64,000 bases of DNA from Peptococcaceae bacterium BICA1-7. GTDB lineage: Bacteria > Bacillota > Desulfotomaculia > Desulfotomaculales > Desulfocucumaceae. Below the pieces are notes generated by a model. That model made no database searches. It saw only the letters and a program-made list of their open reading frames with translations, and was not told the origin of the DNA. The stretch covers positions 62,001 to 126,000 of the forward strand of contig JUEB01000020.1 in the NCBI GenBank assembly GCA_000802095.1, given 5' to 3'. The first letter of the stretch is position 1, and the number at the start of each line of letters is the position of its first letter. Below, piece after piece: positions 1 through 64,000 of the stretch. A program made the position numbers and the translations under genes.

Positions 1-1767
1 GATCAATTCCTCCGCTTCCCTGCGGACCTCCCGGACCATCACAGCTGCCTCTTCCCTGGCCTTTAAAACCACCGCCTCACTTTTCTCGGCCAGCTCCCGG
101 TTCATGCTCCGGTTTCTTTCCTCCAGCAGGCGGGCCTCATTTAAAAGCCTTGAGGCCTCCTCCCGATCCCGTCCGGCCTCCTGGCTTTCCCTCTCCAGGT
201 GGTCCATTAGCTGGGCTGCTCTAAGCTGGTCCGCAGATATAAATTCCCGGGACCGCTCCACCAGGGCAGGCTCCAGTCCCAGCCTGGCAGCAATTTCAAA
301 GGCATTGCTCCTCCCCGGCCGGCCTATGATCAGCCGGTAGGTGGGTCGAAGGGATACCGGGTCAAATTCCACACTGGCGTTTTCCACCCCGGGATTGGCA
401 AAGGCAAAATTTTTTAGCTCACTGTAGTGGGTGGTGGCCACAGTCTTGGCGCCCTCACAGTGTAGTCTTTCCAGCACCGCCTGGGCCAGGGCCGAACCCT
501 CCGCCGGGTCAGTGCCCGCACCCAGCTCATCCAGAAGCACCAGGCTGTCCTGGCCGGCATTTTTAAGTATATCGACAATATTTCTCATGTGCGAGGAAAA
601 GGTGCTCAGGGACTGCTCGATGCTCTGCTCATCCCCTATATCGGCGAATACCCGCCCAAATACCCCTATAACCGTCCCCTCCCCGGCGGGGACATGCAGT
701 CCCGACTGGGCCATGAGCACCAGAAGGCCGGCGGTCTTTAGGGTAACAGTCTTGCCGCCGGTGTTGGGGCCGGTAATGACCAGGGTATTAAACTCCCGGC
801 CCAGGGCTATGGAGGTGGGCACCACCTCACCTCCCAGGAGGGGGTGGCGGCCCTTAATTATATCCAGCTCAGGCCCTGACCTTATTTCCGGCTCCCAGGC
901 ATCAAGGCTCAGGCTGTACCTGGCCCTGGCCATAATAAAATCAATCCTCCCCAGGGCATCCAGGGATACCGTCAGATCCCCGGAAGCCCGGGACACACCC
1001 TCTGAAAGCTCGTGAAGTATCCTGGCCACTTCCTGCTTTTCCGCCGCCTGCAGTCTGCGGACCTCGTTGTTGGCCTCCACCACCGCCATGGGCTCAATAA
1101 AAAGGGTAGCCCCGCTGGAGGACTGGTCATGCACTATGCCCGGCACCTGAGCCCGGTACTCCTGCTTAACCGGTATTACGTAGCGGTTTTCCCTAATGGT
1201 CACTATAGGGTCCTGGAGGTATTTCTGGTAGGTGGCCGAACGTATAAAAGACTCCAGCCTGGACTTAACCTGTCCCTGGTGGGAGGCCAGATGCCTTCTT
1301 ATCTGTCCCAGGGCCGGGGAGGCGCTGTCGGCCACCAGGCCCCCGGGCAAAATGGCTGAAAGTATACGTCTCTCCAGGTCGGCAAAAGTACCCAGCGCCT
1401 CGGATATCTCGGCCATCAGGGGATAGCGATCGGCCCTCTCCAGGAAAAACTTTTTCAGGCGCCTGACAGCAGAAAGAGTCCTGCCTACCGCCAGCAGATC
1501 CTCAGGGTCCAGCACTATACCCCGGGACGCCTGCACCACCTGGGCCCTGACATCGTACCAGCCGCCCATTTCGGCGGCCGGGTCCAGCCTCATGAGGTTT
1601 CGCCCCTCGGAGGTTTCAGACTGACTCCTGCGGACTGTGACCGGGTTGTCATCAGGAAACAGATCCAGCGCCCGGTCTCTCCCCAGCGGCGATCCCGCAA
1701 AACCGGCCAGCCTCTCCAGCACCTTGTCATATTCAAGTCTTTTCAGTGTCCGCTCGTCAACAAACAT
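1..1767 (-). CDS. mutS2: Endonuclease MutS2, N-terminal part (cut by window edge)
   Basis: MutS2 is a MutS-family ATPase that acts on recombination intermediates or collided ribosomes rather than in classical mismatch repair. The reading frame is open to the window edge, so only about 589 residues are seen out of a usual ~785; the C-terminal Smr nuclease domain lies outside. The start reads MFVDERTLKRLEYDKVLERL, matching MutS2 N-termini. The Walker A motif TGPNTGGKT sits around residues 328-338. A GTG three codons upstream is in frame, but GGGGAG would lie only 3 nt from it, so the ATG is preferred. A heptad-repeat element lies just upstream of the start. Confidence 0.95.
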   Translation of the reverse strand, partial: MFVDERTLKRLEYDKVLERLAGFAGSPLGRDRALDLFPDDNPVTVRRSQSETSEGRNLMRLDPAAEMGGWYDVRAQVVQASRGIVLDPEDLLAVGRTLSAVRRLKKFFLERADRYPLMAEISEALGTFADLERRILSAILPGGLVADSASPALGQIRRHLASHQGQVKSRLESFIRSATYQKYLQDPIVTIRENRYVIPVKQEYRAQVPGIVHDQSSSGATLFIEPMAVVEANNEVRRLQAAEKQEVARILHELSEGVSRASGDLTVSLDALGRIDFIMARARYSLSLDAWEPEIRSGPELDIIKGRHPLLGGEVVPTSIALGREFNTLVITGPNTGGKTVTLKTAGLLVLMAQSGLHVPAGEGTVIGVFGRVFADIGDEQSIEQSLSTFSSHMRNIVDILKNAGQDSLVLLDELGAGTDPAEGSALAQAVLERLHCEGAKTVATTHYSELKNFAFANPGVENASVEFDPVSLRPTYRLIIGRPGRSNAFEIAARLGLEPALVERSREFISADQLRAAQLMDHLERESQEAGRDREEASRLLNEARLLEERNRSMNRELAEKSEAVVLKAREEAAVMVREVRREAEELI

Positions 1768-1817
1768 TTTAAGCACTTTCTCCCCGATAATTGTATTTCT
1801 CACAGGTACTACTCTGC

Positions 1818-2019
1818 GGTCGGAATTCAGGAGTCAGAATTCAGAAGTTTAAGTCAGGCTTTGATGAAGTTAAAATAATCCAGAGCAACACCTCTATTAG
1901 TCAGTATATCAAAAAAACCCGCTACTCTCAGCTAACAAAATTAGCTATAACTATTATGACATTAAAGAAATGCCCCGTCTATTCTGGCTCCTGAATTCTG
2001 AATTCTGTATTCCGACCGG
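1818..2019. repeat. Heptad-repeat element with inverted arms (copy R1)
   Basis: Two arms of degenerate 7-bp units face each other: a left arm at 1818-1847 (GGTCGGAATTCAGGAGTCAG) and a right arm at 1981-2019 (CTCCTGAATTCTGAATTCTG, ending in CCGACCGG). The AT-rich middle has no convincing gene. The right arm ends about 30 bp beyond the stop codon of the U32 peptidase gene. Related arms occur near 11.6, 42.1, 48.3 and 57.4 kb. It may form a long hairpin in DNA or RNA; no transposase is present. Confidence 0.75.
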
Positions 2020-2049
2020 ATATTATTATCAGTATAAGCCAATTTGGGT

Positions 2050-4581
2050 TCACACTCCCCGGTAGTAATGCCCCTTGGTAATTCCGGCGGGGCTTAAGCC
2101 CTCCAGCCTTTCCCTGGCCGCCTCCAGCCCGGGGATCTTTTTTCCTCCCCCGGAGGCCTGCCGGTCCAGCACCTTCCTGTATATCCCTGTTACCTGGGAG
2201 ACATACCGGTGATTTTCACGCCGGGCCTCTATCCGCACACAGCCGACCCCCGCCCCGGCAAGCTCGGGCAGGTCCTCCACCAGGCAGAGATCCCTGGAAT
2301 TAAACAGGTGCATTCGGCAGTAACGATCTGTTTCCACCGGAAACTGCGCACCAGTCCTGTCTTTCAGACTATAGCCGCCTTTTCGGCACTCCCCCGGGCA
2401 GGCGCTGCCTGGAGAGCCGCCGCTTAGGACTGTCCCTGTAAGGCAGTGGTCCGACACCATCAGCTCCAGTGCCCCCTGAACAAAAACCTCCACCGGGTAC
2501 AGGCCGGCCAGCCGCTTCACCTGGGCCATGGTCAGCTCGGGTGAGAGGGTGACCCGCAGTGCCCCCCTGCCTAAAAGGTAATTCACGGTATGCATATTAT
2601 AGGCATTAAAGCCGAAGTCGGTGAACAGGGGCAGATCCGGCAGCCTTTTGGCCAGTTCCCTCAGAATTCCCGGGTTGCCGGCCTGAGCCCCGTCTGCAGG
2701 CACCTCTGCCAGCAATTGCAGTATATTATCCATCTCACTGTCCTTAATAATCCTGGGGGTGGACAGAACCAGGCTTTTCCCTTCTTCACGGCACACTGCC
2801 GACGCCTCCAGAAGAGCTTCCCTGCCTACCGGGGGCTTTGACTGAAAGCCCGCCGGGCCCAGGTATACAATATCAGCCCCCGCCTCAACCGCTGCCCTGA
2901 GGGAGGGCAGGTCCCCCACCGAAACCGACAGCAGGGGAGTGCCGCGGTATACTGCTTTGTTACGGTTTTCCCCTTTAAGCAGCAATCCAAGCCCTGACCT
3001 GAACGACTCCCCGCCCTGGCGCTGCCTGCCCCGGTCCTTCAGGATCATTTTTTCCAGAAGGGAGGTAACCTGCCGACGGGCCTGGTTTATTTCACTGGCC
3101 GGATAAATAACCCTCCCCTTTATGTCGCAGGTAAGGTGGCTTACCGTAAAGGGTGTATTACCGAGCCTTCCCAGCATTTCTTTCAGATACTCCCGGTCAA
3201 GGGGCCTCCTTTCAGCCTCCTGGCCGGAAGTTCCCGTGGCTGCTGAGGCTGTGCGCCCCTCCGGGTCGGTGGCCGTGATCACCAGAGGCTCCCCGGGGCC
3301 GCCCTCAACAGTAAACTCTAGGTTCACTTTCCTGCGGGCCCCCCTTGGTGAGGTATAGGTTTCTCTGGCCTGTTCCATTAAATCAGCGTCATGGGTTTTA
3401 AAAACCCTGTCCCCGGGCCTTACCCGGCCGGGAATCTTAAGTCCCACGCTATCTCCCTGGACAGCGCTGTCAGCCCTTTCCCCGCCGAGAAATATATTAT
3501 CCACAGTGAAGCCTACCCGGCCCCCCTCGGTTACCCATACCTCCAGGCCGTCACCGGTCTTAAGAGGTCTTTCCAGGGTGACCTCCACCAGGCCGGTATT
3601 CCTGTCATACCCCTTGACCCTGCCCAGCCTTACCCCTCTGTTGTTGGGTCTCTTATGGCTCATCATGTCTTTACCCTGGTTTCCGAAAAAGTACCCGGTG
3701 GTAAAATCACGGTTAAATATCTGAGCCAGGTCTTCCTCCTGCTGCCTGTCCATCAGGTAAGGCTCACCGGAAAGAGCCCTGTCTATAAGATTTCTGTATA
3801 CACGCACCACAGTGGCCACATACTCGGGCCTTTTCATCCGCCCCTCTATTTTAAAGGAGCTGATCCCTGCCCTTACCAGTTGGGGAAGGTGGGCGCTCAT
3901 ATTAAGATCACGGGGGCTGAGCAGGTATTCACCGGGCTGGTCCTGGCCGGCCGCAGCCCTGCCGGATCCGTTCACCAGTGAGTACTGCATTCTGCAGGGC
4001 TGGGCGCAGCGGCCCCGGTTGCCGCTTCTGCCCCCGATCATGCTGGAAAGCAGGCACTGGCCCGAATAGGATATGCACAGTGCCCCGTGAATAAACACCT
4101 CCAGATCAGCCCCTGTTTTCTTTTTTATCTCCTTTATTTCTTCCAGGCTCATTTCCCTGGCCAGCACCACCCTGTCAAACCCGGCCCCGGTTAGTTCCAG
4201 CACTCCGGGGGAATTATGGGCGGTCATCTGGGTGCTGGCGTGCAGGGGAAGGTCTGGAACTGCCCTGCGGGCCAGTGAGGCCAGCCCCATGTCCTGTAAA
4301 ATGGCGGCGTCGGCCCCAAGGCTCTGCAGGGTGAACAAAAACTCAAGGGCCTCCTCCATTTCGGTGTCGGCAATAAGAGTATTTACCGTAACGTATATCC
4401 TGGCCCCCCGGAGGTGGGCGTACTCCACCGCCCGGGAAAGGTCTTTGTCGTCAAAATTGTCTGCCGACTGCCTGGCGTTAAATAGCCGCCCCCCCAGGTA
4501 CACAGCGTCGGCGCCGTTTTCCACGGCTGCCACCAGGGCTTCCCAGCCCCCAGCAGGGGCCAGCAGTTCAGGTTTATTCAT
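2050..4581 (-). CDS. U32 family peptidase / 23S rRNA hydroxylation-type protein with DUF3656
   Basis: A large (843 aa) U32 'peptidase'. Members such as E. coli RlhA and TrhP are linked to RNA hydroxylation rather than proteolysis, so the substrate here is probably RNA (inference from family). The N-terminal start MNKPELLAPAGGWEAL is the classic U32 beginning. The signature VFIHGALCISYSGQC is near residues 160-175, followed by FKIEGRMKRPEYV. A central DUF3656-like region leads to a second, divergent U32-like half with VFVQGALELMVSDHC and clustered cysteines. This long two-part form is typical of Clostridia. It is flanked by a heptad repeat downstream and a 9-mer repeat element upstream. Confidence 0.9.
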   Translation of the reverse strand: MNKPELLAPAGGWEALVAAVENGADAVYLGGRLFNARQSADNFDDKDLSRAVEYAHLRGARIYVTVNTLIADTEMEEALEFLFTLQSLGADAAILQDMGLASLARRAVPDLPLHASTQMTAHNSPGVLELTGAGFDRVVLAREMSLEEIKEIKKKTGADLEVFIHGALCISYSGQCLLSSMIGGRSGNRGRCAQPCRMQYSLVNGSGRAAAGQDQPGEYLLSPRDLNMSAHLPQLVRAGISSFKIEGRMKRPEYVATVVRVYRNLIDRALSGEPYLMDRQQEEDLAQIFNRDFTTGYFFGNQGKDMMSHKRPNNRGVRLGRVKGYDRNTGLVEVTLERPLKTGDGLEVWVTEGGRVGFTVDNIFLGGERADSAVQGDSVGLKIPGRVRPGDRVFKTHDADLMEQARETYTSPRGARRKVNLEFTVEGGPGEPLVITATDPEGRTASAATGTSGQEAERRPLDREYLKEMLGRLGNTPFTVSHLTCDIKGRVIYPASEINQARRQVTSLLEKMILKDRGRQRQGGESFRSGLGLLLKGENRNKAVYRGTPLLSVSVGDLPSLRAAVEAGADIVYLGPAGFQSKPPVGREALLEASAVCREEGKSLVLSTPRIIKDSEMDNILQLLAEVPADGAQAGNPGILRELAKRLPDLPLFTDFGFNAYNMHTVNYLLGRGALRVTLSPELTMAQVKRLAGLYPVEVFVQGALELMVSDHCLTGTVLSGGSPGSACPGECRKGGYSLKDRTGAQFPVETDRYCRMHLFNSRDLCLVEDLPELAGAGVGCVRIEARRENHRYVSQVTGIYRKVLDRQASGGGKKIPGLEAARERLEGLSPAGITKGHYYRGV

Positions 4582-4670
4582 GTTATCCCCCGGATAAGAT
4601 TTTATTTTAAAAAAGAATGCCTATACATTCTGGATTTTGACTGCTACCGTGAAACCTTGAGGTCTCTATT

Positions 4671-4843
4671 AGCCACAGAGGGCACAGAGATCACAGAGAA
4701 TAAGCTCACAAAGGCACTACTCTTAAGCCAGAAGCCGGTAATTCGTAAAGCCTTTGTCCGCCGTCTTCAATTTATTTAATAATATTTTTAAAGCATACAA
4801 GCAGGACTAAAAACCTCTGTGTACTCTGTGTGCTCTGTGGCTT
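4671..4843. repeat. 9-mer CACAGAG inverted-repeat element (copy A)
   Basis: This fills most of the gap of about 350 bp between the U32 gene and the NIF3-like gene. The left end is a run of 9-bp units (CCACAGAGG GCACAGAGAT CACAGAGAA) and the right end is the inverted form (CTCTGTGTACTCTGTGTGCTCTGTGG). The interior is AT-rich with no ORF. Two more copies lie at about 6.55 and 14.8 kb; the latter is inverted and shares interior sequence (AGCTCACA..GGCACTACTCTTA). It looks like a non-autonomous intergenic repeat. Confidence 0.85.
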
Positions 4844-4929
4844 TAAAAAAGGACCCGGATTTTCATTCTTCTTGGTGGCCTCTTTTTTCGGCGGTGTCTG
4901 AATCCTGTTCCGACAGTATTGCTATCCCC

Positions 4930-5883
4930 TTAGCCTCTTTTATGCCTTATAAGACCGGCGCAGGGCACCACTTCCACCCCGGAGGCCTCCAGCCTGTCCA
5001 GCAGGAGGTTCATCCCCATGGAGTCCGAGGCCATGTGCCCGGCTATGATAACGTTGATATGGCTCTTTTCGGCCTCCTTGCGGTGCTTTTCACCCATGTG
5101 CATGACCACCAGGGTGCCCACCCCGGCCTGGGAAAGCTTTGAATAGGCATCCTCCGAACCGCTGGTGCCCCCGGTCATGTCCAACAGCACTTTGCCAGCC
5201 CGGCGTTCCTTATTGCCAACTATTATGGTGGGCCCAGCGCCCAATTTGGCGGCCCCGGCGTATTCAGGCTCCCCTTTGAGCAGCCTGACAACGTCTCCCA
5301 CGGTCTCAGGCTTTAGTTCATCAAATTTTTTCTGCAGGGCCGAGTTAACCAGATTGTCCGCCGGGGTGTGCACCGACATCAGGGCATGGCCTAAAATGAC
5401 GGCGGCGTCCACCGCCCGGTTGTGATTTATGGGCATCAATGTTCTTTTAACCTCACCGATGCGGGCTGCAAGGATTCCCTCGGCAACATTTACCGGAACC
5501 CCTGCCTGGACCAGCACATCTTCCTGTATGTGCATCACCCGGTATAGGTTGGCCAGGGCCTTTCCCTCGGGATGGTGGGAGAGTATAAGGTCAATGGGAC
5601 TGCCCTTCTCCATAAGCCGGTCGGCCAGAAGAACCTCCCCTACCTCCATATCTATGCCCACTAAGACCCTTTTTACTTCCTTATCCGGGTCTCCGGCAAG
5701 TATCCGGGTGTCCCCATAAGGATTGGTAAGCGCCTCGGCGTCAAATTCTTTTTTTTCCTCTTCCTTCATATCTTCATATTTTTTCTTTTCTCTGGCGAGG
5801 AGGGCCTGAACCCTGTCCTTACCCCTGGGGTCCGCCTCAATGCCCATGGTCACTGCCAGTTCATAGATATCCCTTATCTTCAT
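4930..5883 (-). CDS. NIF3-like dinuclear metal-centre protein
   Basis: A NIF3/DUF34-family protein of 317 aa. The family forms toroidal hexamers with a two-metal site; its biochemical role is unsettled. Metal-ligand segments are visible: LILSHHPEGKAL near residues 100-110 and AGHMASDSMGMNLLLDRL near the C-terminus. A charged insert (ALLAREKKKYEDMKEEEKK) near the N-terminus is unusual for short NIF3 proteins. The gene ends 20 bp upstream of no partner on its own side, but the glycosylase gene that follows begins with separate signals. A second, diverged NIF3-like gene lies near 45.4 kb. Confidence 0.85.
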   Translation of the reverse strand: MKIRDIYELAVTMGIEADPRGKDRVQALLAREKKKYEDMKEEEKKEFDAEALTNPYGDTRILAGDPDKEVKRVLVGIDMEVGEVLLADRLMEKGSPIDLILSHHPEGKALANLYRVMHIQEDVLVQAGVPVNVAEGILAARIGEVKRTLMPINHNRAVDAAVILGHALMSVHTPADNLVNSALQKKFDELKPETVGDVVRLLKGEPEYAGAAKLGAGPTIIVGNKERRAGKVLLDMTGGTSGSEDAYSKLSQAGVGTLVVMHMGEKHRKEAEKSHINVIIAGHMASDSMGMNLLLDRLEASGVEVVPCAGLIRHKRG

Positions 5884-5903
5884 AATAACTATCCCCTTCC
5901 CTA

Positions 5904-6503
5904 TTATTTTTTTGACACATACCTGTTGTTCTTATAATAAAAGCGCAGGGGAAGGTCTTTGGCTGAGCTTATGCCCACCCTGGTGGTGATCACCACATCC
6001 TCCCCCGGCCTGTTCTTCCCCTCCAGTATCAACAGAGGCTCCCTGGCAAGGTCGTGGCCATAGAGCTCCGGGCTGATGCCCATGGCCTGCGCTAGCTTGC
6101 CGGGCCCCGAGCAGAGATCCTTAATCCCTTCCCTGCCCCTCCTCTTAGCCATTACAGATATTCCCTCCAGGGGCTCCAGCGCCCTTATCAGCACAGCCTC
6201 CCCCGCTCCTTCCTCCGCCGTGACCACGTTAAAGCAGTAATGCATGCCGTAGGTAAAGTATATATAGGCATGGCCCGGCGGCCCGAACATGGCCCGGTTC
6301 CTGGGAGTCATGCCCCGAAAGGCATGGCAGGAGGGGTCATCCCGGAGGTAGGCCTCGGTCTCCACTATTCTTCCTGCGGCTATCCCTTCACCGGACAGCC
6401 TGACAATTATTTTCCCCAGCAGATCCCTGGCCACCAAGGCAGTATCCCTGCCGTAAAATTCAGAGGGCAGTATAGATCCACTGTCATAAACAAAACCGCT
6501 CAA
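5904..6503 (-). CDS. 3-methyladenine (alkylpurine) DNA glycosylase, AAG/MPG family
   Basis: Monofunctional base-excision repair enzyme that removes alkylated purines and hypoxanthine. At 199 aa it has the usual bacterial length. Family landmarks are seen in order: LARDLLGK-type segment ([13 protein letters not shown]), the catalytic stretch [10 protein letters not shown] with the general-base Glu, the DNA-intercalating region [23 protein letters not shown], the AVLIRALEP motif and [13 protein letters not shown]. It lies just upstream of the NIF3-like gene on the same strand, with a 20-bp gap, so the two may be co-transcribed. A 9-mer repeat element precedes it. Confidence 0.95.
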
Positions 6504-6546
6504 CGAAACACCTCACAGGCACTGCTTTCCGGTCGGAATCTTTATT

Positions 6547-6719
6547 AGCCACAGAGGACACAGAGATCACAGAGAAATGAATTTAATATTAGGCATTACT
6601 CTAAGGTCTAAAGCCCAAATAGAAAATTAAATATTTTTTATCAGCTTCTTCAATTTATTTAATAAAAGCCTCATAATGCATTCAAGCAGAGCTGAAAAAC
6701 TCTGTGTCCTCTGTGGCTT
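6547..6719. repeat. 9-mer CACAGAG inverted-repeat element (copy B)
   Basis: Same design as the copy at 4.7 kb and in the same orientation. The left end is AGCCACAGAGGACACAGAG and the right end is CTCTGTGTCCTCTGTGGCTT. The last part of the interior (CTTCAATTTATTTAATAA) and the flank (AAAGGACC..ATTTTCAT.CTTCTTGGT) are shared with copy A, so homology extends past the 9-mers. It fills the gap between polX and the glycosylase gene. Confidence 0.85.
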
Positions 6720-6771
6720 TAAAAGGACCTTAATTTTCATCTTCTTGGTATTTTAGCTTGTGGGCCGGGGA

Positions 6772-8490
6772 TTACCCTTTCAGAACTTCCAATAAGCTTT
6801 CCAAATCCAGGGTATTGACAATATGGCGGGGCTCCAGGCCGGCCCTCCTGGCCACTGCCACCCCGTACTCCATCTGGTCCATCCTTTTCAGATCGTGGGC
6901 GTCTGTATTGATGGCTATGCGGGCGCCGCACTCCACGGCCATCCTGGCGTGCTTCTCGTTGAGGTCCAGCCTGTCCGGGGAGGAGTTTATTTCCATTATC
7001 TTTCCCCGTTTGCCGGCCTCCTCCAGCACACTTTCCACATCCACCGCATACCCTTCCCGGTGTCCCAGCAGCCTTCCGGTGAGATGGCCCACTATATCCA
7101 CATGGGGGTTTTTAACCGCCTCCATGATCCTTCCGGTTATTGTCTCCCTGTCCTGCCTGAACCCGCTGTGCACCGAGGCCACCACCACATCGGCCCTGGA
7201 CAGTATTTCATCCTCAAAGTCCAGCCCCCCGCCGGCCAGAATATCGACCTCAATTCCCTTTAAAACTTTAAAGCCCTCGTACTGCTCATTGAGGCGGTCT
7301 ATCCACTCATACTGCTCCGCCAGGCGCTCAGCCGTCAGGCCCCCGGCAATCTTAAGAGACCGGGAGTGGTCAGTGACGGCAGCATAGCTATAGCCCTTCT
7401 CCCTGGCCCTGGCCGCTATTTCCTCTATATCAGCCGCCCCGTCGCTCCACCTGGAGTGAATATGCAGGTCTCCCTGTATGTCATCGGTGGTTACAAGCCG
7501 GGGGAGTTTTCCGGACAGGGCGTTATCAACCTCTTCGGCCCCCTCCCTCAATTCGGGGGGGATGTAGTTAAGGCTCAGGCGGGAATATATCTCTTCCTCG
7601 GACCAGGGTCCCCCTGCCGGAGCCTCCCCGCCCTTTAGACTCATTCCCTGCCTGGTAAATTCCCAGTCATTGGCCAGCGCATGGCGGGACAGCGCCTTTA
7701 AATGACCCTCGCTTCCCGTCTCCCATAAGAGGGCATGCTCAAAATTATCGGGGTCCACCGCCACCATTTCCACCGGTATGCCCCACCAGGTCATGACTCT
7801 TATGTAATTATCCCCACGCTCAGTAATCTCTCTTGTCCGGGGATGGTGGGCCAGTGCGTCCAGCACAGGTCCAAAATGGCTGCAGCCTGCCAGGAGGTCC
7901 ACATCCTCAACGGTCTCCCGCCAGCGGCGAACGCTGCCGGCCACTTCTACCCTGACAACACCAGGCATACCCTTGATATACCGGCATAAATCCAGGGCCA
8001 AATCCCGGGCCACAGAAAGCAAAAAACTGCCGGACCTTCTTTTTATCATATTAATATTGTTGATTATATCCAGTTCGGTCTTGGCGCCCATTCCCTTAAG
8101 AAAGCGCACCTTCCTGTCCCGGGCCGCACTCTCCAGGTCATCCAGTGATTTTACCCCCAACTCCTGGTATAAAAAGGCCGCCCTCTTGGGACCTATCCCG
8201 GGCAGTGCCATTATCTCCAGTAGGCCTGAAGGTATTTCAGTCCGGAGGTTCTCCAGCTTTTCCATACTTCCCTTTTCGACAAGCTCCCCGATTTTGGAAA
8301 CTATATTTTTACCTATACCCGGTATTCTTATAAGTGTTTTCTCCCGGTACAGCTCCTCCACCGGATCTTCCAGGCCGGCTATTACCCTGGCTGCCTGGCG
8401 GTAGGCCCTTATCTTGAAAAACTGGTCCCCCTTAAATTCAAGCAGGTCGGCCAGCTCATAAAAGGCCCGGGCTATTTCCACATTGTGCAT
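6772..8490 (-). CDS. polX: DNA polymerase/3'-5' exonuclease PolX
   Basis: Family X DNA polymerase fused to a PHP exonuclease domain, used in gap-filling repair. At 572 aa it matches the Bacillus type. Helix-hairpin-helix segments (IPGIGKNIVSKI, LPGIGPKRAAFLY) occupy residues ~50-110; the nucleotidyltransferase core has VEVAGSVRRWRETVEDVDLL with the metal-binding Asp pair near residue 195. The C-terminal PHP domain begins near residue 340 with LHIHSRWSDGA, then AAVTDHS, VASVHSG and AINTDAHD. It lies downstream of zapA on the same strand, an order common in Clostridia. A hairpin in the 126-bp gap lacks a U-run. Confidence 0.96.
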   Translation of the reverse strand: MHNVEIARAFYELADLLEFKGDQFFKIRAYRQAARVIAGLEDPVEELYREKTLIRIPGIGKNIVSKIGELVEKGSMEKLENLRTEIPSGLLEIMALPGIGPKRAAFLYQELGVKSLDDLESAARDRKVRFLKGMGAKTELDIINNINMIKRRSGSFLLSVARDLALDLCRYIKGMPGVVRVEVAGSVRRWRETVEDVDLLAGCSHFGPVLDALAHHPRTREITERGDNYIRVMTWWGIPVEMVAVDPDNFEHALLWETGSEGHLKALSRHALANDWEFTRQGMSLKGGEAPAGGPWSEEEIYSRLSLNYIPPELREGAEEVDNALSGKLPRLVTTDDIQGDLHIHSRWSDGAADIEEIAARAREKGYSYAAVTDHSRSLKIAGGLTAERLAEQYEWIDRLNEQYEGFKVLKGIEVDILAGGGLDFEDEILSRADVVVASVHSGFRQDRETITGRIMEAVKNPHVDIVGHLTGRLLGHREGYAVDVESVLEEAGKRGKIMEINSSPDRLDLNEKHARMAVECGARIAINTDAHDLKRMDQMEYGVAVARRAGLEPRHIVNTLDLESLLEVLKG

Positions 8491-8616
8491 AAGGATCTCC
8501 CCAAGGAATATTTGTATTCTTTATTGTACCCCGCAGCCCCCGGTAGTACCAATGCCTAAATTGAAAGCGGGCTGCTTAATGATATACACCCTCTCCTTGC
8601 GAAGAGGGTGTTATGG

Positions 8617-8886
8617 TTATTTTTTATTGCTCTTTTCCCTGTTGTCGTCTATCAGCTCCAGCAGCCCCTGGTGTTCCTGCTGCAGCTTGGTGTACTCATC
8701 CATTATGTTTACCGCGGTAAGTATGGCAGTCTGTACTACACTGAGCCTGGGATTCATATTCTGCACCTGCTGCAGCTTCTTATTTATCTGAAAGGCGAGC
8801 ATCTCCAGGTATTCTTCGGACTCCTTGCCCTTAAGCACATACCTCTCATCAAGTATGGTAACCTCTACCTTTTTTGCTTCAGACAT
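8617..8886 (-). CDS. zapA: Cell division protein ZapA
   Basis: Small FtsZ-associated protein that bundles FtsZ at the division ring. The start was set at MSEAKKVEVTIL because GGGGGTGAG lies 5 nt upstream; a longer frame begins 11 codons earlier without a site. The 89-aa product has the ZapA beta-strand core (VEVTILDERYVLKG) followed by a coiled coil (AFQINKKLQQVQ, NIMDEYTKLQQEHQGLLEL). It sits between pheT and polX, the usual clostridial context. A hairpin at 8586-8611 follows the gene but is not followed by T residues, so termination there is doubtful. Confidence 0.9.
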   Translation of the reverse strand: MSEAKKVEVTILDERYVLKGKESEEYLEMLAFQINKKLQQVQNMNPRLSVVQTAILTAVNIMDEYTKLQQEHQGLLELIDDNREKSNKK

Positions 8887-8957
8887 AGAACTCACCCCCG
8901 GTGAGGGTAAATTCGTCATCTATTTAACAAAATCCTCCCTTTACAGTCAAATTATTG

Positions 8958-11384
8958 TCAGCTTCTCAGCCCTGCTCCGAACTGACCGGCCAGGGCCTCT
9001 GATACAGTGGTCATCCAGCCGTTGACCTCCTGGTCTGTAAGCGTCCTGTCCTCGGCCTGGAATTTAAGGGAAAAAGCCATGCTCTGACAGCCTGCGGGCA
9101 CCTGTCCGCCATGATAAATGTCAAAAAGCCTCACTTCCTGCAGGTACTGGCCGCCGCTCTTTCTGATGGTCCTGGTTATATCCTGGGCCGGTATTTCCTT
9201 TTTCACCACCAGGGACAGGTCCCTTTCAATGCCTGGGAATTTGGGCAGAGGCCTGTATTTCCTGGGCCTGCCCGAGAGCTCGGCCAGAACCTCGAAATCC
9301 ACTTCCATGGCGGAAACACTCTGGGGAAGGCTATAATTCTCCAGAACATCCGGGTGAATTTCCCCCAGCACACCTATAACAGCCTCTCCCACTGTAACCC
9401 TGGCCGCCTTTCCGGGATGGAAGAGGCTGTGCCCGGACTCTTTGGCAAAGCTGTAGCCCCTTAGGCCCAACCTGTCCAGCAGCGCCTCCAGCACTCCTTT
9501 CATGTAGTAGAAGTCGTGGGGCTGCCCGGCCCTGTTCCAGCCTGAGGGGGCGCTTCCCATGGCGGCGGCGGCCAGAACCTGTTTTTCCAACGGCAGCTGG
9601 CCATCGCCGGAGGGTAAAAATATCCTGCCTGTCTCAAACAGCGCCAGGTCGGTGGTGCGGCGGCTGGCATTGCGCTGAAGCACTTCCAGGAGACCGGGCA
9701 GAAGCAGTGTCCTCATTATGGACTGCTCCTCGCTTAATGGGTTCTGAAGCCTCAAAACGTTCCTTAAGGGACTGTCCGGGGGCAGCCCTGCCCTGTCAAG
9801 GGTGGATGGGGCAGTAAAGCTGTAGGTAACGGTCTCGTAAAAGCCCAGAGAGGTCATGGTATCCTTTACCCCAACCTCAAGGGACTGGCGCGGTGTCCTG
9901 GCCCCAATAGTGCCGGAACCTGCGGGCAGTGTGTAGGGAATCCTGTTATATCCGTGCATCCTGGCTATTTCTTCAATAAGGTCCTCCTCCAGGAAAACAT
10001 CCTGCCTGTGGCTGGGGACTGTTACCAGCAGTTCCCCTCCGCTGTCATTTACAGTAAACTCCAGGCTTCTAAGAATACTCACTATTTCCTGTCCGGGCAC
10101 TTCCACACCCAGCACGTGCTCCACCCTGCCGGGCTTTAGCACCACTGTTTTGGGAACAGACCTGACAGGATAGCTGTCCACTGCCCCGGGGGCCACCTCG
10201 CCGGCCCCCAGCTCAAGCAAAAGCCTGGCGGCCCTGTCGGCTGCCCTGAGGCAGGCCACCGGATCAACCCCCTTTTCAAATCTCGAAGAAGCCTCGGATC
10301 TCATCCCCAGTGACCTGGCAGTTCGCCTTATGCTCACCGGGTTAAAGTGGGCTGACTCCAGCAGTACATTGACTGTCTTTTCAGTAACCTCGGTGGCCAG
10401 GCCCCCCATCACCCCGGCAACGGCCACCGGGCCCCCGGGATCTGCTATAACCAGCATATCCTCGCTGAGATTTCTCTCACTGCCGTCCAGGGTAACCATC
10501 TTTTCACCCTTTTCGGCCCGCCTCACAATAATATGGCCGTCTTTAAGAGTGTCGTAGTCAAAGGCATGCAGAGGCTGACCCAGCTCTATCATCACATAGT
10601 TGGTTATGTCCACCAGATTGCTGATGGGACGAATGCCGGCTGCCCGGAGCCGGTCCTGCATCCAAGCCGGTGAAGGGCCTATTTTAATATTTCTGAAAAG
10701 CCTGGCCACATAGCGGCTGCACAGGCCCGGGTCAATAATATCCACCCTGGCCATCCCCTCAATCTCCAGGCCTGACCCCACCGCCGAGGTATCCGGCAGG
10801 CTTAAGCGCTCTCCCAGCAGGGCGGCCACCTCCCGGGCAACCCCCACCATGGACAGGCAGTCTCCCCTGTTGGGGGTAAGCTCCAGATCCAAAATAGTGT
10901 CATCCAGCCCAATAACTCCCTTTATGTCCAGCCCCAGTGGGGTGGAGGGGTCCAGCAGCATTATGCCGTGGGCCTGGTCTGAGGGCATTACACTGGTGTC
11001 CAGGCCCAGCTCCTGTCCCGAGCAGAGCATTCCCCTGGACTCCACGCCCCTTAATTTTGATTTCTTGATCACCAGCCCTCCGGCCAGCCGGGCACCCTCC
11101 ACCGCCACAGGCACCACATGGCCCTCCCGGACGTTGGTGGCCCCGGTTACTATGTTCAGGTCCTCTCCCTGGCCCAGGGTCACCCGGCAAATGGTAAGCC
11201 TGTCGGCATTGGGATGAGGGCTAATTTGCAGTATCTTGCCGCTATATACCTTTTCGATGCCCTCCCCGGGGCTCTCCACGCCCTCCACAGCCAGCCCGGC
11301 CATGGTCAGCCTATCGGCCAGCTCCCGGACTGGAATGGTTATATCCACATAATCGCGCAGCCACTTCAAAGAAACGCGCATCAT
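8958..11384 (-). CDS. pheT: Phenylalanyl-tRNA synthetase beta subunit
   Basis: Large subunit of the alpha2-beta2 enzyme that charges tRNA-Phe. At 808 aa it has the full bacterial architecture: N-terminal tRNA-binding EMAP-like domain (residues ~40-150, HPNADRLTICRV), B3/4 editing domain (~200-390, TNYVMIELGQPLHAFD), B5 (~400-475), the catalytic-like core, and a C-terminal ferredoxin-fold anticodon-binding domain (~715-808, KYRPLPKFPGIERDLSLVV). The site GGAGGAATGA is close to two possible ATG codons at the start. It belongs with pheS, but a repeat-filled gap of 290 bp separates them, which is odd for pheST. Confidence 0.97.
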   Translation of the reverse strand: MMRVSLKWLRDYVDITIPVRELADRLTMAGLAVEGVESPGEGIEKVYSGKILQISPHPNADRLTICRVTLGQGEDLNIVTGATNVREGHVVPVAVEGARLAGGLVIKKSKLRGVESRGMLCSGQELGLDTSVMPSDQAHGIMLLDPSTPLGLDIKGVIGLDDTILDLELTPNRGDCLSMVGVAREVAALLGERLSLPDTSAVGSGLEIEGMARVDIIDPGLCSRYVARLFRNIKIGPSPAWMQDRLRAAGIRPISNLVDITNYVMIELGQPLHAFDYDTLKDGHIIVRRAEKGEKMVTLDGSERNLSEDMLVIADPGGPVAVAGVMGGLATEVTEKTVNVLLESAHFNPVSIRRTARSLGMRSEASSRFEKGVDPVACLRAADRAARLLLELGAGEVAPGAVDSYPVRSVPKTVVLKPGRVEHVLGVEVPGQEIVSILRSLEFTVNDSGGELLVTVPSHRQDVFLEEDLIEEIARMHGYNRIPYTLPAGSGTIGARTPRQSLEVGVKDTMTSLGFYETVTYSFTAPSTLDRAGLPPDSPLRNVLRLQNPLSEEQSIMRTLLLPGLLEVLQRNASRRTTDLALFETGRIFLPSGDGQLPLEKQVLAAAAMGSAPSGWNRAGQPHDFYYMKGVLEALLDRLGLRGYSFAKESGHSLFHPGKAARVTVGEAVIGVLGEIHPDVLENYSLPQSVSAMEVDFEVLAELSGRPRKYRPLPKFPGIERDLSLVVKKEIPAQDITRTIRKSGGQYLQEVRLFDIYHGGQVPAGCQSMAFSLKFQAEDRTLTDQEVNGWMTTVSEALAGQFGAGLRS

Positions 11385-11412
11385 TCATTCCTCCTACTGC
11401 TATAACTTAAGG

Positions 11413-11653
11413 GTCGGGAGACTGCTTGCAGGTATTACCTTCTGTCGGGAGACGGTAGACGGTAGACGGGAGGTTTGCATGCCAGACCTTAATATTAATT
11501 AAAACCTCCACAGAGCACAGAAAAAACTTATTATTAATCCTATCAGCCAACCCTTAAAACAGGCCGATAAGGAATGCCCCGGCCAACTCCCGTCTCCTGT
11601 CTCCCGTCTCCCGTCTCCCGACCCGAGGTATTACCTCCGGGCAGTCTCCTGAC
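11413..11653. repeat. MITE-like heptad-repeat element inserted between pheS and pheT (copy R2)
   Basis: Inner arms are heptad arrays (GACGGTAGACGGTAGACGGG at 11448-11470 and CTCCCGTCTCCTGTCTCCCG at 11588-11614). Outside them lie imperfect inverted repeats of about 28 bp: 11413-11440 (GTCGGGAGACTGC..AGGTATTACCT) matches the reverse complement of 11626-11653 (AGGTATTACCT..GCAGTCTCCTGAC). The interior is AT-rich with no ORF. Most pheST operons have almost no spacer here, so this is probably an insertion that pheT transcription must cross. Confidence 0.8.
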
Positions 11654-11674
11654 AATCAATTCCTACCCGTAAGG

Positions 11675-12703
11675 TTAGAATTGCGCCAGGAAGCGCACAT
11701 CATTATCAAATAAAAGCCTCATGTCGTCAAGATTGTACTTAAGCATGGTGATTCTCTCCACTCCCATGCCAAAGGCGAATCCGGTCACGTCGGAGGAATT
11801 GTACCCGGACATTTCCAACACCCTGGGGTGCACCATGCCGCAGCCAAGTATCTCCAGCCACCCGGTGTGGGAACATACCCTGCAGCCCTCCCCGCCGCAC
11901 ATGCCGCAGGAGATATCCACCTCGGCGCTGGGCTCGGTGAAGGGGAAGTAGCTGGGCCTGAACCTGCTTTTGGTCTCGGGGCCGAACATCTTTTCGGCAA
12001 ACACCTGCAGCACTCCCCTCAAGTCGGCGAAGGTTATCCTTTTATCCACCATCAGCCCCTCTATCTGATGAAACATGGGTGAGTGGGTGGCGTCATCATC
12101 CCTCCGGTACACCCTGCCCGGCGCTATAATTTTTACCGGCAGGGATGGGGCTGTTTTCTCCATGGTCCTCACCTGAACCGGTGAGGTCTGAGTTCTTAAA
12201 AGTGTCTCCGGAGTAATGAAAAATGTGTCCTGCATATCCCTGGCAGGGTGTTCCTTGGGCAGGTTAAGGGCTTCAAAATTATAGTAGTCCATCTCCACCT
12301 CGGGCCCTTCGGCTATGGAAAAGCCCAGCCCCAGGAAAATATCCTCTATCTGGCGGGTAACAGTGGTCAGGGGGTGCAAATTACCGGTGCCAAACACTGT
12401 GCCCGGCAGTGTTATGTCAATAGTTTCTGCAGAAAGCCTCTTCTCTCTGAGGCTGTCTTTTAGCTGGGACAACCTTCCCTCCAGCCTGGCCTCAATCTCT
12501 TCCCGCACCCTGTTGGCAATCTGGCCTATCCTGGGCCTTTCCTCGGAACTAAGGGCCGCCATACCCCGCAGCACCCCGGTCAGCTCCCCTTTCTTGCCCA
12601 GGTATCGTATCCTGACCTCATTCAAATCCTCCAGGCTGCCTGCACTGGACATATCCTCCAGAGCCCTGGCCTGAATCTGCTGTAATTTCTCTTCCAATCC
12701 CAT
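11675..12703 (-). CDS. pheS: Phenylalanyl-tRNA synthetase alpha subunit
   Basis: Catalytic subunit of phenylalanyl-tRNA synthetase, 342 aa, the usual size. An N-terminal coiled coil (residues 1-90) is followed by the class II core: [15 protein letters not shown]-type motif 1 ([19 protein letters not shown]), motif 2 [20 protein letters not shown], and motif 3 [16 protein letters not shown] near the C-terminus. Four cysteines ([12 protein letters not shown]) form an internal zinc-like knuckle seen in many Firmicutes PheS. It is preceded by a Phe-type T-box leader and followed by pheT after a repeat element. Confidence 0.97.
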
Positions 12704-12799
12704 TCACTCCCCCACTGGTATTGACATATAAAATTTGTTAAACTGCTTATTTTCAAACTGCCGGCCTTGTGGCAAATAATGGTTAATAAAAGAAAAATA

Positions 12800-13075
12800 A
12801 AAAATCGTCCCCAAAGGGACGAATTTTCGCGGTACCACCCTAATAGTTTGCCTTTTTGCAAAACCTCTTACCCGGGCAAAATATATACTATTTACCCGCT
12901 CCCGGATAACGGTGGGAGACCCGGCGACACCTACCGGTGAAATAAAAAAGCATCACTTTCAGCTGCGGTTCGGGGGTGAATTCACAAAATCGCTATTCCC
13001 GGAAAGGCTTCCAGTCAAGGCCCTTCCTCCCTGAGGGAGCAGATTCCTTACTATTCCCCGTCATCACCTTTTTCG
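12800..13075 (-). promoter_or_regulatory. T-box leader of pheST (Phe specifier UUC)
   Basis: Transcription-attenuation riboswitch sensing uncharged tRNA-Phe. Read on the minus strand, the conserved T-box sequence GGGTGGTACCGCG is at 12829-12840. It is followed by the intrinsic terminator CGTCCCTTTGGGGACG plus a T-run (12804-12822). The upstream stem I includes GTGAATTCACC, in which TTC (positions 12980-12978) followed by A fits the specifier loop for Phe. When uncharged tRNA-Phe binds, the T-box pairs to form the antiterminator. The gene and the specifier agree. Confidence 0.93.
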
Positions 13076-13350
13076 GTTATATATCAATGTAAGGCCATTT
13101 TTCTGTACAGTATATAGGCACTGACAGAACCTGTCGCTTCGAACAGCCTCCAAAAAAATTCGGCGGTTAAAAACATTTAACCACAACCTTTCAATCTTTT
13201 TTTGGGACCCTTCGCGTCTGATTATATCATAAGAAAAACCTTAAAACAAGGAACTTTCCTCAAAAAAAGCTTTTCACTAGCAATATTACTGCCAGTAGAA
13301 ATTTCTACTCAAACCCCCAATTTCGTTGATGTCCCGCTGCTCCCACCGGA

Positions 13351-13378
13351 TTGATAACTTACCCAATTTCTGTAATAA
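13351..13378 (+). promoter_or_regulatory. Possible sigma-A promoter of the L,D-transpeptidase-like gene
   Basis: TTGATA and TAATAA are separated by 16 nt, 54 bp before the chosen start. The match is fair only. The rest of the 13090-13350 gap is AT-rich; no other gene or clear element was seen there. Confidence 0.4.
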
Positions 13379-13431
13379 CCTGGTCAGCCTGGTAATATAT
13401 AGTATTGATTTCCCATTGCGGGGGTATGTTT

Positions 13432-14754
13432 ATGCTGTTTAAAATAACCTACACCCAGCTGAAGACCTTTTTTATTGCATCCCTGACACTGATCACAGCC
13501 TGGCTTTTTATGGGCCACTACGCCAGGTTTGCAGTGGAGGGCGGATCAGAGGGACAGGTAGTGGTAAATATATCATTTCTGGCCCCTATGAACAGAGAAA
13601 AGGCGGTGGAGCGGCTGACCGTCACAGGAGAGGTTCCCGGCAGAGAAGTTGTATACAGCGCCCGCTGGATTTCCAGAAATACAGTACAGGTGACAATAGA
13701 CGAGTCGGAATACCCCCGGGGCCTTCAGTATAGAATAGCTTTCCGGAAAGCACGGGCATTGGTGCCCCCTTTTACGGTGTCGGCACAAAAAGAGGTAAGA
13801 CTTAGCCTTTCACCCAAACTGCTGACACTGGAACCTTCCACGGACGTTCCCACGGCTGGCCCGCTGGAAGTAGTCTTCAATACCCCGGTGGACCCAGAGA
13901 GCTTTTACGGGCATGTTTCAACCACCGCTCCGGGTGATTTTTCACCCCTGGGGGAAGCCAACGGAGTAGGTAGCGCCCCGGACTTCAGCCGCTGGGTGCT
14001 GACTCCCCGGGAAAGATTTAAAAACAGCTGCCGCTACAGTATTGCCATTGCCCCCGGCCTTAAGGGGACAGGCGGGGGGGTGTCCGGAGAGGGTTCTGAA
14101 TCACTCTTTATCACTGCCCCGGCCCTGACCGTAACCGACCTATACCCCATTCCCGACTCACCCAGCGTATGGCTGAGCCGGAGCATATCGGTGACCGCCA
14201 GCCATCCCTTAAGGGAAGCCGTCATAGAAGTGGAAGGTATAAAGGGATCAACCCTGATAAAGGAAAATACCGCCCTTTTCGACCCGGATCAAATTTTACT
14301 GCCCAACAGCAAATATAAGGTCCGGATAAGCCTGGTGTCTTCGTGCGGTGAGCGTCTGCACAGGGAGTTCAGCTTCAGCACCACCAATCTGGGCAGCCAG
14401 CGCTGGGTGGGGGTTAAGGTGGGCAACCCCTGCTCCCTTGAGGTCTACGAAGGCAATAAGCCCCTTAAGTCTTTCAGCGGGTGGCTTTCCATCGCCTCTG
14501 ACAGAATACCCAGGGTCACCATGTATGAAACCAAAAGAGGGAGCTCCAGGGAATACCTCCCGGACGATCCCTCTCCTATGGGGTATCTGAGGCTAAATGC
14601 CGATATAATGCTTCACCCCATGCGCCCGGGAAAAGACCACAGCCATGAGCTAACGGGGCTGCCCCCCAGCTACGGCTGCATACTGCTGAACAGTGACGAC
14701 ATGGACTGGATACTGCAAAATGTTCCGGAAAAGTGCATGGTCATAGTACACTAA
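13432..14754 (+). CDS. Membrane-anchored Ig-like protein with C-terminal YkuD (L,D-transpeptidase)-like domain
   Basis: The start was set at MLFKITYTQLKTFFIASLTL because GGGGG lies 7 nt before that ATG. Residues ~10-28 form a membrane anchor or uncleaved signal. The middle holds two or three SbsA/Big_5-like Ig modules (e.g. LSPKLLTLEPSTDVPTAGPL, VVFNTPVDPESF). The last ~110 residues resemble a YkuD L,D-transpeptidase, which crosslinks peptidoglycan: SLEVYEGNKPLKSF, then DPSPMGYLRL, a His in IMLHP, exactly 17 residues, then SYGC, and DDMDWILQNVP. The family motif is H-x(14-17)-[ST]-H-G-C, so Cys, Gly and the upstream His are kept but the motif His is Tyr. Likely extracellular; activity is uncertain. 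Confidence 0.75.
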   Translation: MLFKITYTQLKTFFIASLTLITAWLFMGHYARFAVEGGSEGQVVVNISFLAPMNREKAVERLTVTGEVPGREVVYSARWISRNTVQVTIDESEYPRGLQYRIAFRKARALVPPFTVSAQKEVRLSLSPKLLTLEPSTDVPTAGPLEVVFNTPVDPESFYGHVSTTAPGDFSPLGEANGVGSAPDFSRWVLTPRERFKNSCRYSIAIAPGLKGTGGGVSGEGSESLFITAPALTVTDLYPIPDSPSVWLSRSISVTASHPLREAVIEVEGIKGSTLIKENTALFDPDQILLPNSKYKVRISLVSSCGERLHREFSFSTTNLGSQRWVGVKVGNPCSLEVYEGNKPLKSFSGWLSIASDRIPRVTMYETKRGSSREYLPDDPSPMGYLRLNADIMLHPMRPGKDHSHELTGLPPSYGCILLNSDDMDWILQNVPEKCMVIVH

Positions 14755-14790
14755 GAAAAAACCTTCGGGTAGTCCTTACATGTCTATTTA

Positions 14791-14967
14791 AACCACAGAG
14801 CACACAGAGTACACAGAGGTTTTTAGCCTTCCTGAAAGCTCATTGTAGATTTCTAAAAAAAAGTAAAAAAGTACTTTCGAATGTTTTAAATGTTTAATAT
14901 TATGCCTCAGGACCTAAGAGTAGTGCCTGTGAGCTAATTCTCTGTGATCTCTGTGTCCTCTGTGGCC
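14791..14967. repeat. 9-mer CACAGAG inverted-repeat element (copy C, inverted)
   Basis: Left end AACCACAGAGCACACAGAGT, right end CTCTGTGATCTCTGTGTCCT. On the reverse strand it aligns with copy A at 4.7 kb, including the interior AGCTCACA and GGCACTACTCTTA segments and the CTAAAAACCTCTGTGTACTC end. It lies between two convergent genes. Confidence 0.85.
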
Positions 14968-14997
14968 AATCAAGACCCGGGATATTTTCAGGTAGTT

Positions 14998-15030
14998 GGC
15001 TGAAAGCTGACGGCTGATTGCTGAAAGCTA
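14998..15030. repeat. Short heptad array (GGCTGAA type) touching a stop codon
   Basis: Degenerate 7-bp units GGCTGAA AGCTGAC GGCTGAT TGCTGAA AGCTA. The last unit includes the stop codon of the RNA methyltransferase gene read on the minus strand. A similar GGCTGAT array touches the ytxC stop codon near 20.55 kb. Confidence 0.7.
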
Positions 15031-15855
15031 TTTGTTTCCCCTTTGCCGGGCTGCCTCGTACAGCATTATTGAGGCGGCCACAGCGGCATTCAGTGACTCG
15101 GCCCCGCCGGACATGGGAATGGTTGCCTTTTTATGAGGCAGAGAGAGAAGCTCCCGGGAGGGCCCCTGGGCCTCGCTCCCCACTACCAGGGCCAGGGGAG
15201 CACAAAGGTCCAGCCTGCTCACCGGCGCGCCACCCTCCGGAACTGCCACCAAAAGCCCCACACCTATATCGGTGAGCCTTCTGTAAAGGTCTGCCGGGTC
15301 TGCGCCCCCGGCTACCGGGACATGAAAAATTGACCCCATTGTTGACCTTAAGACCTTGCTGTTGTATGGATCTACTGTCCCCCTGGTAAGAATAGCCCCA
15401 TCCGCACCAAAGGCGTCAGCACTTCTTATAATGGTGCCCAGGTTTCCCGGGTCACTTACACCGTCGGCCACCACCAGGAGAGTTTGCTTACCCTCTCCCC
15501 GCCCCGGAGGGCCGGCCAGAATATCCTCCACCCGCCGGCCTTTCATACTGCACAGCGCCATAACTCCCTGGGGGGTCTCGGTGGAGGCCAGCTCCTTCAT
15601 CACTTTGCCGGTAACAGCCATTATCCTTATGGAAAGCCTCCGGGCAGCGTCGGCAATACCGGACCAGCGCCCTGACTCCGGAAAATCACCGGAGTAAACC
15701 AGGATCTCCACCGGCCATTCTGACTTAAGGGCCTCCTCCACAAACCTGGCCCCCTCAATAAGGAACTTTCCCTCACGCTCCCTGAATCTTCTATTCTTAA
15801 GCTTCGCCATATATTTGACAAAAGGGTTTTGACTGCTCGTTAAAGTATCCATCAT
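15028..15855 (-). CDS. TrmH/SpoU-family RNA 2'-O-methyltransferase
   Basis: SAM-dependent 2'-O-ribose methyltransferase of the SPOUT fold, similar to YsgA/RlmB-type rRNA enzymes. The annotated start is the ATG 7 nt after AAAGGA; an ATG two codons upstream abuts that site and is less likely. The N-terminal substrate-binding domain has NPFVKYMAKLKNRRFREREG and FLIEGARFVEEAL. The catalytic knot motifs are DGVSDPGNLGTIIRSADAFG (motif 1), ALVVGSEAQGPSRELL (motif 2) and IPMSGGAESLNAAVAASIML (motif 3). It lies between rplT and a 9-mer repeat, and many Clostridia have a SpoU gene near rplT-pheST. The exact target is unknown. Confidence 0.92.
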   Translation of the reverse strand: MMDTLTSSQNPFVKYMAKLKNRRFREREGKFLIEGARFVEEALKSEWPVEILVYSGDFPESGRWSGIADAARRLSIRIMAVTGKVMKELASTETPQGVMALCSMKGRRVEDILAGPPGRGEGKQTLLVVADGVSDPGNLGTIIRSADAFGADGAILTRGTVDPYNSKVLRSTMGSIFHVPVAGGADPADLYRRLTDIGVGLLVAVPEGGAPVSRLDLCAPLALVVGSEAQGPSRELLSLPHKKATIPMSGGAESLNAAVAASIMLYEAARQRGNK

Positions 15856-15917
15856 GATCATTTCCTTTCGGCTGAGGAACCTTCTTTAGCCTGCCCTGGA
15901 CATAATAAATTCTGACT

Positions 15918-15976
15918 CCCAATCGGGGACATTCCTGTCCCCCAAAAAATACCCAAACTTTAGCAGGTGTGTCCCC
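15918..15976. repeat. REP-like GGGGACA palindromic repeat (copy 1)
   Basis: The unit CAATCGGGGACATTCCTGTCCC followed by CAGGTGTGTCCCC is nearly repeated at 26636-26695. GGGGACA/TGTCCCC gives local hairpins. It resembles REP-type sequences tied to Y1/REP transposases in many genomes, though no such transposase is in this window. It follows the rplT terminator region. Confidence 0.7.
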
Positions 15977-16011
15977 TTTCCTACCGTAGAGTCAGTCTCC
16001 CTGGCAACAAA

Positions 16012-16040
16012 AAAAGCATGGCTTCCCGCCATGCTTTTTA
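16012..16040 (-). terminator. Intrinsic terminator after rplT
   Basis: Perfect stem AAAGCATGGC / GCCATGCTTT with a 5-nt loop and T-runs on both sides, directly after the rplT stop codon. It can work in both directions. Confidence 0.9.
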
Positions 16041-16394
16041 CTATATTTTTGTTTTGGCCATTTTCACCAGCTGTCCAAAGGCGCTGGCATCGTTAACGGC
16101 CATATCCGCCAGCATCTTGCGGTTTATGGCCACTCCGGCCTGCTTCAGCCCGTTCATAAACCTGCTGTATGATATTCCGTTCATCCTGGCGGCGGCGTTG
16201 ATGCGGGCAATCCACAGCCTCCGGAAATCCCTTTTCTTATTTCTCCTGTCTCTGTATGAGTAAGCCAGTGATTTAAGAAGCTGTGTATCGGCCACCCTGA
16301 AGAGTTTGCTTTTGGAACCCCGGTAACCCTTGGCCAACTTAAGTACTTTTCTGTGCCTATTACGTGAAACCACACTGCTCTTGGCCCGTGGCAT
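16041..16394 (-). CDS. rplT: 50S ribosomal protein L20
   Basis: L20 binds 23S rRNA early in 50S assembly and, in Firmicutes, represses its own operon by binding the leader. At 117 aa it is full length: [26 protein letters not shown] at the start (basic extension), [22 protein letters not shown] in the middle and [10 protein letters not shown] at the end. It is the last gene of infC-rpmI-rplT and is followed at once by a strong terminator. Confidence 0.98.
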
Positions 16395-16435
16395 AATAAT
16401 CCCTCCTCATATCCTTTAAGCAAAAAGACTGTTGT

Positions 16436-16630
16436 TTAATAAGGCAGTATTCTTTCCAGCTTACGCTGATCAGTTTCGTGAACTATTGTTGATTTTCTAA
16501 GGTTCCTCTTGCGCTTGGGGCTTTTACTGCCCAGTATGTGACTGTGGAAAGCATGAGAACCCTTGAATTTACCAGTGCCCGTTTTCTTAAATCTTTTTGC
16601 GGCGCCCCGGTGCGTCTTAATTTTAGGCAT
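16436..16630 (-). CDS. rpmI: 50S ribosomal protein L35
   Basis: Small basic 50S protein, 64 aa, with the signature [20 protein letters not shown] and [23 protein letters not shown]. It is the middle gene of infC-rpmI-rplT, 41 bp before rplT and 17 bp after infC. Confidence 0.98.
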
Positions 16631-16647
16631 AGTGCGAATTCTCCTCT

Positions 16648-17175
16648 CTAGTCCTGTTGTTTAATATCCTGCTTTGATGATAGTATCATAATCATATTCT
16701 TTCCCTCCAGCTTGGGCTGCCTCTCGATATTGCAGAGGTCCTTCAGCTCTTCGGCCATCCTGACCAGAAGCTGCCTGCCCAGTTGGGTGTGGACAATCTC
16801 ACGGCCGCGAAAAACCATGGTGGCCTTCACCTTATCCCCATCCTTAAGGAAGCGGACGGCGTTTTTCACCTTCACGTAAAAGTCATGGTCCTCTATGTTG
16901 GGCCTCATTTTTATTTCCTTAAGCTCTATTATGCGCTGCTTTTTCCTGGCCTCTTTCTCTCTCTTGCTCTGCTCATACTTATATTTTCCAAAATCCATAA
17001 TCCGGCAAACCGGGGGCTTGGCCTGGGGAGCTATTTCAACCAGGTCTAGCTGTCTTTCCTCAGCCATTTTCATGGCATCCCTGGTGGGCATTATACCCAG
17101 TTGGTTGCCGTCGGCATCCACCACCCTTATTTCCCGGACCCGAATTTCTTCATTGATTCGAAAATCTTTGGAAAT
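16648..17175 (-). CDS. infC: Translation initiation factor IF-3 (probable AUU start)
   Basis: IF-3 keeps the 30S subunit free of 50S and checks start-codon pairing. The best start is ATT, 8 nt after GGAGG, giving (M)[23 protein letters not shown] three codons upstream falls inside the Shine-Dalgarno itself. Non-AUG (AUU) starts of infC are known in E. coli and Geobacillus and allow IF-3 to limit its own translation. The N-domain ends near residue 75 with the [16 protein letters not shown] linker; the C-domain has [21 protein letters not shown]. First gene of the rpmI-rplT operon. Confidence 0.93.
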
Positions 17176-17195
17176 ATATATCACCTCCCAAATAT

Positions 17196-17341
17196 AAAAA
17201 AGCGGGTCATACCACCCGCTGGAAAAGCCAAAAGAAATTTTGCAAAGATTTTTCTTTTGCTTATCATCTTACCTGGCGAACAGCCCTGCAGAGCGTTGCC
17301 GGGTGAGAAGCGGATGGCTTCTACTTTTGGTTTAAGCATAT
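17196..17341 (-). promoter_or_regulatory. L20-type leader (infC operon attenuator)
   Basis: Transcribed leader ahead of infC. On the minus strand it contains AGTAGAAGCCATCCGCTTCTC, a motif I associate with L20 leaders of Firmicutes, followed by paired GC-rich segments. It ends in an intrinsic terminator, AGCGGGT..ACCCGCT with a T-run at 17196-17220, just before the infC Shine-Dalgarno. In the family, ribosomal protein L20 binds the leader and favours termination. A search with the Rfam L20_leader model would confirm the class. Confidence 0.8.
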
Positions 17342-17343
17342 GA

Positions 17344-17372
17344 ATTTTAGCATATCTTTCTTGTTCCGTCAA
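17344..17372 (-). promoter_or_regulatory. Sigma-A promoter of the infC operon
   Basis: On the minus strand TTGACG and TAAAAT are separated by 17 nt, just upstream of the L20-type leader. Confidence 0.8.
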
Positions 17373-17387
17373 GAATTAATGATCACA

Positions 17388-17424
17388 TTATATCAGCCCC
17401 GGCCTTTTATGGCGGGGGCTGATA
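17388..17424. terminator. Hairpin after thrS
   Basis: Stem TATCAGCCCC / GGGGCTGATA with a 14-nt loop directly downstream of thrS. There is no T-run after it, so it may be a weak terminator or a 3'-end stabiliser. Confidence 0.55.
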
Positions 17425-17432
17425 TATAAATT

Positions 17433-19340
17433 TTATATTTTCCTGGTCTTTATTTCATCCTTAATACGGGCAATAAACTCCTCCAGACCCATGGAGCCAA
17501 TGTCACCCGCCGAGCGATGGCGAACCGCCACCGCTCCGTTTTCGGCCTCACGGTCCCCTAGCACCAGCATATAGGGGATTTTCTGTCCCTGGGCCTCACG
17601 GATTTTATAGTTTACCTTTTCATTCCTGTCATCAAGCTCCACTCTAATGTCCTCAGCATCAAGCCTATCCATTACTTTTTGGGCATATTCCACGTGCCGG
17701 CCGGTGATAGGCAGCACCCTGGCCTGTACGGGGGCCAGCCACACCGGGAAGGCCCCGGCAAAGTGCTCGGTCAGTATACCTATAAATCTCTCCATGCTCC
17801 CGAAAACCGTGCGGTGAATCATAACCGGCCGGTGTTTCTGGCCGTCCTCCCCCACATAGGTTAGTTCAAACAACTCCGGCATCTGAAGGTCCAGCTGGAT
17901 GGTGCCGCACTGCCAGGTCCTCCCCAGGCAGTCCTCCAGGTGGAAGTCAATTTTGGGCCCGTAGAAAGCACCGTCCCCCTCGTTAACCTTGTATTCCATC
18001 CCCATAGTGTTGAGGGCGTCCTCCAGGGCCGAGGTGGCCATCTCCCAGATTTCGTCGGACCCCATGGCCTTTTCCGGCTTGGTGGAGAGCTCCACCTTGT
18101 ATTTAAACCCAAATACCTTGTAGATATAGTCCACCAGGTCTATTACACCCATTATCTCTTCCTTTATCTGGCCTGGCAGCATGTATATGTGGGCGTCATC
18201 CTGGGTAAAGCAGCGCACCCTCATAAGCCCGTGCAGCGCCCCTGAAAGCTCGTGCCTGTGAACAAGGCCAAGCTCGGCCATCCGTATGGGAAGGTCACGG
18301 TAGCTGTGCAGCCTGCTCTTGTATACCAGTATGCCTCCCGGACAGTTCATGGGCTTTACGGCATAGTCCAGTTCGTCTATTTTTGTAAAATACATGTTAT
18401 CCCTGTAGTGGTCCCAGTGCCCGGACCTTTCCCAAAGAGCCCGGTTAAGTATAATGGGGGTGCGAATTTCATGATAGCCCCTTTTGCGGTGCACCTCTTT
18501 CCAAAACTTTTCCAGCTCATTGCGGAGCACCATGCCCTTGGGGTGGAAGAAGGGAAATCCAGGCCCCTCCTCCTGTATGGTGAATAATTCAAGCTCGGCC
18601 CCCAGCCGGCGGTGATCCCTCTTTTTGGCCTCCTCTATCCTGGTCAGGTGCTCCTCCAGCAAACTCTTCTTGGGGAAAGAGGTTCCGTATACCCTCTGCA
18701 GCATCTTGTTCTTCTCACTGCCCCGCCAGTAGGCCCCGGCCAGGCTGGTCAGCTTGACCGACTTGAGCCTCCCGGTGGAAGGAACATGGGGGCCGGCGCA
18801 CAGGTCGGTGAAGTCCCCCTGCCGGTAGCAGGAAATGGCCGCGTCCACAGGCAGATCGTTGATCAGCTCAACCTTGTAGCTCTCACCTGCCCTGTCAAAA
18901 AACTCAAGTGAGCTTTCCCTTTCCATGTCCATCCTCTCAAAGGGAAGGTCAGCCTTTATAATGGCCTCCATCTCAGCCTCTATCTTCCCCAGCATCTCGG
19001 GGGTAAACTTTTCCGAAGCATCAAAATCATAATAGAAGCCGTCGGCAATAGCCGGACCAATAGCCAGTTTTGTCCCCGGGAAAAGTTTTTGGACCGCCTG
19101 GGCCAGTACGTGAGAGGTGCTGTGGCGGAAGGTCTGCCTGCCCTCTTCAGAATCAAAGGTATAAAACTCGACGGCAGCATCCTTTTTAATAGGTGTGGTA
19201 AGGTCTACCAGCTTTCCGTCCAGCCTCCCCACCAGAGCCTCTTTCCCCAGCCTCCCGCTAATGCTGGAGGCCACCTCGGCCAGGGTTACTCCCTCACTGT
19301 ACTCCCTTACGCTTCCATCCTTTAAAGTAACTTTTACCAC
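17433..19340 (-). CDS. thrS: Threonyl-tRNA synthetase
   Basis: Charges tRNA-Thr and edits Ser-tRNA-Thr. A longer frame exists upstream but overlaps the T-box terminator; the GTG 7 nt after AGGGGG gives a normal 635-aa enzyme starting MVKVTLKDGSVREYSEGVTL. Domains: TGS (residues 1-60), editing domain N2 (~65-230, HSTSHVLAQAVQ and GPAIADGFYYDF), class II catalytic core (~240-535, RGYHEIRTPIILNRALWERSGHW, GPKIDFHLEDCLGR, GSMERFIGIL), and anticodon-binding domain (~540-635). It follows DUF445 and ytxC, the Bacillus-like ytxC-thrS neighbourhood. It is regulated by the T-box leader. Confidence 0.97.
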   Translation of the reverse strand: MVKVTLKDGSVREYSEGVTLAEVASSISGRLGKEALVGRLDGKLVDLTTPIKKDAAVEFYTFDSEEGRQTFRHSTSHVLAQAVQKLFPGTKLAIGPAIADGFYYDFDASEKFTPEMLGKIEAEMEAIIKADLPFERMDMERESSLEFFDRAGESYKVELINDLPVDAAISCYRQGDFTDLCAGPHVPSTGRLKSVKLTSLAGAYWRGSEKNKMLQRVYGTSFPKKSLLEEHLTRIEEAKKRDHRRLGAELELFTIQEEGPGFPFFHPKGMVLRNELEKFWKEVHRKRGYHEIRTPIILNRALWERSGHWDHYRDNMYFTKIDELDYAVKPMNCPGGILVYKSRLHSYRDLPIRMAELGLVHRHELSGALHGLMRVRCFTQDDAHIYMLPGQIKEEIMGVIDLVDYIYKVFGFKYKVELSTKPEKAMGSDEIWEMATSALEDALNTMGMEYKVNEGDGAFYGPKIDFHLEDCLGRTWQCGTIQLDLQMPELFELTYVGEDGQKHRPVMIHRTVFGSMERFIGILTEHFAGAFPVWLAPVQARVLPITGRHVEYAQKVMDRLDAEDIRVELDDRNEKVNYKIREAQGQKIPYMLVLGDREAENGAVAVRHRSAGDIGSMGLEEFIARIKDEIKTRKI

Positions 19341-19369
19341 TGTATTTCCCCCTTTGATATAAAAAGCAT

Positions 19370-19625
19370 AAAAAACAGCAGGCCCGCCCCTGCAGAAAAT
19401 ATTTAATATCCTCCGCTGGGACGGGCTTATTAACCCGCGGTTCCACCCGGCTTGAGCCACTTAAGGGCTCCTCTTTAAGTGCGGCTAACGCCCGCCTCAC
19501 GGCCTGCCTTAAGGTTACAAACCTTTCCGGCGGCGGCTCCCGGGTGGTCTTCGGCTTACTGTCCGGGGAGCGCGCTTACAGCCTTAAGACGCACTCTCTC
19601 TGTCACGGATGAAGGGCCTACTCTC
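19370..19625 (-). promoter_or_regulatory. T-box leader of thrS (Thr specifier ACC)
   Basis: On the minus strand the T-box GGGTGGAACCGCGG is at 19435-19448. It is followed by a terminator stem GCCCGTCCC / GGGGCGGGC (19382-19426) and a T-run. In stem I, GAAGACCACC carries ACC (19548-19546) followed by A, a Thr codon at the specifier position. This matches the downstream gene. The terminator overlaps the start of a spurious longer thrS frame. Confidence 0.93.
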
Positions 19626-19658
19626 CCGTTCATGGCTATTTAATATCGATCTTTGTTG

Positions 19659-19687
19659 ATTATATTTTAGAAAGTTTACAATGTCAA
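19659..19687 (-). promoter_or_regulatory. Consensus sigma-A promoter of thrS
   Basis: On the minus strand TTGACA and TATAAT are both perfect and 17 nt apart, directly before the thrS T-box leader. This shows thrS has its own promoter although ytxC and DUF445 precede it. Confidence 0.92.
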
Positions 19688-19701
19688 CCGTGCCAGAACC
19701 C

Positions 19702-20319
19702 TCACATACTGGAAAGATACAGTATGCCCACCTGGATTAGCCCGATCAGAAAACCCAGCACTCCTCCAAGTATTTCTATGTGTTTTAGCTCCCTGGCCGA
19801 AACCGAAAGCAGCACCTGCTCCAGCCTGTCCAGTGAAAAGTTGTTCACCTTTTCCTCCACAATGGCTTTCAGGCTTACGGACTCCCTGACGGTAACGCTT
19901 AAACGGGCCAGGGACTCCTCCAGCACAGCCGGAATATCCCTGCGCAGCTGGTCGGTAATTATATCGGAAATGGCCCTCTTGGCCGACAGCGGAACAAACA
20001 CGGGCATCCTGTCCATTATCCTGGACCTTATGGCCCTGGCAACCGCCTCAGCCATCCTGTCCATGGTGTCCCCGCACTTTACCGCCTCAATAAGGTCATC
20101 CACCGACAGGAGCTCATTCTCCACTATTTCGCCTATGCTCCTAGCCAGCTCAGCCCTTCTCCGGGGCACCACTCCCTGAAGTTTCCAGCCAAGAATATCT
20201 ACAGGCCGCTGCGGCCTGAACAGCATCTTCACTGCCACCCAGTTGGTAATCCAGCCGATGGCCGCCCCGATAAGCGGCAGGCTTATATAGAATAAAATGT
20301 CCAATTTACTCGCCCCCAC
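19702..20319 (-). CDS. DUF445 family membrane protein (short form)
   Basis: A 205-aa DUF445 protein of unknown function. An N-terminal membrane helix (LDILFYISLPLIGAAIGWITN) is followed by the family signature NWVAVKMLFRP, then VVPRRRAELARSIGEIVENELLS, a long helical stretch, and a C-terminal membrane helix (ILGGVLGFLIGLIQVGILYL). It is about half the length of the B. subtilis YheB-type proteins; short forms are known in Clostridia. The start codon is uncertain: a GTG and a TTG six codons apart are both possible. It lies between ytxC and the thrS promoter. Confidence 0.8.
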   Translation of the reverse strand: MGASKLDILFYISLPLIGAAIGWITNWVAVKMLFRPQRPVDILGWKLQGVVPRRRAELARSIGEIVENELLSVDDLIEAVKCGDTMDRMAEAVARAIRSRIMDRMPVFVPLSAKRAISDIITDQLRRDIPAVLEESLARLSVTVRESVSLKAIVEEKVNNFSLDRLEQVLLSVSARELKHIEILGGVLGFLIGLIQVGILYLSSM

Positions 20320-20421
20320 GGTATTCTATCAGGAATTGGCGGCAAATTAAACAGTTTGGTAATAAAAAAGCAACAAATGGTGCAAGCCCTTCTCGAATGC
20401 TGTCAGAGGAAGCTTTTTTGA

Positions 20422-20476
20422 AACGCTCATAACGGAAAGTGGGAAACTTCAGGAGAACTATACTTTCCTGAGCGTT
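20422..20476. repeat. Long two-part hairpin between ytxC and DUF445
   Basis: Outer stem AACGCTCA / TGAGCGTT (8 bp, perfect) and inner stem GGAAAGT / ACTTTCC (7 bp, perfect) are separated on one side by a 4-nt bulge, with a 21-nt loop. Minus-strand sequence next to it (AAAAAAGCTTCCTCTGACAG and GGGCTTGCACCATTTGTTGC) also looks organised. It may be a structured RNA or a repeat unit; I do not recognise the family with certainty. Confidence 0.6.
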
Positions 20477-20478
20477 AT

Positions 20479-20499
20479 TAAAAAACGCCCTGGCGGGCG
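20479..20499 (-). terminator. Intrinsic terminator after ytxC
   Basis: On the minus strand CGCCC GCCA GGGCG is followed by a run of seven T residues, about 60 bp after the ytxC stop codon. Confidence 0.85.
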
Positions 20500-20502
20500 G
20501 AT

Positions 20503-20560
20503 TAGCTATCAGCAGTCAGCAGTCGTGGGCTGATGGCTGATAAATGATGGCTGATGGCTA
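20503..20560. repeat. Heptad array (GGCTGAT type) touching the ytxC stop codon
   Basis: Degenerate 7-bp units TATCAGC AGTCAGC AGTCGTG GGCTGAT GGCTGAT AAATGAT GGCTGAT GGCTA. The first units are inverted relative to the last, so the array can fold on itself. The last unit contains the ytxC stop codon. Confidence 0.7.
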
Positions 20561-21442
20561 GTTTTGCACAGTGCAGAGGTCGCAGCCCCGGCACAGGGTG
20601 ACCCTGTTGGAGAATATGCTTTTTATGGTTTCCAGGGTACTCTGGGGTCCCTCGGATTTGCCTGAATGGAAAACTATCTCCCGGGGGGCTATAGTTATAA
20701 GGGCGCTGATCAGCAAATCCTCATAGTTTATCTCGCTCTCAATAAGGTCCACAATAAAGCCTTCCAGGTAAGTGCTGTTTACTGCCCTGTTCTGCCCGTC
20801 GTACAGCATAAAGCTTCCGTTTGGCTTCATCACAACATTGATCAAGTCGGTTCGGGAGTCCTGTATATCAACGAAATATTTCAGAAGCTGGATGAACTCC
20901 TGGTACTCCTTATCCATGAGGAAATCATCCACGGCCTTATCCGCAGCCTCCTGCAGCTCCCTTATGTAGTCCTTCATCCTGAATCTTATAAACCCGTCCA
21001 CCACAATAAGATTGCCGCTGTTTAAAAAATCCCTGATTCTGGCCAGTATCCTTCTCTTTTTTCTCATGCCCAGCATTCCCTGACCGGTGAAGTCCTCCAG
21101 GTAGCGAAGGGCGTTATCAAAAATAGTGCTGCGCTCAGCCTCACCAAAATAGTAGTAATTTTCCCTTATTATATCCAGCAGAAAGGCCTTCTGCCATTTT
21201 AATATAATCAGGTCCGCCAGTACGTCGGCAATATATGCTTTAAAAAGAGACAGGGCTTCCTCATCACTCTCCTGAAAGCCATTGTCCCCGGATACGCTGC
21301 AGGAAAGAAAAGTGTATTTGCCGGCCGGATTTTCCTCTATTCTCAGCTTCATCCCACAGCCCTCAAGCTTTTTTAAATCACTGGCCAGCCTGCCCCTGAC
21401 CAGCTCAATATGAGTGGAGGCCCCTATGGAAATGCACTGCAA
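20558..21442 (-). CDS. ytxC: Sporulation protein YtxC
   Basis: Putative sporulation protein of the YtxC family; its molecular role is unknown. The TTG 8 nt after AAAGGAG was chosen as start, giving about 294 aa beginning MQCISIGASTHIELVRGRL; a TTG nine codons upstream lacks a good site. The middle has the conserved stretch IRENYYYFGEAERSTIFDNAL and FIRFRMKDYIRELQEAADKAVDDFLMDKEY. The C-terminus has a CRGCDLC cysteine motif. In Bacillus, ytxC also lies close to thrS, which supports the call. Confidence 0.88.
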   Translation of the reverse strand: MQCISIGASTHIELVRGRLASDLKKLEGCGMKLRIEENPAGKYTFLSCSVSGDNGFQESDEEALSLFKAYIADVLADLIILKWQKAFLLDIIRENYYYFGEAERSTIFDNALRYLEDFTGQGMLGMRKKRRILARIRDFLNSGNLIVVDGFIRFRMKDYIRELQEAADKAVDDFLMDKEYQEFIQLLKYFVDIQDSRTDLINVVMKPNGSFMLYDGQNRAVNSTYLEGFIVDLIESEINYEDLLISALITIAPREIVFHSGKSEGPQSTLETIKSIFSNRVTLCRGCDLCTVQN

Positions 21443-21692
21443 AATCCTCACTCCTTTCTCTTCCTGCAATGTGCTATATTATATGAACAGCCGTATGGAG
21501 GTATACAATTTTATTTGTTTGTAAAAGTATAAACAAATAAAAGCTCACAGATGCCTTGAAATAATTATTGTATTTCCTATAACATGGAGAATATCCGCAT
21601 TTTTTTTCAATTAGGCAAATAAGCATTTCCAGACTGGCCAGCAGTTACCTTTAAGCTCTCCACAAACATTATTTACTGGTGTGGAATTTAAA

Positions 21693-21720
21693 GGCCCCCT
21701 GCGGTGTTTCGCAGGGAGCC
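21693..21720 (-). terminator. Terminator-like hairpin after a small gene
   Basis: On the minus strand GGCTCCCTGCG / CGCAGGGGGCC with a short loop is followed by TTTAAATT. It lies about 40 bp after the stop codon of the 58-aa gene. The rest of the 21470-21690 gap shows no gene. Confidence 0.7.
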
Positions 21721-21758
21721 AGGTCAAAATGGACCGAAAAAAGCATTGAGTGACCTTT

Positions 21759-21935
21759 TTATTCGCGGTGTTCCTCCGCATAGAATCCCGGTATCTCACC
21801 TGGATCACGCCTTATGTCAGAGGCCAGTGGCGGGCTTCCCTCCATAAGTTGCTCAGCCCTTCTGGCCAGATACCTGAAATCGGGATCGGGCCTCATTTTG
21901 GTTATTATTTCTTTTTTGCCGGGCTTTTTTTCCAC
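21759..21935 (-). CDS. Small hydrophilic protein, unknown function
   Basis: A 58-aa frame starting at GTG, 8 nt after CAGGAGG. The product is highly charged (MEKKPGKKEIITKMRPDPDF, then RYLARRAEQLMEGSPPLASD), has no membrane segment and ends in EEHRE. I do not recognise a family. Support comes from the strong Shine-Dalgarno and the terminator-like hairpin downstream. It diverges from the inositol monophosphatase gene. It could be a small regulatory or spore protein, but nothing in the sequence shows this. Confidence 0.55.
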   Translation of the reverse strand: MEKKPGKKEIITKMRPDPDFRYLARRAEQLMEGSPPLASDIRRDPGEIPGFYAEEHRE

Positions 21936-21985
21936 ACCGGGCACCTCCTGTAAGAGCGTTATATTTATAGATATTAGCAGCAACA

Positions 21986-21999
21986 GTTATTATAATAAC
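21986..21999. promoter_or_regulatory. 14-bp perfect palindrome between divergent genes
   Basis: GTTATTATAATAAC reads the same on both strands and contains TATAAT in both directions. It lies between the small gene and the inositol monophosphatase gene, so it could be an operator or back-to-back -10 elements. No good -35 was found for either. Confidence 0.4.
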
Positions 22000-22041
22000 C
22001 CCTGCAAGAGAGGTATAAACACCTAAAGGAGGTATAGTCCA

Positions 22042-22845
22042 ATGGAAGACCTTGAGCGGGCGCTAAAGAGCGCCATAGAAGCCGTTACCGGGGCCGGGCA
22101 AATAGTCAGGTCAAGCCTGGGAGGCCAGTTTAAAACAGGCTTTAAATCCTGCCCGGCAGACCTGGTTACCGAGGTGGACCGCCGTTCCCAGTCCTTTATT
22201 ATTGAACGCCTGGGCAGTTCCTTCCCGGGCCACCGGCTGGTGGCTGAAGAGGATTTCAGCGGTGATGATCTGGAGCTGGATGACAGGCCGTCCTGGTTTA
22301 TTGACCCCCTGGACGGCACCACCAACTTTGTTTTCGGAATACCCCTTTGCACTGTTACCGCAGCCTTGACGGTGGGAGCAATTCCTGTTCTGGGAGTCAC
22401 CTATGACCCTTTCAGGGAAGAGGTTTATTCCGCAGTCAGGGGAAGCGGGTCCTTCCTGAATGGCCGGAGGATAACTGTAGACAGCACCCGGAATAAGGTG
22501 GCTGAGAGTCTTATCACCACAGGCTACCCTTCCTCTCACACCTTCAAGGAAGAGATGTGGCGGGCGGACTTTAAAAAAATACTGTACAAGGCCATAGATT
22601 TAAGAGCTTTCGGGTCAGCAGCACTGGAGCTTGCCTACATAGCCTGCGGGAGGCTTACCGGCTACTGGGAGTCCAAGCTGAGGCCCTGGGATGTGGCTGC
22701 AGGGATTATCCTGGTAGAAGAGGCCGGAGGCAGGGTCAGCGACCTGACCGGAGGCCCTCTCAGTCTCGATAATTATATATCTATTGCGGCCAGCAACAGC
22801 CTCATCCATGATGAGCTTATTGCGGATTTGGGTTACGCCGGGTAA
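22042..22845 (+). CDS. Inositol monophosphatase family protein
   Basis: Mg2+-dependent phosphatase of the inositol-1-phosphatase/CysQ/FBPase-like fold, 267 aa. AAAGGAGG lies 9 nt before the ATG. Motifs are in order: VTEVDRRSQ (residues ~43-50), HRLVAEEDF (~70), WFIDPLDGTTNFVFG (metal-binding motif A, ~92-106), and RPWDVAAGIILVEEAGG (motif B, ~215-230). The natural substrate is not clear from sequence: inositol monophosphate, PAP or a sugar phosphate are possible. It is a single-gene unit diverging from the small gene upstream. Confidence 0.93.
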   Translation: MEDLERALKSAIEAVTGAGQIVRSSLGGQFKTGFKSCPADLVTEVDRRSQSFIIERLGSSFPGHRLVAEEDFSGDDLELDDRPSWFIDPLDGTTNFVFGIPLCTVTAALTVGAIPVLGVTYDPFREEVYSAVRGSGSFLNGRRITVDSTRNKVAESLITTGYPSSHTFKEEMWRADFKKILYKAIDLRAFGSAALELAYIACGRLTGYWESKLRPWDVAAGIILVEEAGGRVSDLTGGPLSLDNYISIAASNSLIHDELIADLGYAG

Positions 22846-23108
22846 AAAGCGGAGCTATCCGCCTTGCTGGCTAGTTTTTTCACGAATTTCATGGTTAATT
22901 TAATCAGATAATCATTAATGAACTAAAACAACGTTTGAGAAATTTATTACATACTGTTAATATCTAACCAAGGATTGTTATATATTTCACATTTAACAAT
23001 ATACCCACCTCTCCTTTCCCCCATAATGGGGTTTTTTTTTGGTGACTTTTACGGTTTTTTTTGGGATACTGATGGAAATAATGCTTTTATGGTAAGAGGA
23101 GGAATGAG

Positions 23109-23657
23109 ATGGAGGAGGCAAAAAGAGCAAAAAGAGTATTTGGCTACGGTGAGTTTTTTCCTGAAATTGACCCGTCAGTTTTCCTGGCGCCGGGATCAAA
23201 AATAGTGGGCAGGGTCAAGATAGGTCCCGGGTCCAGTATATGGTATAACACTGTAGTGCGGGGAGATGCGGACATCGTAACCATAGGCTGCCGCACCAAC
23301 ATACAGGACGGCTGCACTCTCCACCAGGACCCCGGTTTCCCGCTGGTGCTGGGGGATGGTATTTCAGTAGGACACAACTGCATACTCCACGGGTGCCGCA
23401 TAGAAGACAATGTGCTGGTAGGCATGGGGGCGATAATACTAAACGGCGCCACTATAGGGGCCGGGGCTGTTATAGGGGCCGGGTCGCTGGTGGTTCAGGG
23501 CATGGAGATCCCCCCTGGACACCTGGTCATGGGACTTCCGGCCAAAATAATAAGGCCACTGGGAGATGAAGAGGCGGCAAATTTCAGGGTTATGGCCGAA
23601 AGGTATATGCAAAGGGCACAGTTTGTACTGGGAAAGGGCCCCAGCCCTGATAAGTAG
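23109..23657 (+). CDS. Gamma-class carbonic anhydrase-like hexapeptide-repeat protein
   Basis: Left-handed beta-helix protein of the gamma-carbonic anhydrase / YrdA-PaaY group, 182 aa. GAGGAGGAATGAG precedes the ATG. Hexapeptide repeats run from about residue 25 to 140 (GSKIVG, GPGSSIW, GDADIVTIG). Three putative metal-ligand histidines appear in TLHQD and SVGHNCILHGC, the usual positions for a His3 site at a trimer interface. A C-terminal helix follows. Acyltransferase activity is less likely as these His residues are kept. The stop codon runs directly into a heptad repeat shared with the convergent helicase gene. Confidence 0.9.
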   Translation: MEEAKRAKRVFGYGEFFPEIDPSVFLAPGSKIVGRVKIGPGSSIWYNTVVRGDADIVTIGCRTNIQDGCTLHQDPGFPLVLGDGISVGHNCILHGCRIEDNVLVGMGAIILNGATIGAGAVIGAGSLVVQGMEIPPGHLVMGLPAKIIRPLGDEEAANFRVMAERYMQRAQFVLGKGPSPDK

Positions 23658-23753
23658 TCGGTCGTCAGGCGTCAGTCGTCAGGGTAAATAATTAAAGCCA
23701 TTTGACAGGGTCAAATGGCTTTTTCTTTCCGACGTCTGACGACCGACGACCTA
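23655..23753. repeat. Heptad arrays and bidirectional terminator between convergent stop codons
   Basis: GTCGGTC GTCAGGC GTCAGTC GTCAGGG starts at one stop codon; GACGTC TGACGAC CGACGAC ends at the opposite one. In the middle is the stem AAAGCCATTTGA / TCAAATGGCTTT with T-runs (23694-23722), a two-way terminator. The outer arrays are inverted relative to each other, extending the potential stem. Confidence 0.85.
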
Positions 23754-25310
23754 GATCCCCGGCACGGCCACCTCGTCCTTGTCCAGGGTTCTTCTTATAT
23801 GCTCCATCTGCCTGCGCAGCTCGGTGTCCTCCCCGGCAGCACGCTCAATCTGTCTCAGCAGGTCAATTTCCCTTCTTATTATGGAAAATATGTCACCTTC
23901 CTGTAAATTGGTCATGGATTGCAGAGTTTCAAAGGAGGCCCCCTCGTACCAGGCCGAGGCCAGTGCTCCCGGCAGGGGAGACCAGGCGCAAAGGTGTTCC
24001 GGAACACCGTTTCTCAAAATGGTTTTCCGTAAGGCCTCCACCTCCTTCAGGTTATATGAACCCGGTTCAACGCTGTCGTCCCGCCCTGGAATGTAGTCCA
24101 CCCCGGCCAGAATGGCAGCCACCATTGCAGGGGGCATATCTCTTATAAAGCCGTTGAAAACAAGCTCGGTGACCAATAGCTCCTGAACATGCAGGTGGAT
24201 GGCAAAAATACCCCTGGGCAGCAGGTTTCTTCCCTCAATATAGGACATGTCCTCCAGAAGATCCCACATATTATTGAAGTCCCTCTCGTAATCCCTGGAG
24301 TGGTTGCCCAGAATCCTGGCCCTGCGCTCCAGCCTGGACTTTTTCTCCAGCATGTCCGCCTGTCTTCTTCTGGCCTCTGAGCAGGCCCTGTGGTGGCATT
24401 TTTTCTGAGCCACCTTCAAAAGGTCTCTTATTTCCTCCCTGCGCTCCCTGGTGCCGGGACGGCTTCTTTTATTCTTCCTGGCCAGGGCTCTGAGTTCTTT
24501 TTTAAGCTGTGAGCGCAACATATAGCAGGTAGGGGTGTCCACCTCCCCGCAGAAGGCTTTACTCACTTCCCCCAGCTTTCCTCCCAGTCCCTCCAGCTCC
24601 TGCTTTATCCTCCTGCTTTCCCTGCCGTTCTGATAGACCGCCAGGTTTTTTTCCAAAAAGCGGGTTATCTCTTCATCGGTTTTCCAGTATAGCAGGCTTA
24701 GCACAGTATTTGGGGAAATAGTCAGGCGTCCCCTGACAGGCTCTATATCATCCTCGCTGTAAAACCCTGTCTGCTCGGGAAATCTTTCATCTATCCGGAC
24801 ATAGACCATCCCCACCGGGTCGTAGCCCCTCCTGCCGGCCCTGCCCGCCATCTGGAAGAACTCTCTGTTCATAAGTCCCCTGAATTCACGGCCGTCCCAT
24901 TTTCTGCAGGAGTCGAAAACAGTGCTGGCGGCCGGGAAATTGACCCCTACCGCAAATGTCTCGGTGCAAAAAAGAACATAAATAAGCCTGGACTCATAGA
25001 GCCTCTCCACCAGATCCTTAATGGCCGGCGACAGGCCGGCGTGATGATAGCCAATCCCCTGTGTAAGAATCTGCCTGAGCTTGGCCCTTCTGTCTCCGAA
25101 TAGCCCGGGCTGGTTCTTTTCAGCCTCGGCAATCATCTCTTTAACCCTGTCTTTTTCAGAATTCAGCAGAAAATCCCACTCCCTGCCCAATTCATCAGCC
25201 AGAAGCTCGGTTTTTCCCCGGCTGAAGGTAAAGTAAAGGGCCGGGAGATGATCCTGTATGCCTTCTACTACTACTGTGCCGGAAGGGTTTCCGCCGGTTA
25301 CCGGACTCAT
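23751..25310 (-). CDS. Ski2/Mtr4-like RNA helicase, C-terminal part (split gene)
   Basis: Carries the second RecA domain and C-terminal region of a superfamily 2 Ski2-like helicase. Motifs visible: LPALYFTFSRGKTELLADEL at the start, GYHHAGLSPAIKDLVERLY (motif IV-V region), FAVGVNFPAASTVFDS (motif V) and QMAGRAGRRGYDPVG (motif VI). A long helical region with Cys/His (PTCYMLRSQLKKEL, CHHRACSEARRRQ) follows, then a DSHCT-like C-terminus. The first RecA domain is in the upstream gene, in another frame, 70 bp away. GGTGGTGAT lies 6 nt before this ATG, so separate translation is possible. Confidence 0.85.
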   Translation of the reverse strand: MSPVTGGNPSGTVVVEGIQDHLPALYFTFSRGKTELLADELGREWDFLLNSEKDRVKEMIAEAEKNQPGLFGDRRAKLRQILTQGIGYHHAGLSPAIKDLVERLYESRLIYVLFCTETFAVGVNFPAASTVFDSCRKWDGREFRGLMNREFFQMAGRAGRRGYDPVGMVYVRIDERFPEQTGFYSEDDIEPVRGRLTISPNTVLSLLYWKTDEEITRFLEKNLAVYQNGRESRRIKQELEGLGGKLGEVSKAFCGEVDTPTCYMLRSQLKKELRALARKNKRSRPGTRERREEIRDLLKVAQKKCHHRACSEARRRQADMLEKKSRLERRARILGNHSRDYERDFNNMWDLLEDMSYIEGRNLLPRGIFAIHLHVQELLVTELVFNGFIRDMPPAMVAAILAGVDYIPGRDDSVEPGSYNLKEVEALRKTILRNGVPEHLCAWSPLPGALASAWYEGASFETLQSMTNLQEGDIFSIIRREIDLLRQIERAAGEDTELRRQMEHIRRTLDKDEVAVPGI

Positions 25311-25380
25311 TATACAATCACCACCAGACTATAAAACAAAAACAATGCTGCCACCGCCATATTTTTTTTCATATATCCAA

Positions 25381-26127
25381 TCACAGGCCTGTCTCCGCGC
25401 TTTCCTCCCGGGGAGGTGAGGGCCAGCGGCCCCTGCGCCTTTCTCCAAGCTGCTTGATGTGCTCCCTGGCGCTCTCCCCGTCGTGCACTCCGCCCTCAGG
25501 CGATATCCAGTGCAATTCCAGTGGAACGGCCCGGCGCCTCTCCTCAATAACCTTGACAGCCTGATCCCTAACATCGGCAATCCAGCTGGCCAGCTCACGG
25601 GAATTGGGAACTGTGGCTGAAAGGCCCACTATCCGCATATGGGTGGGGGCGAATATAATGCTCTCCTCCCAGGCGGTACCCCTTTCTATATCGTCAAGGT
25701 AATGAAGCTCATCAAAAATAACATGTGTTGTATGATCAAGCATTTCCGGATTGGCAAAGCACCAGTTTCTAAATATTTCCGTGGTCATCACCAAAAGGGG
25801 CGCCCTCTCGTTCACTGACACATCCCCGGTGATCAGGCCCACTTTTTCCTTTCCCAATTCCCCTGAAAAATCCCGGTACTTCTGGTTGGAAAGGGCTTTT
25901 ATGGGCGAGGTGTAGACTACCCCCTGCCCTGTGGCCAGCACTTTTTTTATAAGCATTTCAGCAATAAGTGTTTTTCCGGTTCCGGTGGGCGCCGCCACCA
26001 GAACATTGTGACCTTCCTCAATTTCCTTAAAGGCCTCTTCCTGAAAGGGATCGAGCCTGAAGGGCGCCCGTTGTTCGGCCTTGGCAGCCTCGGTCCTGCG
26101 GGGACGCCGCTTTTGCTTATATGACAA
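25381..26127 (-). CDS. Ski2/Mtr4-like RNA helicase, N-terminal part (split gene)
   Basis: First RecA domain of the same helicase, 248 aa from a TTG 8 nt after GGGAG. Motifs: FRLDPFQEEAFKEIEEG (Q-like), APTGTGKT (Walker A), YTSPIKALSNQKY (Ia), LLVMTTEIF (Ib), IFDELHYLDD (DEVH-type motif II) and VGLSATVPN (motif III). The frame ends in ESAETGL* inside a variable, basic linker. The continuing helicase sequence resumes in another frame after 70 bp, and that frame also has a TAG just upstream. So this is either a disrupted gene or two separately translated halves; neither half alone should be an active helicase. Confidence 0.85.
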   Translation of the reverse strand: MSYKQKRRPRRTEAAKAEQRAPFRLDPFQEEAFKEIEEGHNVLVAAPTGTGKTLIAEMLIKKVLATGQGVVYTSPIKALSNQKYRDFSGELGKEKVGLITGDVSVNERAPLLVMTTEIFRNWCFANPEMLDHTTHVIFDELHYLDDIERGTAWEESIIFAPTHMRIVGLSATVPNSRELASWIADVRDQAVKVIEERRRAVPLELHWISPEGGVHDGESAREHIKQLGERRRGRWPSPPREESAETGL

Positions 26128-26301
26128 AAATTATGCTCCCTTCAATTCCTTTATTATACAAGGTTATTTTTTACACATTATGATTATATACTATTTTTTT
26201 CGAAATAAATCAATATTTATTAAAGTCAGCTTTAGACAAGCATAACCCAGCATAAACAACCTTAACCCAAAAAAAAAGCATATAAGTGTTCTGTAGGTGA
26301 T

Positions 26302-26329
26302 TTGGAAAAACATTTTTAGGTTATATAAT
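26302..26329 (+). promoter_or_regulatory. Sigma-A promoter of the small zinc-ribbon gene
   Basis: TTGGAA and a perfect TATAAT are 16 nt apart (TTTGGA with 17 nt is an alternative), about 45 bp before the gene. The AT-rich 26128-26300 segment shows nothing else. Confidence 0.7.
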
Positions 26330-26372
26330 AGAATAAACAGCCCCGGATATATATAAAAGGAGGAGATGGCCG

Positions 26373-26579
26373 TTGAACGAAAACACCGCCCAAACCGACT
26401 ACCGGGTAAATACCAAGGACAACAACAATATAAGCATTGAAATCAAATGTTGTGGCCAGCACATAGGAGAAATAAGGTTTAAAGACGGCCAGTCCAAGAT
26501 TTGTCCCCAGTGCGGGACGGTGCATAATCTAAGGATAGAGCACAACCATTTCCATATATCACAAAACAAGCCTGAATAG
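26373..26579 (+). CDS. Small zinc-ribbon-like protein, unknown function
   Basis: A 68-aa protein starting at TTG, 5 nt after AAAGGAGGAGAT (an in-register site). It has CC near residue 27 and CPQC near residue 44 (IKCCGQHIGEIRF, KICPQCG), which suggests one small zinc site. The C-terminus is His-rich (IEHNHFHISQN), perhaps adding metal ligands. I do not recognise a named family. It is a self-contained unit with its own promoter and a strong terminator, between the split helicase and the dipeptidase. Confidence 0.75.
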   Translation: MNENTAQTDYRVNTKDNNNISIEIKCCGQHIGEIRFKDGQSKICPQCGTVHNLRIEHNHFHISQNKPE

Positions 26580-26608
26580 GCGATGGCGTTTCACCAGTAC
26601 CGTAAATA

Positions 26609-26635
26609 AGACTCCGCACACTGCGGGGTCTTTTT
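26609..26635 (+). terminator. Intrinsic terminator of the zinc-ribbon gene
   Basis: Stem GACTCCGCA / TGCGGGGTC with a 3-nt loop followed by TTTTT. Confidence 0.9.
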
Positions 26636-26695
26636 CCAATCGGGGACATTCCTGTCCCCAAAGGAATACCTCATCTTCAGCAGGTGTGTCCCCAT
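26636..26695. repeat. REP-like GGGGACA palindromic repeat (copy 2)
   Basis: AATCGGGGACATTCCTGTCC and CAGCAGGTGTGTCCCC match copy 1 at 15.9 kb over about 57 bp with few differences. It lies between a terminator and the dipeptidase stop codon. Confidence 0.75.
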
Positions 26696-26699
26696 TCAG

Positions 26700-27668
26700 C
26701 TAAAGCACCTCCTCCAGAACCCTTAAAAAATTACCCCCTATAATTTTCCTGACCTCTTCATCAGAAAAACCTCTCCTGATAAGCCCCTCTGTTATCAGAG
26801 GGAGTGATGTCACATCCTTTAGCCCTGCAACAGGGGCATCTATCCCGTCAAAATCTGATCCAAGGCCTATACACTCTACCCCGGCCAGGCTGGCCACATG
26901 CTCCGCATGATCCAGCAGGGCTTCTATGTCTGCCTCTTTTTCACGGACAAAGTCAGGATAAAAGCATAGACCCATCACCCCCCCTGCCGAGGCCAGCGCC
27001 TTTATCTGGTCATCACTGAGATTTCTTTTATGATCGCACAAAGCCCTGCAGTTGGAGTGAGAGGCAGCCGGAGGTTTCTGGGCCTGGCCCAGCACATCCC
27101 AGAAGCCCCTTTCGGAAAGGTGGGACACATCCACCAGCATACCCAGCCTGTTCATTTCCCTGACCACCTGATGTCCGAATCGGCTCAGCCCGCCACCGGA
27201 ACCTGACTCCCACGAGCCGTCCCCCAGCTCATTCCTTCCGTTCCAGGTTAGGGTGATGCTGCGTACCCCCAGCCTGTAAAACATACGCAGCACCTCAATC
27301 CTCCCGGCCAGGGCCTCCCCGCCCTCAACAGCCAGTAAGGCCGCCAGCTTTTTTTCTGCCAGGGCTCTTTTTATATCCTCAAATGAATATACAGCCTCCG
27401 CCACACTGGCATTGTCAGCCACCTCACGGTGGTAAAAATCAAATATCTCCATGGCCCTGGCCAGGGGGTTATCCCTGAAGCGCGGGCTTATAAAGGCGGC
27501 AAAAAACTGGAGGTTGACCCCTCCCCTGATCAGACGAGGAAAATCAACCTGCCCGCTTTCACTTTCCTGACCCAGTCTTCTGTTCTGTTCCATGGCCTGT
27601 GTAAGTGAATCACAGTGGGCATCCACCACCGGTGAAGAAAAATGAATATCTTCATTCAAAACTGCCAC
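26700..27668 (-). CDS. Membrane dipeptidase (renal dipeptidase-like, peptidase M19)
   Basis: Zinc-dependent dipeptidase of family M19, 322 aa. The metal-site motif VVDAHCDSL lies near residue 15, LLAVEGGEAL near 120 (bridging Glu), DVSHLSERGFWDVL near 185, PAASHSNCRALCDHKRNLSD near 205, and CIGLGSDFDGI near 275 (Asp ligand). No signal peptide is seen, so it is probably cytoplasmic, as in other Firmicutes. It starts at GTG behind AAAGGGTGT. It is downstream of spoVS but separated by a terminator. Confidence 0.93.
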   Translation of the reverse strand: MAVLNEDIHFSSPVVDAHCDSLTQAMEQNRRLGQESESGQVDFPRLIRGGVNLQFFAAFISPRFRDNPLARAMEIFDFYHREVADNASVAEAVYSFEDIKRALAEKKLAALLAVEGGEALAGRIEVLRMFYRLGVRSITLTWNGRNELGDGSWESGSGGGLSRFGHQVVREMNRLGMLVDVSHLSERGFWDVLGQAQKPPAASHSNCRALCDHKRNLSDDQIKALASAGGVMGLCFYPDFVREKEADIEALLDHAEHVASLAGVECIGLGSDFDGIDAPVAGLKDVTSLPLITEGLIRRGFSDEEVRKIIGGNFLRVLEEVL

Positions 27669-27806
27669 ACACCCTTTACAGCCCTGCAGAAGAGGGCCTT
27701 ATATTTAAAAACCGCCCTAAAGGCGGCGGAATCCGTAATTTTTGACTCGTCTTATATGAACTCCGACCGAAAGGCATCAATAGGATCACCGGCCTGCCGC
27801 CAGCCA

Positions 27807-27832
27807 TAAAAAAAGCCCGCTCTCACGGGCTT
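27807..27832 (-). terminator. Intrinsic terminator after spoVS
   Basis: On the minus strand AAGCCCG / CGGGCTT with a 6-nt loop is followed by a T-run, just after the spoVS stop. Confidence 0.9.
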
Positions 27833-27842
27833 GACTTTCCCT

Positions 27843-28103
27843 CTACCTTGGCTCTACTATAAGCTTTATGGCTGTTCTCTCTTCCCCGTCAATCAATATA
27901 TCTGTAAAGGCGGGTATACAGATAAGGTCAACTCCACTTGGCGCCACAAAACCCCGGGCTATGGCCACGGCCTTTACAGCCTGGTTAAGGGCTCCCGCTC
28001 CAATCGCCTGTACTTCAGCGTTACCACGCTCTCTAATTACACCGGCCAGGGCCCCTGCTACAGAATTTGGATTAGATTTTGCTGAAACTTTTAATACATC
28101 CAT
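27843..28103 (-). CDS. spoVS: Stage V sporulation protein S
   Basis: Small Alba-fold protein (86 aa) needed for normal spore coat and engulfment-stage progression in Bacillus. It is almost identical to the family consensus: VLKVSAKSNPNSVAGALAGV, ALNQAVKAVAIARGFVAPSG and DLICIPAFTDI. GGAGGTTATC precedes the ATG. It lies downstream of ymdB but has its own sigma-H-type promoter and a terminator, so it is probably a monocistronic sporulation gene. Confidence 0.97.
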   Translation of the reverse strand: MDVLKVSAKSNPNSVAGALAGVIRERGNAEVQAIGAGALNQAVKAVAIARGFVAPSGVDLICIPAFTDILIDGEERTAIKLIVEPR

Positions 28104-28168
28104 TTTTAGATAACCTCCTCCTGCCCTTTTCGTATTACATATAAAATAACGGCCTGTAATAAAATTAT

Positions 28169-28195
28169 ATTCTATAGCTTTGGGTAAATTCCTCT
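28169..28195 (-). promoter_or_regulatory. Sigma-H-type promoter of spoVS
   Basis: On the minus strand AGAGGAATT, 11 nt, then ATAGAAT fits the Bacillus sigma-H pattern (RnAGGAwWW, 11-12 nt, RnnGAAT) exactly. spoVS is a known sigma-H gene in B. subtilis. Confidence 0.75.
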
Positions 28196-28247
28196 TTTTA
28201 TCCGGCTTTAAGGCATTTATCAGAAGGGGCCACGGCCCTGGCAGGCC

Positions 28248-29027
28248 CTACTCAAAATTCTGTATGCGCCGGATGCTCAGTGCCCTGGAGGAGACCTCAT
28301 CTATTTCCACAATAACGGCATTAAACTGGTAAAGCCCCTCGGCCACCTCAAAGCGCCTGGGCATCTGGGTAATAAACTTTTCTATGACAATATCCTTTTT
28401 AACTCCTATCACCGAATCAGACGGGCCGGTCATACCCACATCGGAGATGTAGGCAGTTCCTCCGGGCAACACCTTTTCATCAGCGGTCTGCACATGGGTA
28501 TGGGTACCGCACACAGCGCTGGCCCTCCCATCCAGGTGCCAGCCCATGGCCACCTTTTCCGAGGAGGCCTCGGCATGGAAGTCCATAAAAACTACACCCA
28601 CCTCTTCCTTCAGCCGGTCCACCAGCTCATCGGCCTTCCTGAAAGGGCAGTCAAGGTCCTGCATGAACACCCTGCCCGACAGGTTAATAACACCTAACCG
28701 GACACCATTTTGGGCGGTAAAGATGCCACACCCGCTGCCCGGTGTCCCCGGGGGGTAGTTGGCAGGCCTAATTATCCTGGCCTCCCTGTCTATGTATGTA
28801 TATATTTCTTTCTGGTTCCACACGTGGTTTCCCATGGTAATAACATCAACACCATAAGAAAAAAGCTCCCTGGCTATCTCCCTGGTAATCCCGTTGCCTC
28901 CGGCGGCATTTTCCCCGTTGGCTATAACCATGTCCACCTTCATGGTGCTCAGTATCTCAGGAAGGTTTTGTTTGACGGCGCGCCTCCCGGGTCTTCCTAC
29001 AATATCCCCAATCATCAACAGGTGCAA
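28248..29027 (-). CDS. ymdB: 2',3'-cyclic nucleotide phosphodiesterase YmdB family
   Basis: Metallophosphoesterase of the YmdB family, which hydrolyses 2',3'-cyclic nucleotides and affects biofilm choice and RNase Y partners in Bacillus. At 259 aa it is full length. Metal-binding segments are LLMIGDIVGRPGR (Asp), ANGENAAGGNGI (Asn), ITMGNHVWNQKE (Asn-His), MDFHAEASSEK and VCGTHTHVQTADE (His pair), and YISDVGMTG. It is in the common rny-(unknown)-ymdB-spoVS order, which links it with RNA turnover. Confidence 0.95.
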   Translation of the reverse strand: MHLLMIGDIVGRPGRRAVKQNLPEILSTMKVDMVIANGENAAGGNGITREIARELFSYGVDVITMGNHVWNQKEIYTYIDREARIIRPANYPPGTPGSGCGIFTAQNGVRLGVINLSGRVFMQDLDCPFRKADELVDRLKEEVGVVFMDFHAEASSEKVAMGWHLDGRASAVCGTHTHVQTADEKVLPGGTAYISDVGMTGPSDSVIGVKKDIVIEKFITQMPRRFEVAEGLYQFNAVIVEIDEVSSRALSIRRIQNFE

Positions 29028-29042
29028 TGAAAAAGCCTCCCG

Positions 29043-29561
29043 CTACTTGTTAAAAACCAGTACTCTGCCCTCTTCCCTGAAGGCGAACAGCTTCTTGTCA
29101 TCGGCAGAGCCCCTGACGCTCTCCAGCATATGCTCAATAATCTCTTCCTGCATGAGAAGGTCCTCCTCGTAAAGGGAGTGGCCTTCATCAGTGATGAGGC
29201 TGTTTTCCAGGGACTGCCTGAACAGCTCCACGATAAGTGCTATTTCCTCCTGCTTTAGAGTCTCAACATCTCTTTGTATCTCAACCATGGTAAAGCTCTC
29301 GCACTCCTGGTAATCAACAGCAGAGAGCCTTATGACCTTTCCCTGGAGGACGCTGAATACCTCTATGCTCTCTAAAAGCCTGTCGTTTATAATGTCCCTA
29401 TCCGCAGGCTCAAGTGACCGTGAGGTGATGAAGGTAAATTTTAATACTCTCTGCCCCGGGTCATAATTAATGGTGGCCACTTCCGGGTACCGGACCAGAA
29501 TTGATATTAAAAGGCCAATGCTATCGGTAACATCCTCTTTTCCCCTGTACAATAATCCCAC
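29043..29561 (-). CDS. Conserved hypothetical protein between rny and ymdB
   Basis: A 172-aa soluble protein starting at GTG 8 nt after AAGGAG. I recognise no named domain. The N-terminal part (DSIGLLISILVRYPEVATIN, VLKFTFITSR) looks like alternating strands and helices; the C-terminal half is acidic and helical (EEIALIVELFRQSLENSLI, EEDLLMQEEIIEHMLESV). No Cys motif or membrane segment is seen. Its place 15 bp before ymdB and after rny, all on one strand, suggests a role around RNase Y or YmdB. Confidence 0.75.
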   Translation of the reverse strand: MGLLYRGKEDVTDSIGLLISILVRYPEVATINYDPGQRVLKFTFITSRSLEPADRDIINDRLLESIEVFSVLQGKVIRLSAVDYQECESFTMVEIQRDVETLKQEEIALIVELFRQSLENSLITDEGHSLYEEDLLMQEEIIEHMLESVRGSADDKKLFAFREEGRVLVFNK

Positions 29562-29689
29562 GTGTCACACTCCTTGCACCTGCTGATAATGTTATTGTTC
29601 TTTTCTATCCGATCTATTCCTGCCAGAAAAATTTTCAAAGCTCTCTGTAATATTTGTCATGGTTTTATGAGGCTTATTTTTATTGAAAA

Positions 29690-29713
29690 CGGCCCTTTTT
29701 AAAAGGGCCGCCT
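29690..29713 (-). terminator. Intrinsic terminator after rny
   Basis: On the minus strand CGGCCCTTTT / AAAAGGGCCG is followed by TTTTC, a few bases after the rny stop. The downstream hypothetical gene is thus partly insulated. Confidence 0.75.
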
Positions 29714-29716
29714 TAA

Positions 29717-31258
29717 TTACTTTGCGTAATCCACCACTCTGGTTTCTCTGATAACTGTAACCTTTATCTGCCCTGGATAGTCAAGCTCCCCTTCTATTCT
29801 CTTGGCTATTTCCCGCACCAGCCTTATGGCCGCCAGGTCGTCTACCCGCTCAGGCTTGACCATTATCCGTATTTCACGTCCCGCCTGAATGGCGTAGGAT
29901 TTTTCCACTCCTTCGAAGGTGCCGGCTATTTCTTCCAGCTTTTGCAGCCTTCTGATGTAATTCTCCAGTGTTTCACGGCGGGCCCCCGGCCTGGCCGCCG
30001 ATATAGCGTCGGCCGCCTGCACCAGCACCGCCACAATTGTTTTGGGTTCCTCGTCTCCATGGTGGGCGGCTATGGCATGAGTTACATCAGCATTCTCACG
30101 GTACTTTTTGGCCAGATCCACACCAATGGTAACGTGGGGTCCTTCCACCTCATGATCAACGGCCTTTCCTATATCATGGAGCAGCCCGGCCCTCTTGGCC
30201 AGCTGCACATCAGCCCCCAGTTCCGCAGCCATCAGTCCGGCCAGGTGAGAAACCTCGATAGAGTGCTTAAGCACATTCTGCCCGTAGCTTGTCCTGTATT
30301 TCAGCCTCCCCAGCAGGTGTACCAGCTCGGGGTGCAGGCCGTGCACCCCTGTTTCAAAGGTGGCTTGCTCTCCGGCCTCTCTTATCTGGACATCCACCTC
30401 TTTTTTGGCCTTTTCAACCATTTCCTCAATCCGGGCAGGGTGTATCCTTCCGTCCACTATGAGCTTTTCAAGGCTTATCCGGGCCACTTCCCGGCGGATG
30501 GGATCGAAGCCGGACAGTATCACGGCCTCGGGTGTGTCATCAATAATCAGGTCAATCCCGGTAAGGGTCTCAAAAGCCCTTATATTCCGGCCCTCCCGGC
30601 CTATTATGCGGCCCTTCATCTCGTCACTGGGAAGGGGAATTACCGCCACCGTAGTCTCGGCCACATGGTCGGCAGCACACCTCTGGATAGCCAGGGATAT
30701 TACCTCCCTCGCCCTCTTTTCCCCTTCCTCCTTGGCCTTATCCTCGATGTCCTTGATCATCTTGGCGGCCTCATACTGGATTTCCTTTTCAATGTCGGCC
30801 AGCAATATCTGCCTGGCCTCTTCGGAGGTCATTCCCGAAACCCTCTCCAGCTCAGCCACCTGCTTGCTGTATAACTGGTTCAGGTCGTTTTTAATCTTGT
30901 CTGCCTCGGCTTCTTTTTTATTCAGCAAATCTTCTTTTTTCTCAATGGCATCTGTTTTACGATCCAGAGCCTCTTCCTTCTGCATCAGGCGGCGCTCCAT
31001 CCGCTGGAGCTCGGAACGTCTTTCCTTATTTTCTCTCTCCACCTCGTTGCGAAGCTTTAAAACCTCTTCCTTGGCTTCCAAAAGAGATTCTCTTTTCTTT
31101 GCTTCAGCTGCCTTTTCCGCCTCATCCAGCAATCTCTTGGCCTGAACTTCGGCTGAGGCTATCTTGGCCTCGGCAAGTGATTTTCTGACCAAATACCCTA
31201 TGGCAAAAGATATAATTATTGCCAATATAGTAATAATAACAAAATAAATTGTTTGCAC
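29717..31258 (-). CDS. rny: Ribonuclease Y
   Basis: Membrane-bound endoribonuclease that starts mRNA decay in Firmicutes. The start is GTG after GGGAGGTGGATCA, giving 513 aa, the usual size. Residues ~5-25 are a membrane helix ([20 protein letters not shown]), followed by a long coiled coil (~30-200), a KH domain ([20 protein letters not shown], ~215-280) and an HD hydrolase domain with [15 protein letters not shown] near residue 360. The gene lies behind a structured leader with its own promoter and terminator near 31.3-31.5 kb, which suggests regulated read-through. Confidence 0.97.
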
Positions 31259-31309
31259 TGATCCACCTCCCTTACTTTAATTCCCTTCATAGTTGTCTTG
31301 AATAAACAC

Positions 31310-31508
31310 AAAAAAAAGACCGAGTAAACTCGGCAGAAAATATATCGGACCTACTCAGTTTGTCTCCAATGGGTGATAACAGCCATACCTATTAGAGATC
31401 GACTCCAGCAAACAAGATCTCCCCGGCAAAGCAAGGCCGGGAAGTAAAATATTATGTTGAATATATCTTAATACTGAAGTAGCAGCATCCAATTCTATTT
31501 TCTCCCAC
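31310..31508 (-). ncRNA. Structured RNA of ~200 nt between recX and rny (riboswitch-like leader or 6S-like)
   Basis: Read on the minus strand from the promoter at 31514-31542, the RNA ends at the terminator CCGAG TTTA CTCGG plus eight T (31311-31333). The 5' end pairs with the 3' end in three consecutive blocks: GGGAGAAAATA with TATTTTCTGCC (one mismatch), ATTGGA with TCCGAT, and CTACTTCAGT with ACTGAGTAG (one bulge). Inside lie hairpins CCCGGC/GCCGGG (31424-31441 area) and GAGATC/GATCTC. The segment ACTGAGTA (31352-31359) can instead pair with TACTCGGT of the terminator, an antiterminator. This is the logic of a riboswitch; the size and end pairing also resemble 6S RNA. The class is not recognised. 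Confidence 0.65.
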
Positions 31509-31513
31509 GCTTT

Positions 31514-31542
31514 ATTGTACATATTTAAGTTATACCTGTCAA
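31514..31542 (-). promoter_or_regulatory. Sigma-A promoter of the rny leader
   Basis: On the minus strand perfect TTGACA, 17 nt, then TACAAT, directly after the recX stop codon. It separates rny and its leader from recA-recX. Confidence 0.88.
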
Positions 31543-31546
31543 GATC

Positions 31547-32035
31547 TCACGGTTGGTGCATATTTTCCAGGCAGCTACAGACTCTTTCCACAATGTCCTG
31601 ACTAAAGCCCCTTCTACTGAGAAAGGCCGCTATTTTAACCAGGGGATAATCGTTCCCCCGGCGTTTTTTCATACCCATGGCCAGTGACATGGCCACCCTC
31701 ATCTCGGCCCCGGAATCAATACCGGCCAGCACCCTGTCAACAACGTATTCATCCACACCCAGTTGTTTAAGGTCATGGGCCATCACCGACCTGGGGCGAA
31801 GGGACTTTTTCTGAACGTACTGCTCAGCAAAGGCCTCATCATTCAAAAGGCCGTATTCCAGCAGATTGCCCATTACCAGGGTAACCGTTTCACTGCCAAA
31901 GCCTTTCTTGAACAGCATTTCAGTTACCTGGCGCCCGGTGCGCGCTCTGGAGGAAAGATACTTATAGGCTGTCTGCCTGGCTTTTTCATACTGGTCATCT
32001 TTTAACATAAAAACCACCGATAAAAGGCCCGCCAC
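31547..32035 (-). CDS. recX: Regulatory protein RecX
   Basis: Modulator of RecA filaments. The longest frame has 162 aa; an ATG nine codons in (MLKDDQYEKARQTAYKYL) behind GGTGG is an equally likely start. The family's three tandem three-helix repeats are visible: ARQTAYKYLSSRARTGRQVTEMLFKKGF, NLLEYGLLNDEAFAEQYVQKK with the usual LNDxxFA motif, and a final VKIAAFLSRRGFSQDIVERV. It follows recA on the same strand after 42 bp, the standard pairing. Confidence 0.92.
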   Translation of the reverse strand: MAGLLSVVFMLKDDQYEKARQTAYKYLSSRARTGRQVTEMLFKKGFGSETVTLVMGNLLEYGLLNDEAFAEQYVQKKSLRPRSVMAHDLKQLGVDEYVVDRVLAGIDSGAEMRVAMSLAMGMKKRRGNDYPLVKIAAFLSRRGFSQDIVERVCSCLENMHQP

Positions 32036-32077
32036 CCCATTATAATGGCCGGCCCCGGCTATAGCCGGCTGCTCCGG

Positions 32078-33112
32078 CTAGCTCTCTCCTGCCTCTTCCC
32101 TGCTCTCCGGGCCGGCGGAGCGAAGGTTGAAGTGCGCCCGGAGCTTTTGCTCCACCTCATTTAGCAGGTCAGAGCGATCCTTTAACAGTTCCTTGACGTT
32201 TTCCCGGCCCTGGCCAAGACGGTCATCCCCGTAGGAGTACCAGGCCCCGCTCTTATTGATTATATTCAGGTCGGCGGCCATGTCCAGTATGGTGCCCTCC
32301 CTGGAGATACCCGTTCCGTACATGATGTCGAACTCAGCCTGCTTAAAGGGCGGCGCCACCTTATTCTTGACCACCTTGACCCTGGTCCTGTTGCCGATCA
32401 CATCCCCACCCTGCTTAAGGGACTCTATTTTGCGGACCTCCAGTCTCACCGAGGCGTAAAACTTAAGCGCCCGGCCGCCGGGAGTGGTCTCGGGACTTCC
32501 GAACATAACCCCCACCTTCTCCCTCAGCTGGTTTATAAACACCACCACTGTGCGGGACTTGCTGGTAATCCCGGTGAGCTTCCGCAGGGCCTGGGACATA
32601 AGTCGGGCCTGCAGGCCCACGTGGGCGTCACCCATTTCGCCGTCTATTTCAGCCTTGGGCACCAGAGCGGCCACCGAGTCAATCACCACCACGTCCACCG
32701 CCCCGCTCCGGACCAGGTGCTCACATATTTCCAGCGCCTGCTCCCCGGTATCAGGCTGTGAAACCAGTATATTGTCTATATCCACCCCTATGCTCTTGGC
32801 ATAGGTAGGGTCCAGGGCGTGCTCGGCATCTATGAAAGCCGCTATACCACCAAGTTTCTGGGCCTCGGCTATAATGTGAAGGGCCACCGTGGTTTTACCG
32901 GAAGACTCCGGCCCGAACACCTCCACCACCCTGCCCCTGGGGATGCCGCCCAGCCCGAGGGCTACATCCAGTGAAATGGCCCCGGTGGGTATGGTGTCTA
33001 TATTGAGCTTGGCGGGTGAGTCACCCAGCTTCATTACCGCCCCCTTGCCAAACTGACGCTCAATTTGTGAAAGGGCGGCGTCCAGCGCCTTAAACTTATC
33101 CATTGCAGCCAT
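32078..33112 (-). CDS. recA: Recombinase RecA
   Basis: Strand-exchange ATPase and LexA co-protease, 344 aa, full length. Motifs: [19 protein letters not shown] (N-terminal), Walker [10 protein letters not shown] (residue ~67), [20 protein letters not shown], Walker [19 protein letters not shown], loop 1-2 region [16 protein letters not shown] and [20 protein letters not shown] consensus-like promoter lies about 100 bp upstream. No clear Firmicutes LexA box (GAAC-n4-GTTC) was found between promoter and gene. Confidence 0.98.
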
Positions 33113-33211
33113 ATTAAAGGCGTACCTCCTAACTCTGTTACCAACTAATCTAAGGCTATTTTATCGTATGGCTCACAGCCCGTCCACTCTTTTTCGAGCA
33201 CGCTTTTGACT

Positions 33212-33240
33212 TTTATACATCTAATATACCTTTTTGACAA
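33212..33240 (-). promoter_or_regulatory. Sigma-A promoter of recA
   Basis: On the minus strand TTGTCA, 17 nt, TATAAA. The 33250-33485 segment upstream is AT-rich and holds no gene or element that I can support. Confidence 0.82.
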
Positions 33241-33489
33241 ATACCATTTTTCAGCGACTCAAAGCTGGCCTTTGCTTCCGGCGAAAATTTGTGAAAACCT
33301 ATAATCTTTTCACACTGCTGCTCATGACAAAGCACACAGTTTTTTCAGACCCCTACTAATGCAGCACTGCAATATTTATTCCTAATATTACCATGATTTA
33401 AAAAATATTCAATGATAAAACTCCGGCAATTGAACATCTTTGAAGTGAGTGCTTAGTCTCCCAAACATTTCAGACAGCAGAATATAAAA

Positions 33490-33531
33490 AAGTAAGGGCT
33501 GTCATAAATTTACAAAAGACAGCCCTTACTT
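33490..33531. terminator. Terminator after the ytfJ operon
   Basis: Long stem AAGTAAGGGCTGTC / GACAGCCCTTACTT, 14 bp perfect, with a 14-nt loop and T-rich flanks in both directions. On the minus strand it ends the sigma-ytfJ operon before recA's promoter. Confidence 0.9.
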
Positions 33532-33566
33532 TTTTCATTCTTTTGGGCCGGACTTCCATGGAAGGG

Positions 33567-33926
33567 TTACTGCTCAACCTTTTCCTGGGGCTTTAGCTTA
33601 TTAATCACATCAGGAATTACTTCAGCCAATTGGGCCAGACTGCCCTTTTGACTCAGTGAGTATACCTGCACACTGCCCCCCTGCATTATGATCAGCGCAG
33701 TAGGGGAAAGCTTCATGCCCGCTCCCCCGCCGCTGCCTTTCCCCCCCCCGCTTTTTTCGTCCTGCCCCTCGCCGCTGCCCATGCCAAAGCCCAGGGAAGC
33801 AGTCAGTATGGGGATAATGGTCGTGTCGCCGTTAATAATGGGCTCGCCTACAACGGTCTTGGTGGATACAAGATTCTCAAGGCGGGAAACAAGGGCATCA
33901 ATGTCTTCTTTAAACATATTGGGCAC
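33567..33926 (-). CDS. ytfJ: Sporulation protein YtfJ/GerW family
   Basis: Spore-associated protein of the GerW/YtfJ family (119 aa). The start MPNMFKEDIDALVSRLENLV, the TVVGEPIINGDTTIIPI core and the Gly-rich segment (EKSGGGKGSGGGAGMKL) followed by SPTALIIMQGGSVQVYSL are diagnostic. In Bacillus the gene is expressed in the forespore and affects germination. It overlaps the DUF2953 gene by 17 bp and is the last gene of a coupled operon headed by an ECF-type sigma factor. Confidence 0.93.
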   Translation of the reverse strand: MPNMFKEDIDALVSRLENLVSTKTVVGEPIINGDTTIIPILTASLGFGMGSGEGQDEKSGGGKGSGGGAGMKLSPTALIIMQGGSVQVYSLSQKGSLAQLAEVIPDVINKLKPQEKVEQ

Positions 33927-34587
33927 CCTCCTTATGTTTTCTTCTGATGATAAATTTGTTTTTTAATTGGCCCCACCATAGCTTCCTGACCGGCCCGGTC
34001 AGGAGAAGGCGAAGGGTGAGCCCAATGATTGTAATCGGAACGATCCGGCCGGAGGTTTCCAGGTCAACATCCAGAATTGGCCCGTTAAAATCAGCCTCCA
34101 GTGCAGGCTTGAAATGCTCGGAGCGCAACGCAGCCAATAGTCCGGCCAGCAGGCCGGTCAGGGCCGGGTCGCCGGCGCCATAGACACCGTTTAATCGCAG
34201 CCTCAGCCGGCAGGACCTGAAGATACTTTTTAAGTATTCCAGAACCAGGGCCAAAAGCTGTCTGTTAAGCACGGTAAAGACTTTCGAAAAGCTTAAACCG
34301 TGTTTTTTCCCCCGCGCCTTTGTTTTCTTCCGGGGCTTCTTTGCCCTGGCAGTTCCCTGCTTATTGCGGAATACAGGCAGCGCTATTCCGGCCAGCCGTA
34401 CCCCGAAGGACTTTTGGCTCCCGTTAATGCCCACGGAGGCGGCCAGCAGGCCCCAGGCCAGCCTGGCCTCCAGCCGCTGCTGTTCCCTGGTGCCCAGGCG
34501 GCCCCCGGCTTTAAAGGTCAGCGGAACGCTTAAAATTACCACAGGCAGCAAGGCCAGTATTAGAATAAAAAACGCCCAGCCACTCAA
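33910..34587 (-). CDS. DUF2953 protein (YtfI-like)
   Basis: A 225-aa DUF2953 protein of unknown function, the usual partner of ytfJ in spore formers. It starts with a membrane helix (FFILILALLPVVILSVPLTF), followed by LEARLAWGLLAASVGI, a basic patch (KKPRKKTKARGKKHGL) and the conserved GVYGAGDPALTGLLAGLLAAL segment, then a second hydrophobic stretch (IVPITIIGLTLRLLL). It overlaps both neighbours (4 bp with the anti-sigma gene, 17 bp with ytfJ), showing translational coupling. Confidence 0.85.
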   Translation of the reverse strand: MSGWAFFILILALLPVVILSVPLTFKAGGRLGTREQQRLEARLAWGLLAASVGINGSQKSFGVRLAGIALPVFRNKQGTARAKKPRKKTKARGKKHGLSFSKVFTVLNRQLLALVLEYLKSIFRSCRLRLRLNGVYGAGDPALTGLLAGLLAALRSEHFKPALEADFNGPILDVDLETSGRIVPITIIGLTLRLLLTGPVRKLWWGQLKNKFIIRRKHKEGAQYV

Positions 34588-35024
34588 CGCTTATCACGCC
34601 TTTTACCGTTAATCAGTCCTGCCACGGAGGAAACTCCACGGATGACGGCAGGCAGGCTGCGTATTGTTGTCCTGGCCAGAATCCCCAGCTGTGATGGGCC
34701 AGGAATTTGAGCAATCCCGGCGAGGGCGGGCTGCCAGGCCAGCTTCTGGGCGTCCCACAGGCTTAACCCTCCCTCTTTTTGACGTCTGGCTGCGACGGCC
34801 CTGGCCACTGCCTGCTGGCGAATATAAGGAAGTTCCGGCGGGACCTCCATCTCCTCATACTGTTCAAGTTCCAGCCAAAGCAATCTCAGCCGCGACATTT
34901 CCTGACGGCAGGCCTGGCAGCCGCCAAGGTGCTGTCGAATTTGATTTAACTCCAACGGGTTCAGTTCGCCGTCCAGAAAGGACTGCAGGGCTTCCACACT
35001 GCACTTCAATACTATCTCTCCCAT
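34584..35024 (-). CDS. Anti-sigma factor with zinc-finger (ZAS) domain
   Basis: A 146-aa protein with an N-terminal zf-HC2/ZAS domain: LQSFLDGELNPLEL then HLGGCQACRQEM (H-x3-C-x2-C), which usually binds and inhibits an ECF sigma factor. No certain membrane helix follows; a moderately hydrophobic stretch occurs near residues 105-135 (LGILARTTIRSLPAVIRGVS). It overlaps the sigma gene by 13 bp and the DUF2953 gene by 4 bp. Release probably responds to a signal unknown from sequence. Confidence 0.88.
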   Translation of the reverse strand: MGEIVLKCSVEALQSFLDGELNPLELNQIRQHLGGCQACRQEMSRLRLLWLELEQYEEMEVPPELPYIRQQAVARAVAARRQKEGGLSLWDAQKLAWQPALAGIAQIPGPSQLGILARTTIRSLPAVIRGVSSVAGLINGKRRDKR

Positions 35025-35590
35025 CCGTAAGCTCCTGCCAACTGGCTTCGCAATTGCTGTCTGGCGCGAAAAAGGTAAGTCTTCACTGTTCCCAGCGGCA
35101 ATTCGGTGGTGGCAGCAATTTCTTCATAGCTGAGCCCCTCCTGGTGCCTCATTACCAGCACTAACCTCTGTTGGGGAGGAAGCCGGCTTACCGCCTGCTG
35201 GATTACTTCCCGGGTATCCTGCCATTCCGCCGCATCCGCAGGATCGTCCGCACTTCCACTGAGGGTATCTCCAAGCACCACACCATCGGCCACCGGCTGA
35301 TCCAGTGAAACTGTCTGTGGTGCACGCCGCTTCAGGCAGTTCAGGCATACATTTACGGTCACCTGCCGCAGCCAGGGCTTTAAAGGGCGGCCAAGCTGAA
35401 AATTATCCAGCCCGGTCAGTATTTTCACCAGTGCTTCCTGGGTAAAATCCAGGGCGTCCTCCCGTGATCCGCTGATCTTATAACACAGCCGGTAGACATA
35501 CGCTTCATAACGGGATAATAAAAGCCGGCAGGCCTCTTCTTCACCTTCACGGCAGCGGATGATCAATTTATGGTCTGTGTTGGATTCCAC
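35012..35590 (-). CDS. RNA polymerase sigma factor, ECF type
   Basis: A 192-aa sigma-70 family factor with regions 2 and 4 only. Region 2: LLLSRYEAYVYRLCYKISGS and EDALDFTQEALVKILTGLDNF with PWLRQVTVNVCLNCLKRR. Region 4: LPPQQRLVLVMRHQEGLSYEEIAATTELPLGTVKTYLFRARQQL, an HTH that reads the -35. It starts at GTG after AGGGGGGGCAACG. Overlap with the anti-sigma gene shows a sigma/anti-sigma pair, here coupled to ytfJ and DUF2953. It may control its own operon. Confidence 0.92.
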   Translation of the reverse strand: MESNTDHKLIIRCREGEEEACRLLLSRYEAYVYRLCYKISGSREDALDFTQEALVKILTGLDNFQLGRPLKPWLRQVTVNVCLNCLKRRAPQTVSLDQPVADGVVLGDTLSGSADDPADAAEWQDTREVIQQAVSRLPPQQRLVLVMRHQEGLSYEEIAATTELPLGTVKTYLFRARQQLRSQLAGAYGWER

Positions 35591-35706
35591 CGTTGCCCCC
35601 CCTTTAAGGGTTCCACTAATCTATACACCCGTCAGAGGTAAAAAGTTTCAGCTCAAAAAAAATAGGTAGTGAATAGTCATCAGCCGCTGCTTTGTCCTAA
35701 ATGAAA

Positions 35707-35737
35707 AAATAAACCCCTTATCACCAGGGGTTTATTT
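35707..35737 (-). terminator. Intrinsic terminator after the DEAD-box gene
   Basis: Stem AAATAAACCCC / GGGGTTTATTT with a 9-nt loop; on the minus strand it is followed by a T-rich run. Confidence 0.85.
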
Positions 35738-35770
35738 AATATTATGCTTATGAATCTGTCACCTTAATCA

Positions 35771-37378
35771 TTACCTGCCTCTGGCAGGCTCCACCGATAT
35801 CTTCCTCCCCTTCACCAGGGCCTGGCGGTGCAGGTAGCCTATGACGCAGCTGGCCCACTCCTCGGGAACCTCCACAAAGGTGAATTTATCGTATATCCTT
35901 ATATCTCCAATTAGATTGGCCGGTATTCCAGACTCGTCGCATATTATACGGATAAGCTCCGGGGGCCTGATATTGTCGGAGCGGCCTACACTCATAAAAA
36001 GCCGTACCATACCAGGCTTGGCCCCGGTATTTTCATAAGAGCGATCATCGGAGCGGGGGCTTATCGGCTGCTGCTGCTGCTGCTCCTCCTCCGCGGGGCC
36101 GTAGGCCATCTTAAGCGCGGCCGCAGCTATATCCACCGGGTCGTAATCATCCAGCAGGGGGTTGACCATGTTCCTGTAATAGCCAAGCTTGCCCTCCTCA
36201 ATAATCATGCGCAGCCTCTCCTTAAGCCCCTCCTTCTGCCTTTCAGCAATGTCGGCGGGCTCGGGCAGTATCTCCCGGCGAATTCTGGTCCTGGTCATCC
36301 TCTCTATGAGCTTGAGCTGGGCATACTCCCTGGGAGTTACCAGGGTCACAGCGGTGCCCGACTTGCCGGCCCTGCCGGTCCGGCCTATGCGGTGAACATA
36401 AAACTCAACATCCTGGGGCAAATCATAGTTTATAACATGGGATACATTCTCTATATCCAGCCCCCGGGCGGCCACATCGGTGGCCACCAGCACATCCACC
36501 TGGTTATTTTTAAAGCGTCTCATCACCTGGTTTCTCTGGTACTGGCTTAAGTCCCCGTGCAGACCGGCCACCGGGTAGGCCCTGGCCTCCAGCCTCTCTG
36601 TCAGATCATCAACGCCTCTCTTGGTGCGGCAGAAAACAATGGCCTTGGTCATATCCAGAAAATCCAGCAGTCTGGTCATGGTCTCCACCTTGGTCCTCTC
36701 ACGGGTCTCGTAATAGACCTGGTCAATAAGGGGCACGGTGATGCTTTCCTTGCTGACAGTGATGTACTCGGGGTTATTAAGGTAGCGGTTGGACAGGTCC
36801 ATTATCTCCCGGGGCATTGTTGCAGAAAAGAGCAGGGTCTGCCTTTCCTCCGGGGTCGACCTCAATATGGCCTCAATATCCTCGATGAAGCCCATGTCCA
36901 GCATTTCATCCGCCTCATCAAGCACCACCATCTTGACCCTGTCCAGTATAAGAGTTCTTCTCCTTAGGTGGTCTAAAAGCCTTCCAGGGGTACCGATGAC
37001 CACATGCACACCCTGCTTAAGCACCCGTATCTGCCTGTCAATGGACTGCCCCCCATATATGGGCAGAGTCCTTACCCTGCGGTGCCGGCCTATGCGGGAT
37101 ATCTCCTCGGCCACCTGTATGGCCAGCTCTCTGGTGGGGGTTACCACCAGGGCCTGAATACCTGCCTTGAGGTTTACCATCTCCACAATGGGTATTCCGA
37201 AGGCGGCGGTTTTACCGGTACCTGTCTGGGCCTGCCCGATAACATCCTTTCCATCATTCAGCAGGGGCACCGCCCTTACCTGGATGGGGGTGGGCTCCTC
37301 AAAGCCCATGTCGGCCAGGGCCTGGGCTATCTTTCTGGTTACCTGTAATTCTCCAAAGTTAACATATTCAATTGGCAC
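35771..37378 (-). CDS. DEAD-box RNA helicase with DbpA-type RNA-binding domain
   Basis: ATP-dependent RNA helicase, probably in ribosome assembly or cold response. The start was set at GTG 7 nt after AAAGGAG; an ATG two codons upstream is too close. The core has all motifs: FEEPTPIQVRAVP (Q), AQTGTGKT, PTRELA, TPGRLLDHL, VLDEADEMLDMGF, SATMP, IVFCRTKRGVDDL, ARGLDIENV and HRIGRTGRAG. After residue ~380 come a helical linker, a Gln run (EEEQQQQQPISP) and a DbpA-like RNA-binding domain (VRLFMSVGRSDNIRPPELIR), which in DbpA/YxiN directs the protein to 23S rRNA. Confidence 0.95.
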   Translation of the reverse strand: MPIEYVNFGELQVTRKIAQALADMGFEEPTPIQVRAVPLLNDGKDVIGQAQTGTGKTAAFGIPIVEMVNLKAGIQALVVTPTRELAIQVAEEISRIGRHRRVRTLPIYGGQSIDRQIRVLKQGVHVVIGTPGRLLDHLRRRTLILDRVKMVVLDEADEMLDMGFIEDIEAILRSTPEERQTLLFSATMPREIMDLSNRYLNNPEYITVSKESITVPLIDQVYYETRERTKVETMTRLLDFLDMTKAIVFCRTKRGVDDLTERLEARAYPVAGLHGDLSQYQRNQVMRRFKNNQVDVLVATDVAARGLDIENVSHVINYDLPQDVEFYVHRIGRTGRAGKSGTAVTLVTPREYAQLKLIERMTRTRIRREILPEPADIAERQKEGLKERLRMIIEEGKLGYYRNMVNPLLDDYDPVDIAAAALKMAYGPAEEEQQQQQPISPRSDDRSYENTGAKPGMVRLFMSVGRSDNIRPPELIRIICDESGIPANLIGDIRIYDKFTFVEVPEEWASCVIGYLHRQALVKGRKISVEPARGR

Positions 37379-37390
37379 TAGCATTCTCCT

Positions 37391-37891
37391 TTATTCACGG
37401 TTATTCAAAAGCTCCAAAAGGAGCATTGTAAGGGCTTCCTGTACGGTGGCCGTCCTTATTTGGGCCCTGCTGCCTGCCAGGCGAAGCTCTCTGGCCGTTG
37501 TACCCCGGGGTCCTGTCAGGGCTATATACACCAAGCCCACCGGCTTGCCGGGAGTCCCGCCCCCAGGACCGGCCACTCCGGTTACAGCCAGGCCAAAATC
37601 AGTTTTCATAAGCTTCCTGGCGCCTTCGGCCATGGATCTGGCCACCTGGCCGCTTACCGCCCCATACTGATTTAATTCACCGGCCGGAACTCCCAATACA
37701 ACCTCTTTTATACTGTTGTCATAGGCCACCACGCCCCCGGCGAAATATGCCGAACTTCCCGGAACATCGGTTATCCGGGCGGCAATCATTCCTCCGGTGC
37801 AGGACTCGGCCAGCCCCAGGCTGAGTCCCCTCTCCTCCAGCAGGCGGCCAACCTCTTCTTCAATGATCTGTGACCCTTGCCAGCAGTTCAT
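37391..37891 (-). CDS. CinA C-terminal domain protein (NMN amidohydrolase-type)
   Basis: A 166-aa stand-alone CinA C-terminal (PncC) domain that deamidates nicotinamide mononucleotide. Signature: LGLAESCTGGMIAARITDVPGSSAYFAGGVVAYDN (in the file as two adjoining stretches), then VLGVPAGELNQYGAVSGQVA and DFGLAVTGVAGPGGGTPGKPVGLVYIAL. The N-terminal MoCF-like domain of full CinA is absent. It is just upstream of the DEAD-box gene (12-bp gap), so the two may form an operon. The start has only a weak site (GTGGTGAT). Confidence 0.92.
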   Translation of the reverse strand: MNCWQGSQIIEEEVGRLLEERGLSLGLAESCTGGMIAARITDVPGSSAYFAGGVVAYDNSIKEVVLGVPAGELNQYGAVSGQVARSMAEGARKLMKTDFGLAVTGVAGPGGGTPGKPVGLVYIALTGPRGTTARELRLAGSRAQIRTATVQEALTMLLLELLNNRE

Positions 37892-37970
37892 AGTATAAAA
37901 TCACCACACAGTAAAATGCCCAACTGTATTTATTCGCCAGTGGTTGTAGAATATCCTTTTAATATACAAA

Positions 37971-38049
37971 AAGGCTGTAAGAACAACCCCCGGGCGCAGT
38001 GGCAACGTTAAACAGCGCCCTATCCCACAGGGATGGTCTTTACAGCCTT
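37971..38049 (-). ncRNA. Compact three-way-junction RNA with terminator
   Basis: On the minus strand a perfect 10-bp closing stem, AAGGCTGTAA / TTACAGCCTT, encloses two perfect hairpins: ATCCC-TGT-GGGAT (38022-38034) and GGGCGC / GCGCCC with a loop TGTTTAACGTTGCCACT (37992-38020). The closing stem is followed by T5, so it also works as a terminator. It lies 37 bp after the FtsH-like gene and before pncC. The design is that of a small regulatory RNA or riboswitch-terminator; I do not recognise the class. It could be a composite terminator only. Confidence 0.6.
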
Positions 38050-38085
38050 ATATTATATTTTTACCACGGCATAAAATTTTATACA

Positions 38086-39507
38086 CTATGCAGCGGCAGT
38101 TTCAAGAATCTTTCTCAGTTCCTGCCCCGATATCCTCTCCTGCTCCAGCAGTATTTCCACCACCTCGGCCAGCTCTCTTTTCTTCTTTAATAGAAACTGC
38201 CTCACCCTTTCCTCCTGGGCCTGCAGTATCTTTTTCTGAACCCGGTAGCGGAAGCTCCTGGGAAGGGTCTCGGGGTCCACCACGCCCAACTCCGACATAC
38301 CTGAGTTTATAATCCTATCAGCGGTGCTGGTGGCCTGCAGATAGTCGTTGCCGGCGCCGGTGCTGCGGCCGCCCAGCTCCAGTTCCTCGGCCACCGCCCC
38401 GGCCAGCATGACAGCTATCTGGTTCTCCAGATAGTCCCTGGTATAGAGGTAGGTGTCATCTTCGGGAGTCTGCCTCATATAGCCCAGGGCCTGGCCCCTG
38501 GGGGTAATGGTCAGGGTGGAGACCGACCCTCCCCTTATATGCTCGCTTACAAAGGCATGCCCGGTCTCGTGGATGGCTACTCTTTTCAAATCCTGCAGAG
38601 AGGGCCGGCGGTCCAGCCGCTCCCCCATCATAACCTTGTCCACAGCCTCGTGAAAGTGCCTGTAGTATACTTGATCAAGGCTTTCACGCATAGCCAGGAT
38701 GGCCGCCTCATTGGCCAGGCTCTCCAGGTGAGCGCCGCTAAACCCGAAGGTCTCCCTGGACAGGGACTCCAACTTGACATCATCGGCCAGGGGCTTATTC
38801 CTGGTATGAATCTTTAAGATGTCCAGCCTGCCCTCCCTGTCCGGCAGCTCCACCTTTACCTGACGGTCAAAGCGCCCGGGCCTCAAAAGGGCCGGGTCCA
38901 GCATATCCACCCGGTTGGTGGCGGCCACCACCAGCACCCTCACCGAGTCATCCACCTTGAGCCCGTCCATCTGGACCAGCAGCTCGTTCAGGGTCTGGTC
39001 GTACTCAAGGTGACCTGTTGTCTGACCCCTCTTTCCACCCAGTATCTCAATCTCGTCAATAAATATTATGGAATTGTTCTTACCTATTCGCCTGGACATT
39101 TCCCTGGCCGACTGAAACAGCTTTCTAACCCTCTGAGCTCCCACACCGGCATACATTTCGATAAACTCACTGCCGCTGGCGGCTAAAAAGGAGGCATCGG
39201 TAAAGCTGGCAGCGGCTTTGGCCAGCAGTGTTTTCCCGGTGCCGGGAGGCCCGGTCAGCAAAATCCCCTTGAGGGGCCTGATGCCAAGTTTCTGTATATC
39301 GCTGTGGTTTTTAATAAAGCTTAGCGCTTCCTGCAATTCCTTAATGGCGGCTGCCTGTCCTCCTATATCAGAAAAGGAGGTTTCAATTTTTACCGCCGGC
39401 ACTGAACCGAAATTATTTGCCACCAGACCCCTGGACCGGGCTATAAAGAAAAGGACAATGCCCGCTCCGGCAAGGAATAGCAGCGGTAAAATATCATAGC
39501 CCGCCAC
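38086..39507 (-). CDS. FtsH-like AAA+ zinc metalloprotease without the periplasmic domain
   Basis: A 473-aa FtsH relative. The N-terminus has a membrane segment (ILPLLFLAGAGIVLFFIA) and lacks the usual ~70-residue outer domain. AAA motifs: SDIGGQAAAIKELQEAL, Walker A LTGPPGTGKT (~residue 90), Walker B NSIIFIDEIEILG, SRH ATNRVDMLDPALLRPGRFDRQ. The protease site HETGH is near residue 325 and the third ligand Asp is in AGNDYLQATSTADRI. The GTG start lacks a Shine-Dalgarno. The frame stays open 18 codons further to a CTG (39561) or ATT behind GGAGGGGGG, adding a second hydrophobic segment and overlapping the upstream stop. Partner: the membrane protein gene just upstream. Confidence 0.9.
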   Translation of the reverse strand: MAGYDILPLLFLAGAGIVLFFIARSRGLVANNFGSVPAVKIETSFSDIGGQAAAIKELQEALSFIKNHSDIQKLGIRPLKGILLTGPPGTGKTLLAKAAASFTDASFLAASGSEFIEMYAGVGAQRVRKLFQSAREMSRRIGKNNSIIFIDEIEILGGKRGQTTGHLEYDQTLNELLVQMDGLKVDDSVRVLVVAATNRVDMLDPALLRPGRFDRQVKVELPDREGRLDILKIHTRNKPLADDVKLESLSRETFGFSGAHLESLANEAAILAMRESLDQVYYRHFHEAVDKVMMGERLDRRPSLQDLKRVAIHETGHAFVSEHIRGGSVSTLTITPRGQALGYMRQTPEDDTYLYTRDYLENQIAVMLAGAVAEELELGGRSTGAGNDYLQATSTADRIINSGMSELGVVDPETLPRSFRYRVQKKILQAQEERVRQFLLKKKRELAEVVEILLEQERISGQELRKILETAAA

Positions 39508-39557
39508 AGCGAAAAAAGTCAGCGCCGCCAGGCCGAATCCTATACCAACTTCCTTAA

Positions 39558-40112
39558 TCAGATTGGCCGCCCCCCTCCGTTATAATTAGATGAATCCCCG
39601 GTCCCGGCACGGGACAGTATTTCGTAAAGGTACCTGTCTCCATGATCTATCTGGATGTACAGCCTCTGATCATCCAGTGAAACCCGGGCCTGGGCTCCCT
39701 CGCCAGAGGCCCTCTTCTGGATATAGTCTCCCATCTCCAGGTAGTTGCCCCGGTCCAACGCCTCGTAAGCCGCCAGCCGGGCGTCCCGGTACACACTGTC
39801 AAGCACCTGGTCACGATTATCCTTCACGGATATTTTTACTGTTTGAGATCCAACCGCACTGTCAACTGACTGCTCAATATTCTGGTAAGCCTCCTGGAGA
39901 TTATCCACCTGCTTTAGTGTCACCTCAACCTCCGGTTCCGGCCCCTCGCTGACAATTCTATACGAAGCAATATACTTGTTCTCACTCAGGGCTCCGGCCA
40001 GGGGTCGCTCATAATTTAATCTTTTAAAGGCCCACTGCCCGCCCCAGAGGGCTCCCAAGCCCACCAACAGGGCCAGGGCCACTATATGAAGCTTAATACC
40101 GTTCCACTGCAT
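39558..40112 (-). CDS. Hypothetical single-pass membrane protein, partner of FtsH-like protease
   Basis: A 184-aa protein with an N-terminal membrane helix (IVALALLVGLGALWGGQWAF) and a soluble, charged remainder. No family is recognised. The segment after residue 45 (YIASYRIVSEGPEPEVEVTL) looks like beta strands, followed by an amphipathic helix (VDNLQEAYQNIEQSVDSAV) and VSLDDQRLYIQIDHGDRYLYEIL. The C-tail NYNGGGRPI overlaps the Shine-Dalgarno of the FtsH-like gene. Adjacent position suggests an adaptor or substrate of that protease; this is inference. Confidence 0.7.
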   Translation of the reverse strand: MQWNGIKLHIVALALLVGLGALWGGQWAFKRLNYERPLAGALSENKYIASYRIVSEGPEPEVEVTLKQVDNLQEAYQNIEQSVDSAVGSQTVKISVKDNRDQVLDSVYRDARLAAYEALDRGNYLEMGDYIQKRASGEGAQARVSLDDQRLYIQIDHGDRYLYEILSRAGTGDSSNYNGGGRPI

Positions 40113-40264
40113 GCTGACCTTCCCCCCGTTTATGTGATGTATTGTTAAGTCTTTTTAAGACTGATTTGGTGGCAGATAAAAAACCGGGCGCCCGGATGAA
40201 AATTGATCTCTACCGGCAAAAGGCCCGACAACGTACAATTATAGCACAGGCCGGAAAAATAATA

Positions 40265-40293
40265 AGCAGGTAATAGCTGTATGCCCTACCTGC
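40265..40293. terminator. Bidirectional terminator hairpin
   Basis: AGCAGGTA / TACCTGCT with T-rich flanks on both sides. On the minus strand it ends the hicB unit before the membrane-protein gene. Confidence 0.75.
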
Positions 40294-40311
40294 TTTTTCT
40301 TATATGGAAAG

Positions 40312-40428
40312 CTATCCCATCGAAAGTGGGTGGCCGGTGGCTGGACCATACATAATCTCTTCCAACGTGGCATTTTCCGGCAATCTGCCGATAAGTCTGA
40401 TAACCTCTTTTTTTACAAGATTTCGCAC
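40312..40428 (-). pseudogene. Remnant of a small antitoxin-like gene
   Basis: A 38-codon frame from GTG reads MRNLVKKEVIRLIGRLPENA then TLEEIMYG before unrelated residues and a stop. The phrase RLPENATLEEIMY is typical of short antitoxins that usually continue with YVxxKIxxG. Here the match stops at IMYG, so it appears truncated by recombination. It lies 27 bp downstream of the HicB-like gene, in the same direction. No toxin gene follows. Confidence 0.5.
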
Positions 40429-40455
40429 CTCAAATTAAGCCCCATAAACGAAAGG

Positions 40456-40917
40456 TTATTCCCTCTCGACCCTCTGGAGGTCCAAAACGTCGATAAGTCC
40501 CTCCCGGAGAACCTTGGAAAAATTTACGTTCTTTTCTTCTCCCAGCTCTTTCAGCCACTTCGGGAGAGTGACGTTGACCCTCGAATAATCAGTTTTACGG
40601 TTCCGGTATAAGGACAGGACAACGTCAACCATGGCCACAGTGACCGCCCCTCCCTCGGGGGGGGTTCGGTCATATTCCAGCTTATTAATTGAGGCCGGCC
40701 CGGGAATCTGGTCGCCATCCTCAATCAGGCCTTCCAGGTGGAGAGCAAGTCCTTCCCTGGCAGCGTCCAGGGCTTCCTCAAAAGTGGCTCCGGGGCCGGG
40801 GCCGGAGATAAGGCCGGGGAGGTCGGGAAAGCTAACGCTGCATTGTTCCTGACCGTCCTCGTCAATCCAAAAATGGAAAACTGCGGGGTATACATAATAA
40901 TTTTTGCTTTTAATCAT
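40456..40917 (-). CDS. Orphan HicB-family antitoxin
   Basis: A 153-aa HicB protein. The N-terminal half has the partial RNase H-like HicB fold with CSVSFPDLPGLISGPGPGATFEEALDAAREGLALHLEG (in shorter blocks), the family hallmark. The C-terminal part (RVNVTLPKWLKELGEEKNVN then FSKVLREGLIDVL) is a ribbon-helix-helix DNA-binding domain. No HicA toxin frame is next to it on either side, so it is an orphan. The promoter contains a 14-bp palindrome overlapping the -10, a likely site for autoregulation by its own RHH domain. Confidence 0.88.
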   Translation of the reverse strand: MIKSKNYYVYPAVFHFWIDEDGQEQCSVSFPDLPGLISGPGPGATFEEALDAAREGLALHLEGLIEDGDQIPGPASINKLEYDRTPPEGGAVTVAMVDVVLSLYRNRKTDYSRVNVTLPKWLKELGEEKNVNFSKVLREGLIDVLDLQRVERE

Positions 40918-40993
40918 TTTATATAAACTTCCTTTGGCAATTTTTTAATTTCCTTTGCCGAATAGTGTCTCATCTGACGGCCTTCCTGCCAAT

Positions 40994-41023
40994 ATTATAA
41001 TGCGCATTATGAATGCGTGTCAA
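40994..41023 (-). promoter_or_regulatory. Consensus promoter with palindromic operator for hicB
   Basis: On the minus strand perfect TTGACA and TATAAT are 18 nt apart. The perfect palindrome ATAATGCGCATTAT (40997-41010) covers part of the spacer and -10, and GCATT-CAT-AATGC overlaps it. This arrangement fits an autorepressed antitoxin promoter. Confidence 0.85.
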
Positions 41024-41150
41024 TAAAATCAAATTAGCGGCCTGAGTGTCAGAGCTAATTGTTACACATGACATTCTTTTAATTAATAATAGTTGCTTCC
41101 GGTTGCTTCTGGTTTATCAGATTATATATAATGGAGATGGAGGTGATATT

Positions 41151-41900
41151 ATGACAGGAGATAAGAAACTGATAACCGCCCAATTTCTTGCCGAAGCCCT
41201 GGATCTGTCTGTGGAAACAATTTGGAGATACACAAGAGAGAAAAAAATTCCCTACGTTGAATTAAGGAACAAGCAATACCGCTATAAACTTGATGATGCA
41301 ATCAGGGCGCTAACTGATTCAACTGTTCAGGAAAAGGCAGTTGAATACAAAACTAAGCCCACTAAAAAGCTTACTTATCAGGATTATCTGGAACTACCGG
41401 AGGAACCAGGCTATCGTTTCGAGATCCTCGATGGCATGTTAATTAAAGACCCATCACCTAATGTGATACACCAACGAGTTTCCCGTCGTCTCCAACGGAT
41501 CCTGGAAGATTATTTTTGGGAAGTCGATCCCCAGGGTGAAATATTTAATGCGCCCTTGGATGTGACCTTCCATGACGTTACCGTAGTCCAGCCGGACGTG
41601 TTCTACGTGTCGGGGGAACAAAAACAGATCGTGAAAGATGCTCGCATTGATGGTCCGCCCACATTGGTGGTTGAAGTCCTGTCTCCTTCCAGCAGTCGCA
41701 AGGACCGGCTACAAAAATTGCGTATTTACCAGGGAGTCCAAGTCCAGCACTATTGGCTTGTCAATCCGGAGGAAAAAACACTCGAATGCTTCTCCCTCCG
41801 GAATGGCGTGTACGCCCTGGTTGCAGCCGGAATGGACGAAGACATTGTTGAACACCCAAGTTTTACCGGACTAGCGATTGCACTAAAAGGCCTGTGGTAG
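41151..41900 (+). CDS. Uma2-family endonuclease-like protein with N-terminal HTH
   Basis: A 249-aa protein; the ATG behind GGAGGTGATATT was chosen over a longer upstream frame. Residues 1-50 form an excisionase/MerR-like HTH (LITAQFLAEALDLSVETIWR, KKIPYVELRNKQYRYKLDDAI). The rest is a Uma2 (DUF820) PD-(D/E)xK fold: YRFEILDGMLIKDPSPN, VVQPDVFYVSGE, PTLVVEVLSPSSSRKDR and YWLVNPEEKTLECF. Uma2 proteins are widespread with unknown substrate; a fused DNA-binding domain suggests a DNA target. Codon usage and lower GC than the neighbours hint at transfer. Confidence 0.85.
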   Translation: MTGDKKLITAQFLAEALDLSVETIWRYTREKKIPYVELRNKQYRYKLDDAIRALTDSTVQEKAVEYKTKPTKKLTYQDYLELPEEPGYRFEILDGMLIKDPSPNVIHQRVSRRLQRILEDYFWEVDPQGEIFNAPLDVTFHDVTVVQPDVFYVSGEQKQIVKDARIDGPPTLVVEVLSPSSSRKDRLQKLRIYQGVQVQHYWLVNPEEKTLECFSLRNGVYALVAAGMDEDIVEHPSFTGLAIALKGLW

Positions 41901-42002
41901 TTTATTGTGTAAGTGTGTTTTACTATCAACAAGTAAAAAATTAAGGGCCAGGCACCCCGGTGATTTTTTGAAATTTTGTTATATAATTCGGTAAGACAAC
42001 AA

Positions 42003-42031
42003 AAAAACGGAGATTAACCAATAACCTCCGT
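42003..42031 (-). terminator. Intrinsic terminator after pgsA
   Basis: On the minus strand ACGGAG / CTCCGT with inner AT pairing is followed by seven T. It lies beyond the heptad repeat that follows pgsA. Confidence 0.85.
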
Positions 42032-42058
42032 CAAGACTATTTCCTTAAAAGGCAAACA

Positions 42059-42112
42059 TGGAATGCCCAATCTATTCTGACTCCTGTATTCTGACTTCTG
42101 TCTCCCGACCGC
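42059..42112. repeat. Heptad-repeat arm (copy R3)
   Basis: GGAATGCCCAATCT then 7-bp units ATTCTGA CTCCTGT ATTCTGA CTTCTGT CTCCCGA CCGC. Single arm only. It ends 22 bp from the pgsA stop codon. Confidence 0.75.
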
Positions 42113-42134
42113 AAAGCAGTACCCGTAAGCATTG

Positions 42135-42665
42135 TCAGTATCCGTCGTTCTTTATAACCGACCAACTGCGGTAGAAGTATTCCCAGCCCGACCAGATGGT
42201 GAAAAATACCGCCACCCCCATGGCTACATAGCCCAATAATAGGGGCAAATCCCTTATAAAAAGAGCCACTATGGCCACTATCTGGGTAACTGTTTTCACC
42301 TTGCCTATCCACCTGGCGGCGATTATATTTCCGTCGGCGGCAGCCAGCGCCCTTAAGCCGGTTATTGCAAACTCCCGGCCTATTATTATAAGGGCCACCC
42401 AGGCGGGCAGGCGCTGCAGCTCCACCAGCACCAGGAGGGCGGCGGAAACAAGCAGCTTGTCCGCCAGCGGGTCCATCAGCTTGCCCAGGTTGGTAACCAT
42501 TTTTTTCTTCCTGGCAATATAGCCGTCCAGCCCGTCGGTACTGGCCGCCAGTATGAATATAGCAGCCGCTATATATTCTCCGTATGGTATTCTAAGTGCC
42601 ACCACAGCCACAAATACAGGTATAAGAAATATCCTTACCAGTGTAACCCTGTTTGGAAGGTTCAC
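42135..42665 (-). CDS. pgsA: CDP-diacylglycerol-glycerol-3-phosphate 3-phosphatidyltransferase
   Basis: Integral membrane enzyme that makes phosphatidylglycerol phosphate from CDP-diacylglycerol and glycerol-3-phosphate. At 176 aa with several membrane helices it has the usual size. The CDP-alcohol phosphotransferase motif is clear: STDGLDGYIARKKKMVTNLG followed by KLMDPLADKLLV. MNLPNRVTLVRIFLIPVFV is the typical N-terminus. Start overlaps the rimO stop by 4 bp (ATGA), so translation is coupled. Confidence 0.95.
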   Translation of the reverse strand: MNLPNRVTLVRIFLIPVFVAVVALRIPYGEYIAAAIFILAASTDGLDGYIARKKKMVTNLGKLMDPLADKLLVSAALLVLVELQRLPAWVALIIIGREFAITGLRALAAADGNIIAARWIGKVKTVTQIVAIVALFIRDLPLLLGYVAMGVAVFFTIWSGWEYFYRSWSVIKNDGY

Positions 42666-44011
42666 GGCGTCAGCACCCCCCTTAATCCGTAATCAAAGCC
42701 CCTGGTGACTCTAACATTGACAAACTGCCCCGGCTGTATACCGCCCCTGCCGGACGGTGTAAAAATGACCGACCCGTCCACCTCGGGGGCGTCCCCTTCA
42801 GTTCTGCCGTAATACAGCCTGGCCCGGCCCGGCCTTTTAGCATCCACCATGACCTGGACCACGGATCCAACACTGGACCGGTTCAGGCTGAGCGATATGC
42901 CCTTCTGAAGAGACATAAGCCTGTGGTACCTGTATTCCTTAACCTCTTCTGAAACCGTATCCCCCATCAGCGCGGCCGGAGTCCCCTCTTCGGGGCAGAA
43001 TTTGAAAACCCCCAGCCTTTCAAAGCGTGTCTCCTCCACAAAACTGTACAGCTCTTCAAACCGGGCCTCATCCTCACCGGGAAAGCCCACAATAAACGTG
43101 GTGCGCAGAGTAAGTCCCGGTATGGCTTCCCGGAGCTGGTGAATAAGCCTCTTTATCTGGTCTGAGCCGCCTCTGCGGTTCATTTGCCTGAGAATTGCTT
43201 CGTTTATATGCTGCAGGGGAAGGTCCACATACTTGCAGATATTCTCCTCCCGGCCCATAACTCTCAATAGCTCCGGGGTGAATCCGGTGGGATAGCAGTA
43301 CATAACCCTTATCCAGGGAACCCCCAGGGCGGCCAGGCGCTCCAGCAGCTCAGCCAGCATTGGGCGTCTGTAAAGGTCTGTACCGTAAGCGGTGGTGTCC
43401 TGGGCCACCAGTATTATTTCTTTAACCCCTCCGGCCACCAGGCCCGAGACCTCGTCCTCCAGCACCTCCATCGGCCTGCTCCGGTAATTGCCCCGGATTC
43501 CCGGGATGGCACAGTATGTGCAGCGGTTGCTGCAGCCGTCGGCTATCTTGACGTAGGCCCAGTGAGCGGGAGTGGCCAGCTTCCGGTTCATTACCCGGCC
43601 GTAGTCAAATCCGGGGCTGCCCAGGGCGCAGGGGCGCTCTCCGTTCATTACCGCCTCCACCAGAGAGGCCACCCTCTCTATTTCCCCGGTACCCAGTATC
43701 CCGTCTATTTCGGGCATTTCCGCCAGGAGTTCCTGACCGTGGCGCTGGGCCAGACACCCGGCCACCAGCAGCCCTTTAAGGCGGCCCTCTTTTTTCAGCC
43801 CGGCGGTTTTAAAAATTGTTTCCAGAGCCTCTTCCTTGGCCGGGGTAATAAACCCGCAGGTATTTATAATAACAACATCGGCCTCACCGGCCGAGGCTAC
43901 TATTTCATACCCGGAATCGGACAGCAGGCCCAGCATTATTTCAGTATCCACCAGGTTTTTGGAGCACCCCAGGCTGATTATACCAACCCTGGGAGCCCTA
44001 TGATCAATCAC
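42662..44011 (-). CDS. rimO: Ribosomal protein S12 methylthiotransferase RimO
   Basis: Radical-SAM enzyme that methylthiolates an Asp of ribosomal protein S12. At 449 aa it has the full layout: UPF0004 domain with RVGIISLGCSKNLVDTEIM, INTCGFI and VAGCLAQRH (three Cys for the auxiliary cluster), the radical-SAM motif IADGCSNRCTYCAIPGIRG (CxxxCxxC), and a C-terminal TRAM domain. The phrase CSKNLVDTE marks RimO rather than MiaB. It is coupled to pgsA downstream. Confidence 0.96.
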   Translation of the reverse strand: MIDHRAPRVGIISLGCSKNLVDTEIMLGLLSDSGYEIVASAGEADVVIINTCGFITPAKEEALETIFKTAGLKKEGRLKGLLVAGCLAQRHGQELLAEMPEIDGILGTGEIERVASLVEAVMNGERPCALGSPGFDYGRVMNRKLATPAHWAYVKIADGCSNRCTYCAIPGIRGNYRSRPMEVLEDEVSGLVAGGVKEIILVAQDTTAYGTDLYRRPMLAELLERLAALGVPWIRVMYCYPTGFTPELLRVMGREENICKYVDLPLQHINEAILRQMNRRGGSDQIKRLIHQLREAIPGLTLRTTFIVGFPGEDEARFEELYSFVEETRFERLGVFKFCPEEGTPAALMGDTVSEEVKEYRYHRLMSLQKGISLSLNRSSVGSVVQVMVDAKRPGRARLYYGRTEGDAPEVDGSVIFTPSGRGGIQPGQFVNVRVTRGFDYGLRGVLTP

Positions 44012-44048
44012 ACATCACACATCCCACATCTCACTTTGCATTTCTCAA

Positions 44049-44546
44049 TTAAAAAGTTCTCATATTGACAAACTGAAGGGGTATCTCCCAGTCCCTGTCC
44101 TTTATAAGCTGGATCACTTGCTGCAGGTCATCCCTGTTTTTCCCGGTCACCCGCACCTGATCCTCCTGGATGCTGGCCTGCACCTTAAGTTTGGCTTCTT
44201 TTACCAGCTTTACTATTTCCTTGCCCAGCTCCTTGTCCACCCCCTGGACAACCTCAGCCTTCTGACGGACGGTGTCCCCGGCAGCCTTCTCTATTTTGCC
44301 GTACCGAAAAGACTTTAGATTAATTCCCCTTTTAACGGCCTTGGCCTCAAGTATGTCCATCACGCTTTTCAGCTTAAAATCATTGTCAGCGTGCATTATA
44401 ATACCGCCGTCGCTAAATTCCACGCTGCACTTGCTGCCCTTGAAATCAAACCTGCTTCTTATTTCCTTCACAACCTGGTTGATGGTGTTGTCAATCTCCT
44501 GCAAATCAACCTTGGATACTATATCAAAACTGTTTTCCTTAGACAA
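44049..44546 (-). CDS. YajQ family nucleotide-binding protein (DUF520)
   Basis: A 165-aa YajQ/DUF520 protein with two ferredoxin-like halves. [20 protein letters not shown] at the start and [20 protein letters not shown] in the middle are typical. Some members bind tRNA, GTP or cyclic-di-GMP; the role here cannot be set from sequence. It starts at TTG behind GGAGGTGCC. It lies upstream of rimO on the same strand. Confidence 0.93.
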
Positions 44547-44716
44547 ACCGGCACCTCCGAAACATATTACTACCCTATTTTAAACTATTATCGACATATT
44601 TAAAACATTTAATATGGCTAAGCAGTCTATATACAGATATTTTAAAAAAAATTAGAAGCTCAGAAGGATTTTGAAGATAAATATCGAAAGTTCTAACAAT
44701 TAGATGGGGTGGTGGC

Positions 44717-45070
44717 ATGACCCAGTCTCCTGCTGATTTAAAACAGTCAATAATGCGTATTTACAACAATGTAAACCAGGAAATGTTTGAAATTGGTGTA
44801 AAGCGCCTGCGTGTGGACATAGTGGGCACAAAGATAGTCATATTGGCCGAACATCGCCGGATTCCCGGCTTGAAGGCCCTGGATATGATCAACCGCCAGG
44901 TTACCCGCATGACCGACGTAGCCCTGCTGGATGAAAACAAGCAGAGGCTTAAAGAAAGTTTTGAGGCCGGGCTGGGAATAAAAATAAGAACTGTTTTGAA
45001 AGACTACGACCCTGTCCAGGAAGTAGCTGCCACAGTGGTGGTTCTTTACGAGCCCATCAATGAGACCTGA
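44717..45070 (+). CDS. DUF2294 family protein
   Basis: A 117-aa protein that I assign to DUF2294, a family of unknown function in Firmicutes and some other bacteria. The stretch SIMRIYNNVNQEMFEIGVKR (N-terminal helix), VDIVGTKIVILAEHRRIPGL and a final DYDPVQEVAATVVVLYEPI support this. It has no membrane segment. GGGGTGGTGGC precedes the ATG. It stands alone, diverging from yajQ and upstream of the NIF3/Gate unit. Confidence 0.7.
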   Translation: MTQSPADLKQSIMRIYNNVNQEMFEIGVKRLRVDIVGTKIVILAEHRRIPGLKALDMINRQVTRMTDVALLDENKQRLKESFEAGLGIKIRTVLKDYDPVQEVAATVVVLYEPINET

Positions 45071-45140
45071 TATAAACAGCCTTCAGGGGGAATGTGTCCC
45101 CTGTGGCAATGTATCCTCTATACTGCATTGAGGGGCGTCA

Positions 45141-45169
45141 TTGGGAAGTAAATAAAACCATAATAAAAT
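45141..45169 (+). promoter_or_regulatory. Sigma-A promoter of the NIF3/Gate leader
   Basis: TTGGGA and TAAAAT are 17 nt apart. It would start transcription near 45176, just ahead of a GC-rich structured leader. Confidence 0.65.
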
Positions 45170-45173
45170 AAGT

Positions 45174-45330
45174 GGTCTTCGTTTCAGGCTTTTTTCCGGC
45201 AAAACCGGAAAGGAACCGGGCGGCGGCCGAAGGCCGGCCAGGTGGCGGGAGCCCCAAAGGGAACCCACAAACCGCCGGTTTAAGGGTAGCGAGATAGATT
45301 CGCCTGCTCTTAAACCGGCGTTTTTTATTT
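45174..45330 (+). ncRNA. GC-rich riboswitch-like leader of the NIF3/Gate operon
   Basis: The RNA has hairpins TTCCGG-CAAAA-CCGGAA and CGGCC-GAA-GGCCG, then a long terminator: CGCCGGTTTAAG (45273-45284) pairs perfectly with CTTAAACCGGCG (45309-45320), extended by GGTAGCGA with TTCGC(C)TGCT, and ends in T6. Upstream AACCGG(G)CGG (45213-45222) can pair with CCGCCGGTT, which would break the terminator. This gives two exclusive folds. I could not match it to a known riboswitch class. It fills the gap of about 300 bp before the operon. Confidence 0.6.
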
Positions 45331-45378
45331 TTCTGTGGCAAAGATGCTTAAGTATGCAAAAGAAAGGAGGTGTAAAAT

Positions 45379-46437
45379 ATGATACCCTTATCAAATAAAC
45401 AGGGGAGGAATGAAATGGAAAGACATATCACCACAGCCAGCGATGTATCCAAAGCGCTTAACACCATTACCGGGGGACGGCTCCCGTTAAATCTAGCGGA
45501 CCTTTTTTCAGGGAAAAACCCCTTTGTGGTAATCAAATCATCAAATATCCCGGGCAAGGAGGTTATTGAAATACCTGGCCTTGTTTTCGGGGACCCGGGG
45601 CAGCCGGTGAAAAAGCTGGCTGTGCTGATGACTCTCACAGAAACGGCCATTGAGCTGGCCGGAGCCACCGGGGTGGATGCCATCGTGGCCCACCACCCCA
45701 TAGCCGATGCCGCCAGCTGCGGTGGAGTTACACTTAAAAATTACCTGGGATTATACAATATTGCCGCCTTTGAGCTGCATGAGGCCTTCCACGGACTTCA
45801 TCCCGGGCTATCCTTACTGCACGGCCACCGGGCCTTCAGGGTAGAAATCGCCTACGGGGGAATACCAGGCAATATAATGTATGTGGGCAAGGCCCTGCCC
45901 GAGGTAAAAACGCTGGGAGACATGCTGTGCCGGCTTAACACCCTTATGTGTATGGATGAGGAGCGAAGCATGCTCAATATGGAGCGTGAGGTGCGCAACT
46001 GCCGGGCCATGGAAGAAACAAACGTGGCCACGGGGGGGAAAATACTGTGCGGGCTCCCGGACAGCACGGTGGAAACTGTTCTGCACATATTCCCCCATAC
46101 CGGCTTTACACCCGACCAGATGGAGCAGGCTCTCCGGGAACACCCGGAAATAGACACAGTGATTGCCTCCATCAGCCGGGTTCCGGATGGACACCCTCTT
46201 TCTGCAAAAGCTGAGGAACTGGGCCTGAATTTTGTGGTAGGCAATTCCCACGCCATGGAAATATCCGAAAACGGGCTGCCGCTGGCGCTGGCCCTTCAGA
46301 AACTACTTCCGGAAGTAGAAGTGGTCATCTACCGGGAAAGGTACACATCAACCCCGCTAAAGGACTTCGGATCCACCCACATCCAGGCATACGCTAATAT
46401 GATTGCAGAGGACTACTTATTAAAAAAAAGGGGGTAG
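45379..46437 (+). CDS. NIF3-like protein, diverged paralogue
   Basis: A 352-aa NIF3/DUF34-type protein. VDAIVAHHPIADAAS near residue 110 and VVGNSHAMEISENGLPLAL near residue 290 match the two metal-ligand regions of the family. Two starts are possible: the annotated ATG after GGAGG, or an in-frame ATG 12 codons later after GGGGAGGA (MERHITTASDVSKAL). The region between the motifs is unlike the 4.9-5.9 kb copy, so it is a distant paralogue. It is 6 bp upstream of a Gate-domain transporter and behind a structured leader, so the two proteins probably work together. Confidence 0.8.
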   Translation: MIPLSNKQGRNEMERHITTASDVSKALNTITGGRLPLNLADLFSGKNPFVVIKSSNIPGKEVIEIPGLVFGDPGQPVKKLAVLMTLTETAIELAGATGVDAIVAHHPIADAASCGGVTLKNYLGLYNIAAFELHEAFHGLHPGLSLLHGHRAFRVEIAYGGIPGNIMYVGKALPEVKTLGDMLCRLNTLMCMDEERSMLNMEREVRNCRAMEETNVATGGKILCGLPDSTVETVLHIFPHTGFTPDQMEQALREHPEIDTVIASISRVPDGHPLSAKAEELGLNFVVGNSHAMEISENGLPLALALQKLLPEVEVVIYRERYTSTPLKDFGSTHIQAYANMIAEDYLLKKRG

Positions 46438-46443
46438 TACACC

Positions 46444-47556
46444 ATGACAAATCCGGAAGAAAAAAAGAGAGAAATAACTAAAATTGAATATGTCGGCATC
46501 ACCCTTGTGGTTCTGTCTTTGGTGGGGCTCTTTTTCAAGCCCGCATTAATCGCCGGAGTGTTTGACGCCATGGTGACTAACGCCTATATAATATTCAAGA
46601 CCTTTCTCTTCGGTAACTGGAACAACGGCGTCTGGTCCCCCTCCACTGTGGGCGTGGCCATAATTGTTAGTGTCATGGTAGGTAGAATACTGGAGCGCCT
46701 CGGCTTCACCGATGCACTAATAAGGATTTTTGTGCCCTTCACCAGGCTCTTCGGCGTAAATTCCGCCGTTGTGATTCCAGCCGTCTATAATATTCTCGGA
46801 GATATCAATGCCGCCGGAAGAATTGCCGGCCCCATACTGATAAAGGCCGGAGCAACCAAAGATGAACAGAAAATAGCCATTGCCACCATGGTGCAGTCCC
46901 AGCAGTCCTTTTCCACATTTATGCTGGGACTGCTGGCCATGACCACGGTGGGGATCAAGGTCTTTCCCGTTATATTCCTGGCCATGTTCCTGCCTCTGAT
47001 CATTATGCCGCCCCTTCTGCGCTTTACAATATATAGGCAAACCAAAGCTGTGAAGCTGGATGAACTCCCTCACTTCACACCGAAAACAGCCGCCCTGCCG
47101 ACTATTTTCGGTGCGGCCAGGGAAGGCGCAGAGCTGCTATTCCTGCTCATCATTCCCGCCGGAGTTGTTATTTACGCCATTATAGGGGGCCTTGACTTCC
47201 TGGGCTACTGGGCTCCGGTGAAAGGGGCGCTTACCGCTATGCTCACCGCCCTCTCCATCCACCCCGAAACCGGGATACTGTCTATACTGGTATCACCCAC
47301 CCTGGCCATGGGCATATTGAAGTCCACTGTGGCCGCCAACCCTGCCGCCATAAGCCCTCAGCTGGTTATAGGCTCCTTTGTGCTGGCCTGTTCCGGCTTC
47401 CCCTTCTCGGTTATTTTCGGGCAAATACCGGCAGTCTGGGCCGGATGCACCGACTTAAACGAAAAAGAGGCCATGGGGGCCGCAGTCCTGGGAGCATTAT
47501 TAAAGCTTTTGTCCGCAGGAGTTGTAGCCGGGCTGCTATTCCGCTTTTTTATCTAA
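46444..47556 (+). CDS. Nucleoside-recognition (Gate) domain membrane protein
   Basis: A 370-aa polytopic membrane protein with about 8-9 hydrophobic helices (e.g. GITLVVLSLVGLFFKPALI, VGVAIIVSVMVGRILERL, ELLFLLIIPAGVVIYAIIGG). It fits the Gate/nucleoside-recognition superfamily, whose members include SpmA/SpmB, FeoB C-domains and nucleoside transporters. The substrate is not known from sequence. It follows the NIF3-like gene after 6 bp and ends before a strong terminator, so the two form a two-gene operon. Confidence 0.85.
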   Translation: MTNPEEKKREITKIEYVGITLVVLSLVGLFFKPALIAGVFDAMVTNAYIIFKTFLFGNWNNGVWSPSTVGVAIIVSVMVGRILERLGFTDALIRIFVPFTRLFGVNSAVVIPAVYNILGDINAAGRIAGPILIKAGATKDEQKIAIATMVQSQQSFSTFMLGLLAMTTVGIKVFPVIFLAMFLPLIIMPPLLRFTIYRQTKAVKLDELPHFTPKTAALPTIFGAAREGAELLFLLIIPAGVVIYAIIGGLDFLGYWAPVKGALTAMLTALSIHPETGILSILVSPTLAMGILKSTVAANPAAISPQLVIGSFVLACSGFPFSVIFGQIPAVWAGCTDLNEKEAMGAAVLGALLKLLSAGVVAGLLFRFFI

Positions 47557-47612
47557 CAGCAGAAAAAGAACGGCGCCCTCTGCTTTTGGCGCCATGGACA
47601 AGATATACTTTT

Positions 47613-47639
47613 TAACGGCTTTCAGCCGTTCTTTTTTTT
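47613..47639 (+). terminator. Intrinsic terminator of the NIF3/Gate operon
   Basis: AACGGCT-TTC-AGCCGTT then eight T. A second hairpin, GGCGCC..GGCGCC, lies just upstream. Confidence 0.92.
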
Positions 47640-47640
47640 G

Positions 47641-48123
47641 CTAAAGCGCTTTTAAAAATTTGTCGTGCACTGCCCCGGCCAGAAGGATGATAAACTTTCC
47701 CCTTCCCTCCCAGTATACAGGCACGTCCGGCCTGCCCAGAGGGATATCGTAACCCTTGCCCCGCTCGTTAACCAAACGTACCCCCAGGGTATCGCTTAAA
47801 ACTCCCGGGTCAAGTATTAGGTTGGTTTCCAGTATCAGGGAAAACTCCTCCGGTATTTCCGGGAGATCTATATACTTACCGGGCCTGGCCTCAATGGGCC
47901 CCAAACCAGCCGGAAAAGATGTGAGGGTATAAAAAAAATCCCTTCCCAAACCGGCCACCCTCTTTGCGCCGGTGGCAATAAAGGAAAATCCGTACCTGTC
48001 ATTGCCCTCCGAACCGGGAAAAACATTGCCGCCCGTTAAAAGAGCTGTTTTGAAGTAAGCCTCCTCCTTTACCGAGAGCGACTTTTCAGTATACAGCTCA
48101 ACCGCCACTTTCAAATCTTTCAC
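47641..48123 (-). CDS. Hypothetical protein downstream of phoU
   Basis: A 160-aa protein with no recognised domain, no membrane helix and no Cys motif. It appears to be mostly beta: FSLILETNLILDPGVLSDTL, VYWEGRGKFIILLAGAVHD. The start MKDLKVAVELYTEKSLSVKE lies behind GGGGGGTGAAAG. A terminator separates it from phoU upstream, so it may be an independent gene; no promoter was clear. It converges on the Gate transporter gene. Confidence 0.7.
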   Translation of the reverse strand: MKDLKVAVELYTEKSLSVKEEAYFKTALLTGGNVFPGSEGNDRYGFSFIATGAKRVAGLGRDFFYTLTSFPAGLGPIEARPGKYIDLPEIPEEFSLILETNLILDPGVLSDTLGVRLVNERGKGYDIPLGRPDVPVYWEGRGKFIILLAGAVHDKFLKAL

Positions 48124-48171
48124 CCCCCTTGTTTAGTTCGCCCTATAGAATATGAGGCAGGGGGCTGATTG

Positions 48172-48201
48172 GTGAAAAATAAAAGCCACCCCTTAGGGTG
48201 G
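48172..48201 (-). terminator. Intrinsic terminator between phoU and the hypothetical gene
   Basis: On the minus strand GCCACCC-TAA-GGGGTGGC is followed by TTTTATTTTT. Confidence 0.88.
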
Positions 48202-48251
48202 CGCAGCCTTAACAACAATAGACACTATCCAAAACACCCCCGGAGGCGGAA

Positions 48252-48306
48252 TAAGGAATGCCTGCTCCTTCTGACTCCTGTATTCTGTCTCCTGACTCCC
48301 GACCGG
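48252..48306. repeat. Heptad-repeat arm (copy R4)
   Basis: GGAATGCCTGCTC then units CTTCTGA CTCCTGT ATTCTGT CTCCTGA CTCCCGA CCGG. It ends 20 bp from the phoU stop codon, the same layout as the copy after pgsA. Confidence 0.78.
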
Positions 48307-48325
48307 GGTGTAATGCCCTTAAGTT

Positions 48326-48982
48326 TTAATTAAGCTCCCTTCTCTCGCCGGTGGCCAGGTATATGACGGCCTCCCCTATATTGGTGGCGTGGTCGGCAAT
48401 ACGCTCCAGGTAGCGGGAAACGTACAGCAGGTAGGCTCCCTGGGTAACCACCCCGGGGTCCTCGGCCATGCAGCAGATGGTATCCCTGAAAACATGGGAG
48501 AAAATAAAGTCAACCTGGTCGTCCATGGCGCACATCTCCCTGGCCTTGTTGACATCACGGTGCACATAGGCATCCAGCCCATCCTTGGCCATCTGCCTGG
48601 CCAGCCTGGCCATGCGGGGGATATCCTGCAGGGGCCGCAAGGCCATGGGGTGACCGGACAGGCACATGGTGGATCTGGCTATGTCCACCGAGTGATCGGC
48701 CATTCTTTCCAGGCTGGTCAATATTTTTATTCCGGTCACCGCCACCCGTAAGTCACTGGCTATGGGCTGCTGGGTGGCTATAAGCTTTATGCACTTATCC
48801 TCTATTTCGGTGAACAGCTCGTCAATCCGCTCGTCTCCCATGATCACTCCGGCGGCGGCGGTAACATCCTGGTTCATAAAGGCGTCCACCGAGTCAAAGA
48901 TAGCCTTCTCCACCAGCCCGCCCATGCGCAAAATATCATTCTGTATCTCTCTCAGTGATTTGTCAAACAGGTACCTGCCCAT
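48326..48982 (-). CDS. phoU: Phosphate transport system regulatory protein PhoU
   Basis: PhoU links the Pst phosphate transporter to PhoR signalling. At 218 aa it has the two three-helix bundles with the metal-binding motifs: ERIDELFTEIEDKCIKLIA and SLERMADHSVDIARS in the first half, and MAEDPGVVTQGAYLLYVSRYLERIADHATNIGEAVIYL (in blocks) in the second. It lies 95 bp downstream of phoR. No pst genes or PhoB/PhoP response regulator are in the window. Confidence 0.96.
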   Translation of the reverse strand: MGRYLFDKSLREIQNDILRMGGLVEKAIFDSVDAFMNQDVTAAAGVIMGDERIDELFTEIEDKCIKLIATQQPIASDLRVAVTGIKILTSLERMADHSVDIARSTMCLSGHPMALRPLQDIPRMARLARQMAKDGLDAYVHRDVNKAREMCAMDDQVDFIFSHVFRDTICCMAEDPGVVTQGAYLLYVSRYLERIADHATNIGEAVIYLATGERRELN

Positions 48983-49077
48983 ACCGGACTACCTCCCGTA
49001 ATATATTTTCTATCGGGATTTCAATAAGATAGTAATAAAAACATTTTTACACTCAAAATACTAAAAGGTAACATTTT

Positions 49078-50460
49078 TTATATTTGTTTTTGAGGAAGAT
49101 ACACAGTAAAGGTACTGCCCAGCCCTGGCCTGCTGGAAACCTCGATCCTTCCGTGGTGGGCCTCCAGTATATGCTTTACAATGGCCAGACCAAGACCGGA
49201 GCCGCCGTACTCCCTGGATCTGGCTTTATCTACCCGGTACAGCCGCTCAAAAATTCTGGAAAGGCTTTCATCCGGTATTCCAATGCCCCTGTCGGCCACC
49301 CTTATGAATACTTCTCCTTTTACGGCGGGCCCCCCGGTAATAGTCACTTCGCCCCCGCCCTGGCTGTATTTTATAGCATTATCCACCAGGTTTATGAATA
49401 CCCTTGTAATCATGTCGGTGTCACCGGCTATCACAGGAAAGTCCGCCGTTATGCCGGAAACCAGCTTTATATCCCTTTCCCCGGCGGCATGGCTGAATAT
49501 GGAAAATACCTTATCAATAATACCGGCCATTTTTATTTCTTCCATGACCGGCGCCACCTTTCCGCTTTCTATATTGGAAAGGGAGAAGAGATCTCCTATA
49601 AGCCCGGTCATGCGCCCGGTCTCGGCATCGATTATCTTTAAGAAGCGAAGGGAGGTTTCTCTGTCCTCAACTGCCCCGTCCAGCAATGTTTCCAAAAACC
49701 CCCGTATTGATGTCAGCGGTGTCCTGAGCTCATGGGAGACATTTGCTATAAACTCGGCCCTGATCTGGTCAAGCTGCCGCCTCTCGGTAATATCCCTGAA
49801 GATAGCCACCACCCCTCCCCTGCCTGTGCCCTTAAGGGGAGTGAAGTTAACCCGGTAGTACCTGGGGTCCGGGGTAAGCACCTGAATCTCCCGGGTGAGA
49901 TCCTCCTGCGTTTTTAGGGCTGTCTGAAAGCTTTTTTCAAAATCCAGATGTCTTATCACACCCACTATGTCCTTGCCTCTGCACTGCTCACCGGATATAT
50001 TCAGGGCCTTTTCCACCACGGGATTGACCAGCAGCACCCGGCCGTCGCCATCCACTGCGATGACACCGTCGGCCATACTGTTTAACACCGCCCCCATCCT
50101 GTCTTTTTCCTCGGTTATCTCATAAATTGTCTGCCTCAGCTTCCTGCCCAGAAGATTTATATTCCTGGCCAGCACCCCTAATTCATCATCGTGATGAATT
50201 CTTATCTCACGGTCCAGGTAGCCCAGGGCCATTTCCCTGGCCGCCTCCGATATCTCCGCCAGGGGCTCCAGTATTCTTTTCAGCAGTACCCAGGAAAGGG
50301 CTATGGCAAAAGGAAGGGCCACCAGAACCACTGCCCAGGCATTAACCCTGTCCCCGGCAAAAAACTCCATGGCCGCGTAAAAAACAAAAAGCATTATAAA
50401 ATATCCGGCCAGTGGCCGCCAGCTTATGCTTCTGGAAGATTTACCAAACATCTTAAACAA
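49078..50460 (-). CDS. Sensor histidine kinase, PhoR-like, without outer sensor domain
   Basis: A 460-aa histidine kinase. Two membrane helices (AGYFIMLFVFYAAMEFF and VVLVALPFAIALSWVLL) are separated by fewer than 15 residues, so almost no outside domain exists. A HAMP domain (LLKRILEPLAEISEAAREMAL) leads to a PAS domain (NSMADGVIAVDGDGRVLLVN), the H-box FIANVSHELRTPLTSIRGFLETL, and N, G1, F and G2 boxes (INLVDNAIKYS, VADRGIGIP, GGSGLGLAI). It matches PhoR kinases and neighbours phoU; sensing is probably through PhoU/Pst. The cognate response regulator is not next to it, which is unusual. Confidence 0.9.
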   Translation of the reverse strand: MFKMFGKSSRSISWRPLAGYFIMLFVFYAAMEFFAGDRVNAWAVVLVALPFAIALSWVLLKRILEPLAEISEAAREMALGYLDREIRIHHDDELGVLARNINLLGRKLRQTIYEITEEKDRMGAVLNSMADGVIAVDGDGRVLLVNPVVEKALNISGEQCRGKDIVGVIRHLDFEKSFQTALKTQEDLTREIQVLTPDPRYYRVNFTPLKGTGRGGVVAIFRDITERRQLDQIRAEFIANVSHELRTPLTSIRGFLETLLDGAVEDRETSLRFLKIIDAETGRMTGLIGDLFSLSNIESGKVAPVMEEIKMAGIIDKVFSIFSHAAGERDIKLVSGITADFPVIAGDTDMITRVFINLVDNAIKYSQGGGEVTITGGPAVKGEVFIRVADRGIGIPDESLSRIFERLYRVDKARSREYGGSGLGLAIVKHILEAHHGRIEVSSRPGLGSTFTVYLPQKQI

Positions 50461-50590
50461 AAAACATAACCCCCGGATCTTTTTTTGGGTCAGTCAAAAC
50501 CTGCCTTAAACGGGTACATCTAAAATTTTATCATACAACCGGTTAGAAATGTTGTATGGCTGTGTTAAGTTTATGTTACCAAAAAATTAA

Positions 50591-50624
50591 AAAACAGAGA
50601 CGCATTGAGCTGATCTCTGTTTTA
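50591..50624 (-). terminator. Intrinsic terminator after pnp
   Basis: On the minus strand AAACAGAGA / TCTCTGTTT with a 13-nt loop is followed by a T-rich run. Confidence 0.88.
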
Positions 50625-50642
50625 TATGTGTTGTATTATTTA

Positions 50643-52883
50643 TCAGTCGTTCCTTCTTCCCCTGGGCGGCTGGCGGTTATCTCTGAAATCTCTTCTGGGG
50701 GGAGGAGGGCCGCCGTTGTCCTGAGCCATTTCCAGCTCACCCGGCTCCGGGGGAACCGCCTCCTTGCGGGAAAGCTTCAGCCGGCCCTGGTTGTCGTAGC
50801 CGATGGCCTTAACCAGTATTGACTCCCCTTCCCTGGCAATATCCTCTGTCTTGGCCACCCTGTGGTGGGCCAGCTGTGATATGTGTACCAGACCCTCCTT
50901 GCCGGGAAGCCCCATTACCCCGGGAATTATCTCCACAAAGCAGCCAAAGTCGGTCACCCTGGTCACCTTGCCGTTGTATATTTCTCCCACCTGCACTTCT
51001 TTGGTTATACCCTCTATTATCCCCAGCGCCTTCTTGCCGGCCTCGGGGTCAATAGCTGCTATGTAAACCTTTCCGTCATCCTCTATATCGATATCCACCC
51101 CGGTCTCCTCGACAATCTTCTTGATGATCTTGCCGCCGGGTCCAATAACATCCCTGATCTTGTCCGGATCGATATTGAAGTGTATGATCCTGGGAGCGTA
51201 GCGGGAAAGATCCTCCCTGGGTGTTGATATAACCTCCAGCATCTTTCCAAGTATGTGCATCCTGGCGTCTGTGGCCTGGGCCACCGCCCTTTCCAGCACT
51301 TCGGGAGTAACCCCGGCCACCTTTATATCCATCTGCATGGCGGTAACCCCGTTGACGGTGCCGGCCACCTTGAAGTCCATATCTCCCAGGTGGTCCTCTA
51401 TACCCTGTATATCGGTAAGAACAGCCACCTCGTCACCATCCTTGATCAGTCCCATAGCCGCCCCGGCCACCGGAAACTTGATGGGTACACCGGCATCCAT
51501 CAGCGCCAGGCAGCTGCCGCAGACGCTGCCCATGGAGGTAGAGCCGTTGGACTCTAAAGCCTCGGACACTATCCTTATGGTATATGGGAACTTATCCTCC
51601 GACGGAATGATTGCTCCCACCGCTCTTTCGGCCAGTGCCCCGTGCCCTATCTCACGCCTGCCGGGGGAGCGCATGGGCTTGGTTTCTCCGGTGCTGAAGG
51701 GAGGAAAGTTGTAGTGGTGCATAAATCTCTTGGTTTCCTCTACCCCCAGGCCGTCCAGCCGCTGCTCCTCGGAAATGGCGCCCAGGGTTACCACTGATAG
51801 TATCTGAGTCTGTCCCCTGGTAAAAAGTCCTGATCCATGGGTCCTGGGCAGTATGCCCACTTCCACAGTGATGGGCCTTACCTCGGTGGTGCTGCGGCCG
51901 TCTATGCGTATTTTATCCTTTAGTATCATCTGGCGCATGGCCTTTTTCTCGGCGGCTTCAATAACACTTTTGACCGATCCCATCTGATCGGGGAACTGCT
52001 CCGCAAACTGTGCGGCTATTTCGCCCGTGATATCATCCAGGAAATTCTCCCTGGTCTTCTTGTCCATCTTATCTGTAACACAGCGCCTGATGGCCACGTT
52101 TATCTTCTCCATGGCCACCGGGTAAACTGCCTCTTCCACTTCCGGGGCCACCGCGTTGACATCGGGCACAATCTTTTCCCTGGCCAGTCCCATGGACAGG
52201 GCCTCGGCCCTGAATTCCTCAATGATCCCCACAATTTCCTTCACCTTGGCATGCCCGAAATTAATGGCTTCCAGCACAGCGCTTTCAGGAACCTCCTGGG
52301 CCCCGGCCTCCACCATCATAACGGCTTCCCCGGTACCGGCCACCACCAGGTGCAAATCGCTTTTCTCAGCCTCGGCTATGCCGGGGTTGTAAATAAGCCT
52401 GCCGTCCACCCGCCCCACAATAACTCCGGCGATAGGTCCGCCAAAGGGAATGTGGCTAATGTGCAGGGCTGCCGAGGCGCCTATCATGGCCGCCATTTCA
52501 GGGGCATTGTCCTGATCCACCGACATAACGGTGGCCACCACCTGGACTTCATTGCGGAATCCTTTTGGGAAAAGAGGCCTAATCGGGCGGTCAATAAGCC
52601 TTCCTGATAAAACAGCCTTCTCGCTTGGCCTGCTTTCTCTTTTTATAAATCCCCCGGGAATTTTGCCTACAGCATAGAGCCTTTCCTCATAATCTACGGT
52701 AAGAGGAAAAAAATCAATACCCTCTCTTTTATTCTTGGCCATGGTGGCGGTAACCAGCACCACCGTGTCGCCATATCTCACCAGCACGGCCCCGCTGGCC
52801 TGCTTGGCGACCTTACCTGTCTCCAGTATCATTTTACGGCCGGAGATTTCAATCTCTTTCCTCAGAATGTTTCCCTCTGACAT
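50643..52883 (-). CDS. pnp: Polyribonucleotide nucleotidyltransferase (PNPase)
   Basis: Phosphorolytic 3'-5' exoribonuclease of mRNA decay, 746 aa. Two RNase PH domains (residues ~10-230 with [20 protein letters not shown] and [11 protein letters not shown]; ~320-550 with [20 protein letters not shown]) flank an alpha-helical domain. KH ([15 protein letters not shown]) and S1 ([20 protein letters not shown]) domains follow. The C-tail ends in a basic Pro-rich stretch ([20 protein letters not shown]). It lies downstream of rpsO, the standard pairing, though a terminator hairpin at 53.02 kb separates them. Confidence 0.97.
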
Positions 52884-53017
52884 TCAGTTAAATCCTCCCA
52901 ATTATCTCATCATTTTTTAACAATCGATGGTAATTCTACATATTTTATAGTATTTCCTGCCAGAGAATACAAAAATACCTGTACAGTACTCTAAATCCCT
53001 AAATTTGCCTATAAAAA

Positions 53018-53042
53018 AAAGCGGAATAATCTCCGCTTTTTT
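53018..53042 (-). terminator. Intrinsic terminator after rpsO
   Basis: AAAGCGGA / TCCGCTTT with T-runs on both strands. Some read-through is expected to reach pnp. Confidence 0.9.
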
Positions 53043-53052
53043 TCAAACCTTA

Positions 53053-53331
53053 TTATTTGCGCAACTGGAGCTTTTCAAGGATGGCACGGTAGCGCTCGAA
53101 ATTATTGTCTTTAAGGTAATTTAAGAGAGCCCTTCTCTGTCCTACCATTTTAAGAAGGCCCCTCCTGGAATGGTGATCCTTCTTGTGAAACTTAAGGTGC
53201 TCTGTAAGCGACTTAATCCTGTTGGTCAGTATAGCTATCTGCACTTCCGGCGAACCGGTGTCATTTTCGTGCAGCTTGTGCTGCTCAATAACGGCATTCT
53301 TTACTTCCTGACTCAGTGCCATTTTATTCAC
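53053..53331 (-). CDS. rpsO: 30S ribosomal protein S15
   Basis: Binds 16S rRNA in the central domain of 30S. The family core is clear: [47 protein letters not shown]. The reading frame begins [15 protein letters not shown]; the ATG three codons in (MALSQEV, after GGAGGTGAATAA) is the likelier start, giving an 89-aa protein of usual size. It is upstream of pnp and downstream of ribF and a small gene pair. Confidence 0.97.
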
Positions 53332-53404
53332 CTCCTAACCCCGGAATAATCGCTGCAGGCCAAGCAAACCGCCGGAGAACGAATCCCCTAGCCAGCAGTT
53401 CATA

Positions 53405-53626
53405 TTATTTTCCAATAATTGTTATTACCAAGCGACCTCCCGGTATGTCCTTGGCCACTATATCAAACATGCGCCCCGACTTGGCAAAAAAACCTCTGAA
53501 GCGGGTGGCCGTGGGCACCTTTCCAGGTATACCCCCGGCAGCGCTATTGATATCCTGTATGGTTATTCTTTCCTGGCGCATATCCTTTAGCCGTTTGCGC
53601 GCGTGCTCAGTTATTATCACTTTCAT
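53405..53626 (-). CDS. Small DUF4258-like basic protein, possible toxin
   Basis: A 73-aa basic protein. The start KVIITEHARKRLKDMRQERI followed by a beta-rich C-part (MFDIVAKDIPGGRLVITIIG) resembles DUF4258/BrnT-RelE-like small proteins, often toxins. The gene is 13 bp downstream of an acidic small gene, the usual toxin-antitoxin layout. It interrupts the ribF-rpsO spacing. The assignment is by pattern only. Confidence 0.6.
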   Translation of the reverse strand: MKVIITEHARKRLKDMRQERITIQDINSAAGGIPGKVPTATRFRGFFAKSGRMFDIVAKDIPGGRLVITIIGK

Positions 53627-53639
53627 ACCCTAAACCTTC

Positions 53640-53867
53640 TCAGCCCCTGCCGGAACTTATAGATATATTTTCTTCTTCCTGGGCGAGAAATGCGTAAAGG
53701 GCGTCCTGAAATGCCATGGTTCTGAAATCCTCAATATTGGACTTGCTATATATAGTCTCAAGTTCCTTTTTTAATGTCTGAAATTCCTCACTGAGGCATA
53801 TCAGAGCTATATGGTTAACCCACCTCTTTATTTCCTCTTCAGGAGAATCCAATTTGGGGACTCCCAC
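53640..53867 (-). CDS. Small acidic protein, possible antitoxin partner
   Basis: A 75-aa, mostly helical and acidic protein starting at GTG behind GGAAGGGGATG. Segments: DSPEEEIKRWVNHIALICLS, QTLKKELETIYSKSNIEDF. No DNA-binding motif is clear. Its place directly upstream of a basic DUF4258-like gene suggests an antitoxin, but this is inferred from context only. Confidence 0.55.
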   Translation of the reverse strand: MGVPKLDSPEEEIKRWVNHIALICLSEEFQTLKKELETIYSKSNIEDFRTMAFQDALYAFLAQEEENISISSGRG

Positions 53868-53992
53868 GGCGACATCCCCTTCCTATTAACTCCCGTGGCA
53901 GTTTATTTTACCACAACTGCCAGACGCAGCACAAGCAACAACAGGCAAATGCGGGCTTTATATTCATTATATTTACAGTTCTCAATATTATT

Positions 53993-54922
53993 CTAGTCAG
54001 TCTGGGCATCCCTGGCCCTGCTTATGTCCATGCGTATCTGCTCAACCAGCTCTCCGGGGGAAGAAAATCTTTTTTCCTCCCTTATGCGCCTGGTAAAAAA
54101 CACTTTCAGCCTCTTCCCGTAAAGGTCTGAGTGAAAGTCCAGCAGGTGAACCTCCAGGTTGGGCACAGCCCCAAACCCCTTAAAGGTGGGCTTAATCCCT
54201 ATATTTGCGACTCCCAGGTAATGCTCGCCATCTACCTGCACCTTTACAGCGTAGACTCCGTTGGCGGGGACAGTCAGTCCCTCCTCCAGGTTTAGATTGG
54301 CAGTGGGGAAGCCCAGGGATCTTCCCCGGCTGTCCCCGGCCACCACGTCCCCCTCTATAAAGGTATAATAGCCCAGGTATTTCCTAGCCTCATATACCTC
54401 GCCGTCGGCCAGTAGGCCTCTGATCAGGGTGCTGCTTACAGGCACCCCGTCAACAGTCACAGGAGGGATAATATAGACATTGAATCCGTACCGCCGGCCT
54501 CCGTCGATAAGTGTCTCTGGATTGCCCCTGCCTCCCTGCCCGAAGGTGTAGTTATACCCCACATAGACAGATCTTATCTTTAAATCCTTTACCAGCACCT
54601 TTTCTATAAAAGCTTCCGGGGTCCGGGAGGCAAACTCCAGGGTGAAGGGCGCCTGTAAAAGCAGCCTGACCCCCATATGTCTGAAGGTTTCCTGCTTGGC
54701 CTTCTGGGAGAGCAGCCTCGGGGGGGCCTTGCCCACAAGCACCTCCAGTGGATGCGGATAAAATGTGAAAACCGCAGGTGTCCCGCCAATCTTTTCAGCC
54801 TCGCCCACCAGACCGGCAATTAGTCTCTGGTGCCCAACATGAATTCCGTCAAAGTTGCCCAGTCCCACCACTATGTCCTTATGTTTTTCCCCGACACCTT
54901 CCCATGTGCTGTATATATCCAA
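53993..54922 (-). CDS. ribF: Bifunctional riboflavin kinase/FAD synthetase
   Basis: Makes FMN and FAD from riboflavin, 309 aa. The N-terminal nucleotidyltransferase domain has VGLGNFDGIHVGHQRLI (with the GxFDGxHxGH motif) and TFYPHP. The C-terminal kinase domain starts near residue 180 with GDVVAGDSRGRSLGFPTANLNL, then GVYAVKVQVDG and LEVHLLDFHSDLYGKRLKV. It follows truB after 24 bp in the conserved nusA-to-rpsO run. Confidence 0.96.
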   Translation of the reverse strand: MDIYSTWEGVGEKHKDIVVGLGNFDGIHVGHQRLIAGLVGEAEKIGGTPAVFTFYPHPLEVLVGKAPPRLLSQKAKQETFRHMGVRLLLQAPFTLEFASRTPEAFIEKVLVKDLKIRSVYVGYNYTFGQGGRGNPETLIDGGRRYGFNVYIIPPVTVDGVPVSSTLIRGLLADGEVYEARKYLGYYTFIEGDVVAGDSRGRSLGFPTANLNLEEGLTVPANGVYAVKVQVDGEHYLGVANIGIKPTFKGFGAVPNLEVHLLDFHSDLYGKRLKVFFTRRIREEKRFSSPGELVEQIRMDISRARDAQTD

Positions 54923-54946
54923 AGTACCGCTTACCCCCTGAAATGC

Positions 54947-55861
54947 TTATACAATTACTTTTTCCGGCTTAAAACAAAGCCTTTCCCTCTCATCAAAGGA
55001 CGCTCTGGCCACCGCCACATACCTGCCTTCCCACTCAAGAGCCGCCAGGCCGCCCTCCCCTATGCCCTCCGGGGCATGCTTTATACCGGGAGGGAAAAGG
55101 GTAGCGCCGGAGCAAACGGGCTTACAGGCTCCCTCTTTTAGCTGCACCGCAGGCATAAAGGAAAGCGCCTTTTCCACACTTATTAACGCCTCCTGCAGCC
55201 TGCCCTCCCGGCTCATACCGTCCAGTTCCTCCAGTGTGTATGCGGAGCTTAGGGCATAGTCACCCACCGCTGTTCGTAAAAGAAAGCTCATGTAGGCCCC
55301 GCAGCCAATTTGCTCACCTATATCCTGACACAGGGTCCTTATGTAGGTTCCGGCGGAGCAGCTAATATCCAGCAAGGCCCTGGGCCTTACTGGTTCCTGA
55401 TACCACCTGGCCAGTTCCAGGCTGTATATTTTAACAGTGCGGGCCTGCCGTTCCACTATTTTGCCAGCCCGGGCCAATTGGTAAAGTTTTTTCCCCTGAT
55501 GGCGCACCGCCGAGGTCATGGGCGGCACCTGGCTGATATCACCGGTAAAGCCGGGGATTGCGCCTATCAGCCTGGCCATTGAAAAGTCCTCCGGAATATC
55601 CCCCGGAATCAGCTCCCCAAAGGAGTCTCCGGTGGATGAGGACATCCCGAAGGTTATTTCTGCCCGGTATTTCTTGTTATGATTTAAATATTCGATAAGG
55701 CGGGTGGCCTTTCCGCAGCAGGTCAAAAGAACACCTGCCGCCCCTGGATCCAGGGTGCCGGTATGCCCCACCTTCTTTGTTCCTGTAAGATGGCGGAGCC
55801 TGTTGACCACATCGTGGGAAGACATGCCCGGGGGCTTCAGAACATTGATCAGGCCGTTCAT
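54947..55861 (-). CDS. truB: tRNA pseudouridine(55) synthase TruB
   Basis: Converts U55 of the tRNA T-loop to pseudouridine, 304 aa. GLINVLKPPGMSSHDVVNRL at the start, KVGHTGTLDPGAAGVLL with the catalytic Asp (residue ~40), YRAEITFGMSSSTGD, QVPPMTSAVRHQGKKLYQLAR and CSAGTYIRTLCQDIGEQIGC are all canonical. It overlaps the nrnA stop by 4 bp. Confidence 0.97.
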   Translation of the reverse strand: MNGLINVLKPPGMSSHDVVNRLRHLTGTKKVGHTGTLDPGAAGVLLTCCGKATRLIEYLNHNKKYRAEITFGMSSSTGDSFGELIPGDIPEDFSMARLIGAIPGFTGDISQVPPMTSAVRHQGKKLYQLARAGKIVERQARTVKIYSLELARWYQEPVRPRALLDISCSAGTYIRTLCQDIGEQIGCGAYMSFLLRTAVGDYALSSAYTLEELDGMSREGRLQEALISVEKALSFMPAVQLKEGACKPVCSGATLFPPGIKHAPEGIGEGGLAALEWEGRYVAVARASFDERERLCFKPEKVIV

Positions 55862-56844
55862 CCGCCACTACCATTTGGGGAAACCTCTTTAACGGCCTCT
55901 CCCACCACCATCTCGGTTATCTGATCAAGCTTTCCGGAGAGTACACAGCCCGAGGCCCGCATATGGCCCCCGCCGCCAAACCTTGAGGCCAGGCGGTGAA
56001 CGTCAACCTCTCCCTTGGAGCGAAAGCCTACCTTGAATTTCCCGGCATCCATCTCTCTTATAAGAATAGCCACCTCAACACCCTTTAATGTTCGCAAAAA
56101 ATTAATCAGTCCGTCAGTATGTTCCACGCCGGCCGAAAAGCTGTCCAGCATAGCCTTTTCCACCACTGACCAGGCAACTTTTCCGCAGGCGCTTGTTCTC
56201 ATTCTGTCCAGTACAGCACCCAAAACCTTTATATTCTGAAGAGGCTTTTCCTCGTAAAGCAGCACATTTATCCTGGAGGCAGAAATCCCAGTTTCCATAA
56301 GCATGGCAGCCTTCCTGAGGGTTTCCGGAGAGGTATTCTCATACTGAAAGGACCCGGTGTCGGTTACTATGGCGGTATACAGGCAGGTGGCCACCTCCCG
56401 GTCTATACGGGCCCCCATAACACCGATGAGATCGGTTATTATTTCCCCTGTGGCTGCCGCTCCGGGATCCAGGTAATTATAGTGCGCGAAATCAGAAGAG
56501 TTTATATGATGATCAATGTTAATAACCACCAGCTGCCTGTCCAGATACTTTTTGAAAGTGCCCAGCCTGTCCGACACAGAGCAGTCTAAAACTATGAAGG
56601 TATCAAAGTCCAGACCTGCCCCGTTGCCGCCGGTATAAAACCTGTCGGCTCCGGGCAGGAAAAGAAGGTTCTCAGGCAGCTGGTCGGGGCTGGCCATAAC
56701 AACCTTCTTACCCATACCTTCCAGCACCAGACCCAGGGCGGCCACCGATCCCAGGCAGTCCCCGTCTGGAACTACATGTCCGCACAACAGTACCCGGGAC
56801 GAATTATTGATTGCGGCCGCTATTTCCTTCAGGCTATTGTTCAT
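55858..56844 (-). CDS. nrnA: DHH-family nano-RNase / PAP phosphatase
   Basis: Degrades very short RNA oligonucleotides and 3'-phosphoadenosine 5'-phosphate. 328 aa with a DHH domain ([50 protein letters not shown]) and a C-terminal DHHA1 domain ([26 protein letters not shown]). In the usual DHH site the first Asp motif is DxD, seen here as DGD. Start overlaps rbfA by 4 bp and end overlaps truB by 4 bp. Confidence 0.96.
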
Positions 56845-57206
56845 TGTCTGGAATCTCCCTCGTTATTTACCTCTTCGATGAGCTTTATTATCCTGGTGCC
56901 TCTCTCGATGGAGCTGTCCAGTTTAAAGGTAATTTCCGGGGTAAACTTAAGCCTTATTCTCTTGCCTATCTCCGACCTGATATAGCCCGTGGCCTTTATT
57001 AGAGCCTCAGAGGTTAATTTTCTCTGCTCCTCATTGCCCAAAACGCTTGCATATACACGGGCATAACGAAGATCCGGGGTCACTTCCACCAGTGTAATGG
57101 TGACAAAGCCTATACGAGGATCCTTTATCTCATTGATCAGTATTTCGGAAATTTCTTTTTTTAAGGCCTCTGCCAATCTGCCCGGCCTGTGAGACAATAG
57201 TATCAC
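56841..57206 (-). CDS. rbfA: 30S ribosome-binding factor A
   Basis: Late 30S assembly factor with a type II KH fold, 121 aa. [49 protein letters not shown] (in shorter blocks) and [20 protein letters not shown] are the family core. It is separated from infB by a 280-bp gap filled with a heptad repeat; in most Firmicutes this gap is short. Confidence 0.96.
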
Positions 57207-57222
57207 CTCTGCCTGTACATTT

Positions 57223-57461
57223 TAGGTTAGGAGACAGAATACAAAAAGACAGGAGATTAAATACCTTTTGCTATCCTTCTCCGCTTCCTGGATCAAATAT
57301 ACTGCAACCCAATTCCGGCTCCTTATAACTTTGAGCTGTTTAAAGCAACCCTAAGGTTATACTTTCAACTAAAGTTACTTTTAATGTACAGTAAATCAAT
57401 TTCCCTTTTTGATATTTCCTTAGTTGTTTTCTCCTGTCTTCTGACTCCTGTCTCCTGACGG
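57223..57461. repeat. Heptad-repeat element with inverted arms (copy R5) between infB and rbfA
   Basis: Left arm AGGAGACAGAATACAAAAAG (57229-57262 area, ending ACAGGAG) and right arm CTCCTGT CTTCTGA CTCCTGT CTCCTGA CGG (57431-57461) are inverted heptad arrays around an AT-rich core. The right arm ends 24 bp from the infB stop codon. No ORF or promoter was seen in the core. Confidence 0.75.
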
Positions 57462-57485
57462 AAGAAGAATTCAGGATAAGCACTT

Positions 57486-60400
57486 TTAAGCCAGTTCCCG
57501 CTTGATCTCCTCGGTGGTGTACGCCTCCAACATGTCTCCCTCACGGATATCCTGGTAATTATCCAGGGTCAGGCCGCACTCATAGCCCTGGGCCACGTCC
57601 TTGGCATCGTCCTTGAACCTCTTTAAGGAGTCCACCTTGCCTTCATATATAACTATGCCGTCTCTGATTAGCCTGATACCGGCGTCTCTTGATATTTTAC
57701 CCTCGGTCACATAGCAGCCGGCAATGTTGCCCAGCTTGGAGGCCTTAAACATCTTGCGGACCTCGACACGACCGATGACCACCTCTTTCAGCTCCGGCTC
57801 CAGCAGGCCGCTCATGGCCGCCTTTACCTCGTTGATGGCATCATATATTACCCGGTAGAGCCTAATATCCACTTTTTCATTCTCGGCGGCCTTACGGGCA
57901 TTGACATCGGGCCGGACGTTAAAGCCGATGATTATGGCATTGGACGTCGAGGCAAACATAATATCGCTTTCTCTTATGGCCCCCACACCGCCGTGGATTA
58001 TATTGACCTTCACCTCATCGGTGGAGAGTCTTTCCAGGGACTGCTTAATTGCCTCCACCGAGCCCTGGACATCAGCCTTCACAATCAGGTTGAGCTCTTT
58101 TATCTGGCCTTCCTGAATATTTTTAAACAGGTCTTCAAGGGTAACCCTGCTGACCGTCTTTATATCTTCCTGCCTCTTCTTGACGACCCTTTTCTCAATG
58201 ATCTGCCTCATGGTCTTATCGTCCCTGACCACGTAGAAAGCGTCTCCGGCCTGGGGCACATCATGGAAGCCCAGCACCTCCACCGGGGTGGAAGGAGCAG
58301 CCTTTTTAATACGCCTGCCCTTATCGTCCATCATGGCTCTGACCTTGCCGAAGGCTGTGCCGGCCACTATATTGTCGCCTATCTGCAGGGTGCCGTTCTG
58401 CACCAGCACGCTGGCCACCGGGCCCCTCCCCTTGTCAAGCTCGGCCTCAATCACTGTTCCCCGGGCCGCCCGGTTGGGGTTGGCCTTGAATTCACTTACC
58501 TCGGACACCAGCAGTATGCTTTCCAGAAGGTCATCAATACCTTCCCTGGCCTTGGCGCTTACCGGGACAGAAATAGTATCTCCGCCCCACTCCTCCGGCA
58601 CCAGATTGTATTCGGTGAGCTGTTGCTTCACCCTGTCCGGGCTGGCATCAGGCTTATCCATTTTATTCACCGCCACAATAATGGGAACCTCTGCGGCCTT
58701 GGCGTGGTTAATGGCCTCTATGGTCTGGGGCATAACCCCGTCATCGGCGGCCACCACCAGCACCACTATATCGGTGACGTTGGCGCCTCTGGCCCTCATG
58801 GCGGTAAAGGCCTCGTGGCCCGGTGTATCCACAAAGGTAATCTTTTTATTGTTATGCTCAGCCTGGTAGGCGCCTATATGCTGGGTTATTCCCCCGGCCT
58901 CGGTGGCAATAACGTTGCTTTCCCTGATAGCGTCCAGAAGCGAAGTTTTACCGTGGTCTACATGGCCCATAACGGTTACCACGCAGGGCCTTGGCAGAAG
59001 ATCTTCCGGTTTGTCCTCCTGCTCAACCTCCAGCCTGCCCTCGGCATCCAGCTCGATCTTGATCTCTACCTCAAAGCCGAAATCACCGGCCAGAATGGTG
59101 GCAGTGTCCGCATCTATCTCCTGGTTTATAGTGGCCAGGGTACCAAGCACCATAAGTTTTTTAATGAGCTCGGCCGGGCTTTTTTTCATCTTCTCGGCCA
59201 GTTCCTGAACAGTTACCGACTCACCAATTATAACAGGCTTCTTCTCCTGGGGAGGCAAAGGCCTCTGCTCCTGCCTCGGCTTTTGCTGACCTCTCCTTCT
59301 GGCTGAGTTTCTGGCGCGGTCATTATCAGTTTCTGTCCTTTTATCCCGGCCCTTGGCAAAGCCGCCCTTGTTCTGGGTCTGCTGAAGCCTGGTTCTGGAT
59401 TTTTCCGAGGCCTTTATTTTGTCAACGCCCTTGGCCTGCTCGGGCACCTTGGGAACCTTTAGAGCAGGGGCGCCGCCTCCGGGCCTGCTGCCGGGGGCAC
59501 TCCTGCCCATTCCTGCTCCGGGAGGTCTGGCCGGGCGGTCGCCGACAGGCCTTGCCTGACCAGGGCGGTCGCCCATGGGACGGTTAGGTCCGGGGCGGTC
59601 CCCCATAGGACGGTTCGGTCCAGGACGGTCGCCCATAGGACGGTTTGGTCCGGGGCGGTCACCTATAGGCCTGGGCTGCCCGGGACGGTTAAAGTCAGGC
59701 CTCCCATCATTTCTTGGCCTGTCACCCATAGCACCGGGGCGATTGGCATCAGGCCGGGGCCTGTCGAAGCCTCCTGCCGGGCCTCGCTGCTGAAAGCCCC
59801 GGTTATCACCCCCGGGTCTCCCGACGGGCCTGTTGTCCTGATCCCTTTTTACTTCACCGGCCGGCCTATCTCTTCCTGGCGCCGGCCGCTGTTCCTGGAT
59901 TCCCTGGGCTGTGGCCGGCCTCTGGCGGTCAGGATATTTGGGTCTGTCCATGCCCTGCTGCTGGTCCGTTTGGGGCGGTCTCGGCTGAAACCTGGGATCA
60001 GCCCTGTCCGCCGGACCCGGAGCCTGAGTCGGAACCTGCCCCTCAGTCCGTACAGGGGGGACAGCCCTGGCCTGTTCAGATTGCTGATGGCCCCTCACAG
60101 GATCCTGCCTGTAGGGAGGGGCGGAAGGCTGCGGCCTATTGGGCGGTGAGGGGGTACGGGCGGCACGGTCATCAAACCTCCTGTCGGGAGGGCGTGAAGG
60201 TACCCGGTCCACCAGCCCCGGTCCCCGGTCATACCTGGGATCCCTTCTGCTGTCCTGCCGTCTTTTATCCACCGGCGGCTTTTTGTCATCTTTTTCTTCC
60301 TGGGCCGTCTCACGGCGGGTCATATCTTTCGGCGGCTGTTTTTCGGCAGCCGGCGAGGTTATTTCGGCAGGCTGGGCGGCGGGGGGGGTATTATTTTCCT

Positions 60401-60584
60401 TTGAGGTTACTGCGGGACTCTGTCCCTTATTATGGAATTTATTCAAAAAGCGCTCTATCTCCCCATCCTCAAGGGTACTCATGTGAGATTTCACACTGAT
60501 ACCCAATTGTGTCATTCCTTTAATAATATCTTTGCTCTCTATATCAAGTTCTTTGGCCAGTTCGTGCACCCGTTTTTTTACCAT
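57486..60584 (-). CDS. infB: Translation initiation factor IF-2
   Basis: GTPase that brings initiator tRNA to the 30S subunit. The ATG 7 nt after GGAGG ([20 protein letters not shown]) was chosen over one five codons upstream, which lies inside that site. Domains: IF2_N (residues 1-50), a very long Pro/Arg/Gly/Asp-rich linker (~60-430) with a 10-residue tandem repeat ([10 protein letters not shown]), second IF2_N (~460-510), GTPase with [23 protein letters not shown] and NKMDKPD, then domains II-IV. About 1032 aa, longer than average because of the linker. Confidence 0.97.
59560..59665. repeat. 30-bp in-frame tandem repeat within infB
   Basis: Three to four 30-bp units code for [10 protein letters not shown] repeats in the IF-2 linker. 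Units differ at a few third positions. Such repeats change copy number easily and could vary between strains. Confidence 0.85.
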
Positions 60585-60650
60585 ATATTCACCTCCCATG
60601 TTTAACCGGATTAATCTTTAAAGCTTTACAACAGCCGCTTCCTCTGATAT

Positions 60651-60965
60651 TCAATCCATGCCCCCCTTTTCCACAGCCCCGGCTATACCTTTGGCAAGAT
60701 TCTGGTCGGTAACCGCTACCACTGACCGGGAAGGTTTTCCCAGTATCCTGCCCAGGCTGTCCTTGCTTCCATATACTATCAGGGGTATCCCGGCATCCCC
60801 CGCCAACAGTTCAAAGTTTTTTTTAGTTCTTTGCGCTGCATCGCCGGCCAGTATGATCAGTCTGACCTTTCCCCGGCCTACGGCGCCCCGCACGGCGGCA
60901 TCGCCGCTCTCCACGCACCTGGCCCGGCGGGCCAGGCTGATTATATTAAGAACAGAACCTGTCAC
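60651..60965 (-). CDS. L7Ae-family RNA-binding protein YlxQ
   Basis: Small kink-turn RNA-binding protein of the L7Ae/L30e/YlxQ family, about 104 aa from a GTG that overlaps the ylxR stop codon (GTGA) and follows GGAG by 5 nt. Core: LNIISLARRARCVESGDAAV, KVRLIILAGDAAQRTKKNFE and IPLIVYGSKDSLGRILGKP. A longer frame upstream overlaps ylxR and is not real. It is in the standard nusA-ylxR-ylxQ-infB order. Confidence 0.92.
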   Translation of the reverse strand: MTGSVLNIISLARRARCVESGDAAVRGAVGRGKVRLIILAGDAAQRTKKNFELLAGDAGIPLIVYGSKDSLGRILGKPSRSVVAVTDQNLAKGIAGAVEKGGMD

Positions 60966-61231
60966 TGTATCTCCAACCTCTCCGACAGAATCTGGTATAT
61001 TTCCTTTGATATCTGTCTCTGAAGGGCCTTTTCCAGTCTCTTTTCCTTGCTGGCCCGCTGCAGGCACTCAACACGGGGGCAAATATACGCCCCCCGGCCG
61101 GATTTTTTTCCGGTGCTGTCTATTTCAACTGTTTCCTGGGGGGTGCGCACAATTCTGATCAATTCCTTCTTGGGCTTCATTTCCTGACAGCCAACGCACA
61201 TCCGCTGAGGAATTTTTCTTACCTTGGGCAA
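60962..61231 (-). CDS. ylxR: YlxR family RNA-binding/regulatory protein (RnpM)
   Basis: An 89-aa DUF448 protein. In Bacillus/Clostridium YlxR (RnpM) has been linked to RNase P modulation and nucleoid association. RMCVGCQEMKPKKELIRIVR and GKKSGRGAYICPRVECLQRA are the two signature stretches, each with cysteines. It lies 11 bp after nusA and overlaps the ylxQ start. Confidence 0.95.
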   Translation of the reverse strand: MPKVRKIPQRMCVGCQEMKPKKELIRIVRTPQETVEIDSTGKKSGRGAYICPRVECLQRASKEKRLEKALQRQISKEIYQILSERLEIQ

Positions 61232-61242
61232 CTTTCCCCCTC

Positions 61243-62388
61243 CTATTTGACAAAGTCCTCTTCACCAACAAAATCCTGTTCCTGGTAATCCTCCTCGGAA
61301 TACGGCTCCCCGTCCTCCTCGTAGTATCCCTCGTAGCCATCCTGCCGGTATATTTCCTCCATCTGGGACTCACTCTTTATATCTATCTTCCAGTTTGTAA
61401 GCTTTGCGGCCAGGCGGGCATTCTGCCCCTCCTTGCCGATGGCCAGGGAAAGCTGATAGTCCGGCACTATTACCCGGGCCACCTTTTCCTCATCCCATAT
61501 TTCCACAGCCACCACCTTGGCAGGACTCAATGACGCGGCCACAAACTTGGAAGGGTCGGAATTCCACTTGATAATATCTATTTTTTCCCCGTTCAACTCG
61601 TTAACAATGGACTGCACCCTCATCCCCTTGGGACCCACGCAGGCTCCCACCGGGTCTACATTTTCATCCCTGGAGTAAACAGCTATTTTTGACCTGTAGC
61701 CGGCCTCCCTGGCCACCGCCTTTAGCTCCACAACCCCCTCGTAAAGCTCCGGCACCTCCAGCTCAAAAAGCCTTTTAAGAAGTCCGGGGTGAGTCCTGGA
61801 CACTATAATCTGGGGGGCCTTGTTGGTCTTTTTGACCTCCACTATATAGGCCTTAACCCTGCTTCCCTGGCGGTAATCCTCTCCGGGCATCTGCTCGGAG
61901 GGTGTCAGAATGGCCTCTGTTTTACCCAGCTCAATATAAACATTTTTCTGCTCCACCCGCTGGATAACTCCGGTGATAATATCCCCTTCCCGGTTGGCAA
62001 ACTCCTCGTAAATTATATTCCTCTCGGCCTCCCGGATCCTCTGAACAACCACCTGCTTGGCTGTCTGGGCGGCAATACGGCCGAAATTCCGGGGTGTCAC
62101 CTCATCCTCCACTATTTCCCCCAGCTCATAGCGGGGGTCAATTTCCCTGGCGCCGGCAAGGGCTATTTCCAGTCTGGGGTCGCTAACCTCTTCCACCACC
62201 GTGCGCTGGGAATATACTTTAAATTCACCGGTGTCCCTGTCTATACTGACCCTGGCGTTTTGCAGCGATCCAAAATTCCTTTTATAGGCAGAAAGCAGCG
62301 CCGCCTCAATGGCTTCCAGCAAAACGCCGACAGCTATCCCCTTTTCTTTCTCCAAATCATTAAGGGCTTCCAAAAATTCGGTATTCAT
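61243..62388 (-). CDS. nusA: Transcription termination/antitermination protein NusA
   Basis: RNA polymerase-bound factor for pausing, termination and antitermination. At 381 aa it is the short Firmicutes form: N-terminal domain (1-130), S1 (IITGVIQRVEQKNVYIELGK), KH1 (IAVYSRDENVDPVGACVGPKG) and KH2 (SLAIGKEGQNARLAAKLTNW), followed by an acidic tail (YYEEDGEPYSEEDYQEQDF) in place of the E. coli AR repeats. It is second in the rimP operon, 17 bp after rimP. Confidence 0.97.
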   Translation of the reverse strand: MNTEFLEALNDLEKEKGIAVGVLLEAIEAALLSAYKRNFGSLQNARVSIDRDTGEFKVYSQRTVVEEVSDPRLEIALAGAREIDPRYELGEIVEDEVTPRNFGRIAAQTAKQVVVQRIREAERNIIYEEFANREGDIITGVIQRVEQKNVYIELGKTEAILTPSEQMPGEDYRQGSRVKAYIVEVKKTNKAPQIIVSRTHPGLLKRLFELEVPELYEGVVELKAVAREAGYRSKIAVYSRDENVDPVGACVGPKGMRVQSIVNELNGEKIDIIKWNSDPSKFVAASLSPAKVVAVEIWDEEKVARVIVPDYQLSLAIGKEGQNARLAAKLTNWKIDIKSESQMEEIYRQDGYEGYYEEDGEPYSEEDYQEQDFVGEEDFVK

Positions 62389-62405
62389 ACCTAGTGCCTC
62401 CCAAA

Positions 62406-62876
62406 TTATAACTTAACATGCAGCTTTGCCGAAGAAATAAGGTCCATGGGAATAGTAATGCTTTTGCCCTCTTCCTCGATCAAAAGCACTCCTTCACCTG
62501 TTCCCTCAAGCTTTCCGGTAAATTTTTTCCGGCCCGCCAGCGGCGCGTAGGTGGTCACGTTGACCATTTGCCCGGTAAATTTAAGGAAGTCTTCCTGCTT
62601 CTTCAGCGGCCTCTCTATCCCGGGTGATGATACTTCCAGATAATATGTTTGAGCTATGGGGTCAGCCTCGTCCAGGAGCACATCCAGCCTTTGGGAAAGC
62701 GCCTCGCAGTCATTGTGGGTGACCCCCCCGGGTATGTCCCTGTCTATAAAAACCCTCAAAATCCACCTGCCGCCCTCTTTCAGAAACTCCACATCAACCA
62801 GTTCCAGGCCCAGCTCTTCGGCGGCAGGAGCGGCTAATTCGCTGACAGTGGCGGCCACGCTGTTTTTAACAGCCAT
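62406..62876 (-). CDS. rimP: Ribosome maturation factor RimP
   Basis: Needed for 30S maturation, 156 aa. LELVDVEFLKEGGRWILRVFID, GGVTHNDCEALSQRLDVLLD and YYLEVSSPGIERPLKKQEDF are diagnostic. It is first in the rimP-nusA-ylxR-ylxQ-infB operon, behind a promoter near 63.03 kb and a leader of about 140 nt with a hairpin. Confidence 0.96.
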   Translation of the reverse strand: MAVKNSVAATVSELAAPAAEELGLELVDVEFLKEGGRWILRVFIDRDIPGGVTHNDCEALSQRLDVLLDEADPIAQTYYLEVSSPGIERPLKKQEDFLKFTGQMVNVTTYAPLAGRKKFTGKLEGTGEGVLLIEEEGKSITIPMDLISSAKLHVKL

Positions 62877-62960
62877 TACAATCCTCCCTGGCTCAAAAAT
62901 ACCGCCTCCCTGACGGGAGGCACCTGTACTCCCGATTTGTCCGGAAGCCGGGTATTATAA

Positions 62961-62993
62961 GACGAAAGAGTGGGAAATACCCACTCCTTCGAA
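62961..62993. promoter_or_regulatory. Leader hairpin ahead of rimP
   Basis: GAAAGAGTGGG / CCCACTCCTTC with a 5-nt loop. On the minus strand it is in the transcribed leader of rimP, without a following T-run, so it is not a normal terminator. Its role is unknown. Confidence 0.5.
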
Positions 62994-63024
62994 AAAAAAC
63001 AGTTTCCTTGCACCAAGCACAATT

Positions 63025-63053
63025 AGTATATCACAACGGAAAAACCTTGACAA
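63025..63053 (-). promoter_or_regulatory. Sigma-A promoter of the rimP-nusA-infB operon
   Basis: On the minus strand TTGTCA, 17 nt, TATACT, about 150 bp before rimP. Confidence 0.8.
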
Positions 63054-63139
63054 GTAAAAGCTGTAAAATCTTAGTTCCGGATGGTCTTCTTGTATTATAA
63101 TAGCCATAATGGACCAAATTTTATACCAGTTTTATCTTT

Positions 63140-64000
63140 TTATTGCGCCCCCCCGGCTAAATAATCCCTGCCGGAGAATTCCAGCCGGCTATTTATAAGT
63201 TCTGCCGCCAAAACCGCCGAGCGGGGTCTGCCCAGCCGGGCAGATTCTGCTGCCATTCTTTTCAGTCTGTGGGGCTGGGCAAGGCAGGCCGAGAGCTTTT
63301 CAGCCAAGTCCTCAACTCCGGCAACACTGATGGCGGCGCCCTCGGCCGTTAAAAAGGAGCTGTTCCTCTCCTCCTGCCCGGGAAGGGGGTCCACCAGAAA
63401 AAGGGGCAGGCCGCACGCCAGGGCCTCGCTGCAGGAAAGCCCCCCGGCCTTGCTGACCATCAGGTCTGAAGAAGCCATAAGCTGGCGCACATTATTAACA
63501 AAACCCAGAGCCCGGACGGAATTGGGAAGCCCCGGGGCGATGCTCTCGACCTTTTCTCTTAGCTGGATATTTTTTCCGGCTACAACTATAATCTGACAGC
63601 TATTCTTCAGGTTTCCCAGGGCACTTACCGACTCCGCCAGAGGACCCATGCCCAGTCCACCGCCCATTACCAGCAAGGTGGGGAGGTTCCCCGGAAGGCC
63701 CAAACCTTCCAGAACAGAGCTCCTGTCCACCGGGGAGGCGAAAGAGGGGTCTATGGGTATGCCGGTGGCATGTACCCTTTCCGGGGAAATGCCGAAGCCG
63801 GTCAGGTCCCCGGCCAGCTTTTCCGCCCCCACAAAATAAAGGTCTGTCTCCGGAAAAACCCAGTAGGGGTGAATAGTCAGATCAGTTATGGCCCCCACGG
63901 ACAAACAGCGTAATTCTCCTGATTTTTTTACTGTTGAGATAACCCCCAGGGGGAAGGGGTGGGTGCAGATCACCGCGTCGGGACGCTCTTGCCTTATGTA
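63140..64000 (-). CDS. Glycosyltransferase of the MGDG synthase/UgtP type (start outside window)
   Basis: GT28-type glycosyltransferase, probably adding hexose to diacylglycerol in the membrane. About 287 C-terminal residues are seen. The frame stays open through the window edge (YIRQERPDAVICTHPFPLG), so the real start lies further right and an internal GTG is not the start. Motifs: DLTIHPYWVFPETDLYFVGA (MGDG synthase type), VMGGGLGMGPLAESVSAL (donor-binding) and DLMVSKAGGLSCSEALACGLPLFLVDPLPGQEERN (in blocks, C-terminal nucleotide-sugar site). Confidence 0.9.
   Translation of the reverse strand, partial: YIRQERPDAVICTHPFPLGVISTVKKSGELRCLSVGAITDLTIHPYWVFPETDLYFVGAEKLAGDLTGFGISPERVHATGIPIDPSFASPVDRSSVLEGLGLPGNLPTLLVMGGGLGMGPLAESVSALGNLKNSCQIIVVAGKNIQLREKVESIAPGLPNSVRALGFVNNVRQLMASSDLMVSKAGGLSCSEALACGLPLFLVDPLPGQEERNSSFLTAEGAAISVAGVEDLAEKLSACLAQPHRLKRMAAESARLGRPRSAVLAAELINSRLEFSGRDYLAGGAQ

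Follow-up and report, generated by a model that had tools for sequence, protein, structure and literature searches.

The RNase Y gene, rny, of Peptococcaceae bacterium BICA1-7 is preceded by a structured 5' leader that we interpret, with moderate confidence and from sequence comparison, as a cis-acting transcription attenuator of the rny mRNA belonging to a family that runs through the Bacillota. This attenuator leader probably serves feedback on the RNase Y level. In Bacillota most mRNA decay is initiated by RNase Y, whose level must match RNA synthesis. Five features are seen in the sequence: a promoter, a covarying closing stem, an rny-specific hairpin, the lack of a promoter after the hairpin, and the linkage to rny. 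In what follows, the window is the whole stretch of 64,000 nucleotides that was analyzed.

The rny locus and its promoter

The leader and its promoter sit between recX and rny on the minus strand. NCBIfam assigns the neighboring genes to RecA, RecX, and RNase Y, and rny itself (29717-31258, minus strand, GTG start), the gene to which the leader is linked, matches TIGR03319 (RNase_Y equivalog) at 788 bits. This upholds the identities, RecX followed by RNase Y, proposed in an earlier reading made from the sequence alone (the sequence-only reading). That reading also described a promoter after recX that starts an RNA of about 200 nt, and the sequence supports both. The promoter (31514-31542, minus strand) consists of TTGACA (31542-31537), 17 nt, and TACAAT (31519-31514), with 11 of 12 consensus matches, and in nearly all relatives the hexamers are the same, again 17 nt apart, with the RNA starting 6 nt further on. 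The RNA is predicted to start at 31507/31506, six bases past the -10 box, and to begin with (U)GGGAGAAAAUAGAAUUGG. An RNA terminating in the U-run at 31310 would be 197 nt long, with the terminator hairpin about 170 nt past the start; this leader RNA, which begins at GGGAG and includes the whole U-run, occupies 31310-31507 (minus strand).

In the window rny starts 51 nt past the U-run with a good Shine-Dalgarno site and no promoter in the gap. The same gap measures 26-83 nt in 36 of 37 leaders of the order and 195 nt in the remaining one (L008), and no convincing promoter was found in it among these 37 leaders; it is often too short for one. A 45-codon open frame that begins with UUG and has GGGAG upstream lies inside the leader (31355-31492, minus strand). 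A leader peptide translated from a conserved UUG was considered and rejected, as the frame ranges from 0 to 46 codons and both its start codon and its length vary among relatives. On the other side of rny, a 172-aa ORF (29043-29561, minus strand) between rny and a ymdB-like gene has no NCBIfam match.

Conservation of the leader at rny

BLASTN matches were obtained in 43 of the 60 genomes of the order that were searched, mostly as two blocks, one with the promoter and the 5' part of the RNA and one with the 3' part and the terminator. All 30 loci fetched from this search lie upstream of rny, and 37 leaders were extracted. A whole-genome search with a covariance model of the leader (R1), which is blind to genes, gave matches in 95 of 113 genomes of the order, with one copy per genome except for a second, weaker match in G061. 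Across the phylum R1 matched 42 of 398 genomes at E<=0.1. At all 59 loci inspected from the R1 searches the leader is directly upstream of rny, a count that covers these fetched loci rather than every R1 match. No paralogue of the leader was found in its own genome, where the second match has E=6.

Because recA, recX, and rny are often neighbors, breaks in synteny were examined. In Desulforamulus aeronauticus (L044) rny is away from recA and recX and the leader is still at rny. In family f6 (L019, L149-L151) a tRNA-Leu and a superoxide-dismutase-like gene are found upstream of rny and the leader is retained. The element is old, as it occurs throughout most of the order and upstream of rny also where recA and recX have been lost as neighbors.

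A wider sample of 59 Bacillota rny loci, mostly one per family, was also inspected. A promoter with at least 10 of 12 consensus matches is present in 57 of them. The arrangement of promoter, terminator-like hairpin, and rny occurs in 44 of the 59 and in 34 of 37 leaders within the order, where shuffling leads one to expect 1.4 and 1.6 hairpins, respectively. The CCGAG-type hairpin described below was found in only 16 of 66 named non-relatives, and a leader of this type is missing from many rny genes of Clostridium.

Structure of the leader RNA

The leader folds with -66.3 kcal/mol compared with -46.3 +/- 4.2 kcal/mol for shuffled sequences (z -4.8; 0 of 200 as good). Its ends pair in a closing stem, P1, formed by a 5' strand (AGAAAAUAGAAUUGGAUGCUGC..., 31474-31503, minus strand) and a 3' strand (31335-31358, minus strand) that ends at the foot of the terminator hairpin and keeps a constant position relative to that hairpin across Bacillota. 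P1 is present in the minimum-energy folds of all 49 distinct relatives and coexists with the terminator in 43 of them; in a test of pairing potential against shuffles over these relatives it gives z -4.2 (96% at p<=0.05).

Because insertions defeat column-based folding, RNAalifold did not recover the closing stem from plain MAFFT alignments. An alignment-free duplex test was therefore used, in which the 5' 40 nt of each leader were set against the 3' strand of the same leader and, for comparison, against 3' strands from other species. In the order, own pairs reached -26.8 kcal/mol versus -19.6 kcal/mol for permuted pairs (0 of 10,000 permutations as good; z about -10.5), and for 33 leaders sampled across Bacillota the values were -24.6 and -17.1 kcal/mol (0 of 10,000; z -10.7). 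In all but about three of these 33 the 5' end pairs with a segment that ends 0-8 nt (usually 0-5) before the hairpin. When 49 distinct sequences were aligned to R1, 92% of the cells in the stem were paired, compared with at most 49% when the strands were slid, and 72 double-sided changes were counted versus 18.3 +/- 3.6 in shuffles, with 11 covarying pairs. This alignment is fitted to R1, which was built from 15 of the 49 sequences; the alignment-free test has no such bias, and relatedness among the sequences inflates both tests somewhat. With only 15 sequences, an earlier count had given a weak signal (6 double-sided cells versus 3.0), which became strong with 49. The pairing of the RNA ends noted in the sequence-only reading is found in the window fold, and the covariation that it suggested looking for among relatives is strong both in the order and across Bacillota.

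Only short blocks of the leader are conserved and the most conserved strand is base-paired. Leader lengths run from about 150 to more than 400 nt; the interior varies in length and sequence and the 5' end is nearly fixed. In three genomes of family f65 (L153, L154, and L156, 1501-1592) the interior is lost and a minimal leader of 92 nt is left, made up of just the closing stem and the hairpin, which are therefore taken as the core of the element. Large insertions within the closing stem are seen in the leaders of 360-410 nt (L008, L017, L026, and L028). In family f46 (L161, L163, and L165) the 5' end of the leader (GUAGGAAC..UUCUAC) could form its own hairpin, competing with the closing stem. 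Of the two perfect internal hairpins described from the sequence alone, the one at 31419-31444 (minus strand, CUUCCCGGCC..GCCGGGGAG) was confirmed in the window, and its sequence is not conserved among relatives. An AU-rich block lies at about nt 40-50 of the RNA (31457-31470, minus strand). The strict AUAUAKAU-type motif was found in 31 of 37 relatives versus 8.8 expected, with the variant GAUAUAUUC in the window, and a G-A step is included in the block in 11 relatives versus 2.3 expected.

The conserved hairpin and the U-run

The window terminator consists of the hairpin GCCGAGUUUACUCGGU (GCCGAG-UUUA-CUCGGU, 31319-31334, minus strand) followed by a U8 tract (31310-31317, minus strand), which completes an intrinsic terminator, as the sequence-only reading had proposed for the end of this RNA. 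The core pairs of the hairpin are invariant or nearly so in 49 relatives, and the 3' block of the 37 leaders in the order takes the form AGUAGUACCGAUUCUUUUUCU-RCCGAGNNNNCUCGGU-U6-8. A genome-wide search in 60 genomes for the hairpin with its tail returned 46 occurrences, at least 42 of which coincide by coordinates with the rny leader; of the remaining four, three are away from the rny leader (G030:C1:174520, G043:C10:72706, and G043:C28:5157) and the fourth is in G051. The CCGAG-N-CUCGG hairpin is not generic terminator sequence. In the Bacillota sample, CCGRG-N-CYCGG lies 40-200 nt before rny at 35 of 59 loci compared with 0.2 expected.

A good U-run is present in almost every copy of the leader in the order of the window, and other lineages have a different hairpin in place of the CCGAG one with the U-rich tail retained. 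Leaders of the Sporomusa/Selenomonadales type (L045, L046, L048-L051, L055, L056, L077, and L108) have GCCGAG-N-CUCGGC followed by a nearly fixed CUUUACCC and no proper U-run. As the hairpin is kept there without the U-run, its conserved role may not be termination, and the conservation of its sequence suggests recognition by some factor.

Alternative folds and known RNA classes

The sequence-only reading had further proposed two mutually exclusive folds, in which part of the closing stem, ACUGAGUA, would instead pair with UACUCGGU of the terminator. This pairing does exist in the window (11 bp including G-U pairs), but it is restricted to the window species and its nearest relative (L001/L002), and adopting it costs 14.9 kcal/mol relative to the best fold, in which the closing stem and the terminator coexist. 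The antiterminator switch was rejected on these grounds. When relatives were searched for it, as had been suggested, no conserved antiterminator was found among 49 distinct sequences; the 3' terminator arm has scarcely more potential for such pairing than shuffled sequence (mean z -0.28; 8% at p<=0.05), and the 5' arm pairs with the leader no better than shuffles do. The 5' GG of the RNA can pair with the CC of the hairpin 5' arm before the 3' arm is made, and in lineages with a GGU or GGC 5' end the third base can also pair with the linker base. This is suggestive only, as one possible remaining competition.

The comparison with all Rfam models, also suggested at the outset, matched no family: the leader region gave nothing but noise at E<=10, and the leaders of 20 relatives gave nothing relevant, with no 6S RNA at E<=3. 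The alternative that this RNA is a 6S RNA was dropped, since no RF00013 match was obtained at E<=10 and a canonical 6S RNA is found on another contig of the genome (G000:C17, 79.2 bits). A T-box identity was likewise rejected, as the leader has no RF00230 match. The sole Rfam match in the window lies at 19414-19642 (minus strand) and is a T-box leader (RF00230, 94.6 bits) preceding a threonyl-tRNA synthetase-like gene (17433-19460); the start listed for this ORF runs into the T-box and was probably placed too far upstream. What remains of the riboswitch-like reading is a structured, independently promoted rny leader with a terminator; the specific switch does not stand, and no conserved structured aptamer core was found in the variable interior, which the f65 genomes lack. 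The leader has some features of an attenuator, namely a promoter upstream, a terminator-like hairpin before the gene with no promoter after it, and a covarying leader structure. No published description of it was found in the literature searched. On strong computational support, the rny leader is an uncatalogued new RNA family of a known general kind, the cis-acting leader.

A model for the control of rny

In the proposed mechanism, transcription of the rny leader would start at the single strong promoter. The first ~30 nt would then base-pair with the stretch immediately preceding the hairpin, which would close off the variable interior and bring the hairpin to the foot of the closing stem. 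The majority of transcripts would stop at the hairpin and U-run, giving a leader RNA of ~197 nt, and rny would be made only from polymerases that read through the hairpin. Since rny would be transcribed from the leader promoter and polymerase must pass the hairpin, the leader would act as a gate. This supposes that the hairpin would terminate in vivo and that read-through, or the stability of the leader, may be adjustable.

The leading candidates for the signal are RNase Y activity itself and RNA polymerase, so that decay capacity would track RNA synthesis. A tentative extension, which we consider doubtful, is that the folded leader or the hairpin may be read by RNA polymerase or RNase Y and that read-through might report the balance of transcription and decay throughout the phylum. 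Both are candidate readers by analogy. For RNA polymerase, the hint is that rny mRNA is ~64-fold enriched on it in B. subtilis, an observation left unexplained there (PMC11077062). For RNase Y, the analogies are its self-control through the rny leader in B. subtilis, its cleavage preference, and the clostridial stem-loops that can both direct cleavage and terminate. B. subtilis RNase Y has a weak preference for G-A steps in RNA that is AU-rich and unstructured and has structure downstream of the cut (PMC11780869). The AU-rich block of the leader resembles this preference and is a candidate RNase Y cleavage region.

Alternative explanations

The strongest competing explanation, which we consider unlikely, is that control is post-transcriptional. 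The stem-loop would recruit RNase Y or a cofactor and a nearby cut would expose the rny mRNA to RNase J, with the closing stem shielding the 5' end and the U-run being part of the cleavage signal or a side effect. In B. subtilis, RNase Y lowers its own expression through cuts in the rny 5' UTR, most of them within the first 50 nt (PMC10303841); cutting by a clostridium endonuclease depends on stem-loops, of which a U-rich one also terminates (PMC10311766); and E. coli RNase E, as cited in PMC10303841, uses a stem-loop in its own leader. The leaders that keep the hairpin sequence where the tail is no terminator fit this explanation as well. It accounts poorly for the good U-run in almost every copy in the order and for the U-rich tail behind substitute hairpins, which points to termination.

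It is improbable that the leader is the gene of a trans-acting small RNA, 6S-like or base-pairing, that lies before rny by chance and leaves rny with leak-through only. Such a gene would have its own promoter and terminator, paired ends, a length of ~200 nt, and nearly always one copy per genome, as is observed, but at every locus checked, including rearranged ones, the element is still at rny. It is not 6S RNA, its most conserved strand is base-paired, and its interior varies and has disappeared from one lineage.

A small-molecule riboswitch in line with the sequence-only reading, in which the closing stem would be the aptamer stem and ACUGAGUA:UACUCGGU the antiterminator, is very improbable. 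Many riboswitches have a terminator directly behind the closing stem and the pairing is present in the window, but the antiterminator is unconserved, there is no conserved aptamer core, and leaders of ~150 to >400 nt, with the interior absent in L153/L154/L156, do not fit. Intergenic terminators are common, but that this is an ordinary recA-recX operon terminator beside an ordinary rny promoter is hardly credible, as the promoter precedes the terminator, the two ends of the RNA covary as parts of a single structure, and hardly any copy of the hairpin sequence lies away from rny.

Comparison with known systems

Like the leader described here, the rny 5' UTR of B. subtilis (164 nt) has a sigma-A promoter directly upstream and is the site of control of RNase Y, in that case autoregulation by RNase Y (PMC10303841). 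The region mostly cut there, the first 50 nt, contains AU-rich stretches in the present leader. However, the B. subtilis account mentions neither a terminator nor a closing stem nor a CCGAG hairpin, and control there is by cleavage and RNase J1 (PMC10303841). In E. coli the main decay endonuclease likewise has a stem-loop in its leader, the rne 5' UTR (Rfam rne5; Schuck et al. 2009, cited in PMC10303841); the account given there has RNase E binding to this stem-loop and mentions no attenuator, and the present leader has no Rfam match. Terminator-type attenuators of Bacillota such as the T-box and the L20 leader share the order of promoter, folded leader, terminator, and gene. The rny leader differs from them in that no conserved antiterminator and no Rfam match were found, and the sequence conservation of the terminator hairpin itself is unusual. 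6S RNA (RF00013) is similar in length (~200 nt) and in its paired ends; unlike it, the leader has no covariance-model match and is linked to rny, and the true 6S RNA is elsewhere in the genome.

The rny leader adds an RNA family that is missing from Rfam. As it is found at the same gene across Bacillota and in no RNA catalogue, it is probably an unrecognized control element that sets the amount of the decay enzyme. The leader would offer a concrete and testable way into the question of how anaerobic Bacillota set the level of their main decay enzyme.
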